Positions 1-64,000 of a DNA stretch of 64,000 nt are shown here, one piece after another. Below the pieces are notes generated by a model. That model was not told where the DNA came from. It saw nothing but the letters and a program-made list of their open reading frames with translations, and searched no databases. Source of the DNA: Olleya aquimaris (GTDB lineage: Bacteria > Bacteroidota > Bacteroidia > Flavobacteriales > Flavobacteriaceae); NCBI RefSeq assembly GCF_003259525.1, contig NZ_QLLO01000004.1:62001-126000 (forward strand), in the 5' to 3' direction. Both the position numbers and the translations under genes were made by a program. Position 1 is the first letter of the stretch, and the number at the start of each line of letters is the position of its first letter.

Positions 1-2265
1 CATACTTGGTCTTTTAATTCTGAAGGAACAGGTGTCAATGCTGAGCCAGGAAGTGGTACCACAATTATGGGTTATGCAGGAATTACAGGTGGTAATGATG
101 TACAAGACCATAGTGATCCTTATTTTCATTATCATAGTATCAGACAGATTTTAAACAATGTTACAAGTGGTGCTAATCAATGTGCTACAACAACCAATAT
201 TTCTAATAACCCTCCAGTTGCAAATGCTGGCTTAGATTACACTATACCTAATGGTACTGCTTTTGTTTTAAAAGGAGCTGCTTCAGATCCAGATCCTACT
301 GATACTTTAACCTATTGTTGGGAACAAATTGATAATGGTGTAACCACTAATAGCACCTTTGGACCAACAAAAACTACTGGTGCAGTTTGGAGGTCTAGAC
401 CACCAAGTACTTCACCAAATAGATATATGCCAATTTTAAGCCGAGTTTTAAATGGACAGCTAACAGAGTCAAATCCTGTTGAAACTGTTGATAATACGTC
501 TTGGGAAACCGTATCTACAGTAGGAAGAACATTAAATTTTGCATTAACTGTTAGAGATCGTTCAGAAGCTGGTGGAGTCGGTCAATCACCTCAAACAAGT
601 TTTGATACCATGCAAGTTACAGTTGATGGTTCTTCAGGACCTTTTAGTGTCACTTCACAAACTACCAATGAAACATGGGATGCAGGTTCAACACAAACTG
701 TAACTTGGAATGTTGCCGGAACTAGTGGAGGTGCAGTAAATACACCAACAGTAAACATATTGTTATCTACAGATGGAGGTTTAACATTTCCATATACTTT
801 AGCGTCTAATGTACCAAATGATGGTTCGCATGATGTAACAGTACCTTCAACTGGTGGAGATACAAGTATGGCTAGAGTTATTGTAGAAGGTAATAATAAT
901 ATTTTCTATGCAGTAAACTCTACCAACTTCTCAATACAAGAATCTGAGTTTGTAATTACCGTATCTAATCCAGATATTGATGTATGTCAGCCAAATGATG
1001 CTGTTTATAACTATACCTATAATACTTTTTTAGGATTTAGTGATACTACAAATTTGAGTGTTACAGGTTTACCAGGTGGTACTTCCGCAATTATTAGCCC
1101 AAATACTGCTTCTGCAGATGGAGATACAGGAACTGTTACTGTTTCAGGTACAGGTAGTTTGGCAATTGGAAATTATACCTTTACTCTACAAGGTACTTCT
1201 GGGTCAATAACCAAAACGGTTGACCTATCTTTTAATGTATTTAGTAGTACACTTAACCCTGTGACATTGTCATCACCAGCAAATGGAACTGTTGATGTAC
1301 CAGCAAACGGAGATTTGGTGTGGATTGCAGATTCTAATGCTGTAGATTATTTAGTCGAAATTTCTTCAGATTCTGGTTTTGGTACTATTGTAGAGTCTGC
1401 ATCAGTTCAAACAAATACATATACCACTACCATGTTAAATGCAGATACACAATATTTTTGGAGGGTGACTTCTTCTAATAATTGTGTCACAGCAAGTCCA
1501 TCTTCAGTATTTAATTTTACTACAGCAGTTTTGACCTGTAATAATGTTTTTAATGCAACAGACACACCTATAACTATTGCTAGTTCTGGTTCTAATGCTA
1601 ATTACACTTCAGTTATCAATATTCCAGAAAATTTAGAAATCACAGACATTAATGTTAGAATAAATATTGATCACGCTTGGAACAGTGATTTAGATATCTT
1701 TTTAATAAGTCCTTTAGGTACAATTGTTGAACTCTCAACAGATAATGGTGGTTCTGGCGATAATTATACAAATACAATATTTGATCAAGAAGCAACTAAT
1801 TTAATAACCTCAGGATCGTCTCCTTTTACTGGGACTTTTGTTCCTGAAGGTGATTTATCTGTTTTATATGGAGAATTTACAGCTGGAGATTGGACCTTGT
1901 CTGTAGATGATGATTATGGACCAGCAGATGGAGGTGCAATTATAGAATTTTCAATAGATTTATGTGTTTTAGGAAGCTTTGCAACATTATCAACCGACAC
2001 ATTTGAAGATAAAACCACCAAATTTGCTGTCTATCCAAATCCTAATAATGGTGAGTTTACAATTGAATTAAATAATAATAATTTTGATAATACTATACAA
2101 ATGGATGTGTTTGATGTAAGAGGTAGAAAGGTTTATAATAACTTATTTGAAAACTCTAATAATTTTAATCAAACAATACACTTAAATAACGTAGAAGCTG
2201 GTTTGTATTTATTAAATATAACCGATGGTAATTTAACTTTAACCAAAAAGCTAATTATTAAATAA
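1..2265 (+). CDS. Secreted reprolysin-like zinc metallopeptidase with P-domain and T9SS sorting domain (5' partial)
   Basis: The frame is open from the first base, so only the C-terminal 754 residues are visible; the signal peptide, propeptide and most of the catalytic domain lie upstream. The first residues, HTWSFNSEGTG, followed about 20 residues later by IMGYAG, match the end of the HExxHxxGxxH zinc motif and the Met-turn of M12B (reprolysin-like) peptidases of Bacteroidota, so His1 is probably the third zinc ligand. After it come a PKD-like stretch with PPVANAG (about 70-110), an Fn3-like domain (about 418-512), a proprotein-convertase P-domain (about 515-657, AWNSDLDIFLISP) and a C-terminal type A sorting domain (from about 675, FAVYPNPNNGEF, ending in KKLIIK). 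The last domain predicts export through the type IX system with cleavage at the outer membrane. Peptidase class is inferred from a short remnant; the T9SS call is firm. Confidence 0.85.
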   Translation, partial: HTWSFNSEGTGVNAEPGSGTTIMGYAGITGGNDVQDHSDPYFHYHSIRQILNNVTSGANQCATTTNISNNPPVANAGLDYTIPNGTAFVLKGAASDPDPTDTLTYCWEQIDNGVTTNSTFGPTKTTGAVWRSRPPSTSPNRYMPILSRVLNGQLTESNPVETVDNTSWETVSTVGRTLNFALTVRDRSEAGGVGQSPQTSFDTMQVTVDGSSGPFSVTSQTTNETWDAGSTQTVTWNVAGTSGGAVNTPTVNILLSTDGGLTFPYTLASNVPNDGSHDVTVPSTGGDTSMARVIVEGNNNIFYAVNSTNFSIQESEFVITVSNPDIDVCQPNDAVYNYTYNTFLGFSDTTNLSVTGLPGGTSAIISPNTASADGDTGTVTVSGTGSLAIGNYTFTLQGTSGSITKTVDLSFNVFSSTLNPVTLSSPANGTVDVPANGDLVWIADSNAVDYLVEISSDSGFGTIVESASVQTNTYTTTMLNADTQYFWRVTSSNNCVTASPSSVFNFTTAVLTCNNVFNATDTPITIASSGSNANYTSVINIPENLEITDINVRINIDHAWNSDLDIFLISPLGTIVELSTDNGGSGDNYTNTIFDQEATNLITSGSSPFTGTFVPEGDLSVLYGEFTAGDWTLSVDDDYGPADGGAIIEFSIDLCVLGSFATLSTDTFEDKTTKFAVYPNPNNGEFTIELNNNNFDNTIQMDVFDVRGRKVYNNLFENSNNFNQTIHLNNVEAGLYLLNITDGNLTLTKKLIIK

Positions 2266-2280
2266 TCAATTTAAGTTTAA

Positions 2281-2313
2281 AAAAAGGGGAAGCTTTTTGC
2301 TTCCCCTTTTTTT
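2281..2313. terminator. Bidirectional intrinsic terminator
   Basis: Stem GGGGAAGC (2286-2293), loop TTTTT, GCTTCCCC (2299-2306), flanked by an A-run on the left and a T-run on the right. It lies between the convergent peptidase gene and pth and can serve both; the T-run overlaps the pth stop codon. Confidence 0.9.
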
Positions 2314-2947
2314 ATTTTCCGTTAAAGTTATTCATGGTATTATTTATACCAGCTAATCCAAAAGATTTTATAACCTCTACTGCTTTTTCTAAACGCTCTG
2401 GTAGATGTTTAATTTCTTCTTCTTCCCATTCGCCTAGCACATAATCAACTTGTCTACCTTTGCTAAAAGCATCACTAATACCAAATCTAAACCTGTTGTA
2501 TTTAGTGCTATTTAATGTGTTTTGTATGTCTTTTAAACCGTTATGTCCACCATCACTTCCTTTTGTTTTTATTCTTAAGCTTCCAAAAGGTAAATTTAAA
2601 TCGTCAGTAATAACTAATAAGTTTTCTAAGGGTACTTTTTCTTTGGTCAACCAGTACTGCACTGCTTTACCACTAAGATTCATATAAGTACTTGGTTTAA
2701 GTAAAATAAAAGTTCTGCCTTTTAATTTATATATGGCAACATCACCTAATTTTTGAGTTTCAAAAGAAAGCGATTCTTTTTCTGCTAAAAAATCTAACAC
2801 TTTAAAACCAATATTGTGTCTAGTGTTAGTGTATTTTTCACCAATATTCCCGAGTCCTACTATTAGAAATTTTTTCATTGGGTTAGATTCTTCAACTATA
2901 ATATTGTTTGTTTCTGAAAGAAATAAAGATTTAATAAATTTCCACAT
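2312..2947 (-). CDS. pth: Peptidyl-tRNA hydrolase
   Basis: Cytosolic Pth family enzyme that releases peptides from prematurely dropped peptidyl-tRNA. Visible family motifs are FLIVGLGNIG (about 28-36), TRHNIGF with the catalytic His at about 44, STYMNLSG (about 86-93), DDLNLPFG with the catalytic Asp near 116 and GGHNGL (about 133-138). At 211 residues it is longer than the usual 190 because of an N-terminal extension of about 23 residues. The upstream start (MWKFIK) is kept because a perfect -7 promoter box lies 16 bases before it; the inner Met24 (MKKFLIVG) is the alternative. It lies 77 bases downstream of rplY and has its own promoter. Confidence 0.95.
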   Translation of the reverse strand: MWKFIKSLFLSETNNIIVEESNPMKKFLIVGLGNIGEKYTNTRHNIGFKVLDFLAEKESLSFETQKLGDVAIYKLKGRTFILLKPSTYMNLSGKAVQYWLTKEKVPLENLLVITDDLNLPFGSLRIKTKGSDGGHNGLKDIQNTLNSTKYNRFRFGISDAFSKGRQVDYVLGEWEEEEIKHLPERLEKAVEVIKSFGLAGINNTMNNFNGK

Positions 2948-2963
2948 TATAATTGATTTTTTT

Positions 2964-2971
2964 CAAAAATA
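2964..2971 (-). promoter_or_regulatory. -7 promoter box of pth
   Basis: Minus strand reads TATTTTTG, a perfect match to the flavobacterial -7 consensus TAnnTTTG, ending 16 bases before the pth start. It overlaps the T-run of the rplY terminator. Confidence 0.6.
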
Positions 2972-3001
2972 AAAAAGCATTCTGAATTAACAGAATGCTT
3001 T
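2971..3001 (-). terminator. Intrinsic terminator of rplY
   Basis: Stem AAAGCATTCTG / CAGAATGCTTT (2974-2984 and 2991-3001) with loop AATTAA. The A-run at 2971-2976 becomes the U-run on the minus strand, just after the rplY stop. Confidence 0.88.
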
Positions 3002-3024
3002 AATTATTTTATAGATTTTATAGT

Positions 3025-3669
3025 CTATTCTTTAACAGCTGCTACATCATCTGTTTCTGTTGCTGGTACGTCACCTGCTTCTACTCCTTCTTCATCTTCA
3101 TCTTCATCGTCTTCAACAACTGCAGCTCTAGAACGTCTTACTAAACATACAACTGTATTATCTGGATGCATAAACTTGTATGCGTCGTTTTCTAATTTAG
3201 TAATGTAAAGTTTGCTACCAATTTTTAAATCAGAAATTTCTGCATCAATAAAGTCTGGTAAATTTCCAGGTATAGCTTTAACTCTTAAACTACGTCTGTT
3301 TTTACGTAAAACACCACCATTTCTAACTCCTCTTGGGTTACCAATAAAGTTTACAGGAATGTCCATTGTAATTTCTTTATCTGCAAAAGTTTGATAGAAA
3401 TCTACGTGTAAGATTCTGTCTGTTACTGGGTGAAATTGGATGTCTTGTAAGATAGCATCTAATTTTTCGCCACTTTCTAGCTCAATCACAACTGTATGCG
3501 CATTTGGCGTGTATACAAGTTTTGAGAAGGCTAATTCTGGTGCAGAGAAATGCACTGGTTTGTCTCCTCCGTATAATACGCAAGGAACCTGACCAGCATT
3601 ACGTAAGGCTTGTGTTGCTTTTTTGCCCACGCTTTCTCTTTTGGATCCGTTGATTGTAATTGATTTCAT
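3025..3669 (-). CDS. rplY: 50S ribosomal protein L25/general stress protein Ctc
   Basis: The product is a 214-residue member of the long (CTC) form of L25, which binds 5S rRNA in the large subunit. The N-terminal L25 domain (about 4-92, with [10 protein letters not shown] and VPCVLYGG) is followed by the TL5-type C-terminal beta domain (about 95-185) and a very acidic tail (about 191-214) common in Bacteroidota. It lies 57 bases downstream of prs on the same strand, a conserved pairing, and is followed by a strong terminator. A separate promoter was not found, so cotranscription with prs is likely. Confidence 0.95.
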
Positions 3670-3726
3670 TTTTATTTATATTTATTTATTAATATACAGT
3701 ATTAGGTAGTCAACTTTAATTAGCAA

Positions 3727-4668
3727 CTACATTAAAAATTTAGAGCTTATTGATTTATTGAAGTGTACATTTTGCATGACTTCTGCAAATAAATCCGCAC
3801 AGCTTAAAACTTTTATTTTTTTACTTTCTTGCTTTAAAGGAATAGAGTCTGTTACAATTAATTCTTCTAATTTAGAATTTTCAATTCGCTCATAAGCATT
3901 ACCAGATAATATTGGATGTGTACAAATTGCTCTAACACTAAGTGCGCCTCGTTCCATCATGACGTCTGCAGCTTTGGTTAATGTTCCTGCTGTGTCAACC
4001 ATATCATCTACTAAAACTACATTTTTTCCTGTAACATCACCTATTAACTCCATGTGCGAAATTACATTGGCTTTAGCACGTTGCTTGTAACAAATTACAA
4101 CATCGCTTTCTAAAGCTTTTGAATAAGCGTAAGCACGTTTTGATCCACCCATATCTGGTGAAGCAATAGTTAAGTTTTCTAAGTTTAATTCTTTTAGATA
4201 AGGTAAAAATATAGTAGATGCAAATAGGTGATCCACAGGTTTTTCAAAAAACCCTTGAATCTGATCTGCATGTAAATCCATTGTAATAATTCTAGTTGCA
4301 CCAGCAGCTTCTAACATTTTTGCTACTAATTTAGCTGCAATTGGTACTCTAGGCTTGTCTTTTCTGTCTTGTCTTGCCCAACCAAAATATGGTAAAACTG
4401 CTGTTATATGTCTTGCAGATGCACGTTTTGCTGCATCAATCATTAACAACATTTCCATTAAATTTTCTGAGCTAGGATTGGTAGATCCTATTATAAAAAT
4501 TCGAGTTCCTCTTATAGATTCTTCATAAGATGGTTGAAACTCGCCATCACTATATGTTGAAGTAATTACTTTACCCAACTCTGTCCCGTAGGCAGTAGCA
4601 ATTTTCTCAGCCAAAGTTTTACTTTGGGTGATAGAAAATATTTTAGCTTCTGGCTTAGTATTTGGCAT
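3727..4668 (-). CDS. prs: Ribose-phosphate pyrophosphokinase
   Basis: Cytosolic enzyme making PRPP from ribose 5-phosphate and ATP, feeding nucleotide, histidine and NAD synthesis. It has 313 residues, the usual class I length. Signature parts are FQPSYEESIRG (about 44-54), PYFGWARQDRK (about 93-103, ATP site), ITMDLHADQIQGFF with catalytic His133, and the PRPP loop VLVDDMVDTAGTL (about 218-230). The start MPNTKPEAKIFS is supported by a perfect -7 box about 52 bases upstream. rplY follows. Confidence 0.96.
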   Translation of the reverse strand: MPNTKPEAKIFSITQSKTLAEKIATAYGTELGKVITSTYSDGEFQPSYEESIRGTRIFIIGSTNPSSENLMEMLLMIDAAKRASARHITAVLPYFGWARQDRKDKPRVPIAAKLVAKMLEAAGATRIITMDLHADQIQGFFEKPVDHLFASTIFLPYLKELNLENLTIASPDMGGSKRAYAYSKALESDVVICYKQRAKANVISHMELIGDVTGKNVVLVDDMVDTAGTLTKAADVMMERGALSVRAICTHPILSGNAYERIENSKLEELIVTDSIPLKQESKKIKVLSCADLFAEVMQNVHFNKSISSKFLM

Positions 4669-4720
4669 TGTTAAACAGTTGTTAGGTAGGTTTTTACACT
4701 ACGTCAATTTTTATGAGGTG

Positions 4721-4728
4721 CAAATTTA
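4721..4728 (-). promoter_or_regulatory. -7 promoter box of prs-rplY
   Basis: Minus strand reads TAAATTTG (perfect TAnnTTTG), predicting a leader of about 48 bases before the prs start. No clear TTG element was found at the -33 distance. Confidence 0.55.
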
Positions 4729-4792
4729 GTATAATTTTTGAGGTTTAAAAGATATTACACGCTATTTTTAAAGGAATTATCTAAAATATATT

Positions 4793-4800
4793 TATTTTTG
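4793..4800 (+). promoter_or_regulatory. -7 promoter box of tRNA-Leu
   Basis: TATTTTTG, a perfect TAnnTTTG match, ends 12 bases before the mature tRNA 5' end. Confidence 0.55.
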
Positions 4801-4812
4801 CCACTCTAAATT

Positions 4813-4894
4813 GCTCAAGTGGCGGAATTGGTAGACGCGCTGGATTCAAAATCCAGTTCTTTCGGGAGTGTGGGTTCGATTCCCACCTTGAGTA
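4813..4894 (+). tRNA. tRNA-Leu (anticodon CAA)
   Basis: An 82-base cloverleaf was folded by eye. The acceptor stem is GCTCAAG / CTTGAGT with a terminal G-T pair. The D-arm contains AATTGGTAGA. The anticodon stem CTGGA/TCCAG (4840-4844 and 4852-4856) encloses loop TTCAAAA, giving anticodon CAA at 4847-4849, which reads UUG. There is a long variable arm, as in class II tRNAs, and a T-arm GTGGG-TTCGATT-CCCAC. CCA is not encoded. It has its own promoter and terminator. Confidence 0.97.
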
Positions 4895-4895
4895 C

Positions 4896-4930
4896 AAAAG
4901 GCTTTAGCAATTATGCTTTAGCCTTTTTTT
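4896..4930. terminator. Terminator after tRNA-Leu
   Basis: Outer stem AAAGGCT/AGCCTTT and inner stem AGCA/TGCT around loop ATTA, then seven T residues. The T-run overlaps the stop codon of the convergent LacI-type gene, so it may act in both directions. Confidence 0.8.
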
Positions 4931-5939
4931 ATTTTGAAGACTCTCTTAAAACAATATCTGTTTCAACTGTTTCAGAAGTGGTAGTTGTTATTTTATTTTC
5001 TAATTTATCTATAAGTAATGTTGCTGCTTTTTCGCCAATAATTTCACCATGTTGACTAATGGTACTTAATCTTGGATTGGAGTGTCTGGCTAAAATTCCG
5101 TTAGAAAAAGCTAAAACAGAAACCTCATTAGGGATTTTTATACCTTTTTCTTGAGCTATTTTTAATGCTGCAATAGCTACAGACTCGTTTGAAGCGATTA
5201 TAGCATCAAACGTTTGGTTAAAAAGTGGTTTTACCACAGCTTCATGATTTTTATAATACATTTCATGAGTGGTAATAATTATAGTATCGTCTTTTTCTAA
5301 ATTATTATTTTTTAATCCTGCTAAATAACCATCATATCTTAATTTACCTACACTTAAGTCCATATTAGCTGCAACAAATGCAATTTTTTTGCACCCTTTA
5401 TTTTTTAAATAATTTACTGCATTTACAGATGCCATAAAGTCGTTAGTAATAACCTTGTCACAATCAATATCTTCAACTACTCGATCAAACATAACTAGTG
5501 GGATTTCTTTATCCATACTAGATATAAAATGGTCATATTCTTTTTTTGCTTCAGTTTCTTCAGCAACAGATAAGATAAATCCATCAACAACACCTGTAGA
5601 TAGCATTTCTATAGTTTCAACTTCTTTTTGGTGTGACTCGTTAGATATACAAGTAATTATTTTGTATCCTTTTGAAGTGGCAGTTTTTTCGATACCTTTT
5701 AGTACTTGGGCAAAATAATAATTCAACATATTAGGAATAATTATTCCTATGGTTTTAGTGCGTTGATTTTTTAAACTTAACGCATTAAAATTTGGTGTAT
5801 AGTTTTTCTCTTTAGCGTATGCTTTTATCTCTTCAGAGGTAGTTTTGCTTATCTCTGGGCTGTCATTTAATGCTTTAGACACCGTTGAGATGGACACATT
5901 AAAATGGTTGGCAATATCTTTTAAAGTGATTTTTTTCAT
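4929..5939 (-). CDS. LacI/GalR family transcriptional regulator
   Basis: 336-residue repressor of the usual family length. The N-terminal helix-turn-helix is plain: ITLKDIANHFNVSISTVSKA (residues 3-22), followed by the hinge helix with FNALSLKNQRTKTIG. The rest is a periplasmic-binding-protein-like sensor domain with GIIIPNMLNYYFAQVLKGIE (from about 70), MFDRVVEDIDCDKV and ISNPRLSTISQHG-like end region (about 290-310). It starts 10 bases downstream of the manA stop and is very likely cotranscribed with it, so a sugar or sugar phosphate effector is plausible. No other sugar gene flanks it, so the target is unknown. Confidence 0.92.
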   Translation of the reverse strand: MKKITLKDIANHFNVSISTVSKALNDSPEISKTTSEEIKAYAKEKNYTPNFNALSLKNQRTKTIGIIIPNMLNYYFAQVLKGIEKTATSKGYKIITCISNESHQKEVETIEMLSTGVVDGFILSVAEETEAKKEYDHFISSMDKEIPLVMFDRVVEDIDCDKVITNDFMASVNAVNYLKNKGCKKIAFVAANMDLSVGKLRYDGYLAGLKNNNLEKDDTIIITTHEMYYKNHEAVVKPLFNQTFDAIIASNESVAIAALKIAQEKGIKIPNEVSVLAFSNGILARHSNPRLSTISQHGEIIGEKAATLLIDKLENKITTTTSETVETDIVLRESSK

Positions 5940-5949
5940 AATGTATAGC

Positions 5950-6921
5950 TTATAAATAAACTTCTAATAATTCACTAGATGTTGAAGATAAAGAAATGTT
6001 TTTAATACTAGCAGGAAGTAGTAAAGTTTCCCCTTTTTTTAGTGAATAGATTTTATCATTCCAAGTAAGTTCTACATCACCATCTACACACATATAAATG
6101 ACAAAAGAGTCTAATTTAGAATAATCTTTTTCTAATACGCCTTCAACTTTTAAAAAGTTGCTTTTAAAATAAGGCGAATGGATTAATTTATTGGAGGAAT
6201 TTGGTGTTTTAGTATAGTTTGTTTTGTAGGTTTTATATACTTCAAAATCTAATACTTCTTTGGCTTGTTCTATATGAAGGTCTCGTTTTTGTCCTGTAGT
6301 TTTGTCAACCCGATTATAATCATAAACTCTATAAGTTATATTAGAAGTTTGTTGTATTTCTGCTAACATTACACCTCCTCCAATAGCATGAATACGTCCA
6401 GTTGGGATGTAAAATGCATCTCCTTTAGTTACCTGTTCTTTATGTAAAACATTTAAAATGGTATTGTTTTTTAAATGAGTTTCAAGTTGAGATGGAGTGA
6501 TTTTTTCTTCAAATCCAATAATTAATTCAGCATTTTTTTCTGCTTGCATCACAAACCACATTTCGTTTTTACCAAATGAATTATGACGGGTTTTTGCAAC
6601 GTCATTATTAGGATGAACCTGAACCGATAAGGGTGTGTTAGCATCTATAAACTTGATTAGTAACGGAAAAGCATCACCAAACGTATCATAAACGGATTGT
6701 CCTAAAAATTCGCCTTTAAATTGTTTAATTAATTGTTTTAAGGAAAATCCTTTTAAATCGCCTTCTAAAACTTTAGTTTCATTTGCGTCCACATCAGAAA
6801 TCTCCCATGACTCTCCAATATTGTTATCAGAATAATCTTTACCAAGTTCGGTTTTTAATTTTTCTCCTCCCCAAAGCCTGTAGTTAAAAAGAGGTTGAAA
6901 TTGTAATGGGTATAACGTCAT
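5950..6921 (-). CDS. manA: Class I mannose-6-phosphate isomerase
   Basis: Interconverts mannose 6-phosphate and fructose 6-phosphate in the cytosol. It has 323 residues, like the short class I enzymes of Bacteroidota and Firmicutes (ManA/Pmi type). Zinc ligands can be placed: QVHPNND (Gln101, His103), KNEMW (Glu120) and PTGRIHAIGGG (His178); YDYNRVD near 205-211 is the other family block. C-terminal cupin half ends ELLEVYL. A perfect -7 box lies 21 bases upstream of the start. The LacI-type gene follows after 10 bases. Confidence 0.94.
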   Translation of the reverse strand: MTLYPLQFQPLFNYRLWGGEKLKTELGKDYSDNNIGESWEISDVDANETKVLEGDLKGFSLKQLIKQFKGEFLGQSVYDTFGDAFPLLIKFIDANTPLSVQVHPNNDVAKTRHNSFGKNEMWFVMQAEKNAELIIGFEEKITPSQLETHLKNNTILNVLHKEQVTKGDAFYIPTGRIHAIGGGVMLAEIQQTSNITYRVYDYNRVDKTTGQKRDLHIEQAKEVLDFEVYKTYKTNYTKTPNSSNKLIHSPYFKSNFLKVEGVLEKDYSKLDSFVIYMCVDGDVELTWNDKIYSLKKGETLLLPASIKNISLSSTSSELLEVYL

Positions 6922-6942
6922 GTGTTATTTAAAATAAGAGTT

Positions 6943-6950
6943 CAAATTTA
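6943..6950 (-). promoter_or_regulatory. -7 promoter box of manA-lacI-type operon
   Basis: Minus strand reads TAAATTTG (perfect TAnnTTTG), 21 bases before the manA start. Confidence 0.55.
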
Positions 6951-7019
6951 CCAAACAATACCTTGAATTTATAATTTTTTTAATATTCCTTTTTTTAAAA
7001 GCTTAAAAACACCTACAAT

Positions 7020-7051
7020 TTGGAAACCATTTTTGTTTTTACTTATATTTA
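7020..7051 (+). promoter_or_regulatory. Promoter of the HupE/UreJ-like gene
   Basis: TTG at 7020-7022 and TATATTTA at 7044-7051 (one mismatch to TAnnTTTG) are separated by 21 bases, within the usual flavobacterial spacing; the gene starts 23 bases later. Confidence 0.45.
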
Positions 7052-7074
7052 CGCAACCCTAAAACTTAACTATT

Positions 7075-7665
7075 ATGTTCCAGGAATTTTGGATAAATGT
7101 ACAATACGGAATTAACCATGTACTAGATATAAATGCTTACGATCACGTTTTATTTTTAATTGTTTTGGCAGTGCCATATCTTTTTAGAGATTGGAAGCGT
7201 GTGTTGTGGTTAGTTACAATGTTTACTGTAGGTCATTCTATATCCTTAGTTTTGGCAAGTTTTGGTAAAGTAAAAGTTGATAGTAATTTAATCGAGTTTT
7301 TAATACCATTAACTATTTTGATAGTCGCAATTTACAACGTGTTTACAGCTGGTAAAACTGCTAAAAGCCAGAAGATAGGACTGTTGTTTGTATCCACTTT
7401 ATTTTTTGGATTGGTCCATGGATTTGGTTTTGCTAGAGAGTTTAGAATGAATCTTGATCAAGGCGATAATAGAGTAATTAAACTTCTAGAATTTGCTTTA
7501 GGTATAGAAATAGCCCAAATAATAATTGTGTTTATTGTGTTGTTTTTAGGATACCTTTTTCAAACGGTGTTTAGATTTTCTAAGCGTGACTGGATTATGG
7601 TAATTTCTGCAATTGTCATTGGATTAGTCATCCCAATGTTAATTAATAGTCCCTTTTTAGACTAG
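7075..7665 (+). CDS. HupE/UreJ-like integral membrane protein
   Basis: 196-residue protein with about five to six hydrophobic segments and the HupE/UreJ_2 family look: a short N-terminal loop with GINHVLDINAYDHVLFLIVL (16-35), FTVGHSISLVLASFG (50-64) and LVHGFGFAREF (120-130), with conserved histidines facing the membrane. HupE/UreJ proteins are linked to nickel uptake, but this short Bacteroidota form is common in genomes without urease or hydrogenase and no nickel enzyme lies nearby, so the substrate should be left open. It is a single-gene unit with its own promoter. Confidence 0.8.
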   Translation: MFQEFWINVQYGINHVLDINAYDHVLFLIVLAVPYLFRDWKRVLWLVTMFTVGHSISLVLASFGKVKVDSNLIEFLIPLTILIVAIYNVFTAGKTAKSQKIGLLFVSTLFFGLVHGFGFAREFRMNLDQGDNRVIKLLEFALGIEIAQIIIVFIVLFLGYLFQTVFRFSKRDWIMVISAIVIGLVIPMLINSPFLD

Positions 7666-7702
7666 TTTTCATTAAAGTTTTCATAAAACTTTATATGTTG
7701 AA

Positions 7703-7733
7703 TTGTAATTGAAATATGAAGCGAGTATCTTCG
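7703..7733 (+). promoter_or_regulatory. Candidate promoter of dCMP deaminase-S41 operon
   Basis: TTG at 7703-7705, a 20-base spacer, then TATCTTCG at 7726-7733 (one mismatch to TAnnTTTG). The coding start follows 50 bases later. Confidence 0.4.
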
Positions 7734-7783
7734 TTTATATCATAATGATTGATGCCAAGTGTTTTATTTCCATATAATTAATT

Positions 7784-8215
7784 ATGCCAAAACAAAAACA
7801 ACTTAAATACGATAAAGCATATCTTAGAATAGCTACAGAATGGGGAAAATTATCCTATTGTAAGCGTAAACAAGTAGGGGCTTTAATAGTTAAAGATAGA
7901 ATGATAATTTCTGATGGCTATAATGGTACACCAACTGGCTTTGAAAATTTTTGCGAGGATGAAGAAGGATATACTAAATGGTATGTTTTACACGCAGAAG
8001 CTAATGCTATTTTAAAAGTAGCCTCTTCTACACAATCTTGTAAAGGGGCAACTTTATACATTACTATGTCACCTTGTAAAGAATGTAGTAAGCTTATACA
8101 TCAAGCTGGCATTATTCGTGTGGTATATAACCAAGGATATAAAGACGATTCTGGACTTAAGTTTTTAGAAAAAGCAGGAATAGAATTACAATTAATAGAA
8201 CAATTAGACGCCTAA
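7784..8215 (+). CDS. dCMP deaminase family protein (ComEB-like)
   Basis: 143-residue zinc deaminase expected to convert dCMP to dUMP in pyrimidine deoxynucleotide supply. The active site is complete: HAEANAI (His70, catalytic Glu72) and SPCKECSK (Cys98, Cys101). SDGYNGTPTGFENFCED (44-60) is typical of the deoxycytidylate deaminase branch and separates it from TadA. The stop overlaps the start of the S41 protease gene by one base (TAATG), so the two are translationally linked. Confidence 0.9.
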   Translation: MPKQKQLKYDKAYLRIATEWGKLSYCKRKQVGALIVKDRMIISDGYNGTPTGFENFCEDEEGYTKWYVLHAEANAILKVASSTQSCKGATLYITMSPCKECSKLIHQAGIIRVVYNQGYKDDSGLKFLEKAGIELQLIEQLDA

Positions 8216-9810
8216 TGTCAAAAACCAAAACATATTTACCATTAATAATAGGTGTTGCTATAGCAGCAGGTATCTTTATTGGTGGAAAGTTAAATTTTGG
8301 AGACACTTCAGACCGATTGTTTACTTCTAATAGTAAAAAAGATAAACTTAACAGACTTATAGATTACATTGATTATGAGTATGTTGAAGAAGTAAATACC
8401 GATAGCATTGTTGATGTAACAGTTAATGGTATTTTGGATAAGTTAGACCCACATTCTGTGTACATCCCAAAAGCAGATATGCAAAAAGTGTCTGAAAACA
8501 TGAAAGGTAATTTTGTGGGTATTGGGATTAATTTTTACACCTACAGAGATACAATTACTGTTATAAAAACTATTGAAAATGGGCCAAGTGCCAAAGCAGG
8601 AATAATAGGAGGAGATCGAATAATTTCTGCAAACGGAGAATCTTTATTAGGTGGAACTGTCAATAACGATTCGCTTGTAGATAAATTAAAAGGCGAACGT
8701 TATTCTGAGTTAATTCTAAAAGTATTTAGAAGAGGAGAACCTAAATTACTCACTTTTAATGTCACCAGAGATGAAGTGCCAATTAAAAGTGTGGATGCTG
8801 CATACATGCTTACAGACAATTTAGGTTACATAAAAATTAATCGTTTTGCAGAAAGCACATATAAAGAGTTTAAAAAAGCATTATTAAATCTTAAAGATAA
8901 AGGAGCTACAAGTCTTGCTTTAGATTTAAGAGGTAATCCTGGTGGTTTCTTAGAGGTTGCCTCTCAAATAGTAGACGAGTTTTTAGAGGATGATAAATTG
9001 ATAGTTTACACCATAAATAAAAAGGGAAAAGAAGACCGAAGCTATGCTACCAGAAGAGGTGACTTTGAAAATGGACATGTCTATGTTATGATAGACGAAA
9101 ATTCTGCTTCTGCTTCCGAGATTATTGCTGGTGCGCTTCAAGATAATGATAAAGGGACAATTGTGGGAAGACGGTCTTATGGTAAAGGCTTGGTGCAACG
9201 CGAAATGAAATTAGGTGATGGTAGTGCAGTTAGACTAACAGTTTCTAAATATTACACACCTACAGGACGCTCTATCCAACGTTCTTACGAGAATGGAAAC
9301 AGAGATTATTATGATGATTTTGCAGACCGATTAAACAGAGGAGAATTGTTAGACGAAAAGAAAATAGAAGTTGCAGATTCTTTAAAATTTACAACACCAA
9401 AGGGTAAAATTGTTTATGGTGGTGGCGGAATTATACCAGATGTATTTGTTCCTTATGACACAAAAATGCAAAATGAAACACTGACGTTTTTAGAGCGAAG
9501 AGGATTTTTAAATAATTTTATATTTGAAGAATTAGAAAAACAACGAGAGGCTTACAGTGCTATTTCTAGAGAGGACTTTTTTGAAAACTATATCATAAGT
9601 GATGATATGGTTAAATCCTTAGAAGAATATTTAAAATTAAAAACACGATCTAATATAGTATTTGTTGCTTATAAAGATGAAGTGAAGCATTATTTAAAAG
9701 CAACCTTAGGAGAACAATTGTTTGGCTTTGGAGCGTATTATAAAATTTTAAATAAGCACGACATTATGATTGATAAAGTGATTAATTTAAGTCAGATGAC
9801 AGAAAATTAA
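8215..9810 (+). CDS. S41 family C-terminal processing peptidase
   Basis: 531-residue CtpA-type serine protease, anchored or exported by an N-terminal hydrophobic stretch (about 7-24, PLIIGVAIAAGIFIGG). PDZ domain at about 95-175 (GIGINF, NGPSAKAGI, GDRIISANG), then the S41 core with DLRGNPGGFL (about 237-246), the Ser of DENSASASE (about 299) and Lys of SYGKGLVQ (about 324) as the catalytic pair. It is likely to act in the periplasm on envelope proteins. It shares TAATG with the upstream dCMP deaminase gene and its stop overlaps that of the convergent FAD protein by four bases. Confidence 0.94.
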   Translation: MSKTKTYLPLIIGVAIAAGIFIGGKLNFGDTSDRLFTSNSKKDKLNRLIDYIDYEYVEEVNTDSIVDVTVNGILDKLDPHSVYIPKADMQKVSENMKGNFVGIGINFYTYRDTITVIKTIENGPSAKAGIIGGDRIISANGESLLGGTVNNDSLVDKLKGERYSELILKVFRRGEPKLLTFNVTRDEVPIKSVDAAYMLTDNLGYIKINRFAESTYKEFKKALLNLKDKGATSLALDLRGNPGGFLEVASQIVDEFLEDDKLIVYTINKKGKEDRSYATRRGDFENGHVYVMIDENSASASEIIAGALQDNDKGTIVGRRSYGKGLVQREMKLGDGSAVRLTVSKYYTPTGRSIQRSYENGNRDYYDDFADRLNRGELLDEKKIEVADSLKFTTPKGKIVYGGGGIIPDVFVPYDTKMQNETLTFLERRGFLNNFIFEELEKQREAYSAISREDFFENYIISDDMVKSLEEYLKLKTRSNIVFVAYKDEVKHYLKATLGEQLFGFGAYYKILNKHDIMIDKVINLSQMTEN

Positions 9811-10412
9811 ATCTTATCATGCACCTTGGTATGTTTACCATTATTCCAAATAGTTAAAATATCCGTCGCTACATGCGCGCCACTACCAGAAGCTATTGCA
9901 AATTGACTTCTCCAACCAGCTAAAGTTCCTGCTACAAATAAGTTTTCTTTAACCACATGGTTTGTGTTTTCTAACCAGATTCTGTCTTTTTCTATTGCTG
10001 CCTTAGGGTGCGGTTTTATATAATTTTCTAATCCTTTTATATTAAGTAGATTAGTGTATCCAACAGCAATAACCACACGTTGTGCAGTGTAGGTGTTATT
10101 ATTTGTAATAATATTAAAACTTGAAGCTGTTTCTACAATTTCTCTAACTTTTTCGTTTTCAATTTGTACAACTTCTGGATACAGATTAGTTAATTGGTTT
10201 TTCCCATCTTCCAATATATCTTTACCTAAAGTCCCAGGATTTAACCCTAAAACATTATTAAATAAAGCGTTTTGTAAATGAGATGTTTTTTGATGAATAA
10301 CAATACCAACGTTTTTACCTTCAGCATAAGGTTTATTTAATGCAGACCCTAAGACTAAAGCGCAAGATAAACCTGCTGCTCCACCACCAATAATTAAAGT
10401 ATCAAACTGCAT
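9807..10412 (-). CDS. Short FAD-dependent oxidoreductase, thioredoxin-reductase-like
   Basis: 201-residue protein. FAD-binding Rossmann motif DTLIIGGGAAGLSCAL is at residues 4-19, and the second FAD segment VAGTLAGWRSQFAIASGSGA lies near the C terminus (about 160-179). The thioredoxin reductase fold normally has a central NADPH domain with a redox CxxC; both are absent here, and the length is about two thirds of TrxB. Short versions like this recur in flavobacteria, so it is probably a real gene and not a fragment, but substrate and electron donor are unknown. It is the last gene of the MarC operon, with start and upstream stop overlapping by one base. Confidence 0.8.
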   Translation of the reverse strand: MQFDTLIIGGGAAGLSCALVLGSALNKPYAEGKNVGIVIHQKTSHLQNALFNNVLGLNPGTLGKDILEDGKNQLTNLYPEVVQIENEKVREIVETASSFNIITNNNTYTAQRVVIAVGYTNLLNIKGLENYIKPHPKAAIEKDRIWLENTNHVVKENLFVAGTLAGWRSQFAIASGSGAHVATDILTIWNNGKHTKVHDKI

Positions 10413-10609
10413 TACTGTTTAGTTTTAGCTTCAATTTTTTTAGAAATTCGTAAAATTTGAAGTAATATAATAGCACATAATGCTGCTAAAATGGTAATGA
10501 CAGCAACAATGCTTTCGCCTTCAAACAATGCAGAAAAATCTAGCATTCTAGCATTGTAAATAATTAATCCAATTGCTAAAATAGTAATGATGTAAGTGAA
10601 AATTTTCAT
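10412..10609 (-). CDS. Small two-helix membrane protein
   Basis: 65-residue protein of unknown function. It has two hydrophobic segments, IFTYIITILAIGLIIYNAR (3-21) and ESIVAVITILAALCAIILLQ (32-51), then a basic tail with KISKKIEAKTKQ. It lies between the MarC gene and the FAD protein on the same strand, overlapping the latter by one base. A perfect -7 box 14 bases before its start suggests a second internal promoter. Confidence 0.75.
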   Translation of the reverse strand: MKIFTYIITILAIGLIIYNARMLDFSALFEGESIVAVITILAALCAIILLQILRISKKIEAKTKQ

Positions 10610-10623
10610 AAAAAATCTTTTTA

Positions 10624-10631
10624 CAAAAATA
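10624..10631 (-). promoter_or_regulatory. -7 box before the small membrane protein gene
   Basis: Minus strand reads TATTTTTG (perfect TAnnTTTG), between the MarC stop and the next start. Confidence 0.45.
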
Positions 10632-10637
10632 CAATAA

Positions 10638-11219
10638 TTAGGCTAACAATATTTTAATGTTATCTGTAAATAACTTGACCGCAATTGCAAGTAAAACTAC
10701 TCCAAACACTTTTCTTACAATGTTAATTCCGTTTTGACCAATTAAGCGCTCTATACGTCTTGAAGTCTTTAATACTATGTAAATTACTATAACATTAAGT
10801 ATTACAGCTATAATAATATTTTTAATATCATATTCTGCTCTTAAAGACAGTAACGTTGTTAAACTTCCAGGTCCAGCTATTAATGGAAAAGCTAACGGAA
10901 ATACAGAAGCGGTTAGGGGATTGGTGTCATCTTCTCTGTATAAAGTAATCCCAAGTATCATTTCTAAAGCAATAAAAAATAAAATAAACGAACCTGCTAC
11001 AGCAAAAGAACTAACATTAATACCAATAAGATTAAGTATGCTTTTTCCTAGAAACAAAAATGAAATTAAAATTATTCCTGCAATAATAGAAGCTTTTTCA
11101 CTTTGTATATGTCCTACTTTTTTTCTTAGGTCTATAATTATTGGAATATTACCAACAATATCTATTACCGCAAAAAGCACCATAAAAACCGTAAATATTT
11201 CTTTAAAATCTAGAGCCAT
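10638..11219 (-). CDS. MarC family integral membrane protein
   Basis: 193-residue UPF0056/MarC protein with six predicted membrane segments. Family blocks seen are FMVLFAVIDIVGNIPIIIDL (12-31), GSFILFFIALEMILGI (76-91), PLAFPLIAGPGSLTTLLSL (108-126) and the C-terminal GVVLLAIAVKLFTDNIK. MarC was once thought to give antibiotic resistance; the true function of the family is unknown. It heads a three-gene leftward unit and has a well-formed promoter (TTG, 19-base spacer, TAATTTTG). Confidence 0.92.
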   Translation of the reverse strand: MALDFKEIFTVFMVLFAVIDIVGNIPIIIDLRKKVGHIQSEKASIIAGIILISFLFLGKSILNLIGINVSSFAVAGSFILFFIALEMILGITLYREDDTNPLTASVFPLAFPLIAGPGSLTTLLSLRAEYDIKNIIIAVILNVIVIYIVLKTSRRIERLIGQNGINIVRKVFGVVLLAIAVKLFTDNIKILLA

Positions 11220-11242
11220 AACATAATGTTTTAAATTTTCGG

Positions 11243-11272
11243 CAAAATTACTTTTAATTGTTTGAAATACAA
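11243..11272 (-). promoter_or_regulatory. Promoter of the MarC operon
   Basis: On the minus strand TTG (11272-11270), 19-base spacer, then TAATTTTG (11250-11243), a perfect -7 box ending 23 bases before the start. Confidence 0.6.
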
Positions 11273-11334
11273 CATTAAACTATAGTTAAGTTTCTACTTT
11301 TTAATTTAACTACTTCTACTTTAGTATTATACTC

Positions 11335-11342
11335 TATATTTG
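11335..11342 (+). promoter_or_regulatory. -7 promoter box of the DUF3109 gene
   Basis: TATATTTG, perfect TAnnTTTG. It covers the possible TTG start at 11340, which argues that translation begins at the ATG at 11364. Confidence 0.55.
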
Positions 11343-11363
11343 CAAAAAAATAACTCTTACAGT

Positions 11364-11933
11364 ATGTTTCAATTGGGTAAAACTATAGTGTCTGAAGATA
11401 TTATAGAAAAAGATTTTGTGTGTAACTTATCTGCATGTAAAGGGGCTTGTTGTATTGATGGTGATGCTGGTGCACCATTAACCAAAGAAGAAGCACATAT
11501 TTTAAATGACATTTATCCTAAGGTAAAACCTTTTTTACGTAAAGAAGGTATTGCAGCTATAGAGGCGCAAGGCACTTCTATTATTACAGATTTTGATGAC
11601 ATTGAAACCCCTTTAATTAATGGTGCAGATTGTGCTTATGTTATTTTTGATGATAAAAAAACTGCCCTTTGCGGTATTGAAGAAGCTTATAATCAAGGAG
11701 AAGTAGAATGGAAAAAACCAGTCTCCTGTCACCTGTATCCTATAAGAGTTAAGGATTATTCTGAATTTTCTGCAGTAAACTATGATAAATGGGAAATCTG
11801 TGATGATGCCTGTACTTTGGGTAAAGAGTTACAAGTACCTGTCTACAAATTTGTAAAGGAAGCTTTGATTAGAAAATTTGGTGAAGATTGGTATACCGAA
11901 TTAGAAAAAGTTGCTAAAAACATGTCCAGATAA
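11364..11933 (+). CDS. DUF3109 family cysteine-rich protein
   Basis: 189-residue protein beginning MFQLGKTIVSEDIIEKDF, the conserved N terminus of the family. A longer reading from a TTG at 11340 is rejected because that codon lies inside the -7 box. Conserved cysteines occur in CNLSACKGACC (residues 20-30), DCAYV, LCGIE, SCHLYP and CDDAC, a pattern like the CxxxCC/YkgF family that may bind zinc or an iron-sulfur cluster. Function is unknown. Its stop codon directly abuts the stop of the convergent histidine kinase gene with no spacer. Confidence 0.88.
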   Translation: MFQLGKTIVSEDIIEKDFVCNLSACKGACCIDGDAGAPLTKEEAHILNDIYPKVKPFLRKEGIAAIEAQGTSIITDFDDIETPLINGADCAYVIFDDKKTALCGIEEAYNQGEVEWKKPVSCHLYPIRVKDYSEFSAVNYDKWEICDDACTLGKELQVPVYKFVKEALIRKFGEDWYTELEKVAKNMSR

Positions 11934-13904
11934 TTAAGCTGTTTTAAGCTTAACTATAGGTATTATTGGTAGTTTTAATATAACGCATGTACCAGTAGCA
12001 AGATCTCCATCATATAAATCGTTTATAATCATACTATAATTTTCTGTATAGTTTTTAGAGAAGTTTTCTAAACGTTGTTTAGTAATTTCTATTCCTAAAG
12101 ATTTTTGCTTGAGTAATTTTTCTTGTTTAATTTTATTGGAAGCAGCTCTACCAATTCCATTATCTGTAATGCTAATTGTTATAAAATTGGGTTGAGTTTT
12201 AGTAACTTTTAAGCTTATAAATTTATCACCTTCTTTAGCAGACAATCCATGCCATAAGGCGTTTTCTAAAAATGGTTGAAGAACTAAAGAGGGTATTTTA
12301 ATGTGTTCTATATCTACAGTTTCTTCTACTGTAATATTGTAATTTATCTGATTAGAAAATCTAATATTTTCAATATTGATATATAAATCCATTGTTTCTA
12401 GCTCATCTTTAAGTGTAATTTCTTTTTCTGTAGAAGCAATCAATATTTTTCTAATCAATTTAGAAAACTTGCTTAGGTAGTATACTGCATTTTCCTTTTC
12501 GTTATTAATAATATACAGTTTAATAGAGTTTAAAGAGTTAAAAATAAAATGCGGATTCATTTGGTTGCGAAGCATATCTTGCTCTAGCGTTAATATTTGT
12601 TTCTCACTTTTTAATCGACGTTGTCTGTAAAAAGCAAATACTGCAATACCAATAACTAGTAAGCCTAATAATGTTGAAATAGCTGTTTTTTTACCGTTTT
12701 CAAGACTTATTTTTAATAATTCTTTATCCTTAGCAAGTTCTAAAATCTGATTATTTTTTTTCTCAGATTCGTATCGCATCCTTAGTGTATTAACGTATTG
12801 CGAGTTGTTTTCGCCTGTAATTTCATTATCTAAAGTAATAGCTTCTTTATATAACTGTAAAGCTTGATTAGTGTTTCCTAGTTTTTCAAATAGTTTAGAT
12901 AGTTGAAGCTTCGCTTCAATTTCCATAGACTGTAAATTGTAGTCTTCTGCAACTTTAAGTCCTTTTTCAAGATTTTTTTTAGCGTTTTGTAACTGGTTTA
13001 ATTCATTTTGTGCCCAACCTAAATTAATGTAAGCCCATGCAATATAAAACTGATCTTGTAACTCTTCTGCTAAAGCCACAGTTGGTATAATGGTCTGTAA
13101 TGCTAAATCTGGTTTGTTTTGTTTTAAGTAAATGGTACCAATGCTATTATTGCTAATAACCTTTCCGGTTTTAGAGTTTATTTGGTTATTATAGTCTAAG
13201 GATATTTTATAATTTTTTAATGCTAGATTAAGACTGTCCTCTGCTTCATAGATAATTCCAATGTTATTGTAATTAATGGCCAATCCTAATTTGTTATTGG
13301 TTTGCTTTTCGATGTTTAGGGACTTATTAAATTGATCTAATGCTAAATCATATTCCTTTAAAAGCAAATAAATATTTCCCATGCTATTATGGGATACAGC
13401 AATACTTTTTAAATAGGATTCGTTAATTTCTGGTTGCGATTCGGCTAACCTTAAAGCTTCTTGATGATAATCTAAAGCTTCTTTTACAATAGCTTGTCTA
13501 CGGTAAATTACACCTAACATGTTTAAGGAAACAATTTCAAAATCTATTAGATTGTAATCTCTAGATAAAGTCAGAGCCTTGTTTAATAAGCTTTCGGATT
13601 TTTCAAATAAAGATTTATTTCTGTATTGATTTCCAAGCATGATATTAGCAAATACTTGTCCTGGGATGTAATTTCTGTCTATACTTTTCTGTTCCAGCAG
13701 TCGCATTTTTAAAGTGTCATATTTTTCACTTCTTATGGCGCCTTCTATTCCAGAATAGGTGTTATAGTTAATCGTAATTAGACTATCTATTGTTTTGGAA
13801 AAATCCGAGGAGTTTTGAGCAAATATAGATGTGCTTAACAAGAAAATTAGGAGGCTAGCTACTAATTTGGATGTGTTATTTAAAGGGAGATTATACGGTT
13901 TCAT
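11934..13904 (-). CDS. LytS-type sensor histidine kinase with TPR sensor region
   Basis: 656 residues. Signal peptide (about 1-30, ending SIFAQ), then a periplasmic array of about six TPR repeats (about 85-365, repeating N-x2-G-x-IY patterns), a helical linker, one membrane helix (about 408-426), a coiled coil and a cytoplasmic His_kinase domain of the LytS/YehU class with RNQMNPHFIFNSLNS (phospho-acceptor His about 452) and a GHKL ATPase with LENALWHG and DNGIG. It is paired with the LytTR regulator five bases upstream in one operon. TPR-type LytS kinases are common in Bacteroidota; the ligand is unknown. Confidence 0.93.
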   Translation of the reverse strand: MKPYNLPLNNTSKLVASLLIFLLSTSIFAQNSSDFSKTIDSLITINYNTYSGIEGAIRSEKYDTLKMRLLEQKSIDRNYIPGQVFANIMLGNQYRNKSLFEKSESLLNKALTLSRDYNLIDFEIVSLNMLGVIYRRQAIVKEALDYHQEALRLAESQPEINESYLKSIAVSHNSMGNIYLLLKEYDLALDQFNKSLNIEKQTNNKLGLAINYNNIGIIYEAEDSLNLALKNYKISLDYNNQINSKTGKVISNNSIGTIYLKQNKPDLALQTIIPTVALAEELQDQFYIAWAYINLGWAQNELNQLQNAKKNLEKGLKVAEDYNLQSMEIEAKLQLSKLFEKLGNTNQALQLYKEAITLDNEITGENNSQYVNTLRMRYESEKKNNQILELAKDKELLKISLENGKKTAISTLLGLLVIGIAVFAFYRQRRLKSEKQILTLEQDMLRNQMNPHFIFNSLNSIKLYIINNEKENAVYYLSKFSKLIRKILIASTEKEITLKDELETMDLYINIENIRFSNQINYNITVEETVDIEHIKIPSLVLQPFLENALWHGLSAKEGDKFISLKVTKTQPNFITISITDNGIGRAASNKIKQEKLLKQKSLGIEITKQRLENFSKNYTENYSMIINDLYDGDLATGTCVILKLPIIPIVKLKTA

Positions 13905-13909
13905 AAAAA

Positions 13910-14644
13910 TTAAAATTTTTCTAAAAACTCAGTCTTACGTTGTCTTGCAACTGGGATTTTATGATTGGATTCCATTATGACGTATCCTTCGTTTTTAATA
14001 TATTCTTTAATTTTACTTAGGTTAATTATAAACGAGTTGTGTATCCTGAAAAATGACTGTTCTGGTAGTAAAGCGTTAATTTCTTTTAGTTTTTTTGTGA
14101 CTAAAATTTTTTGTTTATCTGTCATAAACAAAGTGCTGTAGTTACCGTCAGATTCTACAAAAAGGATATCATCTATATTTAAAAACAATAACTTTCCGTC
14201 TGTGTTTATAGTTACTTTCTTTTTGTTATTGTTATTGGTAAAATTTATTAAAATATCCTCGATTTTATCCGTGTCTAAATGTCTTTTCTTAAAGCGTTTA
14301 ATTTTTTCAATACTTTCAGCTAAATCATCTCGATCTATTGGCTTAAGTAAATAATCTATAGCTTCATTTTTTAATGCTTTAATAGCATACTCGTCATAAG
14401 CAGTTGTAATAACAACAGCAATATCGTCTGTGTTTAATTTTTCTAAAAACTGAAAACCGTCCATCCTAGGCATTTGTATGTCCAAAAACAAACAATCTGT
14501 AGGGTTGGTTTCTAGATAGCTTAATGCTAGTTCTGGGTTAGAAAACGTATTTATTACTTGTACATCATCGCTAAAACTAGCCAATTCCCATTTTAAACCT
14601 TGTATGGCTTTTGGTTCGTCATCTACTATAACTGCTTTAAGCAT
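13910..14644 (-). CDS. LytTR family response regulator
   Basis: 244 residues. Receiver domain (1-120) with VIVDDEP, phospho-acceptor Asp55 in FLDIQMPRMDG, ITTAYDEYA and the Lys of LLKPID. LytTR DNA-binding domain (about 140-244) with FVESDGNYSTLFM, LVTKKLKEI, FFRIHNSFIINL and KIPVARQRK. It is the first gene of the two-gene operon with the LytS-type kinase. Upstream are 21-bp-spaced direct repeats at 14734-14787, the geometry LytTR proteins bind, suggesting autoregulation. Confidence 0.95.
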   Translation of the reverse strand: MLKAVIVDDEPKAIQGLKWELASFSDDVQVINTFSNPELALSYLETNPTDCLFLDIQMPRMDGFQFLEKLNTDDIAVVITTAYDEYAIKALKNEAIDYLLKPIDRDDLAESIEKIKRFKKRHLDTDKIEDILINFTNNNNKKKVTINTDGKLLFLNIDDILFVESDGNYSTLFMTDKQKILVTKKLKEINALLPEQSFFRIHNSFIINLSKIKEYIKNEGYVIMESNHKIPVARQRKTEFLEKF

Positions 14645-14660
14645 AAAAATAATTTTTAGA

Positions 14661-14668
14661 TAAAGATA
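14661..14668 (-). promoter_or_regulatory. Candidate -7 box of the LytTR-LytS operon
   Basis: Minus strand reads TATCTTTA, one mismatch to TAnnTTTG, 16 bases before the response regulator start. Confidence 0.4.
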
Positions 14669-14733
14669 AAATTATATAGTTTAATAATTATAAGATTTGT
14701 GTGGTTGGTTTGGTTTTTTGTATAACTAGTGTT

Positions 14734-14787
14734 ACCAATTATACAGTTTATTTAACCAATTATACATTGATGGCAACCAAGTATGAT
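14734..14787. promoter_or_regulatory. Direct repeats with 21-bp period, candidate LytTR binding site
   Basis: ACCAATTATACA occurs at 14734-14745 and again at 14755-14766; a weaker copy (8 of 12) lies at 14776-14787. All three are exactly 21 bp apart. LytTR proteins such as AgrA bind direct repeats spaced by two helical turns. The site lies about 70-125 bases upstream of the presumed start of the LytTR operon. Confidence 0.5.
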
Positions 14788-14883
14788 GCATTAAGTTAAT
14801 TTTATAGGAGTTAGTTTTAGTTAAATACTGTTTGCATTATTAGTGACTAAGGGAATCACATCGTGTAAAACTAATACTTAATA

Positions 14884-14916
14884 AAAAGTGAGTAGATATT
14901 TCTACTCACTTTTTTA
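14884..14916. terminator. Strong hairpin terminator without an upstream gene
   Basis: Perfect 13-bp stem AAAAGTGAGTAGA / TCTACTCACTTTT (14884-14896 and 14901-14913), loop TATT, T-run to 14915. It is U-rich in both orientations. On the plus strand no coding sequence precedes it, so it may end a small RNA starting near 14840; on the minus strand it could stop leftward transcription from the nrd region. Confidence 0.75.
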
Positions 14917-14969
14917 GTTTAAGATTTTTATTATCTGTTATTTAATTTTATTTCAAGATAAAAAATTTT

Positions 14970-15049
14970 AAGTCAAAATTTTTGAATGTTTTTGACTTTT
15001 TAATCATCAATTTTAAGACTTTTTTATAATAATTTTAACATTCAAAAAT
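14970..15049. repeat. Nested inverted repeats upstream of nrdB
   Basis: AAGTCAAAA (14970-14978) pairs with TTTTGACTT (14990-14998). The overlapping ATTTTTGAATGTT (14978-14990) is perfectly repeated inverted as AACATTCAAAAAT (15037-15049). The two pairings share bases and exclude each other if formed in RNA. Confidence 0.5.
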
Positions 15050-15387
15050 CCCTTATTTTATTGCTACTAAGCGATTATCTTATATTTTAATTTATTGAAA
15101 ATCAGGCAGTTAAATAAAATTTATTAAAATGCCCTAAAACAAAGGGTTTTTCAGCTTTGTTAAAAACTTGTTGACAACGTTTAGCAAACACACTTTCTTT
15201 TTTAAGTACAATTGCCAATCTTTGTTGAAGGCTAAACTCAAAAAAAATTCTATTATTTTTTTAAAAAATCAAGCCCTTTTTTATTCCTCTCAAAGGAAAA
15301 TTATAACACGTTTTACAGAATTACAAATTTGTTATTATAAATGATGAGAGTCATTTTATCTTAACAAGCTACTTAACTAAAATAATT

Positions 15388-16662
15388 ATGGAGATTACAC
15401 ACATTATTAAAAGAGATTATGAAACAACACCATTTGTTTTAAACAAAATTTCTAACGCTATAGAAAAAGCTATGATTTCTGTGGGTAATGGAACTAAAGA
15501 AGATGCTGCTGCAATTTCTTTAAATGTATTGGATGCGTTGTTAGATAGAAAACAACAAGATAGTAGATACGTACCAACTGTAGAGCAGGTACAAGATCTT
15601 GTTGAAGAGAAATTGATGTTAAGTGCATTTCCTAATGTAGCTAAAGCCTATATTTTATATAGAGATGAGCAAGCTAGAAATAGAAAAACTAACATTTTTG
15701 AAAAACGTGTAAACTTTAAGCCTTTTGAGTATCCACAATTATACGAATATGTAAATGCAATAAGACATTCTTATTGGATTCATACAGAATTTAACTATAC
15801 AAGTGATATTCAGGATTTTAAAACAGGTTTAAATGAAGTAGAGCGAAGCGCAATTAAAAATGCCATGCTAGCCATTTCACAAATTGAAGTTGCTGTAAAA
15901 ACATTTTGGGGAGATGTATACCACAAAATGCCAAAGCCAGAAATAGGTGCAGTAGGTTCTACTTTCTCAGAAAGCGAAGTTAGACATCATGATGCTTATT
16001 CGCATTTACTAGAAGTATTAGGCCTTAATAACGAGTTTAAAGAGCTAAAGAAAAAACCAGTAATGATGGAGCGTGTTCATTACCTAGAAACAGCTCTAAA
16101 AAACTCTAAAAGTGATAACAATCAAGATTATGCCGAGTCTATTGTTTTATTCTCTTTGTTTATAGAACATGTGTCATTATTCTCACAGTTTTTAATCATT
16201 ATGGCGTTTAACAAGTATAAAAATGTACTAAAAGGAATATCAAACGTCGTAGAGGCAACCTCTAAAGAAGAGCAAATCCATGGTGATTTTGGTATTGACG
16301 TCATTAAAATTTTAAGAGATGAAAATCCAGAGTGGTTTGGTGAAGAATACAAAATAACTACAACCGAAATGTGTAAGCAAGCATTTAAAGCAGAAAGCAA
16401 GATTGTAGATTGGATTTTTGAAAAAGGAGAACTAGACTTCTTACCTAAAACCGTTATAAACGAATTTTTAAAAGATCGCTTTAATAAATCATTAGTAGCA
16501 ATTGGTTTAGAAAAAGTGTTTGAAACTGATGAAGCATTACTAAAAGAAACCGAATGGTTTGATGATGAAATTATTGGAACCAAACATGGCGATTTCTTTG
16601 TAAAAAGATCCATTGCATACACTAAAAAAAGTAAAAGTATAACTCACGCAGACCTATTTTAA
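15388..16662 (+). CDS. nrdB: Class I ribonucleotide reductase radical subunit with N-terminal ATP-cone
   Basis: 424 residues, about 80-100 more than usual NrdB, because residues 1-95 form an ATP-cone (HIIKRDYETTPFVLNKISNA, then VEEKLM, KAYILYRDEQARNRK). The ferritin-like core has metal ligands at about Glu167, Glu197, His200, Glu260, Glu295 and His298, and a Tyr at about 204 in the radical-Tyr position. The architecture matches the flavobacterial NrdB with an allosteric ATP-cone described from Leeuwenhoekiella and the dimanganese class Id NrdB of Flavobacterium johnsoniae; the metal cannot be proved from sequence. It is first in an operon with nrdA, two bases apart. Confidence 0.95.
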   Translation: MEITHIIKRDYETTPFVLNKISNAIEKAMISVGNGTKEDAAAISLNVLDALLDRKQQDSRYVPTVEQVQDLVEEKLMLSAFPNVAKAYILYRDEQARNRKTNIFEKRVNFKPFEYPQLYEYVNAIRHSYWIHTEFNYTSDIQDFKTGLNEVERSAIKNAMLAISQIEVAVKTFWGDVYHKMPKPEIGAVGSTFSESEVRHHDAYSHLLEVLGLNNEFKELKKKPVMMERVHYLETALKNSKSDNNQDYAESIVLFSLFIEHVSLFSQFLIIMAFNKYKNVLKGISNVVEATSKEEQIHGDFGIDVIKILRDENPEWFGEEYKITTTEMCKQAFKAESKIVDWIFEKGELDFLPKTVINEFLKDRFNKSLVAIGLEKVFETDEALLKETEWFDDEIIGTKHGDFFVKRSIAYTKKSKSITHADLF

Positions 16663-16664
16663 TT

Positions 16665-18446
16665 ATGATCCAAAAAACCCTTACCAACACAACTAAGACT
16701 GATGAAAAAGATGGCTTAGTAGAAGCAAGAAAAAAAACATTACAAGCCCAAAGTGAGATAGGTAATCAACCAGAAATAGAATGGTTAACAGAAAATAGTC
16801 GTAAGTTTTTAGAATCAGGCTACTTAACAGATGGCATTACACCAGAACAACGTATTAGAGAAATTGCTGAAAACGCAGAGCGTATTTTAAATATTGAAGG
16901 TTATGCCGATAAGTTTTATAAATATATGGCTGCTGGATATTATTCTTTAGCATCACCAGTATGGTCTAACTTCGGGAAAAAAAGAGGTTTACCAATTAGC
17001 TGTTTTGGGTCGCATGTAGCAGACGATATGGGAGATATTTTATTTACCCAATCTGAAGTTGGTATGATGTCTAAATTAGGTGGTGGTACTTCAGGATACT
17101 TTGGTAAACTACGTCATAGAGGTGCACCAGTAAAAAACAATGGTAAATCTTCAGGATCTGTACATATTATGCAATTATTTGAAAAAATGGTTGATGTGGT
17201 AAGTCAAGGATCTGTTAGAAGAGGACGTTTTTCGCCTTACTTACCTATAGACCATAAAGATATTGGTGAGTTTTTACAAATTGGTACTGAAGGTAATCCA
17301 ATACAAGAGTTAACTCATGGTGTTACAGTAAGTAACAAATGGATGGAAGAAATGCGAGATGGTGATGTTGAAAAACGAGAAATTTGGGCAAAAGTATTAC
17401 AATCTCGTTCAGAGATTGGGTATCCTTATATATTGTTTAGAGACAATGCTAATAATAACGCTGCAGATGTTTATAAAGATAAAAACATGGAAATTTATGC
17501 AAGTAATTTGTGTACAGAAATCATGTTACCATCTAACGACAAGTGGTCTTTTGTTTGCTGTTTATCTTCAATAAACTTATTACATTACGACAAGTGGAAA
17601 GATACAGATGCTGTTGAGGTATTGACCTTTTTCTTAGATGCGGTAATGGAAGAATTTATTACTAAGTTAGATGTTTATAGAGATTCTGAAGAACGTGACG
17701 ATAAGTTGACGTTCAGGTTTATGGAAAAAGCATATAACTTTGCTAAAGAAAACAGAGCGTTAGGTTTAGGTGCTTTAGGATGGCACTCATTATTACAATC
17801 TAAAATGTTATCGTTTGATAGTAAAGAAGCATTTGACTTAAATTACGAGATATTTAAAACTATTAAAGAGCAATCTTATAAAGCTTCAGAAAAATTAGCA
17901 GAGCTTTACGGAGAGCCAGAAGTATTAAAAGGTTATGGAAGACGTAATGCAACTCTTAATGCGATTGCACCAACAACTTCTTCTGCTTTCATTTTAGGCC
18001 AAGTCTCTCAAGGTATAGAACCAATTTGGTCTAATATTTATGTTAAGGACATTGCTAAGATTAAAACTACAATTAAGAATAGTTTCTTAGAAAAATTATT
18101 AGAAGAAAAAGGAAAAAATACAACAAAAGTTTGGAGAAGTATTAGAGACAGAGACGGTTCGGTACAGCATTTAGACTTTTTAACCGAGCATGAAAAAAAT
18201 GTATTTAAAACCTATTCTGAAATTGACCAATTAGATGTTGTGTATCAAGCTGCAAGTAGACAAAACTTTATAGATCAAGGTCAGTCTATTAATGTGATGG
18301 TGCATCCAGATATGCCAACCAAAGATTTAAATAATATCTATATGACTGCTTGGCAAATGGGAGTGAAGTCTATGTACTACCAACATAGCTTTAATGCCGC
18401 ACAAAAGTTTAAGCAGAAAAAAGAATGTACTAGTTGCGAAGGGTAA
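16665..18446 (+). CDS. nrdA: Ribonucleoside-diphosphate reductase catalytic subunit, lacking an ATP-cone
   Basis: 593-residue class I NrdA that reduces ribonucleoside diphosphates with NrdB. Active-site residues visible are Cys113 (GLPISCFGS), NLCTEIMLP with Asn281, thiyl Cys283 and Glu285, the second disulfide Cys in FVCCLSS (about 298-299), the paired tyrosines MYYQHSFN (radical path) and the C-terminal CTSC (588-591) that passes electrons from thioredoxin. It is much shorter than typical 750-residue NrdA since the ATP-cone is missing; overall activity control must come from the cone on NrdB. A terminator follows. Confidence 0.96.
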   Translation: MIQKTLTNTTKTDEKDGLVEARKKTLQAQSEIGNQPEIEWLTENSRKFLESGYLTDGITPEQRIREIAENAERILNIEGYADKFYKYMAAGYYSLASPVWSNFGKKRGLPISCFGSHVADDMGDILFTQSEVGMMSKLGGGTSGYFGKLRHRGAPVKNNGKSSGSVHIMQLFEKMVDVVSQGSVRRGRFSPYLPIDHKDIGEFLQIGTEGNPIQELTHGVTVSNKWMEEMRDGDVEKREIWAKVLQSRSEIGYPYILFRDNANNNAADVYKDKNMEIYASNLCTEIMLPSNDKWSFVCCLSSINLLHYDKWKDTDAVEVLTFFLDAVMEEFITKLDVYRDSEERDDKLTFRFMEKAYNFAKENRALGLGALGWHSLLQSKMLSFDSKEAFDLNYEIFKTIKEQSYKASEKLAELYGEPEVLKGYGRRNATLNAIAPTTSSAFILGQVSQGIEPIWSNIYVKDIAKIKTTIKNSFLEKLLEEKGKNTTKVWRSIRDRDGSVQHLDFLTEHEKNVFKTYSEIDQLDVVYQAASRQNFIDQGQSINVMVHPDMPTKDLNNIYMTAWQMGVKSMYYQHSFNAAQKFKQKKECTSCEG

Positions 18447-18477
18447 TTAGTAAAAAATACAACAATAGAAGTCATAA

Positions 18478-18507
18478 AAAAAGCATCCATTTCTGGATGC
18501 TTTTTTT
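18478..18507. terminator. Terminator after nrdA
   Basis: Stem GCATCCA/TGGATGC (18483-18489 and 18494-18500) extended by A5/T7 runs; it lies between convergent nrdA and the OmpA lipoprotein gene and suits both. Confidence 0.9.
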
Positions 18508-18524
18508 TGATTGTTAAACAAGAT

Positions 18525-19376
18525 TTAATTAGATGCCATCATCGCAAAAAACTTGTCAATATTTGGAAGTAAAACTATACGTGTACGTCTGTTTCTAGCT
18601 CTACCATCAGACGTGTCATTATCTGTTAACGGTTGATAGCTACTTCTACCAGATGCTATTAGTTTTTCTGGTGCGACACCAAAGTCGTTTTGTAATTTTC
18701 TAACTACAGAAGTGGCACGTAACACGCTTAAATCCCAGTTGTCTTTAACTCTACCATTACTAATACTTCTTGAGTCTGTATGACCTTCTATCATAACATC
18801 TAAACTAGGTTCAGAATTAATAACATCTGCTAATTTTTGTAAAATTTTATCTGCTTTTTTACTAATTTGGTAACTACCACTATTAAATAGCATTTTATCA
18901 GATATAGATATCATAACAACAGTTTGGTCTATACTAATGGCAATATCATCACTTTCATCTAAATCTGTGGTGTCCACAAAACGTTTTAAGTTTAAAGATA
19001 ATGCAAGATTCATAGAGTCTTCAAGCGTGGTATAATACTTCATGACCTCTGGATTAACTTTGCTAAGCGTTTTACGCATTTCAATTTTAGCTTTTTCAGA
19101 AATCACTGCTTTATTACCTACAGCATCAAATTTAACTTGGTTTTCTTCAGTTAATACACCAACTTCATCAGTTAGGCTATTGATTTTGGAATTGTATTCG
19201 CTTACTCTAGCTTCAATTTTAGCAAATTTAGCTTCTAAGTCTTCTTTTTCGACTTGAGTTTTTTGAAGTTGACTTTTAATTTCGCCATTTTGTTGTTCTA
19301 AGGCGACGTATTTCTTTTTAGACACACAAGAGGAAAGAACTACTAGTGTAAGTAGTGTAATTGATGATTTTTTCAT
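18525..19376 (-). CDS. OmpA family lipoprotein
   Basis: 283 residues. Lipoprotein signal with VVLSSC (Cys17) followed by a long coiled-coil segment (about 25-80, heptads with QLQKTQVEKEDLEAK) and a C-terminal OmpA/MotB peptidoglycan-binding domain (about 165-275) with MIEGHTDSRS, RATSVVRKL and GRARNRRTRI. It is expected to tether the outer membrane to peptidoglycan. It is a single gene; its terminator is shared with nrdA. Confidence 0.93.
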   Translation of the reverse strand: MKKSSITLLTLVVLSSCVSKKKYVALEQQNGEIKSQLQKTQVEKEDLEAKFAKIEARVSEYNSKINSLTDEVGVLTEENQVKFDAVGNKAVISEKAKIEMRKTLSKVNPEVMKYYTTLEDSMNLALSLNLKRFVDTTDLDESDDIAISIDQTVVMISISDKMLFNSGSYQISKKADKILQKLADVINSEPSLDVMIEGHTDSRSISNGRVKDNWDLSVLRATSVVRKLQNDFGVAPEKLIASGRSSYQPLTDNDTSDGRARNRRTRIVLLPNIDKFFAMMASN

Positions 19377-19439
19377 AAATAGATTAACTTTTAGTTACTT
19401 TATTTACGACATGACTCTAACTTTAGATGTTTTAAAGTG

Positions 19440-20162
19440 CTATTTTTTTAAAATATCTGTTCCTAAATACAGATTATCCTTATTATAATACCAGGCTCTA
19501 ACTTTAGGTATTTTTATATCACTTACGGTTTCTGTTTCCGAAAGTAAAATATACTCACCACTCTCTGGATTTTCGTTACCATCTTCATCTGTTTTAAAAA
19601 ACTGATACACTTCCATAGCATAGGTCTTTGGATTAAAATAGAAATACCAAATATCTTTACCTACAGCAGCATCATAAGTGACTTTTAGTTTTAAATAGGG
19701 TTTGTCTTTAAATGTGACCTGTTCTACTTTTGGATTAATAGTGGTTCCAGGATCTTTTAGCTTCATGGGTAAACCATAAAGGTAGGTGTAATAGTTTTTG
19801 TAGAGTGTTGCTCTTTCGCAATTTAAATTTTTGGCTTTGGCTAATGCGTCACTTACTTTAGAACGACCATTATACACAATTTTACAAGTGTCTTTAGTAA
19901 CAGTATATTCTGTGGTAATGGTGTCTCTTTGTGCTTTAACATAAAAAAACTCTTTAGGTAAATTTATAATAATTTTACTGTCTCTATCTGCGTTTTTAGG
20001 GGTTTCCATTGTGACAAAAAGCGTATCATTAAAAGTCTTCCATTGGTTGTTTGGATCATGATATTTTATGGCTTTATCCAATAACTCTTGACCTGTCAAA
20101 GTTTGAGCAGTAGAACAATAAAAACTTAAAATGAAAAGAATTATAGAACAAAAGGTTTTCAT
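19440..20162 (-). CDS. DUF6503-like secreted protein
   Basis: 240 residues from the start chosen here, MKTFCSIILFILSF, which gives a clean signal peptide ending STAQ; a longer reading would add 11 residues (MFCILVIKSIS) in front and spoil it. The mature part resembles flavobacterial DUF6503 proteins: GQELLDKAIKYHDP near the start, then a beta-rich LolA/outer-membrane-lipoprotein-sorting-like pattern (DIWYFYFNPKTYAMEVYQF). Function is unknown. It is divergent from the chromate transporter gene with about 60 bases between starts. Confidence 0.8.
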   Translation of the reverse strand: MKTFCSIILFILSFYCSTAQTLTGQELLDKAIKYHDPNNQWKTFNDTLFVTMETPKNADRDSKIIINLPKEFFYVKAQRDTITTEYTVTKDTCKIVYNGRSKVSDALAKAKNLNCERATLYKNYYTYLYGLPMKLKDPGTTINPKVEQVTFKDKPYLKLKVTYDAAVGKDIWYFYFNPKTYAMEVYQFFKTDEDGNENPESGEYILLSETETVSDIKIPKVRAWYYNKDNLYLGTDILKK

Positions 20163-20224
20163 GGAAATAGATTTAATGACTAAAATACAAAACAATCAAT
20201 TAAATTAGCATTGGATTTTAATTT

Positions 20225-21364
20225 ATGAATTTAATACAGATGGATAGTAAACTTAAAGAAGTAGCACAAGTATTTTTTAAGTTAGGTTGTTTTGCTTTTG
20301 GTGGACCTGCAGCACATATAGCTATGATGGAAGATGAAGTAGTAACCAAAAGACGTTGGATGACTAGACATCAGTTTTTAGATTTAATAGGCGCAACTAA
20401 CTTAATTCCTGGACCAAATTCTACAGAAATGACTATGCATTGTGGTTATGAGCGTGCAGGTAAAAAGGGACTATTTGTTGCGGGAATTGCTTTTATTTTT
20501 CCAGCAATAGTTATTACTGCAATTTTAGCATACTTCTATGTAAAATATGGCAACTTACCAGAGGTTACACCATTTATTTTTGGAATTAAACCTGCGGTTT
20601 TAGCTATTATAGCTTCTGCAGTTTTTAAATTAGGAAAAAAAGCCATTAAGACTTTTGAATTAGCAGTTTTAGGAATTTTAGTAGTTCTTGCTAGTTTTTT
20701 AGGTGTTAACGAAGTAGTCGCTCTGCTAATTGCTGGTGTGTTAGGGATGCTTTATTTTTATTTTAAAGAAAAAAAATTAGAAAGTCTTAACTCCATTTTT
20801 CCAGTATTTATGGTATCAAGTATTAGCATGTCCTTGTTGAAAATTTCTACCATTAATGTGTTTTTAACCTTTTTAAAAGTAGGTGCTATTTTATACGGAA
20901 GCGGTTATGTGCTATTTGCTTATTTAGATGCAGAATTAGTAACCAAAGGTTGGCTAACAAGAGTGGAATTATTGGATGCTATTGCAGTAGGACAGTTTAC
21001 ACCTGGTCCTGTATTATCAACATCAACATTTATAGGCTATCAATTATCTGGTTTTCCAGGTGCTTTAGCTGCAACAACAGGAATATTTTTACCTTCTTTT
21101 TTGTTTGTATTAGTATTAAATCCACTAATCCCTAAAATGCAACAATCCAAATTACTCCGTTACTTTTTAGATGCGGTAAATGTAGCTGCTGTTGCTGTCA
21201 TGCTTGCGGTACTGGTGATTATGGCAAAAGATACACTTGTAGATTGGAAAGCTTTAAGTATAGCATTATTAGCTTTTTATTTAGTGTTTAAAACCAAATT
21301 AAGTTCAATTTGGGTGATTGTATTAGGGTCAGTACTTGGCTACATATTGATGTCCTTTTTTTAA
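20225..21364 (+). CDS. chrA: Chromate transporter, two-domain ChrA type
   Basis: 379 residues, ten to twelve membrane segments in two homologous halves. The CHR signatures are present in both: FFKLGCFAFGGPAAHIAMM (17-35) with LIGATNLIPGPNSTEMTM in the first half, and FLKVGAILYGSGYVLFAYL with AIAVGQFTPGPVLSTSTFIG in the second. Family members export chromate or act in sulfate-related anion transport; the real substrate here is not shown by the sequence. It is a single gene followed by a terminator shared with the convergent phosphate transporter. Confidence 0.9.
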   Translation: MNLIQMDSKLKEVAQVFFKLGCFAFGGPAAHIAMMEDEVVTKRRWMTRHQFLDLIGATNLIPGPNSTEMTMHCGYERAGKKGLFVAGIAFIFPAIVITAILAYFYVKYGNLPEVTPFIFGIKPAVLAIIASAVFKLGKKAIKTFELAVLGILVVLASFLGVNEVVALLIAGVLGMLYFYFKEKKLESLNSIFPVFMVSSISMSLLKISTINVFLTFLKVGAILYGSGYVLFAYLDAELVTKGWLTRVELLDAIAVGQFTPGPVLSTSTFIGYQLSGFPGALAATTGIFLPSFLFVLVLNPLIPKMQQSKLLRYFLDAVNVAAVAVMLAVLVIMAKDTLVDWKALSIALLAFYLVFKTKLSSIWVIVLGSVLGYILMSFF

Positions 21365-21367
21365 ATA

Positions 21368-21397
21368 AAAAAGCCACCTTGATTAAGATGGCTTTTT
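21368..21397. terminator. Bidirectional terminator
   Basis: AAAAAGCCA / TGGCTTTTT outer stem with inner CTT/AAG pairing (21368-21397), between convergent chrA and the PiT gene. Confidence 0.87.
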
Positions 21398-21417
21398 AAA
21401 ATTATAAATAGTATTAT

Positions 21418-23697
21418 CTATTCATTAGAATCAGGAATAGTTGCTGGTTCTACAGAACTATCATGAGAATTGTGGTATTCTTCTAAAAGATTCATTGTTG
21501 CACTTAATAAATCTTTAGTTTCTAATAATAAACTAAAATATAAGGTTGTGTTTTTAGGACTAGATTCCTCTGTTCTTGTACGTGCTACTTGCTTAACAAT
21601 TTTAGAAGTCACTAAATCAAACATTTCCTTTTTACGATCAATAATTGCTCCAATTTGCTCAAAAGAACGCGAATCAAAAGCATTTTTAGTATCATTAAAT
21701 AAAAGCTCTAAAGCATCATCTACTTCTTTTAGCTCCCTAATTTGGCTAAATTTTAATTTTTTATGATTGTTGTTAATATGCTTATGACTGGCTTTAGAAA
21801 TATACTCTAAAGATTGAGTCATATCTTGCAAGTAACCCAAAATATTAATGTAGAAACTACTAGCTCTTAAACTAGTTTCATCTAAATTTTTAATAAAATA
21901 AAAGATGTTATCTCTAAGACTATCAACTTCTTGAGATAACTTAGTAATTTGTTTTTTATTCTTTTTAAGTAATCCTAAATCTTGTTTTGCTAAACCTTTA
22001 ATGGCATTACTATATATTCTGTTTCCACGTTTTACAACACTAGAAATGTTGTTAGCACTTTCATGAATTACTCCTTGAACAGAGCTGCTTCCAGTTTCTT
22101 TTAAACTGTCTTCTTCAATAACTTTACTAGAAGATTCTTTGTGCGATTTGTAGTTTCTGTATAATAAAAATGCAGTAACTAATAATAAAATAGGAATCAT
22201 TACTTCTTGGTTCCAGTTAATTAAGAAGACTACAGATCCTGCTGCTACAAATGCACCAATTGCAGTACCAAACCATCCTGCAATTACATTTAATACACCT
22301 GCTACACGATACACAGCACTTTCTGCTCCCCAAGCTCTATCTGCTAAAGAAGTACCCATTGCAACCATAAAAGTAACATAGGTTGTAGATAATGGTAATT
22401 TTAAAGATGTTGCAATAGCAATTAGTACACCAGCAACCATTAAGTTAACAGAAGCTCTAATTAAATCAAAAGCTGGTGCGTCTATACTTTGATCTTTGGT
22501 TAATGCAATAGCCTGAGATTTATCAAACCTACTATCTATTTTTTGCTGAACAGATTGTGGTAAGATAGCGCCAAAATATTTAGACATAGAAGACGAAAAC
22601 TTTACTACAGCTCTAGACAAAGCATTAGGCTCAAATTTTTCATGTGTATCACCTTGACGTGATAAGCTTAACTCAGTTTCTGCAACTGTTTTTGCCTTTT
22701 TAGAAAACCATAAGGTCAATACCATTATTGCACCTGCAATAAATAATAACAAAGGTTCTGCAGGTACTTTTTTGTTTAATGCAGTCATTGGCATTTCAAT
22801 GTCCATTCCACCTGCTATCCATGCTTCATAAGTATGGTAAGCTGCCATAGGGACACCTATAAAGTTTACTAGGTCATTACCTGAAAAGGCTAAAGCTAAA
22901 CCAAATGTACCAATAGCTATAACGACAAGTAAAGCAGTTTTTTTAACAAGTTTTTCAAATACAAATGAAAATAATGTCCAAAATGCAAAACCTCCAATAA
23001 TAATAAATATTTCGTTTCCTTCTATTAAGGATTTTAAATCACTGTAGTATGGAGTTCCTTTTAAACCTTTTAAGAAAATAAAATAAGTAATTGCAGTTAA
23101 AGCTACTCCAGCAAAAAGAATTCCGAAATTTTTAATTTTTTTCTCAAAGTTAAATGTGAATACTAATCGCGACACCCACTGTACAACTGCTCCAACAGTA
23201 AATGCTATAAATACAGATAATAAAATACCACTAATAATAGTAAGAGCGGTTTCAGTATTAATATACTTTCCAATATCTGCTAATGTTTCTGAGCTGTCTG
23301 GTGCATTAATTTTTATAATAGACATCACAACAGCAGCACCTAATAAATTAAATACAATAGACACCGTTGTTGAGGTTGGTAAGCCTAAGGTGTTAAAGAA
23401 GTCAAGAAGTAAAATGTCTGTTATCATTACAGCCATAAAAATGAGCATGATCTCACCAAATTCAAACTGAGCTGGAATAAATATTCCTTTTCGAGCCACT
23501 TCCATCATTCCGCTAGAAAATACAGCACCAATAAAAATACCTAAACTAGCAACAATCATTATTGTTCGCATAGATAAAGCTTTAGAGCCTATTGCCGAGT
23601 TTAGGAAGTTGATGGCATCGTTACTAACACCAACAATAATGTCAAATACCGCTAAAACAGCTATAGCAATCAACATAAATAAATAAATATTATCCAT
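21418..23697 (-). CDS. PiT family inorganic phosphate transporter with PhoU-like C-terminal domain
   Basis: 759 residues. The membrane part has the two PiT repeats: FDIIVGVSNDAINFLNSAIG (18-37) in the first half, GNDLVNFIGVPMAAY in the middle, and the C-terminal repeat with LPLSTTYVTFMVAMGTSLAD. The last 190 residues (about 565-759) are soluble and helical, like the DUF47/PhoU-related regulatory domain fused to many Bacteroidota PiT proteins. It moves phosphate across the inner membrane. The OprO/P-type porin gene lies just upstream on the same strand. AATGTTA units 11 bp apart at 23747-23764 suggest phosphate-responsive control. Confidence 0.92.
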   Translation of the reverse strand: MDNIYLFMLIAIAVLAVFDIIVGVSNDAINFLNSAIGSKALSMRTIMIVASLGIFIGAVFSSGMMEVARKGIFIPAQFEFGEIMLIFMAVMITDILLLDFFNTLGLPTSTTVSIVFNLLGAAVVMSIIKINAPDSSETLADIGKYINTETALTIISGILLSVFIAFTVGAVVQWVSRLVFTFNFEKKIKNFGILFAGVALTAITYFIFLKGLKGTPYYSDLKSLIEGNEIFIIIGGFAFWTLFSFVFEKLVKKTALLVVIAIGTFGLALAFSGNDLVNFIGVPMAAYHTYEAWIAGGMDIEMPMTALNKKVPAEPLLLFIAGAIMVLTLWFSKKAKTVAETELSLSRQGDTHEKFEPNALSRAVVKFSSSMSKYFGAILPQSVQQKIDSRFDKSQAIALTKDQSIDAPAFDLIRASVNLMVAGVLIAIATSLKLPLSTTYVTFMVAMGTSLADRAWGAESAVYRVAGVLNVIAGWFGTAIGAFVAAGSVVFLINWNQEVMIPILLLVTAFLLYRNYKSHKESSSKVIEEDSLKETGSSSVQGVIHESANNISSVVKRGNRIYSNAIKGLAKQDLGLLKKNKKQITKLSQEVDSLRDNIFYFIKNLDETSLRASSFYINILGYLQDMTQSLEYISKASHKHINNNHKKLKFSQIRELKEVDDALELLFNDTKNAFDSRSFEQIGAIIDRKKEMFDLVTSKIVKQVARTRTEESSPKNTTLYFSLLLETKDLLSATMNLLEEYHNSHDSSVEPATIPDSNE

Positions 23698-23746
23698 AAT
23701 TTTTAATTAAAATAAGTTTGCAAATATCTTAAGTGATTTCAATTAG

Positions 23747-23764
23747 AATGTTATCCTAATGTTA
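23747..23764. promoter_or_regulatory. 11-bp-spaced AATGTTA repeats upstream of the PiT gene
   Basis: AATGTTA at 23747-23753 and 23758-23764 on the plus strand, 11 bp apart. A near -7 element (minus GATATTTG, plus-strand positions 23721-23728) follows toward the PiT start. The spacing is that of PhoB/PhoP-type half-sites. Confidence 0.4.
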
Positions 23765-23773
23765 TGTTTTTTG

Positions 23774-24976
23774 TTAAAAATGAATATCAAATCCAAGTCT
23801 AAAGGTAATATTATCTTCATTACCATTAACCGTTGTATAGCTTAAATCTGATTGTACCTTTAATTTATGTCCTACTATAAACTTATTCACACCTATTGTA
23901 TATTGGTCTGTAGGTAACGCTCCAGTGATAGATTCGTATTCTACAGTTGTAAATCTAGCAGCAATTTCGTAATTGTTTTTAAACAAATAACCTGCTTGTA
24001 AATTTAATGCATTTCCTGTTAATACAACATCACCAGTTGGTGTAACACCATCAGCTTCTGTAGCAATTTCGTTGTCTGCTGTACGCTTTGCATATTCGCC
24101 CATAAAAGAAAAACCTTGGTATTTAAACATTGCATCAGCAAAAATAGTTGTCTGGTCAGTTTCATAAATTGTACCATCAGTACGTATCATATAATCTCCT
24201 GCAAATCCACGTTCTCTAACTGCATCTTGATTATAGTTGTATGTAAAACCAGCCATTAGTTTTGGTTTTTCCTCGCGTTTTAAGTCCGACTGACTATAAT
24301 CTCCTTTAGATTTAAAAGCACCAAATGGTAAAAACTCAACTCTAGCAGTATATTGTAATCCACCTTCGTTACCTTCTGTAACGTTTCTACCTTCACCTTG
24401 AGAGATAGAAAACTTTTCACGCATTAAAAAGTTACCTCCTAAATTTGATTTATGACGAATTTGAATTCCTAAATCACGATCAATATTAAATCGACTATTT
24501 AATAACGAACGATTTATTAATTGAAGATTAGCCGAAGAGACCACACGCTCTACGTTTCCTGGAAGTTTAGTTTGTCCAGCCCAAAGCTCCCAGTTTTTTG
24601 CAAACTCCCACATGATAACAGCATCAAGGATGTAACGAGGTGTATTACGATTAAAAGCATTAGCACCAGAGATATCTCTGTTGGATAAACCTAATTCTAT
24701 TTTATATTTTAATTTAGGGCTATAAGCAAAACCATCAAATTTTAAACGTGCACGACGTACAATAAAATTGTGCTCCGGACTACCATATTGGCTGCCATCA
24801 TGATCCCAAGAAGATATTGATCTAACTTGAAAACGTGGTGCAAATTTAACGCTGAACGAACTGTCTTTGGCTGTAAAATTAATTAATCCTTTTCCAAATG
24901 AAGTGTCACTAATTTCTTGAGCGTTTACTAGAAAAATTGAGCACAAAAATAGTGCAAGAGTAATGTTAAGTTTCAT
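23774..24976 (-). CDS. OprO/OprP-type phosphate-selective porin
   Basis: 400 residues from the ATG that gives a signal peptide (MKLNITLALFLCSIFLVNAQ); a longer reading adds nine residues, MQRQKLIII, without a good signal. The mature chain is beta-barrel-like with FAPRFQVRSISSWDHD, RRARLKFDGFAYSPKLKYK, and ends in alternating FRLGFDIHF with terminal Phe, as in outer-membrane barrels. Porin O/P proteins take up phosphate or polyphosphate. It lies upstream of the PiT gene, and AATGTT units at about 25016-25043 precede it. Confidence 0.88.
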   Translation of the reverse strand: MKLNITLALFLCSIFLVNAQEISDTSFGKGLINFTAKDSSFSVKFAPRFQVRSISSWDHDGSQYGSPEHNFIVRRARLKFDGFAYSPKLKYKIELGLSNRDISGANAFNRNTPRYILDAVIMWEFAKNWELWAGQTKLPGNVERVVSSANLQLINRSLLNSRFNIDRDLGIQIRHKSNLGGNFLMREKFSISQGEGRNVTEGNEGGLQYTARVEFLPFGAFKSKGDYSQSDLKREEKPKLMAGFTYNYNQDAVRERGFAGDYMIRTDGTIYETDQTTIFADAMFKYQGFSFMGEYAKRTADNEIATEADGVTPTGDVVLTGNALNLQAGYLFKNNYEIAARFTTVEYESITGALPTDQYTIGVNKFIVGHKLKVQSDLSYTTVNGNEDNITFRLGFDIHF

Positions 24977-25015
24977 TATAATTATAAGTTTTTGTCGCTG
25001 CAAATAACCAACTCT

Positions 25016-25043
25016 AATGTTAACTTAATGTTTCCATATGTTT
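25016..25043. promoter_or_regulatory. AATGTT repeats upstream of the porin gene
   Basis: AATGTT at 25016 and 25028 and TATGTT at 25038 (plus strand), spaced 12 and 10 bp, so nearly one unit per helical turn, 40-67 bases upstream of the porin start. Confidence 0.35.
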
Positions 25044-25054
25044 AATTTTGAAAC

Positions 25055-25086
25055 AAAAAAAGACTGCTTTGGCCAAAAGCAGTCTG
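25055..25086 (-). terminator. Minus-strand terminator with no minus-strand gene upstream
   Basis: Perfect stem AGACTGCTTT / AAAGCAGTCT (25062-25071 and 25077-25086), 5-base loop, with an A-run at 25056-25062 that becomes a U-run on the minus strand. The next gene to the right is on the plus strand, so this must end a short transcript or act inside a long porin leader. Confidence 0.75.
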
Positions 25087-25147
25087 ATTAGAAATCATAA
25101 TAATGTAGTCGACAAAAACTAATAGATTATATGAAATACTAATTGTG

Positions 25148-25161
25148 TTGTCTATAGACAA
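25148..25161. promoter_or_regulatory. 14-bp perfect palindrome
   Basis: TTGTCTATAGACAA is a perfect palindrome in the porin/MORN intergenic region. It could be a regulator site; no regulator can be assigned. Confidence 0.35.
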
Positions 25162-25266
25162 TAGCAAATATCTTGACTTTAAGTAATTTTAATGTAATGT
25201 TAATATTATCTAATTATTAATAATAATTAAATGTTGTAAATAATTGGAAATCAAATAAATAAAGCT

Positions 25267-25321
25267 TTAATGTTAAATTAATGTTACGTGAATGTTGTTT
25301 AAATGTTATGTAAATCTTATC
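25267..25321 (+). repeat. Five tandem 11-bp units, candidate PhoB/PhoP-type operator
   Basis: Units start at 25267, 25278, 25289, 25300 and 25311; the first four contain AATGTT at identical phase (consensus TnAATGTTAnn) and the fifth AATCTT. The array overlaps the -33 TTG and the -7 box of the downstream gene. A direct-repeat operator read once per helical turn is the hallmark of OmpR/PhoB-family regulators. Confidence 0.6.
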
Positions 25322-25325
25322 TTTG
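25295..25325 (+). promoter_or_regulatory. Promoter of the MORN-type gene
   Basis: TTG at 25295-25297, 20-base spacer, TATCTTTG at 25318-25325 (perfect TAnnTTTG), 25 bases before the chosen ATG. Confidence 0.65.
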
Positions 25326-25350
25326 AGTTATAATGTTAAAACCCATAATT

Positions 25351-25710
25351 ATGAAGAAATCAATTTTATTTACGATTGCCTTAATAATTTCTGTGGTTTC
25401 TTTTGCGCAGCAAGAGAGAGATTTAAAACTGAATAAAGAAACTGATTTAATTGAAGTGACTTATTATCATGACAATGGAGTGGTAAGCCAAACTGGTTAT
25501 TACACTTTAGATGGAAAACTTCAAGGACAATGGTTAAGTTTTAATACAGAAGGCAAAAAACAAGTTTCTGCAAATTATGATAATGGTAAAAAAGTCGGCA
25601 AATGGTTTTATTGGTATGATACCATTTTAAAAGAAGTAGATTATGATAACAACACTATAGCTAGTGTAAGCGAATGGGAAATTAAATCTCCAGTTGCGAC
25701 TAGTAATTAG
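25351..25710 (+). CDS. Small secreted MORN/YwqK-type repeat protein
   Basis: 119 residues from the ATG giving a standard signal peptide (MKKSILFTIALIISVVSFAQ); an ATG 18 bases upstream is possible but adds MLKPII in front. The mature part has MORN_2-like repeats as in YwqK proteins: YYHDNGVVSQTGYY, GKLQGQWLSFNTEGKKQ and GKKVGKWFYWYD. The role is unknown. It lies among phosphate-transport genes and has a five-unit 11-bp repeat array in its promoter, so phosphate-dependent expression is likely. A perfect terminator follows. Confidence 0.82.
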   Translation: MKKSILFTIALIISVVSFAQQERDLKLNKETDLIEVTYYHDNGVVSQTGYYTLDGKLQGQWLSFNTEGKKQVSANYDNGKKVGKWFYWYDTILKEVDYDNNTIASVSEWEIKSPVATSN

Positions 25711-25730
25711 ATTTTTATCTTACAAGAAAT

Positions 25731-25761
25731 AAAAAAGCCTTGCAATTGCAAGGCTTTTTTT
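25731..25761. terminator. Bidirectional terminator
   Basis: Perfect 30-bp palindrome centred between 25745 and 25746 (arm AAAAAAGCCTTGCAA), between the convergent MORN-type and beta-helix lipoprotein genes. Confidence 0.92.
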
Positions 25762-25777
25762 ATATAATCTCTAAAAT

Positions 25778-26947
25778 TTAGTTTACTGTCCATCCAGTTC
25801 CCCAAGTTGTGTAATCTGTAGTAGTAGCATTACCTTCACCTGTGTAAAAATCGGCATCAGTAAAGGATACTGTAGTATCATTTTTTACTTTAGTAGTAAT
25901 ATCTACAAAAGTAACACCTGTAACTTGTAAATCATTACTTATTACACCATTACCTGTATCCACATCATCTAAATCAAATGCTTCTAAATACCCTGTTATA
26001 TGTACATTAGTAAAAATACCTTGTGTGCCTGCTCTTAGTCTAATAGCTTCAGCATGTCCCGCTGCAGTACCTTCTCCTACAATAGTAAGGTTGTTAACTG
26101 TAGGCTTAGAGAACACACCAGACGCATTACTAAAGTCAGTATTATATCCATCTGCTTCGATAGCTTTGTCATCAGACACTCTATTTGAAATGTAAACATG
26201 ATTTAAAGTTCCTGAAAAACCTTCAGTCCAGTCAACCGAATCATCTTCAGCATTTATTACCGAAATATAATTTACGTTAACTGTACCTCCAAAAAACTCT
26301 ATACCATCATCTTTACCAGCATATGCTTGAATATAGTTTACATCTGTTCCATTACCCACGCCATAAAATGAAAAACCATTATTTTCAGATTGTCCATCTG
26401 CAGCTCCTCCAGAATATTCTACACGAACATAATTTAAAGAACCTGAGTTGTCATCTGCTATATTACCACCATAAGGTAAACTTGCAATTTCTGAAGTAGC
26501 AGTGTTTGTACCAGTTACAGAATTTACTGGAGCTTTACCTAACAAAATGATTCCGCCCCAATCTCCAGCTTGTGGGTTAGAAGCATCAGAAGTAAATACA
26601 ATTGGGCAATCTGCTGTTCCATTGGCTATAATTTTTGCACCTTGAGAAATGGCAATATAAACATTAGCTCCTGATGATAAGGCTTGGATTGTCATACAAG
26701 CAGGAATGGTTAATGTAGTGCCACTAGCCATTATTAACGAACCATTTAATTTGTAAGTATTATTAGCATCTAATGTTAAATCTTCAGTATAAGTTCCAGA
26801 TAAAAATATGGTGTCTGAATTTGATCCTCCTCCAGAAGAATTGTTAATTACACTATTATCATTAATTATGATATCCGCAGTGTCATCTGTTGAGCAAGAG
26901 AATATCATCGATACTAATGCTAGCGATAAGATTAATTGTTTTTTCAT
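25778..26947 (-). CDS. Lipoprotein with right-handed beta-helix-like fold
   Basis: 389 residues. Lipobox MIFSC (Cys18) then a low-complexity Asn/Ser/Gly linker (to about 45). The rest has repeated short strands with Asn, Gly and Asp turns (VNYIQAYAGKDDGIEFFGGT, VNYISVINAEDDSVDW, LNHVYISNR), as in beta-helix or pectin-lyase-like proteins. It is cotranscribed with the TonB-dependent receptor 34 bases upstream, and may serve as its surface substrate-binding partner. Homologues are frequent beside such receptors in marine flavobacteria, but no substrate is known to me. The WTEGFSG/DDSVDW clusters could bind metal ions. Confidence 0.75.
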   Translation of the reverse strand: MKKQLILSLALVSMIFSCSTDDTADIIINDNSVINNSSGGGSNSDTIFLSGTYTEDLTLDANNTYKLNGSLIMASGTTLTIPACMTIQALSSGANVYIAISQGAKIIANGTADCPIVFTSDASNPQAGDWGGIILLGKAPVNSVTGTNTATSEIASLPYGGNIADDNSGSLNYVRVEYSGGAADGQSENNGFSFYGVGNGTDVNYIQAYAGKDDGIEFFGGTVNVNYISVINAEDDSVDWTEGFSGTLNHVYISNRVSDDKAIEADGYNTDFSNASGVFSKPTVNNLTIVGEGTAAGHAEAIRLRAGTQGIFTNVHITGYLEAFDLDDVDTGNGVISNDLQVTGVTFVDITTKVKNDTTVSFTDADFYTGEGNATTTDYTTWGTGWTVN

Positions 26948-26981
26948 TGTTCTTGTTTTTTATTTTTAATTGTATTTAGTT

Positions 26982-29786
26982 TTAAAATTTATATTTAAGT
27001 TGAAGTCCTAAATTTAGTCCTCGTTTATAATCTGTAACTCCTTTTCCGTTAGCAGAAACAACTAATATGTCTCCTTGATTTTGATCTTCTCTTACATATT
27101 GTATGGTTGGGTTTAAAAGGTTTTTTGCACTAAAATTAATTTCGAAATTATCGTTAATTGAATTTTTCCAAATAAAGTCTAATGTTGGTACACTTTTTTC
27201 GACGATGTTACCTAAGTCACCAGAGCCCAATGCATCAATACGGTCAGAGAAATAAGAGAATACTAAATTTGCTACTGGTTTATAGTTTTTAAAAGTAGGA
27301 GAGTAGCTAATATCTGCGTTTAATAATAAAGGTGAAGCACCTTGTAAATTATCTTCATTTCTATTAAATGCTAAATCAAAAGTTCCATCTATATTTTCAT
27401 ATAAATCTTGTTTAGTATTCATATATGTTGCATTAACACCAAATGATAAGTTGGTATTGTCATTTTCATCCACCAAAATATTCTTTCTTAATTCAACTTC
27501 AAATCCATAAATTGTTGCTTGATCTCCTGTTCTAACGTAGCGTTGTGTTCCTGTAGCGTCACCAACTACAACCAAGTTTATTGGGTTATCTATTTGTTTG
27601 GTAAAAGCACCTACAGAAAATATTTCGCTTCTGGTAAAAAACCACTCATACTTTAAATCAATATTTAAGATATCTGAATAACCAAGTACATCAGGATTAC
27701 CACCTATTCTAGTTGAAACATCTTCATAAACAAAAGGAGCTATTTCTTTAAACTCTGGTGTTGACACTGTTTTACTGGCTGAAAAACGTAGATTTTGATC
27801 TTCATTTAAAGCATATTTAATATTCAAACTAGGAAGTATAAATGTTTCATTGGAGCTTTTAGTGTCTATTCCGCTATTCCCTAAGTTAATCACATCATAA
27901 GAAATATTTTGTTCAAAACTCTCTACTCTCACTCCAGGTACAAATAACCATTTGTCTCCTGCTTTAATTTCTGCATCAATATATCCAGCATAGATATTTA
28001 GTTTACCCTGATATGTGTTTTCAAATAAACCTGGTCTATTTGTATTTGATAATGTTGGGTAGGGTTTTAAAACTTTGATTTCATATATTCCGTTTGATTC
28101 GTCATTAAGATTCAAGTTTTCTAAATTGAAAACAGAATCAAAATTGTTGACATCTGCAATCTGGTAACCACTATCTACAATGTCATAACCATATCTAATA
28201 TTATTAAACTGTCTAGTTTTATGACGACCATTATATCCAAAATTTAATTTTAGATTTTCGTTGGCTTTGTAAGTAAGATTAATACGACCATTATATTCAT
28301 CGTCTTCAATTTTTTGGAAATAACGTTGGTTATCAAAAACTACATTACTGTAAAATGTCGGGTTGGTATTAGGGTTATTATCCAACGCAAATTGATAGTT
28401 TTCTACGCTAAAACGCTTTCTGTCTGGTTGATCTGCAAAAACCTTGTTATAACCAAATCCCCAATCTAGTTCTAATTTTCCTGATTTATGGTTACCTAAT
28501 AATTGATTAACAAACATTCTTGTTTGGTCAAACTGTCTATTTTGCTGGTAAAAACCCTTATCTGTTTCAATTATAGCATCTCTATTTCTTCCTTGTCCAT
28601 CTATACCATAATAACCAACTTCATCAGAAGAGCTATTAATAAATACAGAATTAAAACTAATAGCATTATCACTATTTAATTTATAATTTACATTAGCCAT
28701 AGCAGTTGTAGTAGTAGAATACTCATACTCTTCAGAAACATCAAAAGCTTTTTTCTCTACAGTGGTAAAATCAACATTTTTACCTAATCTATACTCATAA
28801 TTATTTTCAAATCCACCCGTTAAAAAGAAACTTAACCTTGAGCCATTTTCAAAATTAAAAGAGCTACCACCAGTTGCACCATAAGACACATTTATAGGTG
28901 TGGCAACAGTTTCTGGGTCTACACCATGAGATAAAATGACAGCAAATGGATTATGTTCATATCTTCCGTAATAACCAAAATATCCAGTGCCTTCGTTTCT
29001 AATAAAACTTTTGTCAATAGCATTAGTATTAAATCCTGTACCAGAAAAAGCATCTATAAATGTACCTCCTTTATGTTCTTTGGATGTGATATCAACGTTT
29101 CCAGCTGAGAAATCTCCATAAAATTGTGCTGCATATGCTTTACTTATTGACACGTTTTGTATGACGTCTGAGGAGAATAAATTTAGGTCAATATTCTTTT
29201 TGTTAACGTCATTTGATGGTAAGGATAAACCATTCATTGTGGTGTTTAAATATCTATCTCCTAAACCACGTACATAAACATTACTAGAGCCTTCTTGTTT
29301 AGATACACCAGAAATTTTAGCAACAGCTCCAGCTGCATCACTAACTCCTTTTCTAGATAACTCTTCTGCACCAATACTTTGTTTGATTTCTACTGCTTTT
29401 TTCTGTTCTAATAAAAGTGCAGTTTCACTTTCGCGTTTGGTGGTAACTGTTTCTAAAACGACTTCGTCCAAAGCTGCTGCGCTAGCAGCCATTACAACAT
29501 CTAATGTAGTTGTCTGTCCAGATGTAACTGTAACAGGTAATCTTTGGGTTTGATAACCAACAAAACTAAATTCTATAGTATAACTTCCAGCTTCTAAGTC
29601 TGTGAAAGAATATGAACCTTCAAAATCTGATGTGGTACCTGTTGATGTGCCAGCTATTAATATGTTTGCAAATGCTAAAGGCTCATTATTAAATTCTTTA
29701 TCTGTTATTTTCCCAGAAATAGAACCAGTTTGAGAGTAACCAACAATACTAAATAACGCAATTATTAAATATGTAATTTTTTTCAT
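26982..29786 (-). CDS. TonB-dependent outer-membrane receptor
   Basis: 934 residues from the ATG that gives a signal peptide (MKKITYLIIALFSIVGYSQ); the reading frame extends 17 codons upstream but those lie in a promoter-like region. Domains: carboxypeptidase-regulatory-like domain (about 22-108, GSISGKITDKEFNNEPLAFA), plug (about 130-240, with GVSDAAGAVAKISGVS and VYVRGLGDRYLNTTMNG), and a barrel to the C-terminal LQLKYKF. It imports a substrate through the outer membrane with TonB energy. The flanking phosphate genes and an AATGTT site suggest a phosphorus-containing substrate; this is inference. Confidence 0.93.
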   Translation of the reverse strand: MKKITYLIIALFSIVGYSQTGSISGKITDKEFNNEPLAFANILIAGTSTGTTSDFEGSYSFTDLEAGSYTIEFSFVGYQTQRLPVTVTSGQTTTLDVVMAASAAALDEVVLETVTTKRESETALLLEQKKAVEIKQSIGAEELSRKGVSDAAGAVAKISGVSKQEGSSNVYVRGLGDRYLNTTMNGLSLPSNDVNKKNIDLNLFSSDVIQNVSISKAYAAQFYGDFSAGNVDITSKEHKGGTFIDAFSGTGFNTNAIDKSFIRNEGTGYFGYYGRYEHNPFAVILSHGVDPETVATPINVSYGATGGSSFNFENGSRLSFFLTGGFENNYEYRLGKNVDFTTVEKKAFDVSEEYEYSTTTTAMANVNYKLNSDNAISFNSVFINSSSDEVGYYGIDGQGRNRDAIIETDKGFYQQNRQFDQTRMFVNQLLGNHKSGKLELDWGFGYNKVFADQPDRKRFSVENYQFALDNNPNTNPTFYSNVVFDNQRYFQKIEDDEYNGRINLTYKANENLKLNFGYNGRHKTRQFNNIRYGYDIVDSGYQIADVNNFDSVFNLENLNLNDESNGIYEIKVLKPYPTLSNTNRPGLFENTYQGKLNIYAGYIDAEIKAGDKWLFVPGVRVESFEQNISYDVINLGNSGIDTKSSNETFILPSLNIKYALNEDQNLRFSASKTVSTPEFKEIAPFVYEDVSTRIGGNPDVLGYSDILNIDLKYEWFFTRSEIFSVGAFTKQIDNPINLVVVGDATGTQRYVRTGDQATIYGFEVELRKNILVDENDNTNLSFGVNATYMNTKQDLYENIDGTFDLAFNRNEDNLQGASPLLLNADISYSPTFKNYKPVANLVFSYFSDRIDALGSGDLGNIVEKSVPTLDFIWKNSINDNFEINFSAKNLLNPTIQYVREDQNQGDILVVSANGKGVTDYKRGLNLGLQLKYKF

Positions 29787-29809
29787 TTTGACTATTAAAA
29801 TTCTAGGCA

Positions 29810-29817
29810 CAAAGAAA
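29810..29817 (-). promoter_or_regulatory. Candidate -7 box of the TonB receptor operon
   Basis: Minus strand reads TTTCTTTG, one mismatch to TAnnTTTG, 23 bases before the chosen start. A single AATGTTA unit (29836-29842) lies just upstream. Confidence 0.35.
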
Positions 29818-29914
29818 CTCTCATATTGTAAAGTCAATGTTAACTACAGATTAATACTTGTTCACTAAAAAGTTAGCTAAAGGTTATGAGAAATTGTTGT
29901 GTTCAAGATTTAGA

Positions 29915-29932
29915 AAACATTAAGTTAACATT
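29915..29932. promoter_or_regulatory. 11-bp-spaced AACATT repeats between TonB receptor and dgt
   Basis: Plus strand AACATT at 29916-29921 and 29927-29932, exactly 11 bp apart. Same unit as at the PiT and MORN-type promoters but in the opposite orientation. It could serve the receptor operon or dgt. Confidence 0.4.
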
Positions 29933-29990
29933 CAAAAGTGCTTTTGATTATTTTTCAAATAGTTATCTTGCATTCCATTAAATTAGAATT

Positions 29991-31334
29991 ATGAATTGGG
30001 AACAATTACTCTCCTTAAAACGCTTTGGCGACACTAATAAAAGATTAAGACAAGAACAAGATGAAACCCGTTTAGGTTTTGAGGTAGATTATGATCGAGT
30101 AATATTTTCTTCAGAGTTTAGAAGCCTTCAAGATAAAACTCAAGTTATACCACTTTCTCAAACCGATTTTGTACATACTAGATTAACACACAGTTTAGAA
30201 GTTAGTGTGGTAGGTCGATCACTAGGTAGAAAAGTAGGTCAGAAAGTATTAGAAAAACATCCGCATTTACAAAAGGTTCATGGCTATTTGCCAAACGATT
30301 TTGGAGCAATAGTGGCATCTGCTGCTTTAGCGCATGATATAGGTAATCCACCTTTTGGGCATTCTGGTGAAAAGGCTATAGGTGAATTTTTTAAATCTGG
30401 AAAGGGGAAACTGTATAAAGCTAATTTATTAGATAAAGAATATCAAGACTTATGCGATTTTGAAGGAAATGCCAATGGATTTAAAATAGTCACACAAAGT
30501 AGAGCAGGTCGTGAGGGTGGATTAAGACTAAGTTACGCGACTCTGGGTGCTTTTACAAAATACCCTAAAGAATCATTGCCAAAAAAACCAACTAAAAATA
30601 TTGCAGATAAAAAGTATGGATTCTTTCAAAGTGAAAAAGAAGCCTTTCAAGATTTAGCTAAAGAGTTAGGGTTGAAAAAAACAGGTGATGGACAACATAT
30701 AAGTTATGCACGTCACCCTTTAGCTTTTTTGGTTGAAGCTGCAGATGATATTTGTTATACCATAATAGATTTTGAAGACGGAATTAACTTAGGGTTAATT
30801 GAAGAAGAATACGCACTAGAGTACCTTATAAATTTAGTAAGACACTCTATCAATACAAAAAAATACCATCAGTTAACAAATACTAAAGACAGAGTAAGCT
30901 ATCTACGTGCATTAGCCATAAATACTTTAATTAATGAAGCTGTAGAAATCTTTATGAAAAATGAAGAGCTAATTTTAGAGGGAAAATTTAATATTAGTCT
31001 TTTAGATAAAAGCCAATATGAAGCACAAATTAATGATATCATTAAATTAAGTATAGAAAAAGTATACCAATCAAAAGAAGTTATTGATAAAGAAATAGCA
31101 GGATATCAGGTGTTAAATACTTTATTAGAAATTTACACTAAAGCTGTAAACAATAGTTATCAAGGTGTTGCTTCAAATTATGACACATTAATATTGAAAG
31201 GTTTGCCAGCAATTTTAGACTTAAATTCAGATAGTTTGTATCAAAGATTATTAAATGTGTGTCATTATGTATCATTACTCTCGGATAGTCAAGCTATTAT
31301 TCAATACAAAAAAATAAGAGGTTTTAGCTTTTAA
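29991..31334 (+). CDS. dgt: Deoxyguanosinetriphosphate triphosphohydrolase (dGTPase)
   Basis: 447-residue HD-domain enzyme that hydrolyses dGTP (or other dNTPs) to the nucleoside and triphosphate in the cytosol. Motifs: YDRVIFSSEFRSLQDKTQV (34-52), THSLEVS with the first metal His, AALAHDIGNPPFGHSGE (HD motif near 107-108) and DFEGNANGF. The later block SYARHPLAFLVEAADDICY holds the third metal-binding Asp. Length fits the dGTPase family of Bacteroidota. It is divergent from the TonB receptor operon across about 200 bases. Confidence 0.94.
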   Translation: MNWEQLLSLKRFGDTNKRLRQEQDETRLGFEVDYDRVIFSSEFRSLQDKTQVIPLSQTDFVHTRLTHSLEVSVVGRSLGRKVGQKVLEKHPHLQKVHGYLPNDFGAIVASAALAHDIGNPPFGHSGEKAIGEFFKSGKGKLYKANLLDKEYQDLCDFEGNANGFKIVTQSRAGREGGLRLSYATLGAFTKYPKESLPKKPTKNIADKKYGFFQSEKEAFQDLAKELGLKKTGDGQHISYARHPLAFLVEAADDICYTIIDFEDGINLGLIEEEYALEYLINLVRHSINTKKYHQLTNTKDRVSYLRALAINTLINEAVEIFMKNEELILEGKFNISLLDKSQYEAQINDIIKLSIEKVYQSKEVIDKEIAGYQVLNTLLEIYTKAVNNSYQGVASNYDTLILKGLPAILDLNSDSLYQRLLNVCHYVSLLSDSQAIIQYKKIRGFSF

Positions 31335-31420
31335 TCAAATCACTAAAAAATTCCTTTTAACAAAATAATCATTGTATTAATGATAAAAACAATTATTTTT
31401 AAGGACTTAAAAAAAAATCA

Positions 31421-34400
31421 ATGAAAAAGAAATTATTACTACTCACTTCATGTGTGTTAATTTTAGTTGCCTTATTTACAGTAAAATCAGTAGACAAAAA
31501 TACTGCTGTAGTAGATCAAGACATTAGAGAAATCCACAAGAAAAACTTAGAAAACAGTCCGTTTACAAAAACGCAACAATTAAGTAAATCAGAACGTAAA
31601 GCTGAGGGATTACCTCCAAACAAATTCTATGAGCAAGAATGGGAGTTGACAATGAATCCTGTATTGGGACGACCAACTTTTGAAAATTTAAGACAAATTC
31701 GTGCAATTCAAGAAGAAAAAAGACAAGCTTTTGAAGCTGCTAGAGTTCCTGGTGATGCAATAGATAATCCTTGGATAGAAAGAGGACCAAATAATGTTGG
31801 AGGTAGAACCAGAGCCATCATGTTTGATCCTAACGATACGACAAACGAAACTGTTTTTGCAGGAGGAGTTAGTGGTGCTTTATGGAAAAACACTAATATA
31901 TCCAATCCTAGTTCGGGATGGACACGAGTAGATATTCCAGAAAATTTAGCAGTAAGTTGTATAACTTATGATCCAAATAACACAAACATTTTTTATGTAG
32001 GTACAGGAGAGTCTTATGTAGGAGGTGACGTAAATGGAGATGGTGTATGGAAATCTGAAGATGCAGGAACAACTTGGACCAAAGTCTTTGGAGGAATTTC
32101 TGGACCTACAACTTTTGAGTCTGCTTCCGATATTACCATAAACTCGCCAGCAAGTATTGCTGGAGATTATTTGTCTTATCCAACAGTTGCATTTGGTTCT
32201 GAAATTACTTCTGTTATTACTGCAGACTTAATTTTAGCTAATGATACTGCAAGTAGTAATCCAACCTTGGGTTGTACAGCATTTGGTGCTGATGCAACTG
32301 GTAAAATTGCTGTTATTAGAAGAGGAACTTGTAATTTTGATGATAAAGTTAGATTTGCAGAAGATGCTGGAGCTTTAGGAGTGATTATGATGAATAACAT
32401 TGCAGGAACTCCAATCCCAATGGGTGGAGATGATACAACTATCACTATTCCTTCTGTAATGATTTCAAAAGCAGATGGAGACTTGTTAGAAGCTGCATTA
32501 ATCTCAGGGACAGTTAATGGATCTTTAAACCCATCCACAGGGACTTTTACTGGAAACTTAGTACCAGGAATACAATTTGTTAATGACATTAAAGTAAGAA
32601 ATAATGGAGGTGTGTCCGAAGTGTATGTTGCTGCAGGTGATAGCTTTTATGGAGCTGCAAATGCTACAACGTATTTAACAGGTCCAGAATTTGGATTATA
32701 TAAATCTGTAGATGGTGGTGCCAATTGGAATGAACTTTCATTACCATTAACAGCAGATAATAACAAACATTGTCCTAATGATATAGAGATTGGTGCTGAT
32801 AACAATATATGGGTATCAACAATTAATAGTGCAGTATATGGTGATGGTGGTGGAAAAATTTTCCGCTCTGCTAATGGTGTTAACTTTAACTTAGCTAGAA
32901 CTGTACCAGATGCCGACAGAACCCAAATAGCTGTGTCGTCTTCAAACTCAGAAAAAGTATATGTACTTGCAGAAGGAACTACCAATCCTGTTATCATGGA
33001 AAAAACAGAAAATGGATTTGCTGGTAATACTGCAAATTCAATGAGTTTACCTAACGATGCTGATACTGGTATTACTGCTGCAGATTTTACAAGAGGTCAA
33101 GCTTTTTATGACTTGATGTTAGAAGTAGACCCTAATAACGACCAAACCATTTATGCTGGAGGTATTGATTTATTTAAGTCAACTAATGGTGGTACCAACT
33201 GGATACAATTCTCACATTGGTATGGAGGGTTTGGCTTTCAAGAAGTACACGCAGATCAACATGCTTTAGCTTTTGCTAATGGGTCTTCAACTATCATGGC
33301 TTTTGGAAATGATGGTGGTGTGTATTATTCTAGTAATGGTGGATCTATAACATCGTCTAGAAATAAAGATTTTAATACTTCACAATTTTATACTGTAGGT
33401 GTTGGGCCAACTACAGCTTTTACTGGAGACTTTTTTGCTGGTGGATTGCAAGATAACGGAACTCAATTATTCCAAGATGCAGATCCTAACCAGACATCTC
33501 CTTCAGTTGAGCCTTATGGAGGTGATGGTGCTTATACCTTTTTTGATCAAGATGGTACAGATAGATATTTTATCAGGAATTATGTATATAACTCTGGGAT
33601 TAATCTTTACAATTTAGATACAAATACTAATGTTACCATTAATAATGAAAGTGCTTCTAACGGAGCTTTTATTAATCCACAAGCACTAGACTCTAATTTA
33701 GATGTTTTATATTCTAATTATTCTTCAGATGATTTTATAAGAATAAGACGTTACTCAGGTATTAAGTCTTCAGCAACGTTACAGGGTACAAATTTAACTA
33801 ATGTAGATTTTGATAGTAGACCTACTGCGTTTACTGTTTCACCTTATACAACAACATCATCAACTTTATTAGTTGGTACTGTTTTAGGAGATGTATTTAA
33901 AGTAGAAAATGCAGATAGCGCTCCAGTTTGGACAGAATTAGAATTAAATAACATTATTGTTGGAAGTATTTCTGATATAGAATTTGGACAATCTGAAAAT
34001 GATATTTTTGTTACTATTCATAACTACGGAGTACAAAGTATATGGTACACTAGTGATGGTGGTGCCAACTGGTCACCAAAAGAAGGTGATTTACCAGATA
34101 TGCCTGTTAAAGCTATATTACAAAATCCTTTAAATTTAGATGAGGTTATCATTGGTACAGAATTAGGGGTTTGGTACACAAGCAATTTTTCTGACGCGAG
34201 TCCAAACTGGAACCAAGCGTTTAACGGAATGTCTAATGTTAAAGTTATGGATCTAGATTTAAGAGATGATAACACGGTTTATGCTGCCACTTATGGAAGA
34301 GGTGTCTTTTCTGGTAGTTTTGATGCTTTAGATCCAGATGGAGACGAAGATGGTGATGGTATAACTAATGATGTTGACAACTGTATAAACACTCCTAATG

Positions 34401-35404
34401 CAGATCAAGCAGATGCGGATGGAAACGGAATTGGAGATGCTTGTCAAGATACAGATGGAGATGGTATTTTAGACATTAATGATAACTGTCCAACAATTGC
34501 AAATACAGATCAAGCAGATGCAGATGGAAACGGAATTGGAGATGCTTGTGAGGATTCTGATGGTGATGGTATTTTTGATGCTGTAGATAACTGTCCAGAT
34601 ACACCTAACGCAGATCAAGCAGATGGTAATGGTGACGGAATTGGTGATGTTTGTGATACAAGTTACTTGGATGCAGATAATATCTCTATAGAAGTAGTTT
34701 CAGAAACTTGCGAAGGCGAAAACAATGGTCAAGTTATAGTAAATGTTAATGAAACCTTTGTGACTTATACAGCAACTGTAGTGGGTACAGGAGTGAATTT
34801 ATCCGAGCAAATTACAACTAACACCTTCTCTTTTGAAAACTTAGCAGTTGGCTCTTATACTGTTTGTGTTGCAGTTAATGGAACTACTTACGAGCAGTGT
34901 TTTGAAATTAATATTGATGCAGCTGAGGTTATAGAATTAGAAATTATAAATAACTCAGATAATAATAACGATGCGTCAAACTCAAGAACAGTAAATGTAA
35001 GTGCAGGAACCGCTCCTTACACAGTTACATTTAATAATGAAGTCATTAAAATAACAAGCACTCCAATATTTGATATCCAATTAGAGGGTTCTGGAGAGTT
35101 AGAAATTAAAACCTCTAAAGCTTGTGAAGGAACATTTAGGACTACCATTATCAATCAATTAGACATTGTAGCTAGTCCTAATCCTGTTGATGATATGCTT
35201 AAAATATCTTTACCTACTTCTGTTAATCAGGACCAAATAGAGGTTCAAGTATTTGACGTAAATGGTAAATTAGTGTTCAATAAAAACGTTACAAATTTTA
35301 ATTCTAATGTAATCGAGTTACCATTTAGTAACTTAAATAAAGGATTATACTTTGTGAGGTTAAATGTTGATGGACCAAAAGTTTTAAAAATTATAAAAAA
35401 ATAA
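31421..35404 (+). CDS. T9SS-secreted beta-propeller (BNR/VPS10-like) protein with PA and thrombospondin-3 repeats
   Basis: 1327 residues. N-terminal signal anchor (MKKKLLLLTSCVLILVALF), then sortilin/xyloglucanase-like propeller blades with repeated GVWKSEDAGTTWTKV, GLYKSVDGGANW and STNGGTNW (Asp-box type). A protease-associated domain is inserted at about 250-370 (GKIAVIRRGTCNFDDKV). After the propeller come three calcium-binding thrombospondin type 3 repeats (about 971-1083, DNCPTIANTDQADADGNG), a beta domain, and a type A T9SS sorting domain (about 1248-1327, VASPNPVDDMLKISL, ending KVLKIIKK). It is probably a large secreted or cell-surface glycan- or protein-binding factor; no catalytic residues were identified. 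It is followed after four bases by a lipoprotein gene. Confidence 0.88.
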   Translation: MKKKLLLLTSCVLILVALFTVKSVDKNTAVVDQDIREIHKKNLENSPFTKTQQLSKSERKAEGLPPNKFYEQEWELTMNPVLGRPTFENLRQIRAIQEEKRQAFEAARVPGDAIDNPWIERGPNNVGGRTRAIMFDPNDTTNETVFAGGVSGALWKNTNISNPSSGWTRVDIPENLAVSCITYDPNNTNIFYVGTGESYVGGDVNGDGVWKSEDAGTTWTKVFGGISGPTTFESASDITINSPASIAGDYLSYPTVAFGSEITSVITADLILANDTASSNPTLGCTAFGADATGKIAVIRRGTCNFDDKVRFAEDAGALGVIMMNNIAGTPIPMGGDDTTITIPSVMISKADGDLLEAALISGTVNGSLNPSTGTFTGNLVPGIQFVNDIKVRNNGGVSEVYVAAGDSFYGAANATTYLTGPEFGLYKSVDGGANWNELSLPLTADNNKHCPNDIEIGADNNIWVSTINSAVYGDGGGKIFRSANGVNFNLARTVPDADRTQIAVSSSNSEKVYVLAEGTTNPVIMEKTENGFAGNTANSMSLPNDADTGITAADFTRGQAFYDLMLEVDPNNDQTIYAGGIDLFKSTNGGTNWIQFSHWYGGFGFQEVHADQHALAFANGSSTIMAFGNDGGVYYSSNGGSITSSRNKDFNTSQFYTVGVGPTTAFTGDFFAGGLQDNGTQLFQDADPNQTSPSVEPYGGDGAYTFFDQDGTDRYFIRNYVYNSGINLYNLDTNTNVTINNESASNGAFINPQALDSNLDVLYSNYSSDDFIRIRRYSGIKSSATLQGTNLTNVDFDSRPTAFTVSPYTTTSSTLLVGTVLGDVFKVENADSAPVWTELELNNIIVGSISDIEFGQSENDIFVTIHNYGVQSIWYTSDGGANWSPKEGDLPDMPVKAILQNPLNLDEVIIGTELGVWYTSNFSDASPNWNQAFNGMSNVKVMDLDLRDDNTVYAATYGRGVFSGSFDALDPDGDEDGDGITNDVDNCINTPNADQADADGNGIGDACQDTDGDGILDINDNCPTIANTDQADADGNGIGDACEDSDGDGIFDAVDNCPDTPNADQADGNGDGIGDVCDTSYLDADNISIEVVSETCEGENNGQVIVNVNETFVTYTATVVGTGVNLSEQITTNTFSFENLAVGSYTVCVAVNGTTYEQCFEINIDAAEVIELEIINNSDNNNDASNSRTVNVSAGTAPYTVTFNNEVIKITSTPIFDIQLEGSGELEIKTSKACEGTFRTTIINQLDIVASPNPVDDMLKISLPTSVNQDQIEVQVFDVNGKLVFNKNVTNFNSNVIELPFSNLNKGLYFVRLNVDGPKVLKIIKK
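34401..34654 (+). repeat. Thrombospondin-3 coding repeats, 105-bp period
   Basis: A 44-base segment beginning CAGATCAAGCAGATG recurs at 34401, 34506 and 34611, exactly 105 bp (35 codons) apart. The first two copies are almost identical in DNA and the third has diverged, consistent with recent internal duplication. Confidence 0.85.
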
Positions 35405-35408
35405 GAAG

Positions 35409-36125
35409 ATGATTAAGAAAATAAATTTATTACCAATACTATTTGCATGTCTATTAATTGCATCTTGTGGTGGAAGTGATGATGGCGGAGGAGATGGCGG
35501 AAGCACACCACCTCCAACACCTAATTCGGCACCAACTAGAGTAAGTACGCTTGTTTATCCAACAGCAGATTTATTATGTATAGATAATACCATAAACTTT
35601 CAATGGTCTGCATCGACAGATCCTGATGGAGATACTGTTACCTATACATTAAGAATAGCATTAGATAGAGACATGACAAATATTGTCGAGCAATTAACAG
35701 CATCTACTAATAGCAGATCAGTAACTTTAGATACTGGAACAGCCTATTATTGGAATGTTATCGCTAAAGATTCTCAGGATGAAGCTGCGCCTTCACAAAC
35801 CTATGCATTTTATACAGAAGGAGATGGCGTGTCTAATTACGCACCATTTACAGCAACTTTAAATGCACCAGAAATGGATGGTTTTGTGGATGCTGGAACA
35901 ACTACTTTAAGTTGGACTGGAGGAGATGCAGATGTAGGCGATACCCTAACATACGATGTGTATTTTGGAGATACTAATAATCCAGCACTTGTACAGTCTG
36001 ATGTGTCTGCATCAACATTTGATGTGACTACAGTTGCTGCAACAACTTACTATTGGAGAATTGATACTAAAGATGATAGTGGAACAAAAAGTATAGGTCA
36101 AGTTTGGTCTTTTACCACCAACTAG
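35409..36125 (+). CDS. Lipoprotein with two Fn3-like domains
   Basis: 238 residues. Lipobox LIASC (Cys20) and a Gly/Asp/Ser/Pro linker (21-40), then two related beta-sandwich domains (about 42-135 and 140-238), each ending in a YYW-x-I/V motif: TAYYWNVIAKDSQDE and TTYYWRIDTKDDSGT. Similar modules occur in flavobacterial surface lipoproteins. It starts four bases after the T9SS propeller gene, so the two are surely cotranscribed and may act together at the cell surface. Function unknown. Confidence 0.83.
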   Translation: MIKKINLLPILFACLLIASCGGSDDGGGDGGSTPPPTPNSAPTRVSTLVYPTADLLCIDNTINFQWSASTDPDGDTVTYTLRIALDRDMTNIVEQLTASTNSRSVTLDTGTAYYWNVIAKDSQDEAAPSQTYAFYTEGDGVSNYAPFTATLNAPEMDGFVDAGTTTLSWTGGDADVGDTLTYDVYFGDTNNPALVQSDVSASTFDVTTVAATTYYWRIDTKDDSGTKSIGQVWSFTTN

Positions 36126-36148
36126 AAAACTAAATACAAAGATATATA

Positions 36149-36183
36149 AATGGCAGACTAATGTTTAGTCTGTCATTTTTTTT
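36149..36183. terminator. Bidirectional terminator
   Basis: 13-bp stem with one G-U pair (36149-36161 with 36165-36177), loop TGT, T-run to 36183. It overlaps the stop codon of dxs and follows the lipoprotein gene. Confidence 0.85.
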
Positions 36184-37940
36184 AGGAGTTCACTTAAACT
36201 TGTCGCATCAAGTTGAATAGATTGATGTAATTCTTCAACCGTTCCATGTTCAATAAATTGGTCAGGAATCCCTTTAATAATCAGCTTGTTTTTGTAGTTA
36301 TGTTCTGCTGAAAATTCTGCAATAGAACTACCAAAACCTCCTTTTACTGCAGCATCTTCAATGGTAATGATAGTGTGATGCGTTTTAAAAATATCATGAA
36401 GCATTGCCACATCCAATGGTTTTACAAAACGCATATCATAATGTGAAAAGTCAGACTGGTTTTCAATTAAATGTAATGCTTCCATAACAGTTTTAGCCAT
36501 ATTTCCTATAGACAAAATAGCAATATTTTGTCCTTTTTTAAGTTGTTGACCAGTTCCAATTTCAATTTTGGAAAAAGGTTGTTTCCAATCGATTGTAACT
36601 CCTCTTCCTCGTGGATATCTAATAGCAATGGGCTGTTTTAAACCTAATTGTGCGGTATACATTATATTACGAAGTTCTATTTCATCTCTAGGTGCAAAAA
36701 CAATAAGATTTGGTATGCAGCGTAAATACCCTATATCAAAAACACCATGGTGTGTTGCACCATCTTGTCCAACCAATCCAGCACGATCTAAACAAAATAT
36801 TACTGGTAAATTTTGAATGGCAACATCATGTATTACTTGGTCGTATGCACGTTGTAAAAACGTCGAGTAAATATTACAAAACGGAATTAATCCTTGAGTG
36901 GCTAATCCTGCTGCAAAAGTCACAGCATGCTGCTCTGCAATACCAACATCAAAAGCACGATCGGGAATTTCCTCCATCATATATTTTAATGAGCTACCTG
37001 TTGGCATAGCAGGTGTAATCCCAATTATGTTTTCGTTTTGTTTTGCTAATTCTACAATGGTATATCCAAATACATCTTGATATTTTGGTGCTTGTTGTGT
37101 CGTGCTTATTTTAGCAATCAACTCTCCAGTGTCTTTGTTAAATTTACCTGGAGCATGATAGGTGACTTGCTGTTCTTCCGCTTGACGTAATCCTTTTCCT
37201 TTAGTTGTTATAACATGTAAAAACTTAGGACCTTTAATTTTTTTTAATCGCTCTAATTCAGAAAGTAAAAGTGGTAAATCGTGACCATCAATTGGTCCAG
37301 AATAATCAAAATTTAAAGCCTCAAATATATTGTCTTGCTTTTCAGTGCCTTTTTTTACGTTAGTTAAGTATTGCTTTAACGCACCAACGCTAGGATCTAT
37401 ACCAATAGCATTATCGTTTAAAATCACTAATAAGTTAGCATTAGTAACACCTGCATGATTTAAGCCTTCAAAAGCCATTCCGCTTGCTATAGAAGCATCA
37501 CCAATTACAGCAATATGTTGTGTGTCTATATCACCTTTTAATTGACTGGCAATTGCCATACCTAAAGCGGCAGAGATAGAAGTGGAAGAGTGTCCAACTC
37601 CAAAGGTGTCAAAAACACTTTCCTCTCTTTTTGGAAAACCACTTAACCCTTTAAATTGTCTGTTGGTGTCAAAATTATCTTTACGACCAGTTATAATTTT
37701 ATGTCCATAGGCTTGATGACCAACATCCCAAACCAATTGGTCTTTAGGTGTGTTAAAGACATAATGTAACGCAATGGTTAGCTCTACCACGCCAAGACTT
37801 GCGCCAAGGTGACCTTCTTTAGTAGCTACAATGTTGATTATAAAATCTCGTAGTTCTTGTGCAAGAATAGGTAAGTCGTCTTGTTCTAAAAGACGAAGTT
37901 GTTCTGGAGAGTTTATATGTTTTAAAAACTGTTTTTGCAC
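36165..37940 (-). CDS. dxs: 1-deoxy-D-xylulose-5-phosphate synthase
   Basis: 591-residue thiamine diphosphate enzyme that condenses pyruvate and glyceraldehyde 3-phosphate, first step of the MEP isoprenoid pathway. Seen: GHLGASLGVVELTIALHYVF (43-62), DVGHQAYGHKI, the ThDP motif GDASIASGMAFEGLNHAG (about 147-164, ending near the catalytic Asn region NDNAIGID), AEQHAVTFAAGLA and DRAGLVGQDGATHHGVFD. The start is GTG: an in-frame TAG directly precedes it and no ATG follows nearby. A perfect -7 box ends four bases before it, so the mRNA is probably leaderless. Confidence 0.95.
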   Translation of the reverse strand: MQKQFLKHINSPEQLRLLEQDDLPILAQELRDFIINIVATKEGHLGASLGVVELTIALHYVFNTPKDQLVWDVGHQAYGHKIITGRKDNFDTNRQFKGLSGFPKREESVFDTFGVGHSSTSISAALGMAIASQLKGDIDTQHIAVIGDASIASGMAFEGLNHAGVTNANLLVILNDNAIGIDPSVGALKQYLTNVKKGTEKQDNIFEALNFDYSGPIDGHDLPLLLSELERLKKIKGPKFLHVITTKGKGLRQAEEQQVTYHAPGKFNKDTGELIAKISTTQQAPKYQDVFGYTIVELAKQNENIIGITPAMPTGSSLKYMMEEIPDRAFDVGIAEQHAVTFAAGLATQGLIPFCNIYSTFLQRAYDQVIHDVAIQNLPVIFCLDRAGLVGQDGATHHGVFDIGYLRCIPNLIVFAPRDEIELRNIMYTAQLGLKQPIAIRYPRGRGVTIDWKQPFSKIEIGTGQQLKKGQNIAILSIGNMAKTVMEALHLIENQSDFSHYDMRFVKPLDVAMLHDIFKTHHTIITIEDAAVKGGFGSSIAEFSAEHNYKNKLIIKGIPDQFIEHGTVEELHQSIQLDATSLSELLKKMTD

Positions 37941-37944
37941 CTAG

Positions 37945-37952
37945 CAAAAGTA
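37945..37952 (-). promoter_or_regulatory. -7 promoter box of dxs
   Basis: Minus strand reads TACTTTTG (perfect TAnnTTTG), only four bases before the GTG start codon. Confidence 0.6.
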
Positions 37953-37984
37953 CAAGTTTTTCTGCTTGTTTATATTAAAAACTA

Positions 37985-38314
37985 TTATTCCATTCCCATT
38001 ATTTTAGCAACTTCAGGACAATTGGCTTTTACTAAACTTTGCATTTTTTTTCCATGTGCTAATTTCTCTTCATTAGTCATTGCATCTTCCTTTTTTTTCA
38101 TTTCACCATCTGGATCTACACAAGCTGTTAAGTCGTCCATAGCTTTTTTATAAGCTACTAAATCTGTAGAATTTGGATCTTCTTTCATCTGTTTCATCAT
38201 TTCTGTAACATCCTCAGAACAGTCACAAAAACGCTTTGCAGCTTCTTCTTCTGGTGTCCCAGTGCAAGACACAGCAGTTACAGCCAAACTGGCTAACACT
38301 AATTTTATTTTCAT
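37985..38314 (-). CDS. Small cysteine lipoprotein, paralogue 1
   Basis: 109 residues. Lipobox AVSC (Cys17) and a helical mature part with RFCDCSEDV, LTACVDPDGEM, KKKEDAMTNEEK and LVKANCPEVAKIMGM. Four cysteines beyond the lipid Cys are conserved with the neighbouring gene product. I do not recognise the family. It follows its paralogue by 40 bases, and dxs comes next on the same strand but with its own promoter. The regular Cys spacing suggests two disulfides or a small metal site. Confidence 0.75.
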   Translation of the reverse strand: MKIKLVLASLAVTAVSCTGTPEEEAAKRFCDCSEDVTEMMKQMKEDPNSTDLVAYKKAMDDLTACVDPDGEMKKKEDAMTNEEKLAHGKKMQSLVKANCPEVAKIMGME

Positions 38315-38354
38315 ATTTTAATTATAGGTGGTAATTAATATTTAAATAAGTAAA

Positions 38355-38687
38355 TTATTTATCCATTCCCATTGCTTCAACAATATCAGGACAATTGGCT
38401 TTTACTAAAGTCTGCATTCTTTCAGCATAGGCTTTGCGCTCTTCTGGTGACATAGCATCTTCCATTTTTTTGAGTTCACCACCAGGATCGGCACATTCTT
38501 TAAACTCGGTTAAAGCTTTATTATAACTTTCCCTATTCATTTCTCCTGAATTTTCTCTTATTTTAGTAATTTCTGTAGTAAAGTCTCCAGCGCATTCACA
38601 AAAGCGTTTTGCAGCATCTTCTTCAGTTGATGATCCACAAGAAAAAATGACGAATGCAATTCCTGTAAATAATATTTTAATTTTCAT
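38355..38687 (-). CDS. Small cysteine lipoprotein, paralogue 2
   Basis: 110 residues, lipobox VIFSC (Cys17). Aligned to the next gene product it keeps AAKRFCxC, the ECADPGGELKKMEDAMS block, and LVKANCPDIVEAMGM, so the pair arose by tandem duplication. Unknown function. It is the first gene of the pair and has a perfect -7 box 23 bases upstream, arranged divergently with the tadA promoter. Confidence 0.77.
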   Translation of the reverse strand: MKIKILFTGIAFVIFSCGSSTEEDAAKRFCECAGDFTTEITKIRENSGEMNRESYNKALTEFKECADPGGELKKMEDAMSPEERKAYAERMQTLVKANCPDIVEAMGMDK

Positions 38688-38710
38688 ATTTCGATTTTTT
38701 TAGTGAAAAT

Positions 38711-38718
38711 CAAATATA
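38711..38718 (-). promoter_or_regulatory. -7 box of the cysteine lipoprotein pair
   Basis: Minus strand reads TATATTTG (perfect TAnnTTTG), 23 bases before the start at 38687. Confidence 0.55.
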
Positions 38719-38737
38719 TGATTTTCCTTTTTATTTG

Positions 38738-38745
38738 TATGTTTG
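38738..38745 (+). promoter_or_regulatory. -7 box of tadA
   Basis: TATGTTTG (perfect TAnnTTTG), five bases before the ATG at 38751, predicting a leaderless or almost leaderless mRNA. Confidence 0.5.
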
Positions 38746-38750
38746 AGATT

Positions 38751-39200
38751 ATGATAAACCCATACGACGACAAATACTTTATGCAAAAAGCACTTCAGGA
38801 AGCTGAAGAGGCTTTTAATAAAGGTGAAATCCCAGTAGGCGCTGTAATTGTTATCCAAGATAGAATTATTGCCAGAGCACATAATTTAACCGAATTGCTT
38901 AATGATGTTACTGCACATGCCGAGATGCAAGCCATAACTGCTGCTGCTAATTTTTTAGGTGGAAAATATTTAAAAGACTGCACGTTATATGTGACTTTAG
39001 AACCTTGCCAAATGTGTGCTGGAGCCTTGTATTGGAGTCAGATTTCTAAGATTGTGTATGCAGCAAGGGATGAAGCACGTGGTTGTATTAATTTAAAAAC
39101 TACGTTACACCCAAAAACAACCATTGAAGGTGGTGTTTTAGAAGAGGAAGCCTCTAAATTATTAAAACGATTTTTTATTGAAAAACGTAATTTAAATTAA
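38751..39200 (+). CDS. tadA: tRNA-specific adenosine deaminase
   Basis: 149-residue zinc deaminase, expected to convert A34 to inosine in tRNA-Arg(ACG). Active site: TAHAEMQAI (His56, Glu58) and LEPCQMCAGAL (Cys86, Cys89); EIPVGAVIV and ARDEARGC support the TadA branch. A longer reading from a GTG at 38703 would add a hydrophobic leader and run across the promoter; the ATG at 38751 (MINPYDDKYFMQKAL) fits the family N terminus. Its stop codon overlaps the stop of the convergent small membrane protein gene. Confidence 0.93.
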   Translation: MINPYDDKYFMQKALQEAEEAFNKGEIPVGAVIVIQDRIIARAHNLTELLNDVTAHAEMQAITAAANFLGGKYLKDCTLYVTLEPCQMCAGALYWSQISKIVYAARDEARGCINLKTTLHPKTTIEGGVLEEEASKLLKRFFIEKRNLN

Positions 39201-39436
39201 AGTTTACGTGTATCACCTTCTTTTTTGCGCATCTCTTCTAACTTTTCTTTAGTTAACATATACTCTTTAGCATCTCTGTTTTTCCATCTGTGGTAGGTAA
39301 ATAAAGGAATAACTACAAAAAACAACCCAACTACACCAAAACCAATTAGTTTTTGGGCATAATCAACTTCTAGAGTATAACCGCAAATAATACTAGTTAC
39401 TGATGCAACAAAAGCTAAAGCTATAAGGTATCTCAT
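39197..39436 (-). CDS. Small two-helix membrane protein
   Basis: 79 residues; two hydrophobic segments (about 3-20, LIALAFVASVTSIICGYT; about 29-47, KLIGFGVVGLFFVVIPLF) and a charged tail (DAKEYMLTKEKLEEMRKKEG). The family is common in flavobacteria without known function. It starts nine bases after the CLC gene stop and is cotranscribed with it; its own stop overlaps that of tadA by four bases. Confidence 0.75.
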   Translation of the reverse strand: MRYLIALAFVASVTSIICGYTLEVDYAQKLIGFGVVGLFFVVIPLFTYHRWKNRDAKEYMLTKEKLEEMRKKEGDTRKL

Positions 39437-39445
39437 ATTATAAAT

Positions 39446-41227
39446 TTAAGTCGTGGTATAATTAATTAATTGTCGTCTGTATGCTGTTAGTAATTTAGAT
39501 TTGGATACAAACCCAATATACTTTTCGTCTTTTATAACTGGTAAATTCCATGCATTAGAATCTTGAAATTTGGTCATCACTATTTTCATAGAATCGTTTT
39601 TATAGTCAATGATGTCTGGTGGATTATGCATTAAATCGCTTACAAGAGTAGTATCATAAAGCGATTGGTTAAACATGATTTCTCTAACATCGTCTAACAA
39701 AATAATACCTACTAGTGCTTTATCTTCATTAACCACTGGAAATAAATTTCTTGTTGATTTTGCAACACCTTTATGTAACATATCACCAAGGGTCATAGTA
39801 GGTTTTAGTTTTACAAAATTAGTTTCAATAACACTATCTAAAGACATTAATGTTAGCACGCTTTGGTCTTTGTTATGTGTTAGTAACTCGCCTTTTAAAG
39901 CTAATTCTTTAGTATAAATAGTAAAGTCTATTGCATTCTTTTTTATAATGAAAGACATAGACACTGCAATCATTAAGGGTATAAATAATTCGTAACCACC
40001 AGTAATTTCAGCGATTAAGAAAATAGCAGTTAAAGGTGCATGAAGCACACCAGCAATTAAACCTGCCATACCAATTAAAGTAAAATTAGTTTCGGATACA
40101 TTAAAGCCTAACCCTAAATTATTAATAATTTTAGCCACTACATTACCCAAAGCGCTACCCATTACCATGGTAGGAATAAAAATTCCTCCAGCTCCTCCAG
40201 CAGCAAAGGTTGTGGTCATTGCTATGGCTTTAAAAATTGTAATCCCAATAAGTAATCCAATAATCACCCAAATATTATCTTTTAAATGGTCAAAAGGTGT
40301 TGTGCCTAAAGCAGTTAAATGGTCACCAGCTAATAGACTATTAATAAACCCAAAACCTTCACCATAAAGTGGCGGAATAAAATATAACATCACACCAATT
40401 GCTAAACCACCAATAATTAGTTTTATGAGTCGCGATCTAAAGCGTTCAAAAAACTTTAAAATGAAAAAGTACATTTTAGTAAAATATATAGATGCAAAGC
40501 CAGTTCCAATACCTAAAACAACATAAAATAGAGTGTCTTTAATTTCAAACTTATCCGAAAAATTAAAGTTGAATAATAAGTCGTCACCTAAAAAGAAATA
40601 AGAGGTTAATACCGAAGATACCGAAGCTATTAATAGTGGTAATAACGACGCAAAAGTTAAATCTAAACTAAACACTTCTACTGCAAAAATAATGGCAGCA
40701 ATAGGCGATTTAAATATAGATGAAATGGCACCTGCTGCAGCACAACCAATTAATAAAGTACGTGTTTGTTGATTAACATGAAACAACTTACCTAAATTAG
40801 AACTTATGGCAGATCCGGAAGCAATAGCAGGTCCAAGTAATCCAACAGATCCACCAAAACCAACCGTTAATGGTGCTGTGATTAACGGAATGTAAATTTT
40901 AGAACGCTCGATTAATCCACTACGTTTGGATAGTTTAAATAAAATAGAAGGAATGGCATGTTCTACATTTTTTTTAGTGACATATTTTACAAATAAGTAC
41001 ACTAAAAATAATCCAATAACTGGTAGTATAAAATAGACTTGGTTTTTAGAAAACACTACTAAATTGTCTAAAGCACCTTCTATGGTAAAGGTTATATTTC
41101 TTAACGTTACAGCAGCTAAACCAGCCAATAAACCAACAAGCCCACTTAATATATAAGTGAAGTTTTTTTCAGAGATGTGTTTTAATCTCCAAATAAAAAA
41201 CCGTTTTAGAAGTGGTTGTTTAGGCAT
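39446..41227 (-). CDS. CLC family chloride channel/transporter with CBS domains
   Basis: 593 residues. CLC membrane core (about 25-440) with the selectivity stretches GFGGSVGLLGPAIASGSA (123-140) and GGAGGIFIPTMVMGSALG, then two cytoplasmic CBS domains (about 460-590, LDDVREIMF and DSNAWNLPVIKDEKYIGFVS). The canonical GREGP/GKEGP segment reads GLLGP here, so the external gating glutamate (position about 131) is Leu. In CLC proteins that glutamate is needed for proton coupling, so this protein may work as a channel or uncoupled carrier. It is in an operon with a 79-residue membrane protein. Confidence 0.9.
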   Translation of the reverse strand: MPKQPLLKRFFIWRLKHISEKNFTYILSGLVGLLAGLAAVTLRNITFTIEGALDNLVVFSKNQVYFILPVIGLFLVYLFVKYVTKKNVEHAIPSILFKLSKRSGLIERSKIYIPLITAPLTVGFGGSVGLLGPAIASGSAISSNLGKLFHVNQQTRTLLIGCAAAGAISSIFKSPIAAIIFAVEVFSLDLTFASLLPLLIASVSSVLTSYFFLGDDLLFNFNFSDKFEIKDTLFYVVLGIGTGFASIYFTKMYFFILKFFERFRSRLIKLIIGGLAIGVMLYFIPPLYGEGFGFINSLLAGDHLTALGTTPFDHLKDNIWVIIGLLIGITIFKAIAMTTTFAAGGAGGIFIPTMVMGSALGNVVAKIINNLGLGFNVSETNFTLIGMAGLIAGVLHAPLTAIFLIAEITGGYELFIPLMIAVSMSFIIKKNAIDFTIYTKELALKGELLTHNKDQSVLTLMSLDSVIETNFVKLKPTMTLGDMLHKGVAKSTRNLFPVVNEDKALVGIILLDDVREIMFNQSLYDTTLVSDLMHNPPDIIDYKNDSMKIVMTKFQDSNAWNLPVIKDEKYIGFVSKSKLLTAYRRQLINYTTT

Positions 41228-41241
41228 GAATTAAATGTACC

Positions 41242-41269
41242 AAAAAATCCTGCAATTTGCAGGATTTTT
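41242..41269 (-). terminator. Terminator of aspS
   Basis: Stem AAAAATCCTGCA/TGCAGGATTTTT (41243-41254 and 41258-41269) with a three-base loop; A-run on the left gives the U-run on the minus strand. Confidence 0.87.
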
Positions 41270-41279
41270 GTTGTTATGA

Positions 41280-43028
41280 TTATAAATCTAATTTTAAATT
41301 TAATTCTTTTAGTTGTTCATCATCAATTGGCGCAGGAGCGTCAATCATAACGTCACGTCCCGAATTATTTTTAGGGAATGCTATAAAGTCTCTAATAGTT
41401 TCTTGTCCACCAAGAATGGCAACTAATCTGTCTAATCCAAACGCTAATCCACCATGTGGAGGTGCACCATACTCAAAAGCATCCATTAAAAATCCAAATT
41501 GGGCTTTAGCTTCTGCTTCACTAAATCCTAAATGTTTTAGCATAATAGCTTGTGTGGCTTTATCGTGTATACGGATAGATCCACCACCAATTTCGTTTCC
41601 GTTAAGGACTAAATCATAAGCATTAGCCTTAACTTCTCCTGGTTTTGTGTCTAATAATTCTATCTGACCTGGTTTTGGAGAAGTAAATGGGTGGTGCATT
41701 GCATGGTAATGTCCAGTCTCTTCGTCAAGTTCTAATAATGGGAAATCCATTACCCATAATGGTGCAAATACTTTAGGGTCACGTAAGCCTAATCGCTCTG
41801 CCAATTCCATACGTAATGCACTAAGTTGTGCACGCACTTTATTGGTGTCTCCTGATAATACACAAATTAAGTCACCAGGTTTAGCACCAGTAACTTCTGC
41901 CCATTTTGCTAAATCGTCTTGATCGTAAAATTTATCTACAGAAGATTTGTAGGTGCCATCATCATTAACGCGACAATATACCATACCTAAAGCACCAACT
42001 TGTGGACGTTTTACCCAGTCTATTAATTTATCAATTTCTTTTCTGGTATATGTGTTTCCGCCAGGAACTGCAATACCAACAACTAATTCGGCATTATTAA
42101 ATACCCCAAAATCTTTATGTTGTGCCACCTCGTTTAGCTCGCCAAACTCCATTCCAAATCTGATGTCAGGTTTATCGTTTCCGTATAAACGCATAGCATC
42201 GTCATATAACATTCTTGGGAATTTCTCAATCTCAACTCCATTAACTTCTTTAAGTAAATGACGTGTTAAGCCTTCAAAAACATTTAAAATATCTTCTTGC
42301 TCTACAAATGCCATTTCGCAGTCTATTTGTGTAAATTCTGGTTGTCTGTCGGCACGCAGATCTTCATCTCTAAAACATTTTACAATCTGAAAATATTTAT
42401 CCATGCCACCAACCATTAGCAATTGCTTAAAGGTTTGTGGTGATTGTGGTAAGGCATAAAATTGACCTTCGTTCATACGAGAAGGGACTACAAAATCTCT
42501 TGCACCTTCTGGTGTCGATTTGATTAAGTAAGGTGTTTCAACTTCTATAAATCCTTCATTAGATAAGAAGTTTCTAACCTCTTGTGTTACTTTTGCTCTA
42601 AAAATGAGATTGTTTTTAACTGGGTTACGTCTAATATCTAAATAACGATATTTCATACGTAATTCTTCGCCACCATCTGTTTCATCTTCAATAGTAAAAG
42701 GAGGTAATAACGCTTGGTTTAAAAGGGTTAGTTCTTTTACTAAAACTTCAATTTCTCCAGTTGGGATGTTTTTGTTTTTAGATTCACGTTCAATAACAGT
42801 TCCTTTAATTTGAATGACAAACTCACGACCAAGCTTTTGCGCTTGTTCCATCATGGCTTTTGGTGTACGTTCTTCGTCAAAAATAAGTTGAGTTATTCCG
42901 TAACGATCACGAAGATCGACCCAAATCATAAATCCTTTATCTCTTGATTTTTGAACCCAACCTGAAAGGGTAACTTCTGTATTAATGTGTGATGCTCTTA
43001 GCTCTCCACAAGTATGACTTCTGTACAT
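41280..43028 (-). CDS. aspS: Aspartyl-tRNA synthetase
   Basis: 582 residues, bacterial-type class II synthetase with N-terminal OB-fold anticodon-binding domain (1-105, [20 protein letters not shown]), motif 2 region [18 protein letters not shown] (about 215-232), the bacterial GAD insertion (about 290-400) and motif 3 [15 protein letters not shown] (about 533-547). Charges tRNA-Asp in the cytosol. A perfect -7 box lies 18 bases upstream of the start and a terminator follows, so it is a single-gene unit. Confidence 0.96.
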
Positions 43029-43046
43029 AATCTATTTTTAGAAGTG

Positions 43047-43054
43047 CAAATTTA
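43047..43054 (-). promoter_or_regulatory. -7 promoter box of aspS
   Basis: Minus strand reads TAAATTTG (perfect TAnnTTTG), 18 bases before the aspS start. Confidence 0.55.
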
Positions 43055-43088
43055 ATATTTATATTTTGACTGCCATTTTTTAACAGCA

Positions 43089-43119
43089 TAAAAAAAGCCT
43101 CAATGTTAATTGAGGCTTT
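43089..43119 (-). terminator. Terminator of the RND efflux operon
   Basis: Stem AAAGCCTCAAT/ATTGAGGCTTT (43094-43104 and 43109-43119), loop GTTA, A-run from 43090 giving a minus-strand U-run. Confidence 0.87.
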
Positions 43120-43126
43120 AAATGCA

Positions 43127-46100
43127 TTATTCTAAATCTATTAATTGGTCTTCTTGTAAAACGTTTTCAGTTTTTGAAAACTTATTATGAATCCACATTT
43201 TTAACTGCATGGCTAAGTAAAATAATACTGGGACAACAATTAAGGTTAAAAATGTTGCGACAAATAAGCCATAAATTACTGTCCATGCTAATGGACCCCA
43301 GAAAATTACGTTATCTCCTCCCATGTAAATATTTGCATCAAACTCGCTAAAAAGCGAAAAGAAATTAATATTTAGTCCAATAGCTAACGGAATTAACCCT
43401 AATATAGTTGTAATTGCAGTTAGTAAAACTGGACGTAAACGTGCTTTTCCAGCTTTTATAATTTGTGCGAGTAATTCTTCTTTTGGAAGATACTCTTCGT
43501 CATCTAAATCTAATTCGTTTTTCTTTCTGTCAATTAATAATTGTGCATAATCTAAAAGAACCACTCCGTTATTTACTACGATTCCTGCCAAGGAAATAAT
43601 CCCCATCATGGTCATTAATATTACAAATGAAGCTCCAGTAATTACAATTCCGCCAAACACACCAATTAAGCTTAAAAAGATAGCTAACATAATTATGGTA
43701 GGTTTAGATAATGAATTAAATTGAAAGATTAAGATTAAGAATATTAATCCTAAACCAGTAAAAAAGGCACCCATTAAAAAGGCTTGTTCTTTATTTTGTT
43801 CTTCAATTTGTCCTGTATAATCAAATTTGACACCTTCTGGTAGTTCGCCAAAATTTTTCATTTCGTTTTTAATCTGATTTACTACAGCTCCAGCATCTAC
43901 ATATCCAGGTGCTAATCCAGAATAAACTGTAACCACACGTTTGGTCTGTTTATGTTTAATAGCACTAAACCCTGAGTTGTTTTTTTGTTTTGCAACAGTA
44001 GAAACAGGTATTTCTTTAATTTGTCCAGATGCCATATCCCTAAAGATAATTTTCTGATTAAATAGTGCGCTTTGATTGTAACGTAAATCTTCGTTAAATC
44101 TAACGTAGATATCATAATCATCTCCATCTTCTTTGTAAACACCAGCTTTTGCTCCAAATAACGAGTTACGTAATTGTTGTCCAACCTGTCCTGTACTAAC
44201 CCCTAATTCTCCTGCTTTTTCACGATCAACAATTACTTGCATTGCAGGCTTGTCTTTGTTAACATCTATTTTAAGCTCGTCTATTGCAGCAATGTTTTTA
44301 GAGTTAATGTACTCTCTCATTTCCTCTGCAAGGTTAATTAAAGTGTTATAGTCGTCACCTTCAATTTCTATGTTAATTGGTGCACCAATAGGTGGTCCAT
44401 TTGCATCTTTTTCTACCGAAATTAACACACCTGGATATAAACCTGTTAAGCTTTCTTGTACTTTTTGTCTAAGCGCTTCACTATCTTTTCCTTTTCGGAA
44501 TTTATACTCAGTCATTGACGCAGTAATCTTTCCTTTATGAGGCATTTTATCTGAAGAACCACCATCTGTTTGAGGGTTTCCAGCACCTTCACCAACTTGT
44601 GATACTGCACTTTCTACTAAAAAGTTTTTACCATTTTCTACATATTCAGGATCGTTTAGTATGCTAAATACTTTTTGTTCTATCTCTTTAGTAATCGTGT
44701 TTGTTTTGTCAATATCTGTACCTTGAGGGTATTCGATATAGACAATAATTTGGTTAGGTTTATTATCTGGAAAAAATTCAATTTTAGTACGTTGAGTAGC
44801 AACCGAAGCTCCGAATACACCAAAAGCAATAAATAATAAAATTATAGTTCCAATAGTAATAAGTTGAGGTCTCCATCCTTTTAAAGCAGATGAAAGTGAG
44901 TTTTCATAAAAATTCTCTAGTCTTACCAGTGTTTTATTTTGAAAATTATTTGCTGCTTTTCTTAACACTAATCGGTAGACCCAAAGTAGTATAGCTGTAA
45001 AGACCATAACAGTTCCTAACCCTCTGTAATCTCCACCAAAAAGAGCTATAATTAAACCAATTCCTCCAATTATAGAAGAAATCATAATAATTCTGTTTAA
45101 TGGCATATCCTTATCCTCTGTTGTCATAAACTGAGAGACTAAAACCGAATTAAAAAAGATGGCTACGATTAAAGACGACCCTAAAACAACAGATAAAGTT
45201 ATAGGAAAATAAATCATGAATTGTCCCATTAAACCTGGCCATAATCCTAACGGAATAAAAGCAGCAACAGTGGTTGCAGTAGAAATTATAATAGGAAAAG
45301 CAATTTCGCCAATACCTTTTTTAGCAGCTTCTTTACGCGACATGCCTTCTTCATCCATTAAACGGTACACGTTTTCTACTACTACAATACCATTATCTAC
45401 TAGCATACCAAGACCCATGATTAATCCAAATAATATCATTGTATTCATGGTGTAGCCCAAGGTGTCCAATATCATTAAAGACATAAACATAGACATTGGT
45501 ATAGCAAAACCAACAAATAATGCGTTTTTAAATCCTAAAAAGAACATTAAAACGGTAACCACTAGTATAATACCAAAAATGATGTTGTTAACTAAATCGT
45601 CTACCTGTCCAATAGTTTTTGAAGACTGATCGTTGGTGATGGTAATTTTTAGATTAGTTGGAAAAACTTCTGCTTTTGCTTTTGTTACAATCTGTTCTAC
45701 TTTTTCTGCAGCAGTCACCATATTTTTTCCAGATCGTTTTTTTACGTCTAGCATTACAACAGGGTCTCCTTTTCCTGTTTCAGAATTAAATTCTCTGGCG
45801 TAAGTGGTTTTATCTTTAGGTTTAAATGTTACGGTAGCAATGTCTTTTAAATAGATTGGATTACCATTTTCTGACTTAACTACAAAATTTTCTAAATCTT
45901 CAGGTCGATCAATTTCGCCTAAAATTCTAATGGTACGACGTTGTCCGCTTGTAATAAAGTTACCTGCAGACATGGTTGTATTACCATTGCCAATTGCGCT
46001 AATAATGTCTTGAAAATTAACTTTAGAAGCCATCATTTTAAACACATCTACTGCAACTTCTACTTCTTTATCTTGTGCACCACGAATATCTACTTTTTTG

Positions 46101-46663
46101 ATTTCGTCTAAATCTTCGATTTCTTCTTCAAGATATTCTCCAAATTCTTTTAATCTTTCTACTGGATAATCTCCAGAAATATTAATGTTTAGGATTGGTA
46201 TTTCTTCAGACATACTCAATTCAAAAACATTTGGTTCTACTTTTGCGTTATTAAAAGTTGGCCAATCCTCGCTGGAGGTTTCAGAATCAATTTCGTCTTT
46301 TACTTTTTGCTTAGCAGCTTCTACTGTAATACCTTCATCAAACTCTACAATAACCATAGAGAAGTCTTCTTGAGAAGTTGAGGTAATTTCTACTACATTA
46401 CTAACGTTTTTAAGTTTGTCTTCTATAGGGTCTGTAATTAGTTTTTCGATATCTTCTGCAGTATTCCCAGGGAATAAAGAGCTAACATATATTTTTGTTT
46501 CCTTTATCTCTGGAAAACTCTCTCTTGGCATACTAAAATAGGCAGAGCTACCTAAAAAAAGTATTAAAATAATAGCCACATACATGGTGGTTTTATTATT
46601 AATTGCCCAAGAGGATAAACCAAATTCTTTATCGACTTTTTTGTTGTGTTTTTTCTTAATCAT
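43127..46663 (-). CDS. RND efflux transporter permease
   Basis: 1178 residues, AcrB/MexB-like inner-membrane pump. Seen: PRESFPEI (porter entry), FLGFKNALFVGFAIPMSMFM, the TM4 proton-relay region MGLGMLVDNGIVVVENVYRL with paired Asp/Glu, RKEAAKKGIGEIAFPIIIST and the C-terminal half with VNNGVVLLDYAQ and LRPVLLTAITTILGLIPLA. It is about 130 residues longer than AcrB, partly from an insertion between TM6 and TM7 (about 515-575) with two extra hydrophobic segments. It is the last gene of a TetR-TolC-adaptor-RND operon; its start overlaps the adaptor stop by one base. Confidence 0.93.
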   Translation of the reverse strand: MIKKKHNKKVDKEFGLSSWAINNKTTMYVAIILILFLGSSAYFSMPRESFPEIKETKIYVSSLFPGNTAEDIEKLITDPIEDKLKNVSNVVEITSTSQEDFSMVIVEFDEGITVEAAKQKVKDEIDSETSSEDWPTFNNAKVEPNVFELSMSEEIPILNINISGDYPVERLKEFGEYLEEEIEDLDEIKKVDIRGAQDKEVEVAVDVFKMMASKVNFQDIISAIGNGNTTMSAGNFITSGQRRTIRILGEIDRPEDLENFVVKSENGNPIYLKDIATVTFKPKDKTTYAREFNSETGKGDPVVMLDVKKRSGKNMVTAAEKVEQIVTKAKAEVFPTNLKITITNDQSSKTIGQVDDLVNNIIFGIILVVTVLMFFLGFKNALFVGFAIPMSMFMSLMILDTLGYTMNTMILFGLIMGLGMLVDNGIVVVENVYRLMDEEGMSRKEAAKKGIGEIAFPIIISTATTVAAFIPLGLWPGLMGQFMIYFPITLSVVLGSSLIVAIFFNSVLVSQFMTTEDKDMPLNRIIMISSIIGGIGLIIALFGGDYRGLGTVMVFTAILLWVYRLVLRKAANNFQNKTLVRLENFYENSLSSALKGWRPQLITIGTIILLFIAFGVFGASVATQRTKIEFFPDNKPNQIIVYIEYPQGTDIDKTNTITKEIEQKVFSILNDPEYVENGKNFLVESAVSQVGEGAGNPQTDGGSSDKMPHKGKITASMTEYKFRKGKDSEALRQKVQESLTGLYPGVLISVEKDANGPPIGAPINIEIEGDDYNTLINLAEEMREYINSKNIAAIDELKIDVNKDKPAMQVIVDREKAGELGVSTGQVGQQLRNSLFGAKAGVYKEDGDDYDIYVRFNEDLRYNQSALFNQKIIFRDMASGQIKEIPVSTVAKQKNNSGFSAIKHKQTKRVVTVYSGLAPGYVDAGAVVNQIKNEMKNFGELPEGVKFDYTGQIEEQNKEQAFLMGAFFTGLGLIFLILIFQFNSLSKPTIIMLAIFLSLIGVFGGIVITGASFVILMTMMGIISLAGIVVNNGVVLLDYAQLLIDRKKNELDLDDEEYLPKEELLAQIIKAGKARLRPVLLTAITTILGLIPLAIGLNINFFSLFSEFDANIYMGGDNVIFWGPLAWTVIYGLFVATFLTLIVVPVLFYLAMQLKMWIHNKFSKTENVLQEDQLIDLE

Positions 46664-47838
46664 TAGTCAATTTTTTTATTGGTTATTTTGACTGTCTGTC
46701 CATCTTTAACACTTCTAGCACCTTCTTTAATAATTTCCATATCTGGTTGAAGACCAGAAATAATTTCAATATTATCTCCTTGTGTTTTACCAGTTTCAAT
46801 AATAATTTGCTCTGCAACAGCTTTGTCTTCTTTTTTATCTTTTAGGACGTAAATGTATTGTTCTCCATTTGCGTTTTCAGAAATGACGCTTTGCGGAATT
46901 AAGATAGCTTCCTCATTAGTGTAATCGTTAATTTTTAGCCTAGCTGTTAAGTTTGGTTTAATACTTTTGTCCTTGTTTGGTACAGCTATTTCAATTTTAA
47001 ACGTACGGTTTGCAGGATTAATAAAGTTTCCTGTTTGTCTTACTTTTGCATTTAAGGTTTTTCCTAAAACCGGAAATTCAACAATAACATCTTTACCTTC
47101 TGTAATATCTGTAATATAACGTTCTGGGACATCTGTTTCTATATACATATTGTTTAAGTTAACAATACGCATTAAAGGTGTTTGTCCAGGAGCAACTACA
47201 CTACCTTGTTCTGTAATTACGTCATCAATAACTCCAGAGAAAGGTGCTCTAACATTTGCTTTTGCTAATTGTTGATTAATTTGGTTGATGCTTTTCTGTA
47301 AAGCTTCGTACTGAGATTTTGCTTGTAAATACTGTATCTCGCTACCTATTTTTTGATCCCATAGGCGTTTTTGACGCTCGAAAGTGGTTTTAGCTAAATC
47401 TGCTTGAATTTGTAATTGTGCTTTTTGTTGACTTATACCACCATCATCAATAGTTGCAAGTAATTGTCCTTTAGTTACTTTTTGTCCTTCTTTAACGTAA
47501 ACACGTTGAAGTATTCCGCCCATTTCTGGAGTAATGACTAAGTTTTGTTTGGTTTCTACACCACCTTGAAGCTCTAAATAATGCTGAAAAGGTTCAGCTT
47601 TAGAAGTAATAGTAGTAATTAAAGGCACATTTCTATCCGGATTAATGTCTTCTAGCTTATCATCTAATTGCTTAATTTGATTAGCGATTTCTTGTTGCTT
47701 AGTCACTAATTCTTCCTTTTTAGTTTGAATAATTTGTGCGTCTCCTGTAGCAATTAATTCTTCAATAGATTGCTCTTTGTTTCCAGAACAAGACACAATT
47801 AGTATTGATAGTAAAGCAAGTTTATATATGTTTTTCAT
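46663..47838 (-). CDS. RND efflux periplasmic adaptor (membrane fusion) lipoprotein
   Basis: 391 residues. Lipobox LIVSC (Cys17), a predicted coiled coil (about 35-62, TKKEELVTKQQEIANQIKQL), lipoyl-like domain (VITPEMGGILQRVYVKEGQK, about 99-118), alpha-hairpin (about 130-185), second lipoyl half (RAPFSGVIDDVITEQGSV), beta-barrel and membrane-proximal domain (NLTARLKINDY, NGEQYIYVL). It bridges the inner-membrane RND pump and the outer-membrane TolC-type channel encoded next to it. Operon position is third, 12 bases after the TolC gene. Confidence 0.93.
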   Translation of the reverse strand: MKNIYKLALLSILIVSCSGNKEQSIEELIATGDAQIIQTKKEELVTKQQEIANQIKQLDDKLEDINPDRNVPLITTITSKAEPFQHYLELQGGVETKQNLVITPEMGGILQRVYVKEGQKVTKGQLLATIDDGGISQQKAQLQIQADLAKTTFERQKRLWDQKIGSEIQYLQAKSQYEALQKSINQINQQLAKANVRAPFSGVIDDVITEQGSVVAPGQTPLMRIVNLNNMYIETDVPERYITDITEGKDVIVEFPVLGKTLNAKVRQTGNFINPANRTFKIEIAVPNKDKSIKPNLTARLKINDYTNEEAILIPQSVISENANGEQYIYVLKDKKEDKAVAEQIIIETGKTQGDNIEIISGLQPDMEIIKEGARSVKDGQTVKITNKKID

Positions 47839-47850
47839 TGTTTATATGGA

Positions 47851-49194
47851 TTAAAAGTTGGTGGTATTATTGGTGATGGTTTCAAGTTCTGCTTTAGTGT
47901 TTATAACATTTAGCATAGCTTGTAAAAATTCTTGTTGTGCACTGTAAAGTTGAGTTTGTGCTTGTCTTAAATCAAAACTAGAACCTACACCTTCAAAAAA
48001 TTTAGTTTGATTTTTTTGCTCTATACGTTCAGCTAAGTTTAAATTTAGTTTTTTGTTATCGTATTCTTCAATTGCATATTTGAAATCGCTTTTAGCAGTT
48101 TCTATTTGAAGATTAAGCATTTGCTTTGTGTCTGATAAGTTTTCTTCTGCTATTTCTAAATTAATTTTAGCACGTTGGGTGGAAGCATTTCGCATCCCAG
48201 AACTAAAAATTGGGACACTTAAATTAACACCAACCAATGAAGATCCGTACCATTTGGTATTACTGTCTAAAAATACAAACTGGTTGTCAAAAGCACTATA
48301 ACCACCATTAATAAAAGCACTTAGACTAGGTAATGCTTTGCTTTTTTCAAGTTTAACCATTAACTCTTTGGCTTTTTTATCGTTTTCTGCTATTCTATAA
48401 TCGATAGTAGAAGTTACATCTGTTGTACTATCTACTAAATTTAAGGATATGTTTTTTACAGTTAATGTTTCTAAACTGTCAGTAACAATAATTGTAGAAT
48501 TAAAATCCAAACCTAATGTTACACTTAGCATTTGATAGGCTATTGTTTTAAGACGCTTAACATTGTTTAATTGGCTGTTTACGTTAGACAAAGTAATTTG
48601 AAGTTGCTCTACGCTTTCCAATTCTTCAAAGCCATTTTCGTAAATTTTTGTGACTTCGTCTAAGTTTTTTTGTAAAACAGTTTTGTTGCGTTCTAAAATT
48701 TTAATGTTTTCTTCAATAAGTAAAACATTACCGTAGGCGTTAATAACAGATTTTCTAACCTCAAGATCAGTTTTTTCTTTTGCATTTTTAGAGATTTCTA
48801 AAAATACCTTTGCAGATTGTAAGCCCACTAAATAAGAACCGTCAAATAACAGCTGACTTAAGGTAGCGGTAGCAGTTGCATTTTGTTTGGTGCCAAAAAT
48901 AACCTCTGCAAACTCCCCTTGATTTCCACCAAAAAATTCTGCTGGAATTACAGATACTTGTTGTTTTAAGAAATTTTGATAGTTGATTTCAGCATTAATT
49001 TGAGGTAAACCAGTTGCTGTGGTTTCCCATTTTTGTTGCTTTGCTGCATCAATATTTCTAGATGCATTTTTAGCTTGTCTGTTGTTTTCTAATGCAAAAT
49101 CAATAGCTTCTTGTAAGCTAAACGATTGTGGTTGTTCTTGAGCAATCAAAAATGAACCCAGTAATAAGAAAACGAGTAATGAAAAATGTTTCAT
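47851..49194 (-). CDS. TolC family outer-membrane efflux protein
   Basis: 447 residues. Signal peptide (MKHFSLLVFLLLGSFLIAQ), then two OEP repeats typical of TolC: SFSLQEAIDFALENNRQAKN near the start and matching helices around 180-260 and 350-440 (AERIEQKNQTKFFEGVGSSF, DLRQAQTQLYSAQQEFLQAM). It forms the outer-membrane exit duct of the efflux system in this operon. It starts six bases after the TetR gene stop. Confidence 0.92.
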   Translation of the reverse strand: MKHFSLLVFLLLGSFLIAQEQPQSFSLQEAIDFALENNRQAKNASRNIDAAKQQKWETTATGLPQINAEINYQNFLKQQVSVIPAEFFGGNQGEFAEVIFGTKQNATATATLSQLLFDGSYLVGLQSAKVFLEISKNAKEKTDLEVRKSVINAYGNVLLIEENIKILERNKTVLQKNLDEVTKIYENGFEELESVEQLQITLSNVNSQLNNVKRLKTIAYQMLSVTLGLDFNSTIIVTDSLETLTVKNISLNLVDSTTDVTSTIDYRIAENDKKAKELMVKLEKSKALPSLSAFINGGYSAFDNQFVFLDSNTKWYGSSLVGVNLSVPIFSSGMRNASTQRAKINLEIAEENLSDTKQMLNLQIETAKSDFKYAIEEYDNKKLNLNLAERIEQKNQTKFFEGVGSSFDLRQAQTQLYSAQQEFLQAMLNVINTKAELETITNNTTNF

Positions 49195-49200
49195 TGGTTG

Positions 49201-49806
49201 TTATGATTGGTTTTGTTTTATAAAATTGTTCAGAATTTTCATTCCTTTTTCAGTAACTATTGCACGTAAATGGTACTCTAAATAGCTTTCCATTAAATAT
49301 TCCATGTTGTATAATTCAGGCGGAAAAATAGTACCATCTTTAATTCCGGACATACCATTAAAGTACATTCTAGAGATAAAGTCCACATCAATGTTGGATC
49401 TAAAAAGTTGTGTGTCTACTCCTTTTTGAATACTTTCTTTTACCGATTCATGCATTTTTTCAAACTGTTTAACTTGTAACAGTTCAAAGGTTTTAGGATA
49501 ATATTTTTTAAGCTGATATTGCGGTGATGTTTTCTCGTTTTTTAGATAGTTCATCACAAACATTTTAATATCGTATAATTCTTCAATTGGATTTTTTGAA
49601 GCAGAACAAATGCAATCTATACCATCACAAATATTGTTAAATACGTGTAAAGTAGTTGCTTCTACTAATTTGGTTTTGTTTTCAAAATGTTGATAAATAG
49701 TTTTTTTAGAAATCGCTAATTCGTTAGCAATATCATCCATAGTCACACTTTTAAAACCAAGTGTTAAAAACATTTCTACAGATTTATTTATAATAGTGTC
49801 TCTCAT
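49201..49806 (-). CDS. TetR family transcriptional regulator of the efflux operon
   Basis: 201 residues from the ATG at 49806 (MRDTIINKSVEMFLTLGF). A reading extended by 13 codons would begin inside the operator and upstream of a perfect -7 box nine bases before this ATG, so it is rejected. The N-terminal helix-turn-helix is VTMDDIANELAISKKTIYQH (20-39); the rest is a helical ligand domain of unknown specificity with CDGIDCICSASKNPIEELYD. As first gene of the efflux operon it most likely represses its own transcription through the inverted repeat at 49829-49856. Confidence 0.9.
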   Translation of the reverse strand: MRDTIINKSVEMFLTLGFKSVTMDDIANELAISKKTIYQHFENKTKLVEATTLHVFNNICDGIDCICSASKNPIEELYDIKMFVMNYLKNEKTSPQYQLKKYYPKTFELLQVKQFEKMHESVKESIQKGVDTQLFRSNIDVDFISRMYFNGMSGIKDGTIFPPELYNMEYLMESYLEYHLRAIVTEKGMKILNNFIKQNQS

Positions 49807-49815
49807 AATTAAGTG

Positions 49816-49823
49816 CAAATGTA
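49816..49823 (-). promoter_or_regulatory. -7 promoter box of the TetR-efflux operon
   Basis: Minus strand reads TACATTTG (perfect TAnnTTTG), nine bases before the TetR start codon. Confidence 0.6.
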
Positions 49824-49828
49824 CATCG

Positions 49829-49856
49829 GGAAACTTTAAAAACAATAAAAGTTTCC
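49829..49856. promoter_or_regulatory. Candidate TetR operator
   Basis: Perfect 9-bp inverted arms GGAAACTTT (49829-49837) and AAAGTTTCC (49848-49856) around a 10-bp spacer. It sits directly upstream of the -7 box, over the -33 region, where binding would block the operon promoter. Confidence 0.6.
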
Positions 49857-49921
49857 AAAGTTTTAAAGTTTTTTTAACAATGGACTTTTACATGTGTATA
49901 GTTTGTTAACACTATTTGCTT

Positions 49922-49929
49922 TATTTTTG
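49922..49929 (+). promoter_or_regulatory. -7 promoter box of the polyprenyl synthase gene
   Basis: TATTTTTG (perfect TAnnTTTG), four bases before the ATG at 49934; TTG at 49903-49905 may be the -33 element (16-base spacer). Confidence 0.55.
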
Positions 49930-49933
49930 CATA

Positions 49934-50908
49934 ATGCAAAACATTTCATTTTATCAATCTGTAGTTACAGATTATTTAAAACAGTACTCCTCCACAAAAG
50001 AGCCCAAAAACTTATACGACCCTATACATTATATTTTGGAATTAGGTGGAAAACGTTTACGTCCAGTATTAACATTAATGACTGCTGAGGTTTTTGATGC
50101 AAACTATCAAACCGCTTTAAATGCAGCATTAAGCGTAGAGGTGTTTCATAACTTTTCGTTAGTGCATGACGATATTATGGATGATGCACCTTTAAGACGA
50201 GGACAACAAACTGTACACGAAAAGTGGGATGTTAATACAGGGATTTTGTCTGGAGATGCCATGCTAATTATGGCATATCAATTATTTGAAAATTACCAAC
50301 CACATACATTTCAAGCATTAGCAAAACTATTTAGCAAAACTGCTTTAGAGGTTTGCGAAGGACAGCAATACGATGTGGATTTTGAAACAAGAGACGATGT
50401 GACTATCCCAGAGTATTTAAAAATGATTGAATACAAAACAGCTGTTTTAGTTGGAGCAGCCATGCAAATGGGAGCAATAGTTGCAGGAACCTCTGTTGAA
50501 AATCAAAATAGTATTTATCAATTTGGTAAAAACTTAGGTATAGCTTTTCAATTACAAGATGATTATCTAGATGCGTTTGGTGATCCAAAAACCTTTGGTA
50601 AACAAGTTGGTGGAGATATTATTGAAAACAAAAAGACGTATCTGTACTTAAAGGCATTAGAGTTTTTAAACCAACAAGAAAAACGTCAACTAGAACAATT
50701 ATTTACTGTTAATTTGGAAGATAATTCAGATAAAATTGACACTGTAAAACAGTTTTTTGTTAATTCTGGATCTGCTGAAGCTACGCAACAAGCAATAGAA
50801 GAATATACAAACAAAGCTTTTCAGGTTCTGGAAGCTTTAAGTATTTCTGAAACTAAAAAAGAGATACTTCGTGAGTTTGGAATGGGTTTAATGACCAGAA
50901 AAGTATAA
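49934..50908 (+). CDS. Polyprenyl diphosphate synthase
   Basis: 324-residue trans-isoprenyl diphosphate synthase. First Asp-rich motif LVHDDIMDDAPLRRG, second LQDDYLDAFGD, plus LGGKRLRPVLTL near residue 40. It elongates allylic diphosphates with IPP, probably making the menaquinone side chain precursor or farnesyl/octaprenyl diphosphate; chain length cannot be read reliably. A TTG-started reading six codons longer overlaps the -7 box and is rejected. The ATG lies four bases after a perfect -7 box, so the mRNA is probably leaderless. The next gene overlaps by TAATG. Confidence 0.92.
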   Translation: MQNISFYQSVVTDYLKQYSSTKEPKNLYDPIHYILELGGKRLRPVLTLMTAEVFDANYQTALNAALSVEVFHNFSLVHDDIMDDAPLRRGQQTVHEKWDVNTGILSGDAMLIMAYQLFENYQPHTFQALAKLFSKTALEVCEGQQYDVDFETRDDVTIPEYLKMIEYKTAVLVGAAMQMGAIVAGTSVENQNSIYQFGKNLGIAFQLQDDYLDAFGDPKTFGKQVGGDIIENKKTYLYLKALEFLNQQEKRQLEQLFTVNLEDNSDKIDTVKQFFVNSGSAEATQQAIEEYTNKAFQVLEALSISETKKEILREFGMGLMTRKV

Positions 50909-51258
50909 TGAATCTACCGTCTACATTTGAAGATTTAATTGAAGAAGCCAATACGCTTAATTTGTACCAGAAATTAGTGAGGCAGCTTAATAAAGATTTT
51001 TTGTACGCTAATATCGACTTAGATTTTGACGAAGATATTTTACCTTCAAGTCTAAAGTTTTTACTTCACGAAACCGTTTATAAACTTATTCAAGAAAAAT
51101 TCTCAGAGTACCTAAACCTGCTTTATATTATTGATGTGCCAGAGCATCAAATTAAAGCATTGGATGGGTCAGACACCTTAGAAATGTCTGAAAAAGTTGC
51201 TTTTTTAATTTTAAAACGCGAGTGGCAAAAGGTGTGGTTTAGGCATCAATATTCTTAA
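50908..51258 (+). CDS. Conserved hypothetical protein after polyprenyl synthase
   Basis: 116 residues, acidic, no signal or membrane segment. Start overlaps the stop of the synthase gene (TAATG), so translation is coupled. Contains LNKDFLYANIDLDFDEDILP, LLHETVYKLIQEKFSEYLNL and a C-terminal VWFRHQYS. I know it only as a flavobacterial protein found next to this synthase gene; no function can be given. Confidence 0.8.
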   Translation: MNLPSTFEDLIEEANTLNLYQKLVRQLNKDFLYANIDLDFDEDILPSSLKFLLHETVYKLIQEKFSEYLNLLYIIDVPEHQIKALDGSDTLEMSEKVAFLILKREWQKVWFRHQYS

Positions 51259-51276
51259 TAGGATAAATTTATCTTA
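51259..51276. promoter_or_regulatory. Rrf2 operator, site in the regulator's own promoter
   Basis: Near-perfect palindrome with core GGATAAATTTATC centred at 51267.5, one base off full symmetry. The core AGGATAAATTTATCCT of the nos operon promoter (59580-59595) matches it in 15 of 16 bases. It covers the -33 zone of the Rrf2 promoter, a position suited to autorepression. Confidence 0.65.
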
Positions 51277-51292
51277 TTTAAAGTAAATTACT

Positions 51293-51300
51293 TATCTTTG
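51293..51300 (+). promoter_or_regulatory. -7 promoter box of the Rrf2 gene
   Basis: TATCTTTG (perfect TAnnTTTG), 18 bases before the ATG. Confidence 0.6.
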
Positions 51301-51318
51301 TTTTAAATAGTTAATTAT

Positions 51319-51753
51319 ATGTTTTCAAAAGCTTGCGAATATGGTATTAGAGCCACGATTTTTATTGCAAAAAATTCTGCTGAAGGCAAACGTGTTAGTC
51401 CAAAAGAAATTTCTGAAGAAATAAACTCTCCTCAAGCTTTTACTGCAAAAATATTGCAAGCATTAGTTAAAAACAATCTTATTAAATCAGTTCAAGGAGC
51501 ATATGGTGGTTTTGAGATTGATAAAAATAAAATTTCCAAAATTAAATTAGCACAAATTGTTAATGCTATAGATGGTGATAGTATTTATATTGGTTGTGGA
51601 TTAGGTTTAGATAAATGTGATGAAAACCATCCATGTCCTGTACACGATAAATTTAAAGAGATTCGTGAAGGACTAAGAGCATTACTTGAAAATACTAATT
51701 TAGAAGAGTTGGCCTTAAATATTAAAAAAGGAGTAGCTTTTTTAAAAGTTTAG
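51319..51753 (+). CDS. Rrf2 family transcriptional regulator (NsrR/IscR-like)
   Basis: 144 residues. Winged-helix N terminus MFSKACEYGIRATIFIA, recognition region SPQAFTAKILQALVKNNLI and wing SVQGAYGGFEI. Three cysteines, Cys93, Cys100 and Cys106 (IGCGLGLDKC, NHPCPVHDKF), have spacing C-x6-C-x5-C, close to the C-x5-C-x5-C cluster of IscR and NsrR, so an Fe-S cluster sensing NO, oxygen or iron state is likely. It faces the nos operon tail to tail, and a shared palindrome links its own promoter with the nos promoter. Effector and sign of regulation are not proved. Confidence 0.92.
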   Translation: MFSKACEYGIRATIFIAKNSAEGKRVSPKEISEEINSPQAFTAKILQALVKNNLIKSVQGAYGGFEIDKNKISKIKLAQIVNAIDGDSIYIGCGLGLDKCDENHPCPVHDKFKEIREGLRALLENTNLEELALNIKKGVAFLKV

Positions 51754-51761
51754 ACTAATAC

Positions 51762-52202
51762 TTAAAGGTCAAAATACTTATAATATTTAGATATTAAACC
51801 TTTTAATTTGTTAATAGAAACTTCGGTTTCACTACTATTTTTAACTTCTTTAAGATTTGAAATTTCTTCTAAAATAGGCACTAAAACCACATGTAATTGG
51901 TCATGTGCTACACCTTTCATATCACAATTTTTAATAATATAGCTCGTTTGTTTTGATAATGCATCACCAACTATTTTTAGCTCTGAGAATGTCCTATTTT
52001 TTAAAATGGAATCAATACGTTTCATACCAAGATGTGTTTCTTCATTAACAATCCATTTTTCGCCATTATTCAATCTTAATTTTAAGGAGTCGATTGTTGA
52101 AACATCTTCTGTTGAAATTGTTTTTATTTCAGGTTTTTTGTCTTCTGTTTTACAACTAAAAATGAAGGCTATAAGCAACAATAAAGAGTAATTTATTTTC
52201 AT
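51762..52202 (-). CDS. Small helical lipoprotein ending the nos operon
   Basis: 146 residues. Lipobox FIFSC (Cys17) and an all-helical mature part with GEKWIVNEETHLGMKRIDSI, CDMKGVAHDQLHVVLVPILE and INKLKGLISKYYKYF. The His and Met residues in GMKRI and GVAHDQLH could bind copper or haem, but I do not recognise the family. It starts one base after nosY ends, so it belongs to the nos operon as its tenth and last gene. Confidence 0.78.
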   Translation of the reverse strand: MKINYSLLLLIAFIFSCKTEDKKPEIKTISTEDVSTIDSLKLRLNNGEKWIVNEETHLGMKRIDSILKNRTFSELKIVGDALSKQTSYIIKNCDMKGVAHDQLHVVLVPILEEISNLKEVKNSSETEVSINKLKGLISKYYKYFDL

Positions 52203-52203
52203 C

Positions 52204-52986
52204 TTAAAAATCTTTTTTCTTTGATTTAAACATAATTCTTAACACTGGTAAGACCACCCAAAGGGTTAATGTTACAAAAGATACAATTATTCCGAAGCTG
52301 GTCCCGAAAAATTGTTTAAAAACTGCACCTGTATAACCTAGTAATGCAGAAATGTCTAGCTTTAAAAGGATTAAAGTCCTGGATAAATCAATTGGATTTA
52401 ACATGGTACCAATTAAGGACACTTTGTCCAGTGGATAATCTTCAAACATAATTAGTGTCATTAAAAATAATCCATCATAAATAACAGCAAGAAACAACCA
52501 TAATAAAATAGCATATCCAAACCCTTTTATTTTGTTCTCGTTTGATAACGCAATGTTAAAGGCTAAAGCTGTAAATATTAAGGTTAAAAAAGTACCAGTA
52601 ATTAATAATAGAGAAAAATCCCAAATAGCACTACTTTGAAACAATCCATAAAACACAAACGGAATTCCTAATCCTAAAACTAAGCTCATAGAAAGTGATA
52701 TGGCCACCCCTAAATATTGACCTAAAAATATGGAGGACCGTTTTAAAGGCTGTGCTAATAGCAACTCAGTAAATTCTTTAGAATTATAATAATACATCAC
52801 ACCAAAAATAGTCCCAATTAAAGGCACTAATACTATAATAACGTTCATTAAGGTAATGACAGCTTTTGATAGATCGTTATTTAAAAACAATAACACAATT
52901 CCTAATAACAAATAAAAGCCGAAATACACGTAACTCCAGCGACTGCGCATTAGATCGAAAAAACTATATTTTAATATTTTAAGCAT
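52204..52986 (-). CDS. nosY: NosY-type ABC transporter permease
   Basis: 260 residues, six membrane segments, the permease partner of NosF in maturation of the nitrous oxide reductase copper centres. Start set at MLKILKYSFFDLMRSRW: it overlaps the nosF 3' end by eight bases; a reading 12 codons longer would overlap by more than 40 bases. Family features: YYNSKEFTELLLAQPLKRSS and SMSLVLGLGIPFVFYG. Confidence 0.9.
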   Translation of the reverse strand: MLKILKYSFFDLMRSRWSYVYFGFYLLLGIVLLFLNNDLSKAVITLMNVIIVLVPLIGTIFGVMYYYNSKEFTELLLAQPLKRSSIFLGQYLGVAISLSMSLVLGLGIPFVFYGLFQSSAIWDFSLLLITGTFLTLIFTALAFNIALSNENKIKGFGYAILLWLFLAVIYDGLFLMTLIMFEDYPLDKVSLIGTMLNPIDLSRTLILLKLDISALLGYTGAVFKQFFGTSFGIIVSFVTLTLWVVLPVLRIMFKSKKKDF

Positions 52987-53686
52987 GATTATCTGATAAT
53001 ATTGACGCAATTGCATGCTCAAAATCTGGCTGCTGTGTCTTGGTTTTTAATTCTTGAATAGTGCCTTTAAAGTAAATTTTTCCTTCTAAAATAAATACAA
53101 TTTCATCAGAAACCTCTTCAACAAAACTCATAATATGCGATGTAATAAGTATAGTCTTGCCTTTAGCTTTTTCGGCTTTAATTAAATCTTTTAATCTTAT
53201 TAACGAAATAGGATCTAAACCTGTTGTTGGTTCGTCTAAAATTACTAATGCACTATCAAACATAAAGGTTAAAACAAGGTTTACTTTTTGTTTAGTGCCT
53301 CCAGATAATTGCCCTAATTTTTTATCTAAAAAAGGTTCTAGCCTAAATAGTTTTATTAACTGTTCATCTTCATTGGTAGGTTTGCGTAAATCTTTAATCA
53401 TTTTAATTAATTCTTTTACACGAAGATTGCTTGGAAAATTAGCTATTTGAGGTAAATAATCTATTTTATGTCTGTAGTCAGAGTTTTTATAAATGTTTTC
53501 TCCTAGAACTGTAATATTTCCTTTATTAGGTATAACCATGCCTAAAACCGCTTTAATTAAAGTAGTTTTACCAGAACCGTTTGGTCCAAGCACTGCAAAA
53601 ATTCCGCCTTCATTAATGGTTAAATTAACACCACTTAAGACTTGATTTTTCCCAAATTTTTTATGTAAATTTTCAATAATTACCAT
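52979..53686 (-). CDS. nosF: NosF-type ABC transporter ATP-binding protein
   Basis: 235 residues. Walker A GPNGSGKTTL (about 34-43), signature LSGGTKQKVNL, Walker B ALVILDEPTTGLDP and switch His in TSHIM. With NosY and NosD it supports CuZ site assembly of N2O reductase. Start overlaps the nosD stop by seven bases; the nosY start overlaps its end. Confidence 0.92.
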   Translation of the reverse strand: MVIIENLHKKFGKNQVLSGVNLTINEGGIFAVLGPNGSGKTTLIKAVLGMVIPNKGNITVLGENIYKNSDYRHKIDYLPQIANFPSNLRVKELIKMIKDLRKPTNEDEQLIKLFRLEPFLDKKLGQLSGGTKQKVNLVLTFMFDSALVILDEPTTGLDPISLIRLKDLIKAEKAKGKTILITSHIMSFVEEVSDEIVFILEGKIYFKGTIQELKTKTQQPDFEHAIASILSDNHA

Positions 53687-54918
53687 GTTATTTTTTTCAT
53701 TTGTGGTTTATTATCCAATAAATTATCAGGTGTAAAAACAGGTGATACTTTTTCAGAAAAATCAATAATATCTATAAACATACTACGTAATAAAATGATG
53801 GTTTCTGGAGTACGATTAACAATGTAAGAAAATAGTTTTACAGGTCGATAAGGCACGTCTCCATTGCCATCTTTGTCTAAGTCGTAACCTGTGTAATTAC
53901 TCCAATAGTTTTTGTCAAATAGGTTATCATTTACATTGCTATTGTAGGCAATGTCAAAAGAGTTGTATAAAAAGTTATTCTCTATAAATGTATTAGTGTA
54001 ACAAGCGCCTTTTATTTTTATAGCCCAACCATTGTTTTTAAAATTATTATGCTGGTATATAATACGATTAGAGCCTTCTATATTTATGCCTATGGTGTTG
54101 TTTTCAAATGTATTACCTATAATTTTGGCATCATTTATTTCTTTTAATAGCATGCCATAAGAAGCAGTTCCCCAATTTTCTTTAAACGTATTATTATACA
54201 TTTTTATTTTTTTTGAGAACATAACTGCAACACCTGCTCCGTTGTTTTCAAAAGTGTTATCACAATATTCATCGTTATTAGAAAACATAAAATGTAAACC
54301 GTATCTTATGTTTTCTGCACTAACATTATTTTTTATGAGGCAATCGTCAGAAAATTCTAAATAAATACCATCACGTACATGCTCCACATAATTATGTTCA
54401 ATTTCTATATGGTTACTGTACCATAATTGTATGCCATTTCCAGAGTTATATTCTTCTTTAGCGTCACCTATAATTTTGTTATGATACACTCTACCGTAAC
54501 TTGATTTTTCAAGATAAATACCAAAAAAAAGTTTTTCTAAAACAAGGTTCTGAATCAGGAAATGTTTGCTTTTTTTTATTCTAATGGCTGCATAATCTTC
54601 GGTATAACTTGTGCCAACGTTAATTATAAATAAACCGTCAACAGTAACATGATCTGCTGTAATAGTAATAATTTCACCTTTTAATTCGCCATCAATTATA
54701 GGATAGTTTTCTCCTATTATAGTAAGTGACTTATCCACTAAAATAGAATGCTCTTTATAGGTGCCTTTTTTAACTCGGATAGTATCAAAATCTTTAGCTT
54801 GCGTGATAGCTTTCTTTAAAGTTGAAACAGGGCAAGTTTCACATACGTTAATAGTTTGAGCATGTGAAAACAATGACGTAATTAGCAGAATTATAAAACT
54901 TAATATTGTTTTTGTCAT
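53680..54918 (-). CDS. nosD: NosD, periplasmic copper-maturation factor
   Basis: 412 residues. Signal peptide (FIILLITSLFSHAQ) followed by a right-handed beta-helix built of NosD repeats with many N-N-x-F/I turns (NGIQLWYSNHIEIEHNYVEH, NNDEYCDNTFENNGAGVAVM). Two cysteines in CETCPVSTL near the N terminus may bind copper. It receives copper for NosZ in the periplasm, working with NosFY. Order nosD-nosF-nosY with overlaps is the conserved nos arrangement. Confidence 0.93.
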   Translation of the reverse strand: MTKTILSFIILLITSLFSHAQTINVCETCPVSTLKKAITQAKDFDTIRVKKGTYKEHSILVDKSLTIIGENYPIIDGELKGEIITITADHVTVDGLFIINVGTSYTEDYAAIRIKKSKHFLIQNLVLEKLFFGIYLEKSSYGRVYHNKIIGDAKEEYNSGNGIQLWYSNHIEIEHNYVEHVRDGIYLEFSDDCLIKNNVSAENIRYGLHFMFSNNDEYCDNTFENNGAGVAVMFSKKIKMYNNTFKENWGTASYGMLLKEINDAKIIGNTFENNTIGINIEGSNRIIYQHNNFKNNGWAIKIKGACYTNTFIENNFLYNSFDIAYNSNVNDNLFDKNYWSNYTGYDLDKDGNGDVPYRPVKLFSYIVNRTPETIILLRSMFIDIIDFSEKVSPVFTPDNLLDNKPQMKKITW

Positions 54919-54920
54919 GA

Positions 54921-55214
54921 TTATCTAATAATCAAAAATTTAGAATTCTGAATAGCTTTTACCCAATGGTCTTTATCTTTTGGGAAACTGAAAATTTGAT
55001 GTTTTAAAAGAGTATAATCTGTATTATTTATAGTGAAAATAATTTTGCCTTCCAAAACCAATAAATAAGCATCTCTTGGTGAGGAGTGTTTAGGAAAAAC
55101 AGCATTGGCTTCTAAACTAATATGAAGCATTTCTTTAGCTTCAATATCTAAAATCTTTTTTGCTTTTAAACCCTCGTATGGTGTTTGATTTAATATGTTG
55201 TTAGTTAAATACAT
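54921..55214 (-). CDS. Small cupin-like protein in the nos operon
   Basis: 97 residues, no signal peptide, so probably cytosolic. Cupin pattern: LHISLEANAVFPKHSSPRDA, YLLVLEGKIIFTINN, FSFPKDKDHWVKAIQ, with likely metal ligands His and Glu/His of the two cupin motifs. It is placed between nosL (six bases) and nosD (two bases), so its expression is tied to N2O reduction. It could be a sensor or a metal-handling factor; the function is unknown. Confidence 0.75.
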   Translation of the reverse strand: MYLTNNILNQTPYEGLKAKKILDIEAKEMLHISLEANAVFPKHSSPRDAYLLVLEGKIIFTINNTDYTLLKHQIFSFPKDKDHWVKAIQNSKFLIIR

Positions 55215-55220
55215 AGCCTT

Positions 55221-55655
55221 TTATTTTAGGTGTAATTTTAATTCTTCCCAATTGTATAGTGTACCACCTTTTTCTGATTGTACTTTTTCTGCATCCACTT
55301 TATTTTTAAAAGCAGATAAAAAAGCACCCATTGGACTAGGTACGTTTTTGCTTATTAAAAATGTGGCTTTATTAGCATCAATAAGTACTTCAGGCTCGGT
55401 ATAGTTGTTGGATAAGAATAAGCCAACCTCAGAAGTGTCAAAGTCTTCTAAAAAATGAATCATACATTCTGTAGCATCAAACTTATAGACTTTTCCTTTT
55501 TTAGTTACAATTTCTGCAGCATGGATTTTATCTACAATGGTCATTTTACAGAAATGACATCCATCATTTCCATAATCTATGGGTTGTGGTGAGATATTAC
55601 AGCCTACAAAAAATAGCGATAATATAAGTGTTAAAAGGTGTTTTAGTGTTTTCAT
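55221..55655 (-). CDS. nosL: NosL, copper-binding lipoprotein
   Basis: 144 residues. Lipobox FFVGC (Cys19); conserved NosL block CHFCKMTIVDKIHAAEIVTK with Cys33, Cys36 and Met38 as likely Cu(I) ligands, followed by KFDATECMIHFL. NosL delivers copper to apo-NosZ, probably together with NosDFY. Located in the nos operon after the 199-residue membrane protein gene. Confidence 0.93.
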   Translation of the reverse strand: MKTLKHLLTLILSLFFVGCNISPQPIDYGNDGCHFCKMTIVDKIHAAEIVTKKGKVYKFDATECMIHFLEDFDTSEVGLFLSNNYTEPEVLIDANKATFLISKNVPSPMGAFLSAFKNKVDAEKVQSEKGGTLYNWEELKLHLK

Positions 55656-55682
55656 GATTTTAGTGTTTTAGCTATTTAAATA

Positions 55683-56282
55683 TTACATAATCTTAAGTTT
55701 TCTATTATTTTTCTTACCAACGATATAGGCTATAAATCCTGTGGCTATTCCTAAGCCTAAAAATAAAGCACCTAATTGTGGATAGGAGTGTGCTCTAAAA
55801 TTAAGAATGTCTTTACTTCCAAAAAGAGGTGGTTGAAAGCCCATTTGAGTTCCATCTGGATTAGTAAATTTCATGATGGCTTTCGGATCTAGATTATGTC
55901 CATAATCATGCTCCCAAAGGTAAAAGTCATACATGCCTGCTGCACTTAATACTAGCATTAATATAAACCATGCTAAAAACCATTTATAATTTCCTTTAAA
56001 GGCTATTATTAAACCAATTAGTGTGGTAATAAGTATTCCTGCCGGAAATATTTTAAACTCTGGAATAGCATCTGGAATGTACTGCATGCCCACATAATGA
56101 TTCATTAAATTTATATTTTTAATATCATGAGGGTTGGCGTCAGAAAAATCATTAATGTGTATATACATACCTAATGGTGTCGGATATTGTGGTGCTTCCA
56201 AAGTGATTTTCCAGAGTGGAAACAAGAATAATCCTAAAGGTAAAATTGCTGCAATTAGCATAATGATGTTTGACTTTTTCAT
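55683..56282 (-). CDS. Membrane protein of Bacteroidota nos clusters
   Basis: 199 residues. Four hydrophobic segments (about 6-24, 78-96, 101-120 and 172-191) with a periplasmic loop (about 27-70) and another rich in His/Asp (FYLWEHDYGHNLDP, RAHSYPQLGALFLGLG). It sits between nosZ and nosL, where clade II nos clusters often encode such a protein. Its role, perhaps electron or copper supply, is not established. Confidence 0.82.
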   Translation of the reverse strand: MKKSNIIMLIAAILPLGLFLFPLWKITLEAPQYPTPLGMYIHINDFSDANPHDIKNINLMNHYVGMQYIPDAIPEFKIFPAGILITTLIGLIIAFKGNYKWFLAWFILMLVLSAAGMYDFYLWEHDYGHNLDPKAIMKFTNPDGTQMGFQPPLFGSKDILNFRAHSYPQLGALFLGLGIATGFIAYIVGKKNNRKLKIM

Positions 56283-56346
56283 CTTTGTAGTTCTCGCTAA
56301 GCGGGAATATGGTTTTAAGTTAAAAGTGTGAGATAATATTTAATGA

Positions 56347-56380
56347 AAAGGCGAGAGCGAAAAAAACAACTCTCGCCTTT
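56347..56380 (-). terminator. Hairpin between nosZ and downstream nos genes
   Basis: Perfect 11-bp stem AAAGGCGAGAG/CTCTCGCCTTT (56347-56357 and 56370-56380) with a 12-base loop. The minus strand has only a short U-run afterwards, so partial termination or protection of the nosZ mRNA 3' end is more likely than a full stop. Confidence 0.65.
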
Positions 56381-56423
56381 AATAGAGAAATAAACACTAA
56401 AACAAAATCTCTCTAGACCTTAA

Positions 56424-58397
56424 TTATTCTTCTATTTCTTCTCCTAACGACCATTTTAATGGTACATCTGAGTTGCTAGGTGAGACTCTAATATAACCTT
56501 GCATTTCTTGGTGTAATGCAGAACAGAAATCTGTACAATAAAATGGCCACACACCTACTTTTGTTGGTTCCCAAACCGATGTTTTAGTTTGTCCTGGCAT
56601 GATTAATAACTCTGAAGTATTTTGTCCAAGTACAGCAAAGCCATGTGGGACGTCAAAGTCTTGTTCTAAATTTGTTACATGGAAGTACACTTTATCTCCT
56701 AACTTAATACCTTCAATGTTGTCTGGTGAAAAGTGACTTCTAATTGTGGTCATATAAATATGCACCTCGTTACCTTTTCGTACAATCTTAACATCATCAT
56801 CAGAAAAAGCTGCATAAGGGTGTTTGTTGTCTTCTAAGTTGTAAATTTTTTGAGATCGTTCTTTAATAATATCTGCTCGCATTGCAGCAGCATAATGTGG
56901 TTCTCCATGTGTTGGAAAATCTAATAGTAACTCCATTTTATCTCCAGAAATATCATACAGTTGAGCACTGTGCTCTAATTCTGGACCTGTTGGTAAGTAT
57001 CTGTCTTTTGTTATTTTATTCATAGCAAACATATATTTACCTTGAGGTTTTCTAGAGTTTCCTCCAGGAATGGTTAAATGACCAACAGAATAGTATGTAG
57101 GTTTTCTATCAATAACTTCCCAAGTGCCTAATTTCCATTTTACAACTTCAGAAGAAATAAAGAACGTTGTATACGCATTACCTTCACTATCAAACTCTGT
57201 ATGTAAAGGTCCTAAACCTGCTTGTTCAACAGAACCAGCTAAAACATCTTCAAATTTTAAAATAGGAATACCATAGGCTTCACCATCAAATTTCTTACTA
57301 TCAATAGCAGCTAACATTTTGGTAAAAGAATGTACTGTCAGATTAGCTGATAGTTTACCATTACCTACAATATATTCTCCAGAAGGATCTACATCACAAC
57401 CATGAGGCGACTTTGGTGTTGGTAAGAAAAATACAGCTCCTGGCACATCTGTTGGGTTAACAACACGTACTTGTTTTTTCATTGTAGAGGTTGCTGTATG
57501 TGTATGTTCATCATAAACATTATGTGCATAGTCTGCAGGCATCATTTTTCCGCCTCCATTATTTACATATTCTTCAATTTTTTTCCAGTTTATTGCTGCA
57601 ATAAAATCTTTATCGTTTTGAGAAGCATTAACTTCTAATAATGTACTTGCTTCTTCAGAATTATAAGTTGAGAAGAAAAACCAACCATGTGAGGCACCTC
57701 GTCCAGGATGGGCTAAGTCATAATTAAAACCTGGCATAAGCACTTGAAATTTGATATCCATAGCTCCAGTTTCTGGTGCTACACTAATAAAAGATAATGC
57801 ACCTTGAAAATTACCTTTATATTCAATAATTGGCATATCACGTTGCGGAATTGGAACCGAAAAACGTGTTCCAGCGACAACATATTCTGTATTTTCTGTT
57901 ACAAATGAAGAACTGTGGTTACCAGCACTATTTGGGACTTCGATAATCTCTGTAGTTTCAAATGTTTTAAGATCAATTTTTGCGATTCTTGGTGTGTTAT
58001 TTTCGTTAATAAAAATAAAACGACCATCAATCTCTCCATTGGTTTGTGAAATATCTGGATGGTGAGAATCTCCCCAAGGTATAAAGCCATGAGAGGTGTT
58101 TAACATTGGCTTAGTTTCTTCAGAATACCCATAACCTGAAGTTGGAAATTGAGAAAACACAGGAATCTCCTTAAACATTCTACCTGATGGTAATCCATAG
58201 ACTGTTAAATTACCACTGTATCCTCCAGAAATGAAGGCGTAAAACTCGTCATGCTCTCCAGGAGCAACGTACACTTTTTCAGCTACATTACTTGCTAATG
58301 CACCAGATTTATTATTTGATTTGCTAGAATTATTACAACTTGTTAATCCTATCAAGATTGCCAAAGTTGCGAAAACAATTTGTATTGAATTTTTCAT
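56424..58397 (-). CDS. nosZ: Nitrous oxide reductase, Sec-type (clade II) lipoprotein form
   Basis: 657 residues. It reduces N2O to N2 in the periplasm. The N terminus is a Sec lipoprotein signal (lipobox LTSC, Cys21) with no twin-arginine motif, as in clade II NosZ. The beta-propeller with the CuZ His ligands spans about 45-540 (GDSHHPDIS, SPHGCDVDPSG, HTEFDSEGN) and the C-terminal cupredoxin CuA domain about 545-645 carries PHGFAVL and FYCTDFCSALHQEM. It is third gene of the nos operon, and all accessory genes for copper maturation follow. Confidence 0.96.
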   Translation of the reverse strand: MKNSIQIVFATLAILIGLTSCNNSSKSNNKSGALASNVAEKVYVAPGEHDEFYAFISGGYSGNLTVYGLPSGRMFKEIPVFSQFPTSGYGYSEETKPMLNTSHGFIPWGDSHHPDISQTNGEIDGRFIFINENNTPRIAKIDLKTFETTEIIEVPNSAGNHSSSFVTENTEYVVAGTRFSVPIPQRDMPIIEYKGNFQGALSFISVAPETGAMDIKFQVLMPGFNYDLAHPGRGASHGWFFFSTYNSEEASTLLEVNASQNDKDFIAAINWKKIEEYVNNGGGKMMPADYAHNVYDEHTHTATSTMKKQVRVVNPTDVPGAVFFLPTPKSPHGCDVDPSGEYIVGNGKLSANLTVHSFTKMLAAIDSKKFDGEAYGIPILKFEDVLAGSVEQAGLGPLHTEFDSEGNAYTTFFISSEVVKWKLGTWEVIDRKPTYYSVGHLTIPGGNSRKPQGKYMFAMNKITKDRYLPTGPELEHSAQLYDISGDKMELLLDFPTHGEPHYAAAMRADIIKERSQKIYNLEDNKHPYAAFSDDDVKIVRKGNEVHIYMTTIRSHFSPDNIEGIKLGDKVYFHVTNLEQDFDVPHGFAVLGQNTSELLIMPGQTKTSVWEPTKVGVWPFYCTDFCSALHQEMQGYIRVSPSNSDVPLKWSLGEEIEE

Positions 58398-58426
58398 TAT
58401 TTATAGGGTTTTATTAGTGTTTAAAA

Positions 58427-59002
58427 TTATTCGGTTGGAGGTAATAATACTTTGTCAATAACATGTACTATTCCATTACCTGCATTAATACTTGCAAGAA
58501 TTTTTGCACCTCCAATGACTGGCTCACCATTTACAACTTCAACTTTTACATAACCATTATTGGCTTGGCCTAGTTTTTTAAATTTCTTTAAAAAGTCTTT
58601 AGAGTAATTCCCAGGTGTCACATGATATTTTAAAATATTTGCTAAAGCTTCTTTGTTTTCTGGTTTTAATAAATTTTCTACAGTACCTTCAGGTAAGGCT
58701 GCAAAGGCGTCGTTAGTTGGTGCAAATACCATTAATGGACCTGCGTTTACTAAAGCATTTTCTAATGAAGCTGCTTGTACAGCATCCACTAAAGTTGTGT
58801 GGTCTTTAGATTCCATTGCAATGCTTAAAACAGTAGGTTTACTTTCATCATCTTTTATAAAAGCTTGTCCAGATTTTTTATCTGGTGTAGCAGCTGTAGA
58901 TGTTGTTGTTGTCGAGGTTGAGTTTTGGTTATTAGTTTCTTTGCATGAATAAGTTAAAACAACACATACACAAACTAATAATAGTTGCTTGATTGGTTTC
59001 AT
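58427..59002 (-). CDS. Fasciclin-domain lipoprotein in the nos operon
   Basis: 191 residues. Lipobox LTYSC (Cys20), a Ser/Thr-rich linker (22-45), then one FAS1 domain (about 62-188) with TLVDAVQAASLENALVNAGP, LMVFAPTNDAFAALP, LKYHVTPG and GNGIVHVIDKVLLP. FAS1 domains mediate protein contacts. Between the cytochrome c gene and nosZ, it may hold redox partners together at the membrane; this is inference. Confidence 0.88.
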   Translation of the reverse strand: MKPIKQLLLVCVCVVLTYSCKETNNQNSTSTTTTSTAATPDKKSGQAFIKDDESKPTVLSIAMESKDHTTLVDAVQAASLENALVNAGPLMVFAPTNDAFAALPEGTVENLLKPENKEALANILKYHVTPGNYSKDFLKKFKKLGQANNGYVKVEVVNGEPVIGGAKILASINAGNGIVHVIDKVLLPPTE

Positions 59003-59008
59003 AATAAG

Positions 59009-59512
59009 TTATTTTAAAGTTCTAAAATATTCTAGTACTGCTCTTGCATCTTCTTCTGTAAGTCCTTGATTAGCCATAGGAGAACCATTAAACTCCATTA
59101 ATAGTTCTTTAGCTAAGGGGTCTTCTTTAACCATTTGTTCTGGATTTAAAATCATATTCATTACCCATTCTGGTGTACGACGCTCTAAAATTCCAGTTGG
59201 TGCAGGTCCAATAAATTTTTTATTAGGTCTGTGACAAGCAGTACACATTTTTTTGAAGACTTCAGTTCCATGGGTAACCAATTTTCGGTCAATCTCATTT
59301 CCTAGGTCAATGTTTTTTATTGGGCCAACGCCTTTATTAACTAAATCTACTTTATTAGAGGCTAGTATTTTTTCTGGTTTAATAGCAGTTGTTTGATCTG
59401 TGGTTGTTTTCTTTTCGTATGAAAAGGTTTCTTTTTTCTTTTCATCTTTCCCACCACAACTAATTAAAAGTGTAGCAAAAAAAATAGTCATAAGTTTTAG
59501 TGTTGTTTTCAT
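59009..59512 (-). CDS. Mono-haem cytochrome c lipoprotein of the nos operon
   Basis: 167 residues. Lipobox LISC (Cys19), a charged linker to about 70, then a class I cytochrome c domain with CTACHRP (Cys90-His94) and distal Met146 in GSPMANQGL. Likely electron donor to NosZ. It is the first gene of the ten-gene nos operon: the regulated promoter with an FNR-like site and Rrf2 palindrome lies directly upstream. Confidence 0.92.
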   Translation of the reverse strand: MKTTLKLMTIFFATLLISCGGKDEKKKETFSYEKKTTTDQTTAIKPEKILASNKVDLVNKGVGPIKNIDLGNEIDRKLVTHGTEVFKKMCTACHRPNKKFIGPAPTGILERRTPEWVMNMILNPEQMVKEDPLAKELLMEFNGSPMANQGLTEEDARAVLEYFRTLK

Positions 59513-59531
59513 GTTATCTAGTTTTATTAAC

Positions 59532-59539
59532 CAAAATTA
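59532..59539 (-). promoter_or_regulatory. -7 promoter box of the nos operon
   Basis: Minus strand reads TAATTTTG (perfect TAnnTTTG). Predicted transcription start about 59527, 15 bases before the first start codon. Confidence 0.6.
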
Positions 59540-59561
59540 CAAATAGGTTGTAGCTTAAAAC

Positions 59562-59575
59562 ATGATAAAAATCAT
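59562..59575. promoter_or_regulatory. FNR/CRP-like site in the nos promoter
   Basis: ATGATAAAAATCAT is a perfect inverted repeat with a 4-base spacer, 12 of 14 to the FNR consensus TTGATnnnnATCAA. Its centre (59568.5) is 41.5 bases upstream of the predicted start, the position of class II FNR/CRP activators. Confidence 0.55.
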
Positions 59576-59577
59576 AT

Positions 59578-59597
59578 TTAGGATAAATTTATCCTAA
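59578..59597. promoter_or_regulatory. Rrf2 operator upstream of the nos operon
   Basis: Perfect 20-bp palindrome (core GGATAAATTTATCC, centre 59587.5, about -60). A near-identical copy lies in the promoter of the Rrf2 gene at the other end of the cluster. Confidence 0.65.
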
Positions 59598-59618
59598 TTA
59601 AAAAAATATTAGTTTTTA

Positions 59619-59651
59619 TAAAAAATCCTCTTAACAATGAAGTAAAGAGGA
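59619..59651 (-). terminator. Terminator of the beta-barrel protein gene
   Basis: Stem TCCTCTT/AAGAGGA (59626-59632 and 59645-59651), A-run on the left giving a minus-strand U-run. It insulates the nos operon promoter from the gene to its right. Confidence 0.75.
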
Positions 59652-59677
59652 GTGATTAATAGTAGTAAGATTTTGTA

Positions 59678-60223
59678 TTAAAAGAACACCCTAACAAAAG
59701 GGACCCAAGCATTAGCATAAACGCTTTTGGTGTCGTCGTAAAGTAAATCGTATCGTATACCAACAGTAACATTGTTAGTTCTGTAACCAGCACCAACAAA
59801 TAAAGCAGGTACCCAATAATTTCTATCTGGATTATTCGAAAAACTACCTTCAAATTTTTGATTTACATTAAGTTGCTCAAACTCGGCAGATAATTGTATC
59901 TCTTGGATAGGGTTGTAAAAAGACATAATACTACCACCAAGTATAGTAGATTTATAAACATTTTTACTTCGGTTATAGGTTCCATTTAATCCAACACCTA
60001 AAGCAAATGCATTATCAAACTGGTAAATAGCACTTGGAGCCAAAGTCGCACTAAAAAAATTATTTCCGGTACTTAATCCTAAACCACCTCCAAAACGTAC
60101 ATTTTCCCAAAAATCACCGCTTTGTTTAGGTGGATTATCTTGTGCAATTGATGATGTTGTAAAAAAACAAGCAACAATTGTTAAAATGATAATTCTAATG
60201 CTTTTAATAAAGCTTATTTTCAT
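59678..60223 (-). CDS. Outer-membrane beta-barrel-like protein
   Basis: 181 residues. Signal peptide ending SSIAQ, then alternating amphipathic strands (NVRFGGGLGLSTGNNFFSAT, ALFVGAGYRTNNVTVGIRYD) and a C-terminal aromatic end FVRVFF as in small barrels. Names such as alpha-ketoglutarate decarboxylase sometimes given to such proteins come only from the sucA neighbour. Function unknown. Confidence 0.8.
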   Translation of the reverse strand: MKISFIKSIRIIILTIVACFFTTSSIAQDNPPKQSGDFWENVRFGGGLGLSTGNNFFSATLAPSAIYQFDNAFALGVGLNGTYNRSKNVYKSTILGGSIMSFYNPIQEIQLSAEFEQLNVNQKFEGSFSNNPDRNYWVPALFVGAGYRTNNVTVGIRYDLLYDDTKSVYANAWVPFVRVFF

Positions 60224-60292
60224 AATAATTAATTTAGATATTTTTGAATGTTATAAATATAATAAAAGCATCTCTATATTTAGTAAAAGTTG

Positions 60293-60300
60293 TATTTTTG
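60293..60300 (+). promoter_or_regulatory. -7 promoter box of sucA
   Basis: TATTTTTG (perfect TAnnTTTG), 39 bases before the sucA start. Confidence 0.5.
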
Positions 60301-60339
60301 ATAAAATTTTGTTGAAGCGAACACGACTTACATATTGTA

Positions 60340-63096
60340 ATGGATAAATATTCCTTTTTAAACGCAGCACATACAGCATACTTTGCTGATTTATACGAAC
60401 AATACTTAAAAAATCCTGACTCTGTAGAGCCTAGTTGGAGAGCCTTTTTTCAAGGTTACGACTTTGGTAGCGAAACCTATGGTATGGATGGCGAAATTGT
60501 AGAAGGTGTTTCTACTCAAATTCCAGAGCATGTTCAAAAAGAATTTCAAGTAGTAAAATTAATAGACGGTTACAGAAACAGAGGACATTTGTTTACCAAA
60601 ACCAATCCTGTTAGAGAGCGTCGTAAGTACGAGCCTACTCTAGATATTGAGAATTTTGGATTATCTCAATCTGATTTAGATACCACTTTTAATGCTGGAG
60701 AAATCTTAGGTATAGGTGCTAATACTTTACGCGAAATACTAAAACACTTAAACAGCATTTATTGTGATGCTATTGGTGTGGAGTATATGTATATAAGAAA
60801 ACCTGAAGAAATACAATGGATTCAAAATAAATTGAATATTAATGATAATCAACCTAACTTTTCAGCAGAACAGAAAAAACATATTCTAAAAAAACTTAAC
60901 GAAGCTGTTTCTTTTGAAAGCTTTTTACATACTAAATATGTTGGGCAAAAACGCTTTTCGCTTGAAGGTGGAGAATCTTTAATTCCAGGTTTAGATGCAG
61001 TTATTGAAAAAGCTGCAGAACTGGGTGTGCAAGAGTTTGTTATGGGAATGGCACATAGAGGTCGTTTAAGCACTTTAACAAACATATTTGGTAAGTCAGC
61101 AAAAGACATTTTTAGCGAGTTTGATGGTAAAGATTATGAACAGGAAGTTTTTGATGGAGATGTTAAATATCACCTAGGATGGACTAGTAATCGTCAAACA
61201 GATACGGGTAAAAAAATTAATTTAAGTATCGCGCCAAACCCTTCGCATTTAGAAACTGTTGGAGCAGTAGTAGAAGGTATTGTAAGAGCAAAACAAGACA
61301 CATCTTATAGTGATAATTTTAGTAAAGTATTGCCAATTGTAGTCCATGGTGATGCAGCAATAGCTGGTCAAGGATTGGTTTATGAGGTCATACAAATGGC
61401 ACAATTAGACGGTTATAAAACAAATGGTACAATCCACGTTGTGGTAAATAATCAAGTTGGATTTACAACTAATTATCTAGATGCAAGATCAAGTACCTAT
61501 TGTACAGATATTGGAAAAGTAACATTGTCCCCTGTATTACATGTTAATGCAGATGATGCCGAAGCTGTAGTGCATGCTATGTTGTTTGCTTTAGATTTTA
61601 GAATGAATTTTAAACGTGACGTATTTATAGATCTTTTAGGATACAGAAAATACGGTCATAATGAAGGTGACGAGCCAAGATTTACACAACCAAAATTATA
61701 TAAAGCAATTGCTAAACATGCCAATCCAAGAGATATCTATGCTGAAAAATTAATAGCTCAAGGTATCATTGATAAAGGGTTTGTTAAACAATTAGAACAA
61801 GACTATAAAGCTAGTTTAGAAGAAAAACTGGAAGATTCTAGAAAAGAAGATAAAACAGTGATTACTGCTTTTATGGAAGAAGAGTGGAAAGATTTTTCAC
61901 AAGTAGATGAAACCCAAATGATGCAACCAGTAGACACAACAACGTCTACTAAAAAGCTTGAAGAAATCACTAAAGTGATAGCTAATCTTCCAAAAGACAA
62001 AAAATTTATTCGTAAAATAGAACGTCTAATTAACGATCGTCAAACAATGTTTGACGAAAACCGATTAGACTGGGCTATGGCAGAGCATTTAGCATACGGA
62101 ACCCTTTTAGACGAAGGTTACAACGTACGTATATCTGGTCAAGATGTAGAGCGTGGAACTTTCTCTCACAGACACGCAGTAGTAAAAGTAGAAGATAGTG
62201 AGGAAGAAATTGTATTACTAAACCAAATTAACGATAAGCAAGGTAAATTTTACATTTACAATTCTTTACTTTCAGAATACGGAGTTGTAGGTTTTGATTA
62301 TGGTTACGCTATGGCTAGCCCAAATACTTTAACCATTTGGGAAGCTCAATTTGGAGATTTTAGTAATGGTGCACAAATCATGCTAGATCAATATATTTCA
62401 GCAGGAGAAGATAAGTGGAAAACCCAAAACGGATTAGTTATGTTACTACCTCATGGTTATGAAGGTCAAGGTGCAGAACACTCCTCAGCACGTATGGAAC
62501 GTTATTTACAATTATGTGCAAAAGACAATATGTTTGTTACAGATTGTACAACTCCAGCTAATATGTTTCATTTGTTAAGACGTCAAATGAAATCTAAATA
62601 CCGTAAACCACTAATTGTATTTACACCTAAAAGCTTATTGCGTCATCCAAAGTGTGTGAGTACTGTAGAAGAGTTTGCAAATGGAAGTTTCCAAACTTTA
62701 ATAGATGATTCTGCTGTAAAAGCAGATAAAGTAAAAACTTTAGTATTTTTAACAGGAAAGTTTTATTACGATTTAGACGAAGAACGCGAAAATTTAAAGC
62801 GTGACGATGTTGCATTAGTTAGAATAGAACAATTATTCCCATTACCAATTAAAGAAATTAAAGCGGTATTAAACAAATATAAAAACGCAGAAGATATTGT
62901 TTGGGCACAAGAAGAACCACGTAATATGGGAGCTTATAGTCATATGTTAATGCATCTTGATGAGGCAAAAACATTTAGGTTAGCATCCAGACGACCATAT
63001 GGTGCACCAGCAGCAGGTAGCTCAGTACGTTCTAAAAAGCGTCATAAAGAAGTAATAGATTACGTGTTTGATAAAACAAAAAATAATCAGCGATAA
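60340..63096 (+). CDS. sucA: 2-oxoglutarate dehydrogenase E1 component
   Basis: 918 residues. Thiamine-dependent decarboxylase subunit of the TCA-cycle 2-oxoglutarate dehydrogenase complex. Family parts: N-terminal NAAHTAYFADLYEQYLKNP, KRFSLEGGESLIPGLDA, GMAHRGRLSTL, HGDAAIAGQGLVYE (ThDP/Mg), NNQVGFTTN, HNEGDEPRFTQP, SGQDVERGTFSHRHA and MLLPHGYEGQGAEHSSARME. Start MDKYSFLNAAHTAY is at the expected place, 39 bases after a perfect -7 box. It is followed after 17 bases by a small secreted-protein gene and then sucB. Confidence 0.96.
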   Translation: MDKYSFLNAAHTAYFADLYEQYLKNPDSVEPSWRAFFQGYDFGSETYGMDGEIVEGVSTQIPEHVQKEFQVVKLIDGYRNRGHLFTKTNPVRERRKYEPTLDIENFGLSQSDLDTTFNAGEILGIGANTLREILKHLNSIYCDAIGVEYMYIRKPEEIQWIQNKLNINDNQPNFSAEQKKHILKKLNEAVSFESFLHTKYVGQKRFSLEGGESLIPGLDAVIEKAAELGVQEFVMGMAHRGRLSTLTNIFGKSAKDIFSEFDGKDYEQEVFDGDVKYHLGWTSNRQTDTGKKINLSIAPNPSHLETVGAVVEGIVRAKQDTSYSDNFSKVLPIVVHGDAAIAGQGLVYEVIQMAQLDGYKTNGTIHVVVNNQVGFTTNYLDARSSTYCTDIGKVTLSPVLHVNADDAEAVVHAMLFALDFRMNFKRDVFIDLLGYRKYGHNEGDEPRFTQPKLYKAIAKHANPRDIYAEKLIAQGIIDKGFVKQLEQDYKASLEEKLEDSRKEDKTVITAFMEEEWKDFSQVDETQMMQPVDTTTSTKKLEEITKVIANLPKDKKFIRKIERLINDRQTMFDENRLDWAMAEHLAYGTLLDEGYNVRISGQDVERGTFSHRHAVVKVEDSEEEIVLLNQINDKQGKFYIYNSLLSEYGVVGFDYGYAMASPNTLTIWEAQFGDFSNGAQIMLDQYISAGEDKWKTQNGLVMLLPHGYEGQGAEHSSARMERYLQLCAKDNMFVTDCTTPANMFHLLRRQMKSKYRKPLIVFTPKSLLRHPKCVSTVEEFANGSFQTLIDDSAVKADKVKTLVFLTGKFYYDLDEERENLKRDDVALVRIEQLFPLPIKEIKAVLNKYKNAEDIVWAQEEPRNMGAYSHMLMHLDEAKTFRLASRRPYGAPAAGSSVRSKKRHKEVIDYVFDKTKNNQR

Positions 63097-63113
63097 GCTA
63101 AAATTTTCATACT

Positions 63114-63494
63114 ATGAAAAAACTACTAATAGTTATAACTATAACGTTTTTAAGTGTTTCTTTTGGATTTGCTCAAGAACAAGATTCGTATAAAACTGTA
63201 GCGTCTACTTTTCAAAAGTATTTTAATAATGGCGATGTAGAAGGTATTTATAATATGTTTGACGAAAATTTCAAACAAGTTTTAACTTTAGAAAAAACCA
63301 AAGCTTACTTTAATGATCATATTAATATGGACGCTTTAGGCAAAATTAAATCTATTGTATATAAAGACACTGTAAGAACAGCCCATAATTATACAGTAAC
63401 TTTTGAAAACGGAGTGTACAACGCCTTTTTTATGTTAGGAGACGGTAATAAACTGCAAAGTTTTCAAATGGATCAAATAACAAACAAACAATAA
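63114..63494 (+). CDS. DUF3887-like small secreted protein
   Basis: 126 residues. Signal peptide (MKKLLIVITITFLSVSFGFAQ), then a cystatin/NTF2-like small domain with ASTFQKYFNNGDVEGIYNMF, FDENFKQVLTLEKTKAYFND and HNYTVTFENGVYNAFFMLG. Unknown function, probably periplasmic. It is placed between sucA (17 bases) and sucB (26 bases) on the same strand, an unusual guest in an otherwise metabolic operon. Confidence 0.83.
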   Translation: MKKLLIVITITFLSVSFGFAQEQDSYKTVASTFQKYFNNGDVEGIYNMFDENFKQVLTLEKTKAYFNDHINMDALGKIKSIVYKDTVRTAHNYTVTFENGVYNAFFMLGDGNKLQSFQMDQITNKQ

Positions 63495-63520
63495 CACACA
63501 CAAAATAAAATTACATTACG

Positions 63521-64000
63521 ATGATTTTAGAAATGAAAGTGCCTTCTCCAGGCGAATCTATCACAGAAGTTGAAATAGCAGAATGGTTAGTTCAAGATGG
63601 TGATTATGTAGAAAAAGACCAAGCTATTGCAGAGGTAGATAGTGATAAAGCAACTTTAGAATTACCAGCAGAAGCTAGCGGTATAATTACGCTTAAAGCG
63701 GAAGAAGGTGATGCAGTAGCAGTTGGACAAGTGGTTTGTTTAATTGATACAAGTGCAGAAGCACCAGCAAGTAGTACCTATGAAGGTGGTGATGAAGGTG
63801 GAAATACTGATGCTGAACAAGATTTAGCCAAAGATCAAAAAGCAACTCCAAATAAGGAGAATCATGAGAAAGCTCCAAATCCTGCACAAAAAACATATGC
63901 TTCAGGTGTTGCAAGTCCAGCAGCTAAAAAAATATTAGCTGAAAAAAATATGGAATCTTCATCGGTTTCTGGAACAGGAAAAGATGGTCGTATCACAAAA
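63521..64000 (+). CDS. sucB: Dihydrolipoyllysine succinyltransferase E2, partial (3' end outside window)
   Basis: The first 160 codons are present. Lipoyl domain (about 1-78) with KVPSPGESITEVEIAEWL, and the lipoyl-lysine in VDSDKATLE (Lys about 43). A charged linker (about 80-120, EGGDEGGNTDAEQD) follows, and then the E3-binding domain with ASPAAKKILAEKN and GTGKDGRIT at the window edge. Second core enzyme of the 2-oxoglutarate dehydrogenase complex. The catalytic domain is beyond the window. Confidence 0.94.
   Translation, partial: MILEMKVPSPGESITEVEIAEWLVQDGDYVEKDQAIAEVDSDKATLELPAEASGIITLKAEEGDAVAVGQVVCLIDTSAEAPASSTYEGGDEGGNTDAEQDLAKDQKATPNKENHEKAPNPAQKTYASGVASPAAKKILAEKNMESSSVSGTGKDGRITK

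Follow-up and report, generated by a model that had tools for sequence, protein, structure and literature searches.

The predicted nos operon of Olleya aquimaris is preceded by three sequence blocks, an Rrf2-type palindrome, an FNR-like site, and a sigma-A -7 box, and the same blocks recur at fixed spacing before the nos genes of related bacteria. From the bases and their alignment, we regard this three-block architecture as almost certainly real. The best explanation that we found for it, and on balance a probable one, is class II activation by an FNR-like protein gated by an NsrR-like Rrf2 repressor that nitric oxide (NO) would relieve. N2O is a strong greenhouse gas, and clade II nosZ organisms, flavobacteria included, are proposed N2O sinks in which the signals that switch nos are little described. 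Given its recurrence in many relatives, this composite switch may help set when N2O is removed, and the two regulators, two sites, and one start point named here offer mutable targets.

The nos promoter and its conservation

We analyzed a stretch of 64,000 nucleotides, here called the window. The promoter blocks and the genes of the nos cluster are listed below; the names fasciclin-like, NosL-like, cupin-like, nosF-like, and nosY-like are our assumptions.

59578-59597, Rrf2-type palindrome TTAGGATAAATTTATCCTAA in the minus-strand reading; perfect over 20 bp, center 59587.5, predicted at -60.5, PWM score 19.5
59562-59575, FNR-like site, ATGATAAAAATCAT on the plus strand and ATGATTTTTATCAT on the minus strand; center 59568.5, predicted at -41.5
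59539-59532, minus strand, sigma-A -7 box TAATTTTG; predicted at -12 to -5
59527 (+/-1 base), minus strand, predicted transcription start (A), placed from the box and the Y-A of the relatives
59009-59512, minus strand, c-type cytochrome, first gene of the predicted nos operon; open reading frame (ORF), with weak cytochrome c profile matches, all below cut-off
58427-59002, minus strand, fasciclin-like lipoprotein gene; ORF and position in the nos cluster, no NCBIfam match
56424-58397, minus strand, nosZ, Sec-dependent (clade II) nitrous-oxide reductase; TIGR04246 944 bits, cut-off 625
55683-56282, minus strand, unnamed membrane protein of the nos cluster; no NCBIfam or Pfam match
55221-55655, minus strand, NosL-like lipoprotein; ORF and position in the cluster, no NCBIfam match
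54921-55214, minus strand, small cupin-like protein; ORF and position in the cluster, no NCBIfam match
53680-54918, minus strand, nosD; TIGR04247 449.5 bits, cut-off 300
52979-53686, minus strand, nosF-like ABC ATPase; named from sequence and position
52204-53022, minus strand, nosY-like permease; named from position, no NCBIfam match

Every base of the perfect 20-bp palindrome centered at 59587.5, of the FNR-like site centered at 59568.5, and of the box TAATTTTG was verified in the sequence, as the first-pass annotation had read them. All three blocks lie upstream of the cytochrome c start codon, which is at 59512 on the minus strand. The annotation had also put the FNR-like center at -41.5 by taking as the start 59527, five bases past the box, and the Y-A initiator of the relatives independently agrees with this predicted position. 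The base preceding 59527 in the window is A, so 59528 suits a T-A start equally well. A sigma-A box at -12 to -5 is stated for Flavobacterium psychrophilum in the available part of PMC9723704. Inspection by eye found no clear -33 element at the nos promoter.

The frequencies with which the blocks would occur by chance differ. Perfect palindromes of at least 20 bp number two in the window, versus a mean of 0.17 and a largest count of 3 in 30 dinucleotide shuffles. (The other one is a 30-bp inverted repeat, AAAAAAGCCTTGCAATTGCAAGGCTTTTTT, at 25731-25760 with its center at 25745.5, perhaps a two-way terminator.) The palindrome core, with up to two mismatches allowed, is found at two places in the window, at nos and at 51261-51274; 8 of 100 shuffles reach two. 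The FNR-like pattern alone was not above chance, with 26 places in the genome versus 49 for the reversed control pattern, and TTGATNNNNATCAA with two mismatches gave 99 matches in the window versus 88 expected. The FNR-like site plus exactly 22 bp plus TAnnTTTG, however, occurs 440 times in 120 family genomes versus once for the reversed control. Thus, the finding stands above chance because of context and conservation, not because of the FNR-like pattern by itself.

For comparison we used the best 80 of 576 relative nosZ loci, each taken as 22 kb. A cytochrome c gene is upstream of nosZ in 79 of these 80; the exception, L077, begins at nosZ and is excluded from the promoter counts, which cover 79 relatives and the window. 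In this set from the best 80 of 576, 79 of the 80 promoters have an exact ATGAYNNNNRTCAT; in 73 of 80, with distances of 26 to 35 bp allowed, the center of TAnnTTTG is exactly 33 bp away from that of the FNR-like site. This form of the inner site departs from the FNR consensus, TTGATNNNNATCAA, at the outer base. A palindrome scoring at least 7 is found 18 to 20 bp upstream of the FNR-like center in 74 of 78 relatives from the same best 80 of 576; the distance is 19 bp in 67 of the 74, 20 bp in 4, and 18 bp in 3. One locus, L092, is an exception in that its fasciclin gene comes first and the composite precedes that gene, at -41.5 and -61.5. Across the 79 promoters, anything between 55 and 159 bp separates the FNR site from the start codon, and the blocks are therefore kept while their surroundings change. 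The first-pass annotation had named, as grounds against its reading, alignments with neither palindrome conserved before nos operons; both are conserved at fixed spacing, and the reading is supported.

A genus-balanced set gave a second view of the promoter. It comprised 120 genomes of the family, one per genus, of which 56 have nosZ; 54 nos upstream regions were examined, the window's genome and G058 (which ends at a contig edge) being left out. Seven regions had no usable FNR site plus box and were dropped (G001, G007, G016, G022, G037, G066, and G077, with G037 and G066 cut by a contig end), and the other 47, in which the FNR site is exact and the box, 33 bp away, has no more than one mismatch, were aligned. 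Because these 47 were picked by FNR site and box, their conservation there is by construction, and it is the 80-promoter counts that test those two blocks. In the alignment of the 47, the palindrome arms stand above the flanks and the spacers do not. The initiator column has A in 33 of 47, with a pyrimidine preceding it in 38 of 47; a start in this column gives positions of -12 to -5 for the box, -41.5 for the FNR-like site, and -60.5 for the palindrome. Class II placement of the FNR-like site thus agrees, for the predicted start, with the fixed 33-bp box spacing and the Y-A initiator. The palindrome reached the threshold in 39 of the 47 promoters, versus 1 of 517 control offsets and 0.23% of shuffles. 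The PWM had been built from the block as aligned in the 79 relatives, and some genomes are, or may be, in both that set and the genus-balanced one; consequently, this result rests on the control offsets and shuffles, not on independence.

The FNR-like protein and its predicted sites

The O. aquimaris genome encodes three PF00027 proteins, one of which, near ccoNO, is FNR-like and has both the sensor domain (PF00027, 69.6 bits) and the Crp helix-turn-helix (HTH) (PF13545, 55.5 bits). Its best NCBIfam model is Fnr, at 96.5 bits, below the cut-off of 228. In this one sequence the C-x2-C and the central Cys align and the third N-terminal Cys of E. coli-type FNR is missing, so [4Fe-4S] oxygen sensing is not assured. 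The earlier assignment of the inner site to FNR is supported by -41.5 modules common to hemN and ccoNO and by a site directly preceding the FNR-like gene. On this evidence, we are confident that an FNR-like protein would read the inner site.

The 33-bp module precedes hemN, ccoNO, deoC, and nos in the O. aquimaris genome. Counted in 30 genomes at one site each, it precedes hemN in 4, the nos cytochrome c gene in 5, ccoNO in 2, norC in 1, and unidentified genes in 18. The deoC gene, which we name from its sequence, was an unexpected member of the low-oxygen set; in its promoter (L104, G000:C2:392168), TAACTTTG lies 33 bp from an FNR-like site. At the FNR-like gene itself, the site (L128:10275-10288) is only 19 bp from the box TACATTTG, a spacing that would suit autorepression. 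On the opposite strand at this site, AACCTTTG was seen by eye 33 bp off, towards a CcoI-type ATPase gene. FNR-plus-box modules were also seen before an unnamed family of proteins of roughly 205 to 224 amino acids (aa) (L139, L142, L143, and L144).

The Rrf2 protein and its predicted palindrome

The window also contains an rrf2 gene with its own copy of the palindrome.

51319-51753, plus strand, rrf2, Rrf2-family regulator with C-x6-C-x5-C-x2-H; PF02082 90.4 bits (cut-off 30), TIGR00738 90.6 bits (cut-off 73.3)
51258-51277, second palindrome copy ATAGGATAAATTTATCTTAT; predicted at -37.5 at the rrf2 promoter, score 20.0
51293-51300, plus strand, -7 box TATCTTTG of rrf2

The core of this second copy (51261-51274) lies 45 to 58 bp upstream of the rrf2 start, ahead of TATCTTTG. 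The window protein belongs to the Rrf2 superfamily, scoring above the cut-offs of both PF02082 and TIGR00738, and is one of two Rrf2 proteins (PF02082) encoded in the genome. It could not be named more closely by profile, since NsrR (NF008240) gave 31.1 bits versus a cut-off of 182 and IscR (TIGR02010) gave 55.9 bits versus a cut-off of 207.55. NsrR was rejected by motif as well: compared by reading, the NsrR motif given in the available text of PMC1274295, gATGyAT-N5-ATrCATc, differs from RRGAYAWWWWTRTCYY here.

Three Cys and one His are invariant in 72 aligned Rrf2 proteins, including the genome's second Rrf2, which has a wider first gap. We called Rrf2 proteins type A or type B by a 50% identity cut only, and C-x6-C-x5-C-x2-H is invariant in both. 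The Cys spacing of the IscR cluster is C-x5-C-x5-C, so that the first spacing in the Rrf2 protein is one residue longer. The top-scoring solved chains were IscR and CymR, and the C-x2-H end aligns with IscR 4hf2, a chain whose Cys are replaced. The Rrf2 protein probably holds an Fe-S cluster through its three Cys and one His.

The palindrome had been attributed to an Rrf2 protein. This attribution is strengthened by matching palindromes before the window rrf2 and the stand-alone rrf2 genes of relatives, and by the lack of the palindrome in the three testable nos genomes without this Rrf2; that Rrf2 would read the palindrome we consider highly probable. Among the 120 genomes, this rrf2 group (defined by a best E of 1.4e-18 or lower to the window protein) is present in 51 of 56 with nosZ versus 18 of 64 without (Fisher P = 9e-13). 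The palindrome was found in 39 of 44 nos promoters from rrf2-bearing genomes, the other 5 scoring below 7, versus none of 3 from genomes without this Rrf2 (P = 0.0035). Those three promoters keep the FNR site, and the box is intact in two and has one mismatch in the third. For the other two nosZ genomes without this Rrf2, G016 shows no FNR site and the G058 sequence stops at a contig edge. Before stand-alone rrf2 genes with at least 50% identity to the window's, a palindrome scoring at least 7 was present in 22 of 25, versus 5.6% of 1,364 other genes in the same loci; the three below 7 were in L021, L025, and L041, the last having only 61 bp of upstream DNA.

Thirty-eight other genes scored at least 13: 15 ric-like, 4 nirK-like, 2 norC-like, 2 nos, 10 for small Cys proteins, and 5 others. 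Classes were assigned by reading the sequences, with profiles run for representatives; those for ric (TIGR03652, 246 bits) and nirK (TIGR02376, 357 bits) were both above the curated cut-offs. Genes next to rrf2 in genomes without nosZ include one or more for quinol NO reductase as well as ric and nor genes. By site prediction, the regulon in the relatives comprises NO detoxification and denitrification genes, as that of NsrR does, with ric-, nirK-, and norC-like genes and quinol NO reductase genes. The quinol NO reductase matched PF22085 and PF00115 in Pfam and no model in NCBIfam. The names NorC and NorB are presumed, with neighborhood as a guide, as profile searches of these proteins gave cytochrome c and COX1 only, with PF22085 below cut-off for NorC. 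A guess that one gene encodes a truncated globin was rejected (19.8 versus a Pfam cut-off of 21).

In the O. aquimaris genome itself (2.95 Mb), exact RRGAYAWWWWTRTCYY occurs at 6 places versus 4 for the reversed control; 4 are within ORFs, and the 2 intergenic places precede nos and rrf2. Allowing up to two mismatches, GGATAAATTTATCC occurs at 17 places, 14 of them within ORFs and 3 intergenic (nos, rrf2, and C12:25169). The place at C12:25169 has two mismatches and does not match the wider consensus. As the intergenic matches are essentially nos and rrf2, these patterns lend no support to a broader set of Rrf2 targets in this genome.

The position of the palindrome varies among the target promoters. 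At rrf2 promoters it is at about -35 to -37. Three of five nirK-like promoters (L071, L079, and L224) have it at +15 to +18, and the other two (L028:17474 and L035:19975) have it at -60.5, in the nos layout; among nirK-like genes, the operator seems to have shifted its position from one species to another. At norC promoters it is at +21 to +22 in two of five, the two with the FNR module. The FNR-plus-box module was absent from all 17 ric promoters examined and was missing from the other three of five norC promoters. A gene for a small Cys protein has the composite: its FNR-like site is at -41.5, and its palindrome is at -60.5 (L045:4778, L046:4778, and L055:3111) or -61.5 (L066:4549). In related small genes (L026, L027, L030, L031, and L076), the palindrome is 19 bp upstream of the called start and there is no FNR-plus-box module.

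Probable control of nos, its alternatives, and known systems

The -41.5 position is one at which FNR touches RNA polymerase, and the palindrome at -60.5 fills the 20 bp next to the FNR site. At low oxygen, the genome's FNR-like protein would bind ATGATAAAAATCAT at -41.5 and recruit RNA polymerase to the -7 box. The Rrf2 protein would bind the palindrome at -60.5 as well as the copy in its own promoter; occupying the DNA beside FNR to which the polymerase alpha subunit would bind, it would probably keep the nos operon low until NO (or cluster loss) released it. That nos is switched on by low oxygen and gated by Rrf2 are both predictions. Because the palindromes of rrf2, three of the five nirK, and two of the five norC promoters are at ordinary repressor positions, the regulon is most simply explained by NO-relieved repression, and because nirK is served by both layouts, the two layouts are suggested to share one sign. 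The nos palindrome is, however, upstream at -60.5, unlike the position of a simple roadblock. We judge an NO or nitrosative signal to be likely, and net repression of nos by Rrf2 to be likely as well.

A different signal is conceivable, in that the gate may respond, like IscR, to iron-sulfur, iron, or oxidative status and not to NO. The solved chains that scored highest, the C-x2-H end that aligns with IscR, the invariant C-x6-C-x5-C-x2-H of both types, and an IscR profile score of 56 bits versus 31 for NsrR are in keeping with such a sensor. However, the genes with palindromes and the neighbors of rrf2 are mostly linked to NO (ric, nirK, nor, and quinol NO reductase), and the genome's second Rrf2 could take the role of IscR. 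We consider an IscR-like signal unlikely.

The sign of control may also differ: Rrf2 could co-activate nos by contacting polymerase from -60.5, beside FNR, in the manner of a class I activator, while sites in or downstream of other promoters would serve it for repression. In favor of this, IscR is known as a repressor and as an activator, and class I activators classically act from -61.5. The rigid phasing at nos, exactly 19 bp from the FNR-like site in 67 of 74 relatives from the best 80 of 576, fits co-activation, as does the small Cys-protein gene that repeats the upstream layout (L045, L046, and L055, with L066 at -61.5). However, occlusion of the alpha subunit would require identical phasing, nirK palindromes at +15 to +18 (three loci) and at -60.5 (two loci) suit one sign, and NsrR lowers FNR-driven nrf expression in the available text of PMC12285233. 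On these points co-activation appears rather doubtful. An extended form, in which a single Fe-S Rrf2 has a sign coded by position, is more doubtful again. Here Rrf2 would repress ric, norC, and itself and would serve as a co-activator or timing element at -60.5 (nos and some nirK), so that the N2O sink is timed apart from NO defense and a non-denitrifying N2O reducer retains the sensor to detect the NO of its neighbors.

In many relatives a second Rrf2 gene adjoins the nos promoter divergently and shares the palindrome, which might then serve autoregulation of that rrf2 and be beside nos by accident. This is very improbable, since the neighbor in the window (59678-60223) runs in the same direction as nos and the palindrome there is still perfect, and since the palindrome is kept where the 22-kb locus shows only a distant rrf2 (e.g., L023, L032, and L058). 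A chance AT-rich palindrome beside a chance FNR-like match, with which the lack of enrichment of the FNR-like pattern alone would agree, is contradicted by alignments that show conservation and fixed spacing across genera, and has a negligible probability.

Control by FNR plus NO-relieved Rrf2 repression, the reading that we prefer, has parallels elsewhere. At E. coli nrf, NsrR is said to bind an upstream site, in work by Browning from 2010. According to the available excerpts, the nrf promoter has FNR at -41.5 (PMC5434802) and is repressed by the NO-sensing Rrf2-family protein NsrR (PMC12285233). As far as these excerpts go, the nos promoter is the same in having, by prediction, an FNR-like site at -41.5 and Rrf2-family repression; it differs in operon, phylum, TAnnTTTG sigma box, palindrome, and an Rrf2 that scores below the NsrR cut-off. 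The Neisseria aniA/norB intergenic region, in the part of PMC10187123 at hand, places denitrification genes under FNR and NsrR. Likened by genes and regulators only, it has the same type of regulator pair, there for nitrite and NO reductase genes and in another phylum. The comparative genomics of the NsrR regulon, in the available text of PMC1274295, lists hmp, dnrN/ytfE, and denitrification genes, as well as hcp with an FNR-like and an NsrR site, and places NsrR in proteobacteria, Bacillus, and actinobacteria, not in Bacteroidota. In sediment metagenomes, clade II nos scaffolds were enriched in Rrf2-family genes (available part of PMC6264515); the Rrf2-nos association is common to that work and ours, and DNA sites and promoter anatomy are given only here, as far as that part extends.

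No description of these sites in Bacteroidota was found in the open-license literature. Control by FNR plus NsrR is, from the excerpts above, already known (E. coli nrf and hcp and Neisseria aniA). As far as the open-license literature goes, the motif, an Rrf2 group whose window protein is below the NsrR and IscR cut-offs, the rigid -60.5/-41.5 nos layout across genera, and the extent of the regulon are new.

Single-protein searches of the O. aquimaris genome for NirK, cNorB, quinol NO reductase, and Ric, run with no positive control and with cd1 NirS outside their range, found none of these. NO might therefore need an outside source, and the host may be a non-denitrifying N2O reducer that senses external NO. 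Cloacibacterium CB-01 is a non-denitrifying N2O reducer for which, in the available text of PMC11168931, the cells that appear to switch to NosZ after oxygen depletion in broth are only a fraction (0.03 in one fit), whereas in digestate all cells appear to switch. If CB-01 carries the composite promoter, one way to explain its partial switching would be a further gate, next to FNR, that depends on the medium.

Three loci without nosZ bear on the surroundings of rrf2. L226 (G017:C2:253500-260500), which has no nosZ match, looks like a decayed nos locus: flanked by polyprenyl synthetase and sucA-like genes, it retains rrf2, a ric-like gene, an FNR site, and a cytochrome c frame of the nos type. 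In L234 and L237, the order of a gene that we take to encode polyprenyl synthetase, a gene of 116 to 117 aa, and rrf2 is conserved with that of the window at 49916-51753, where the first gene is presumably the same. In both of these loci rrf2 is followed by ric, a place that is taken in the window by the far end of the nos cluster.
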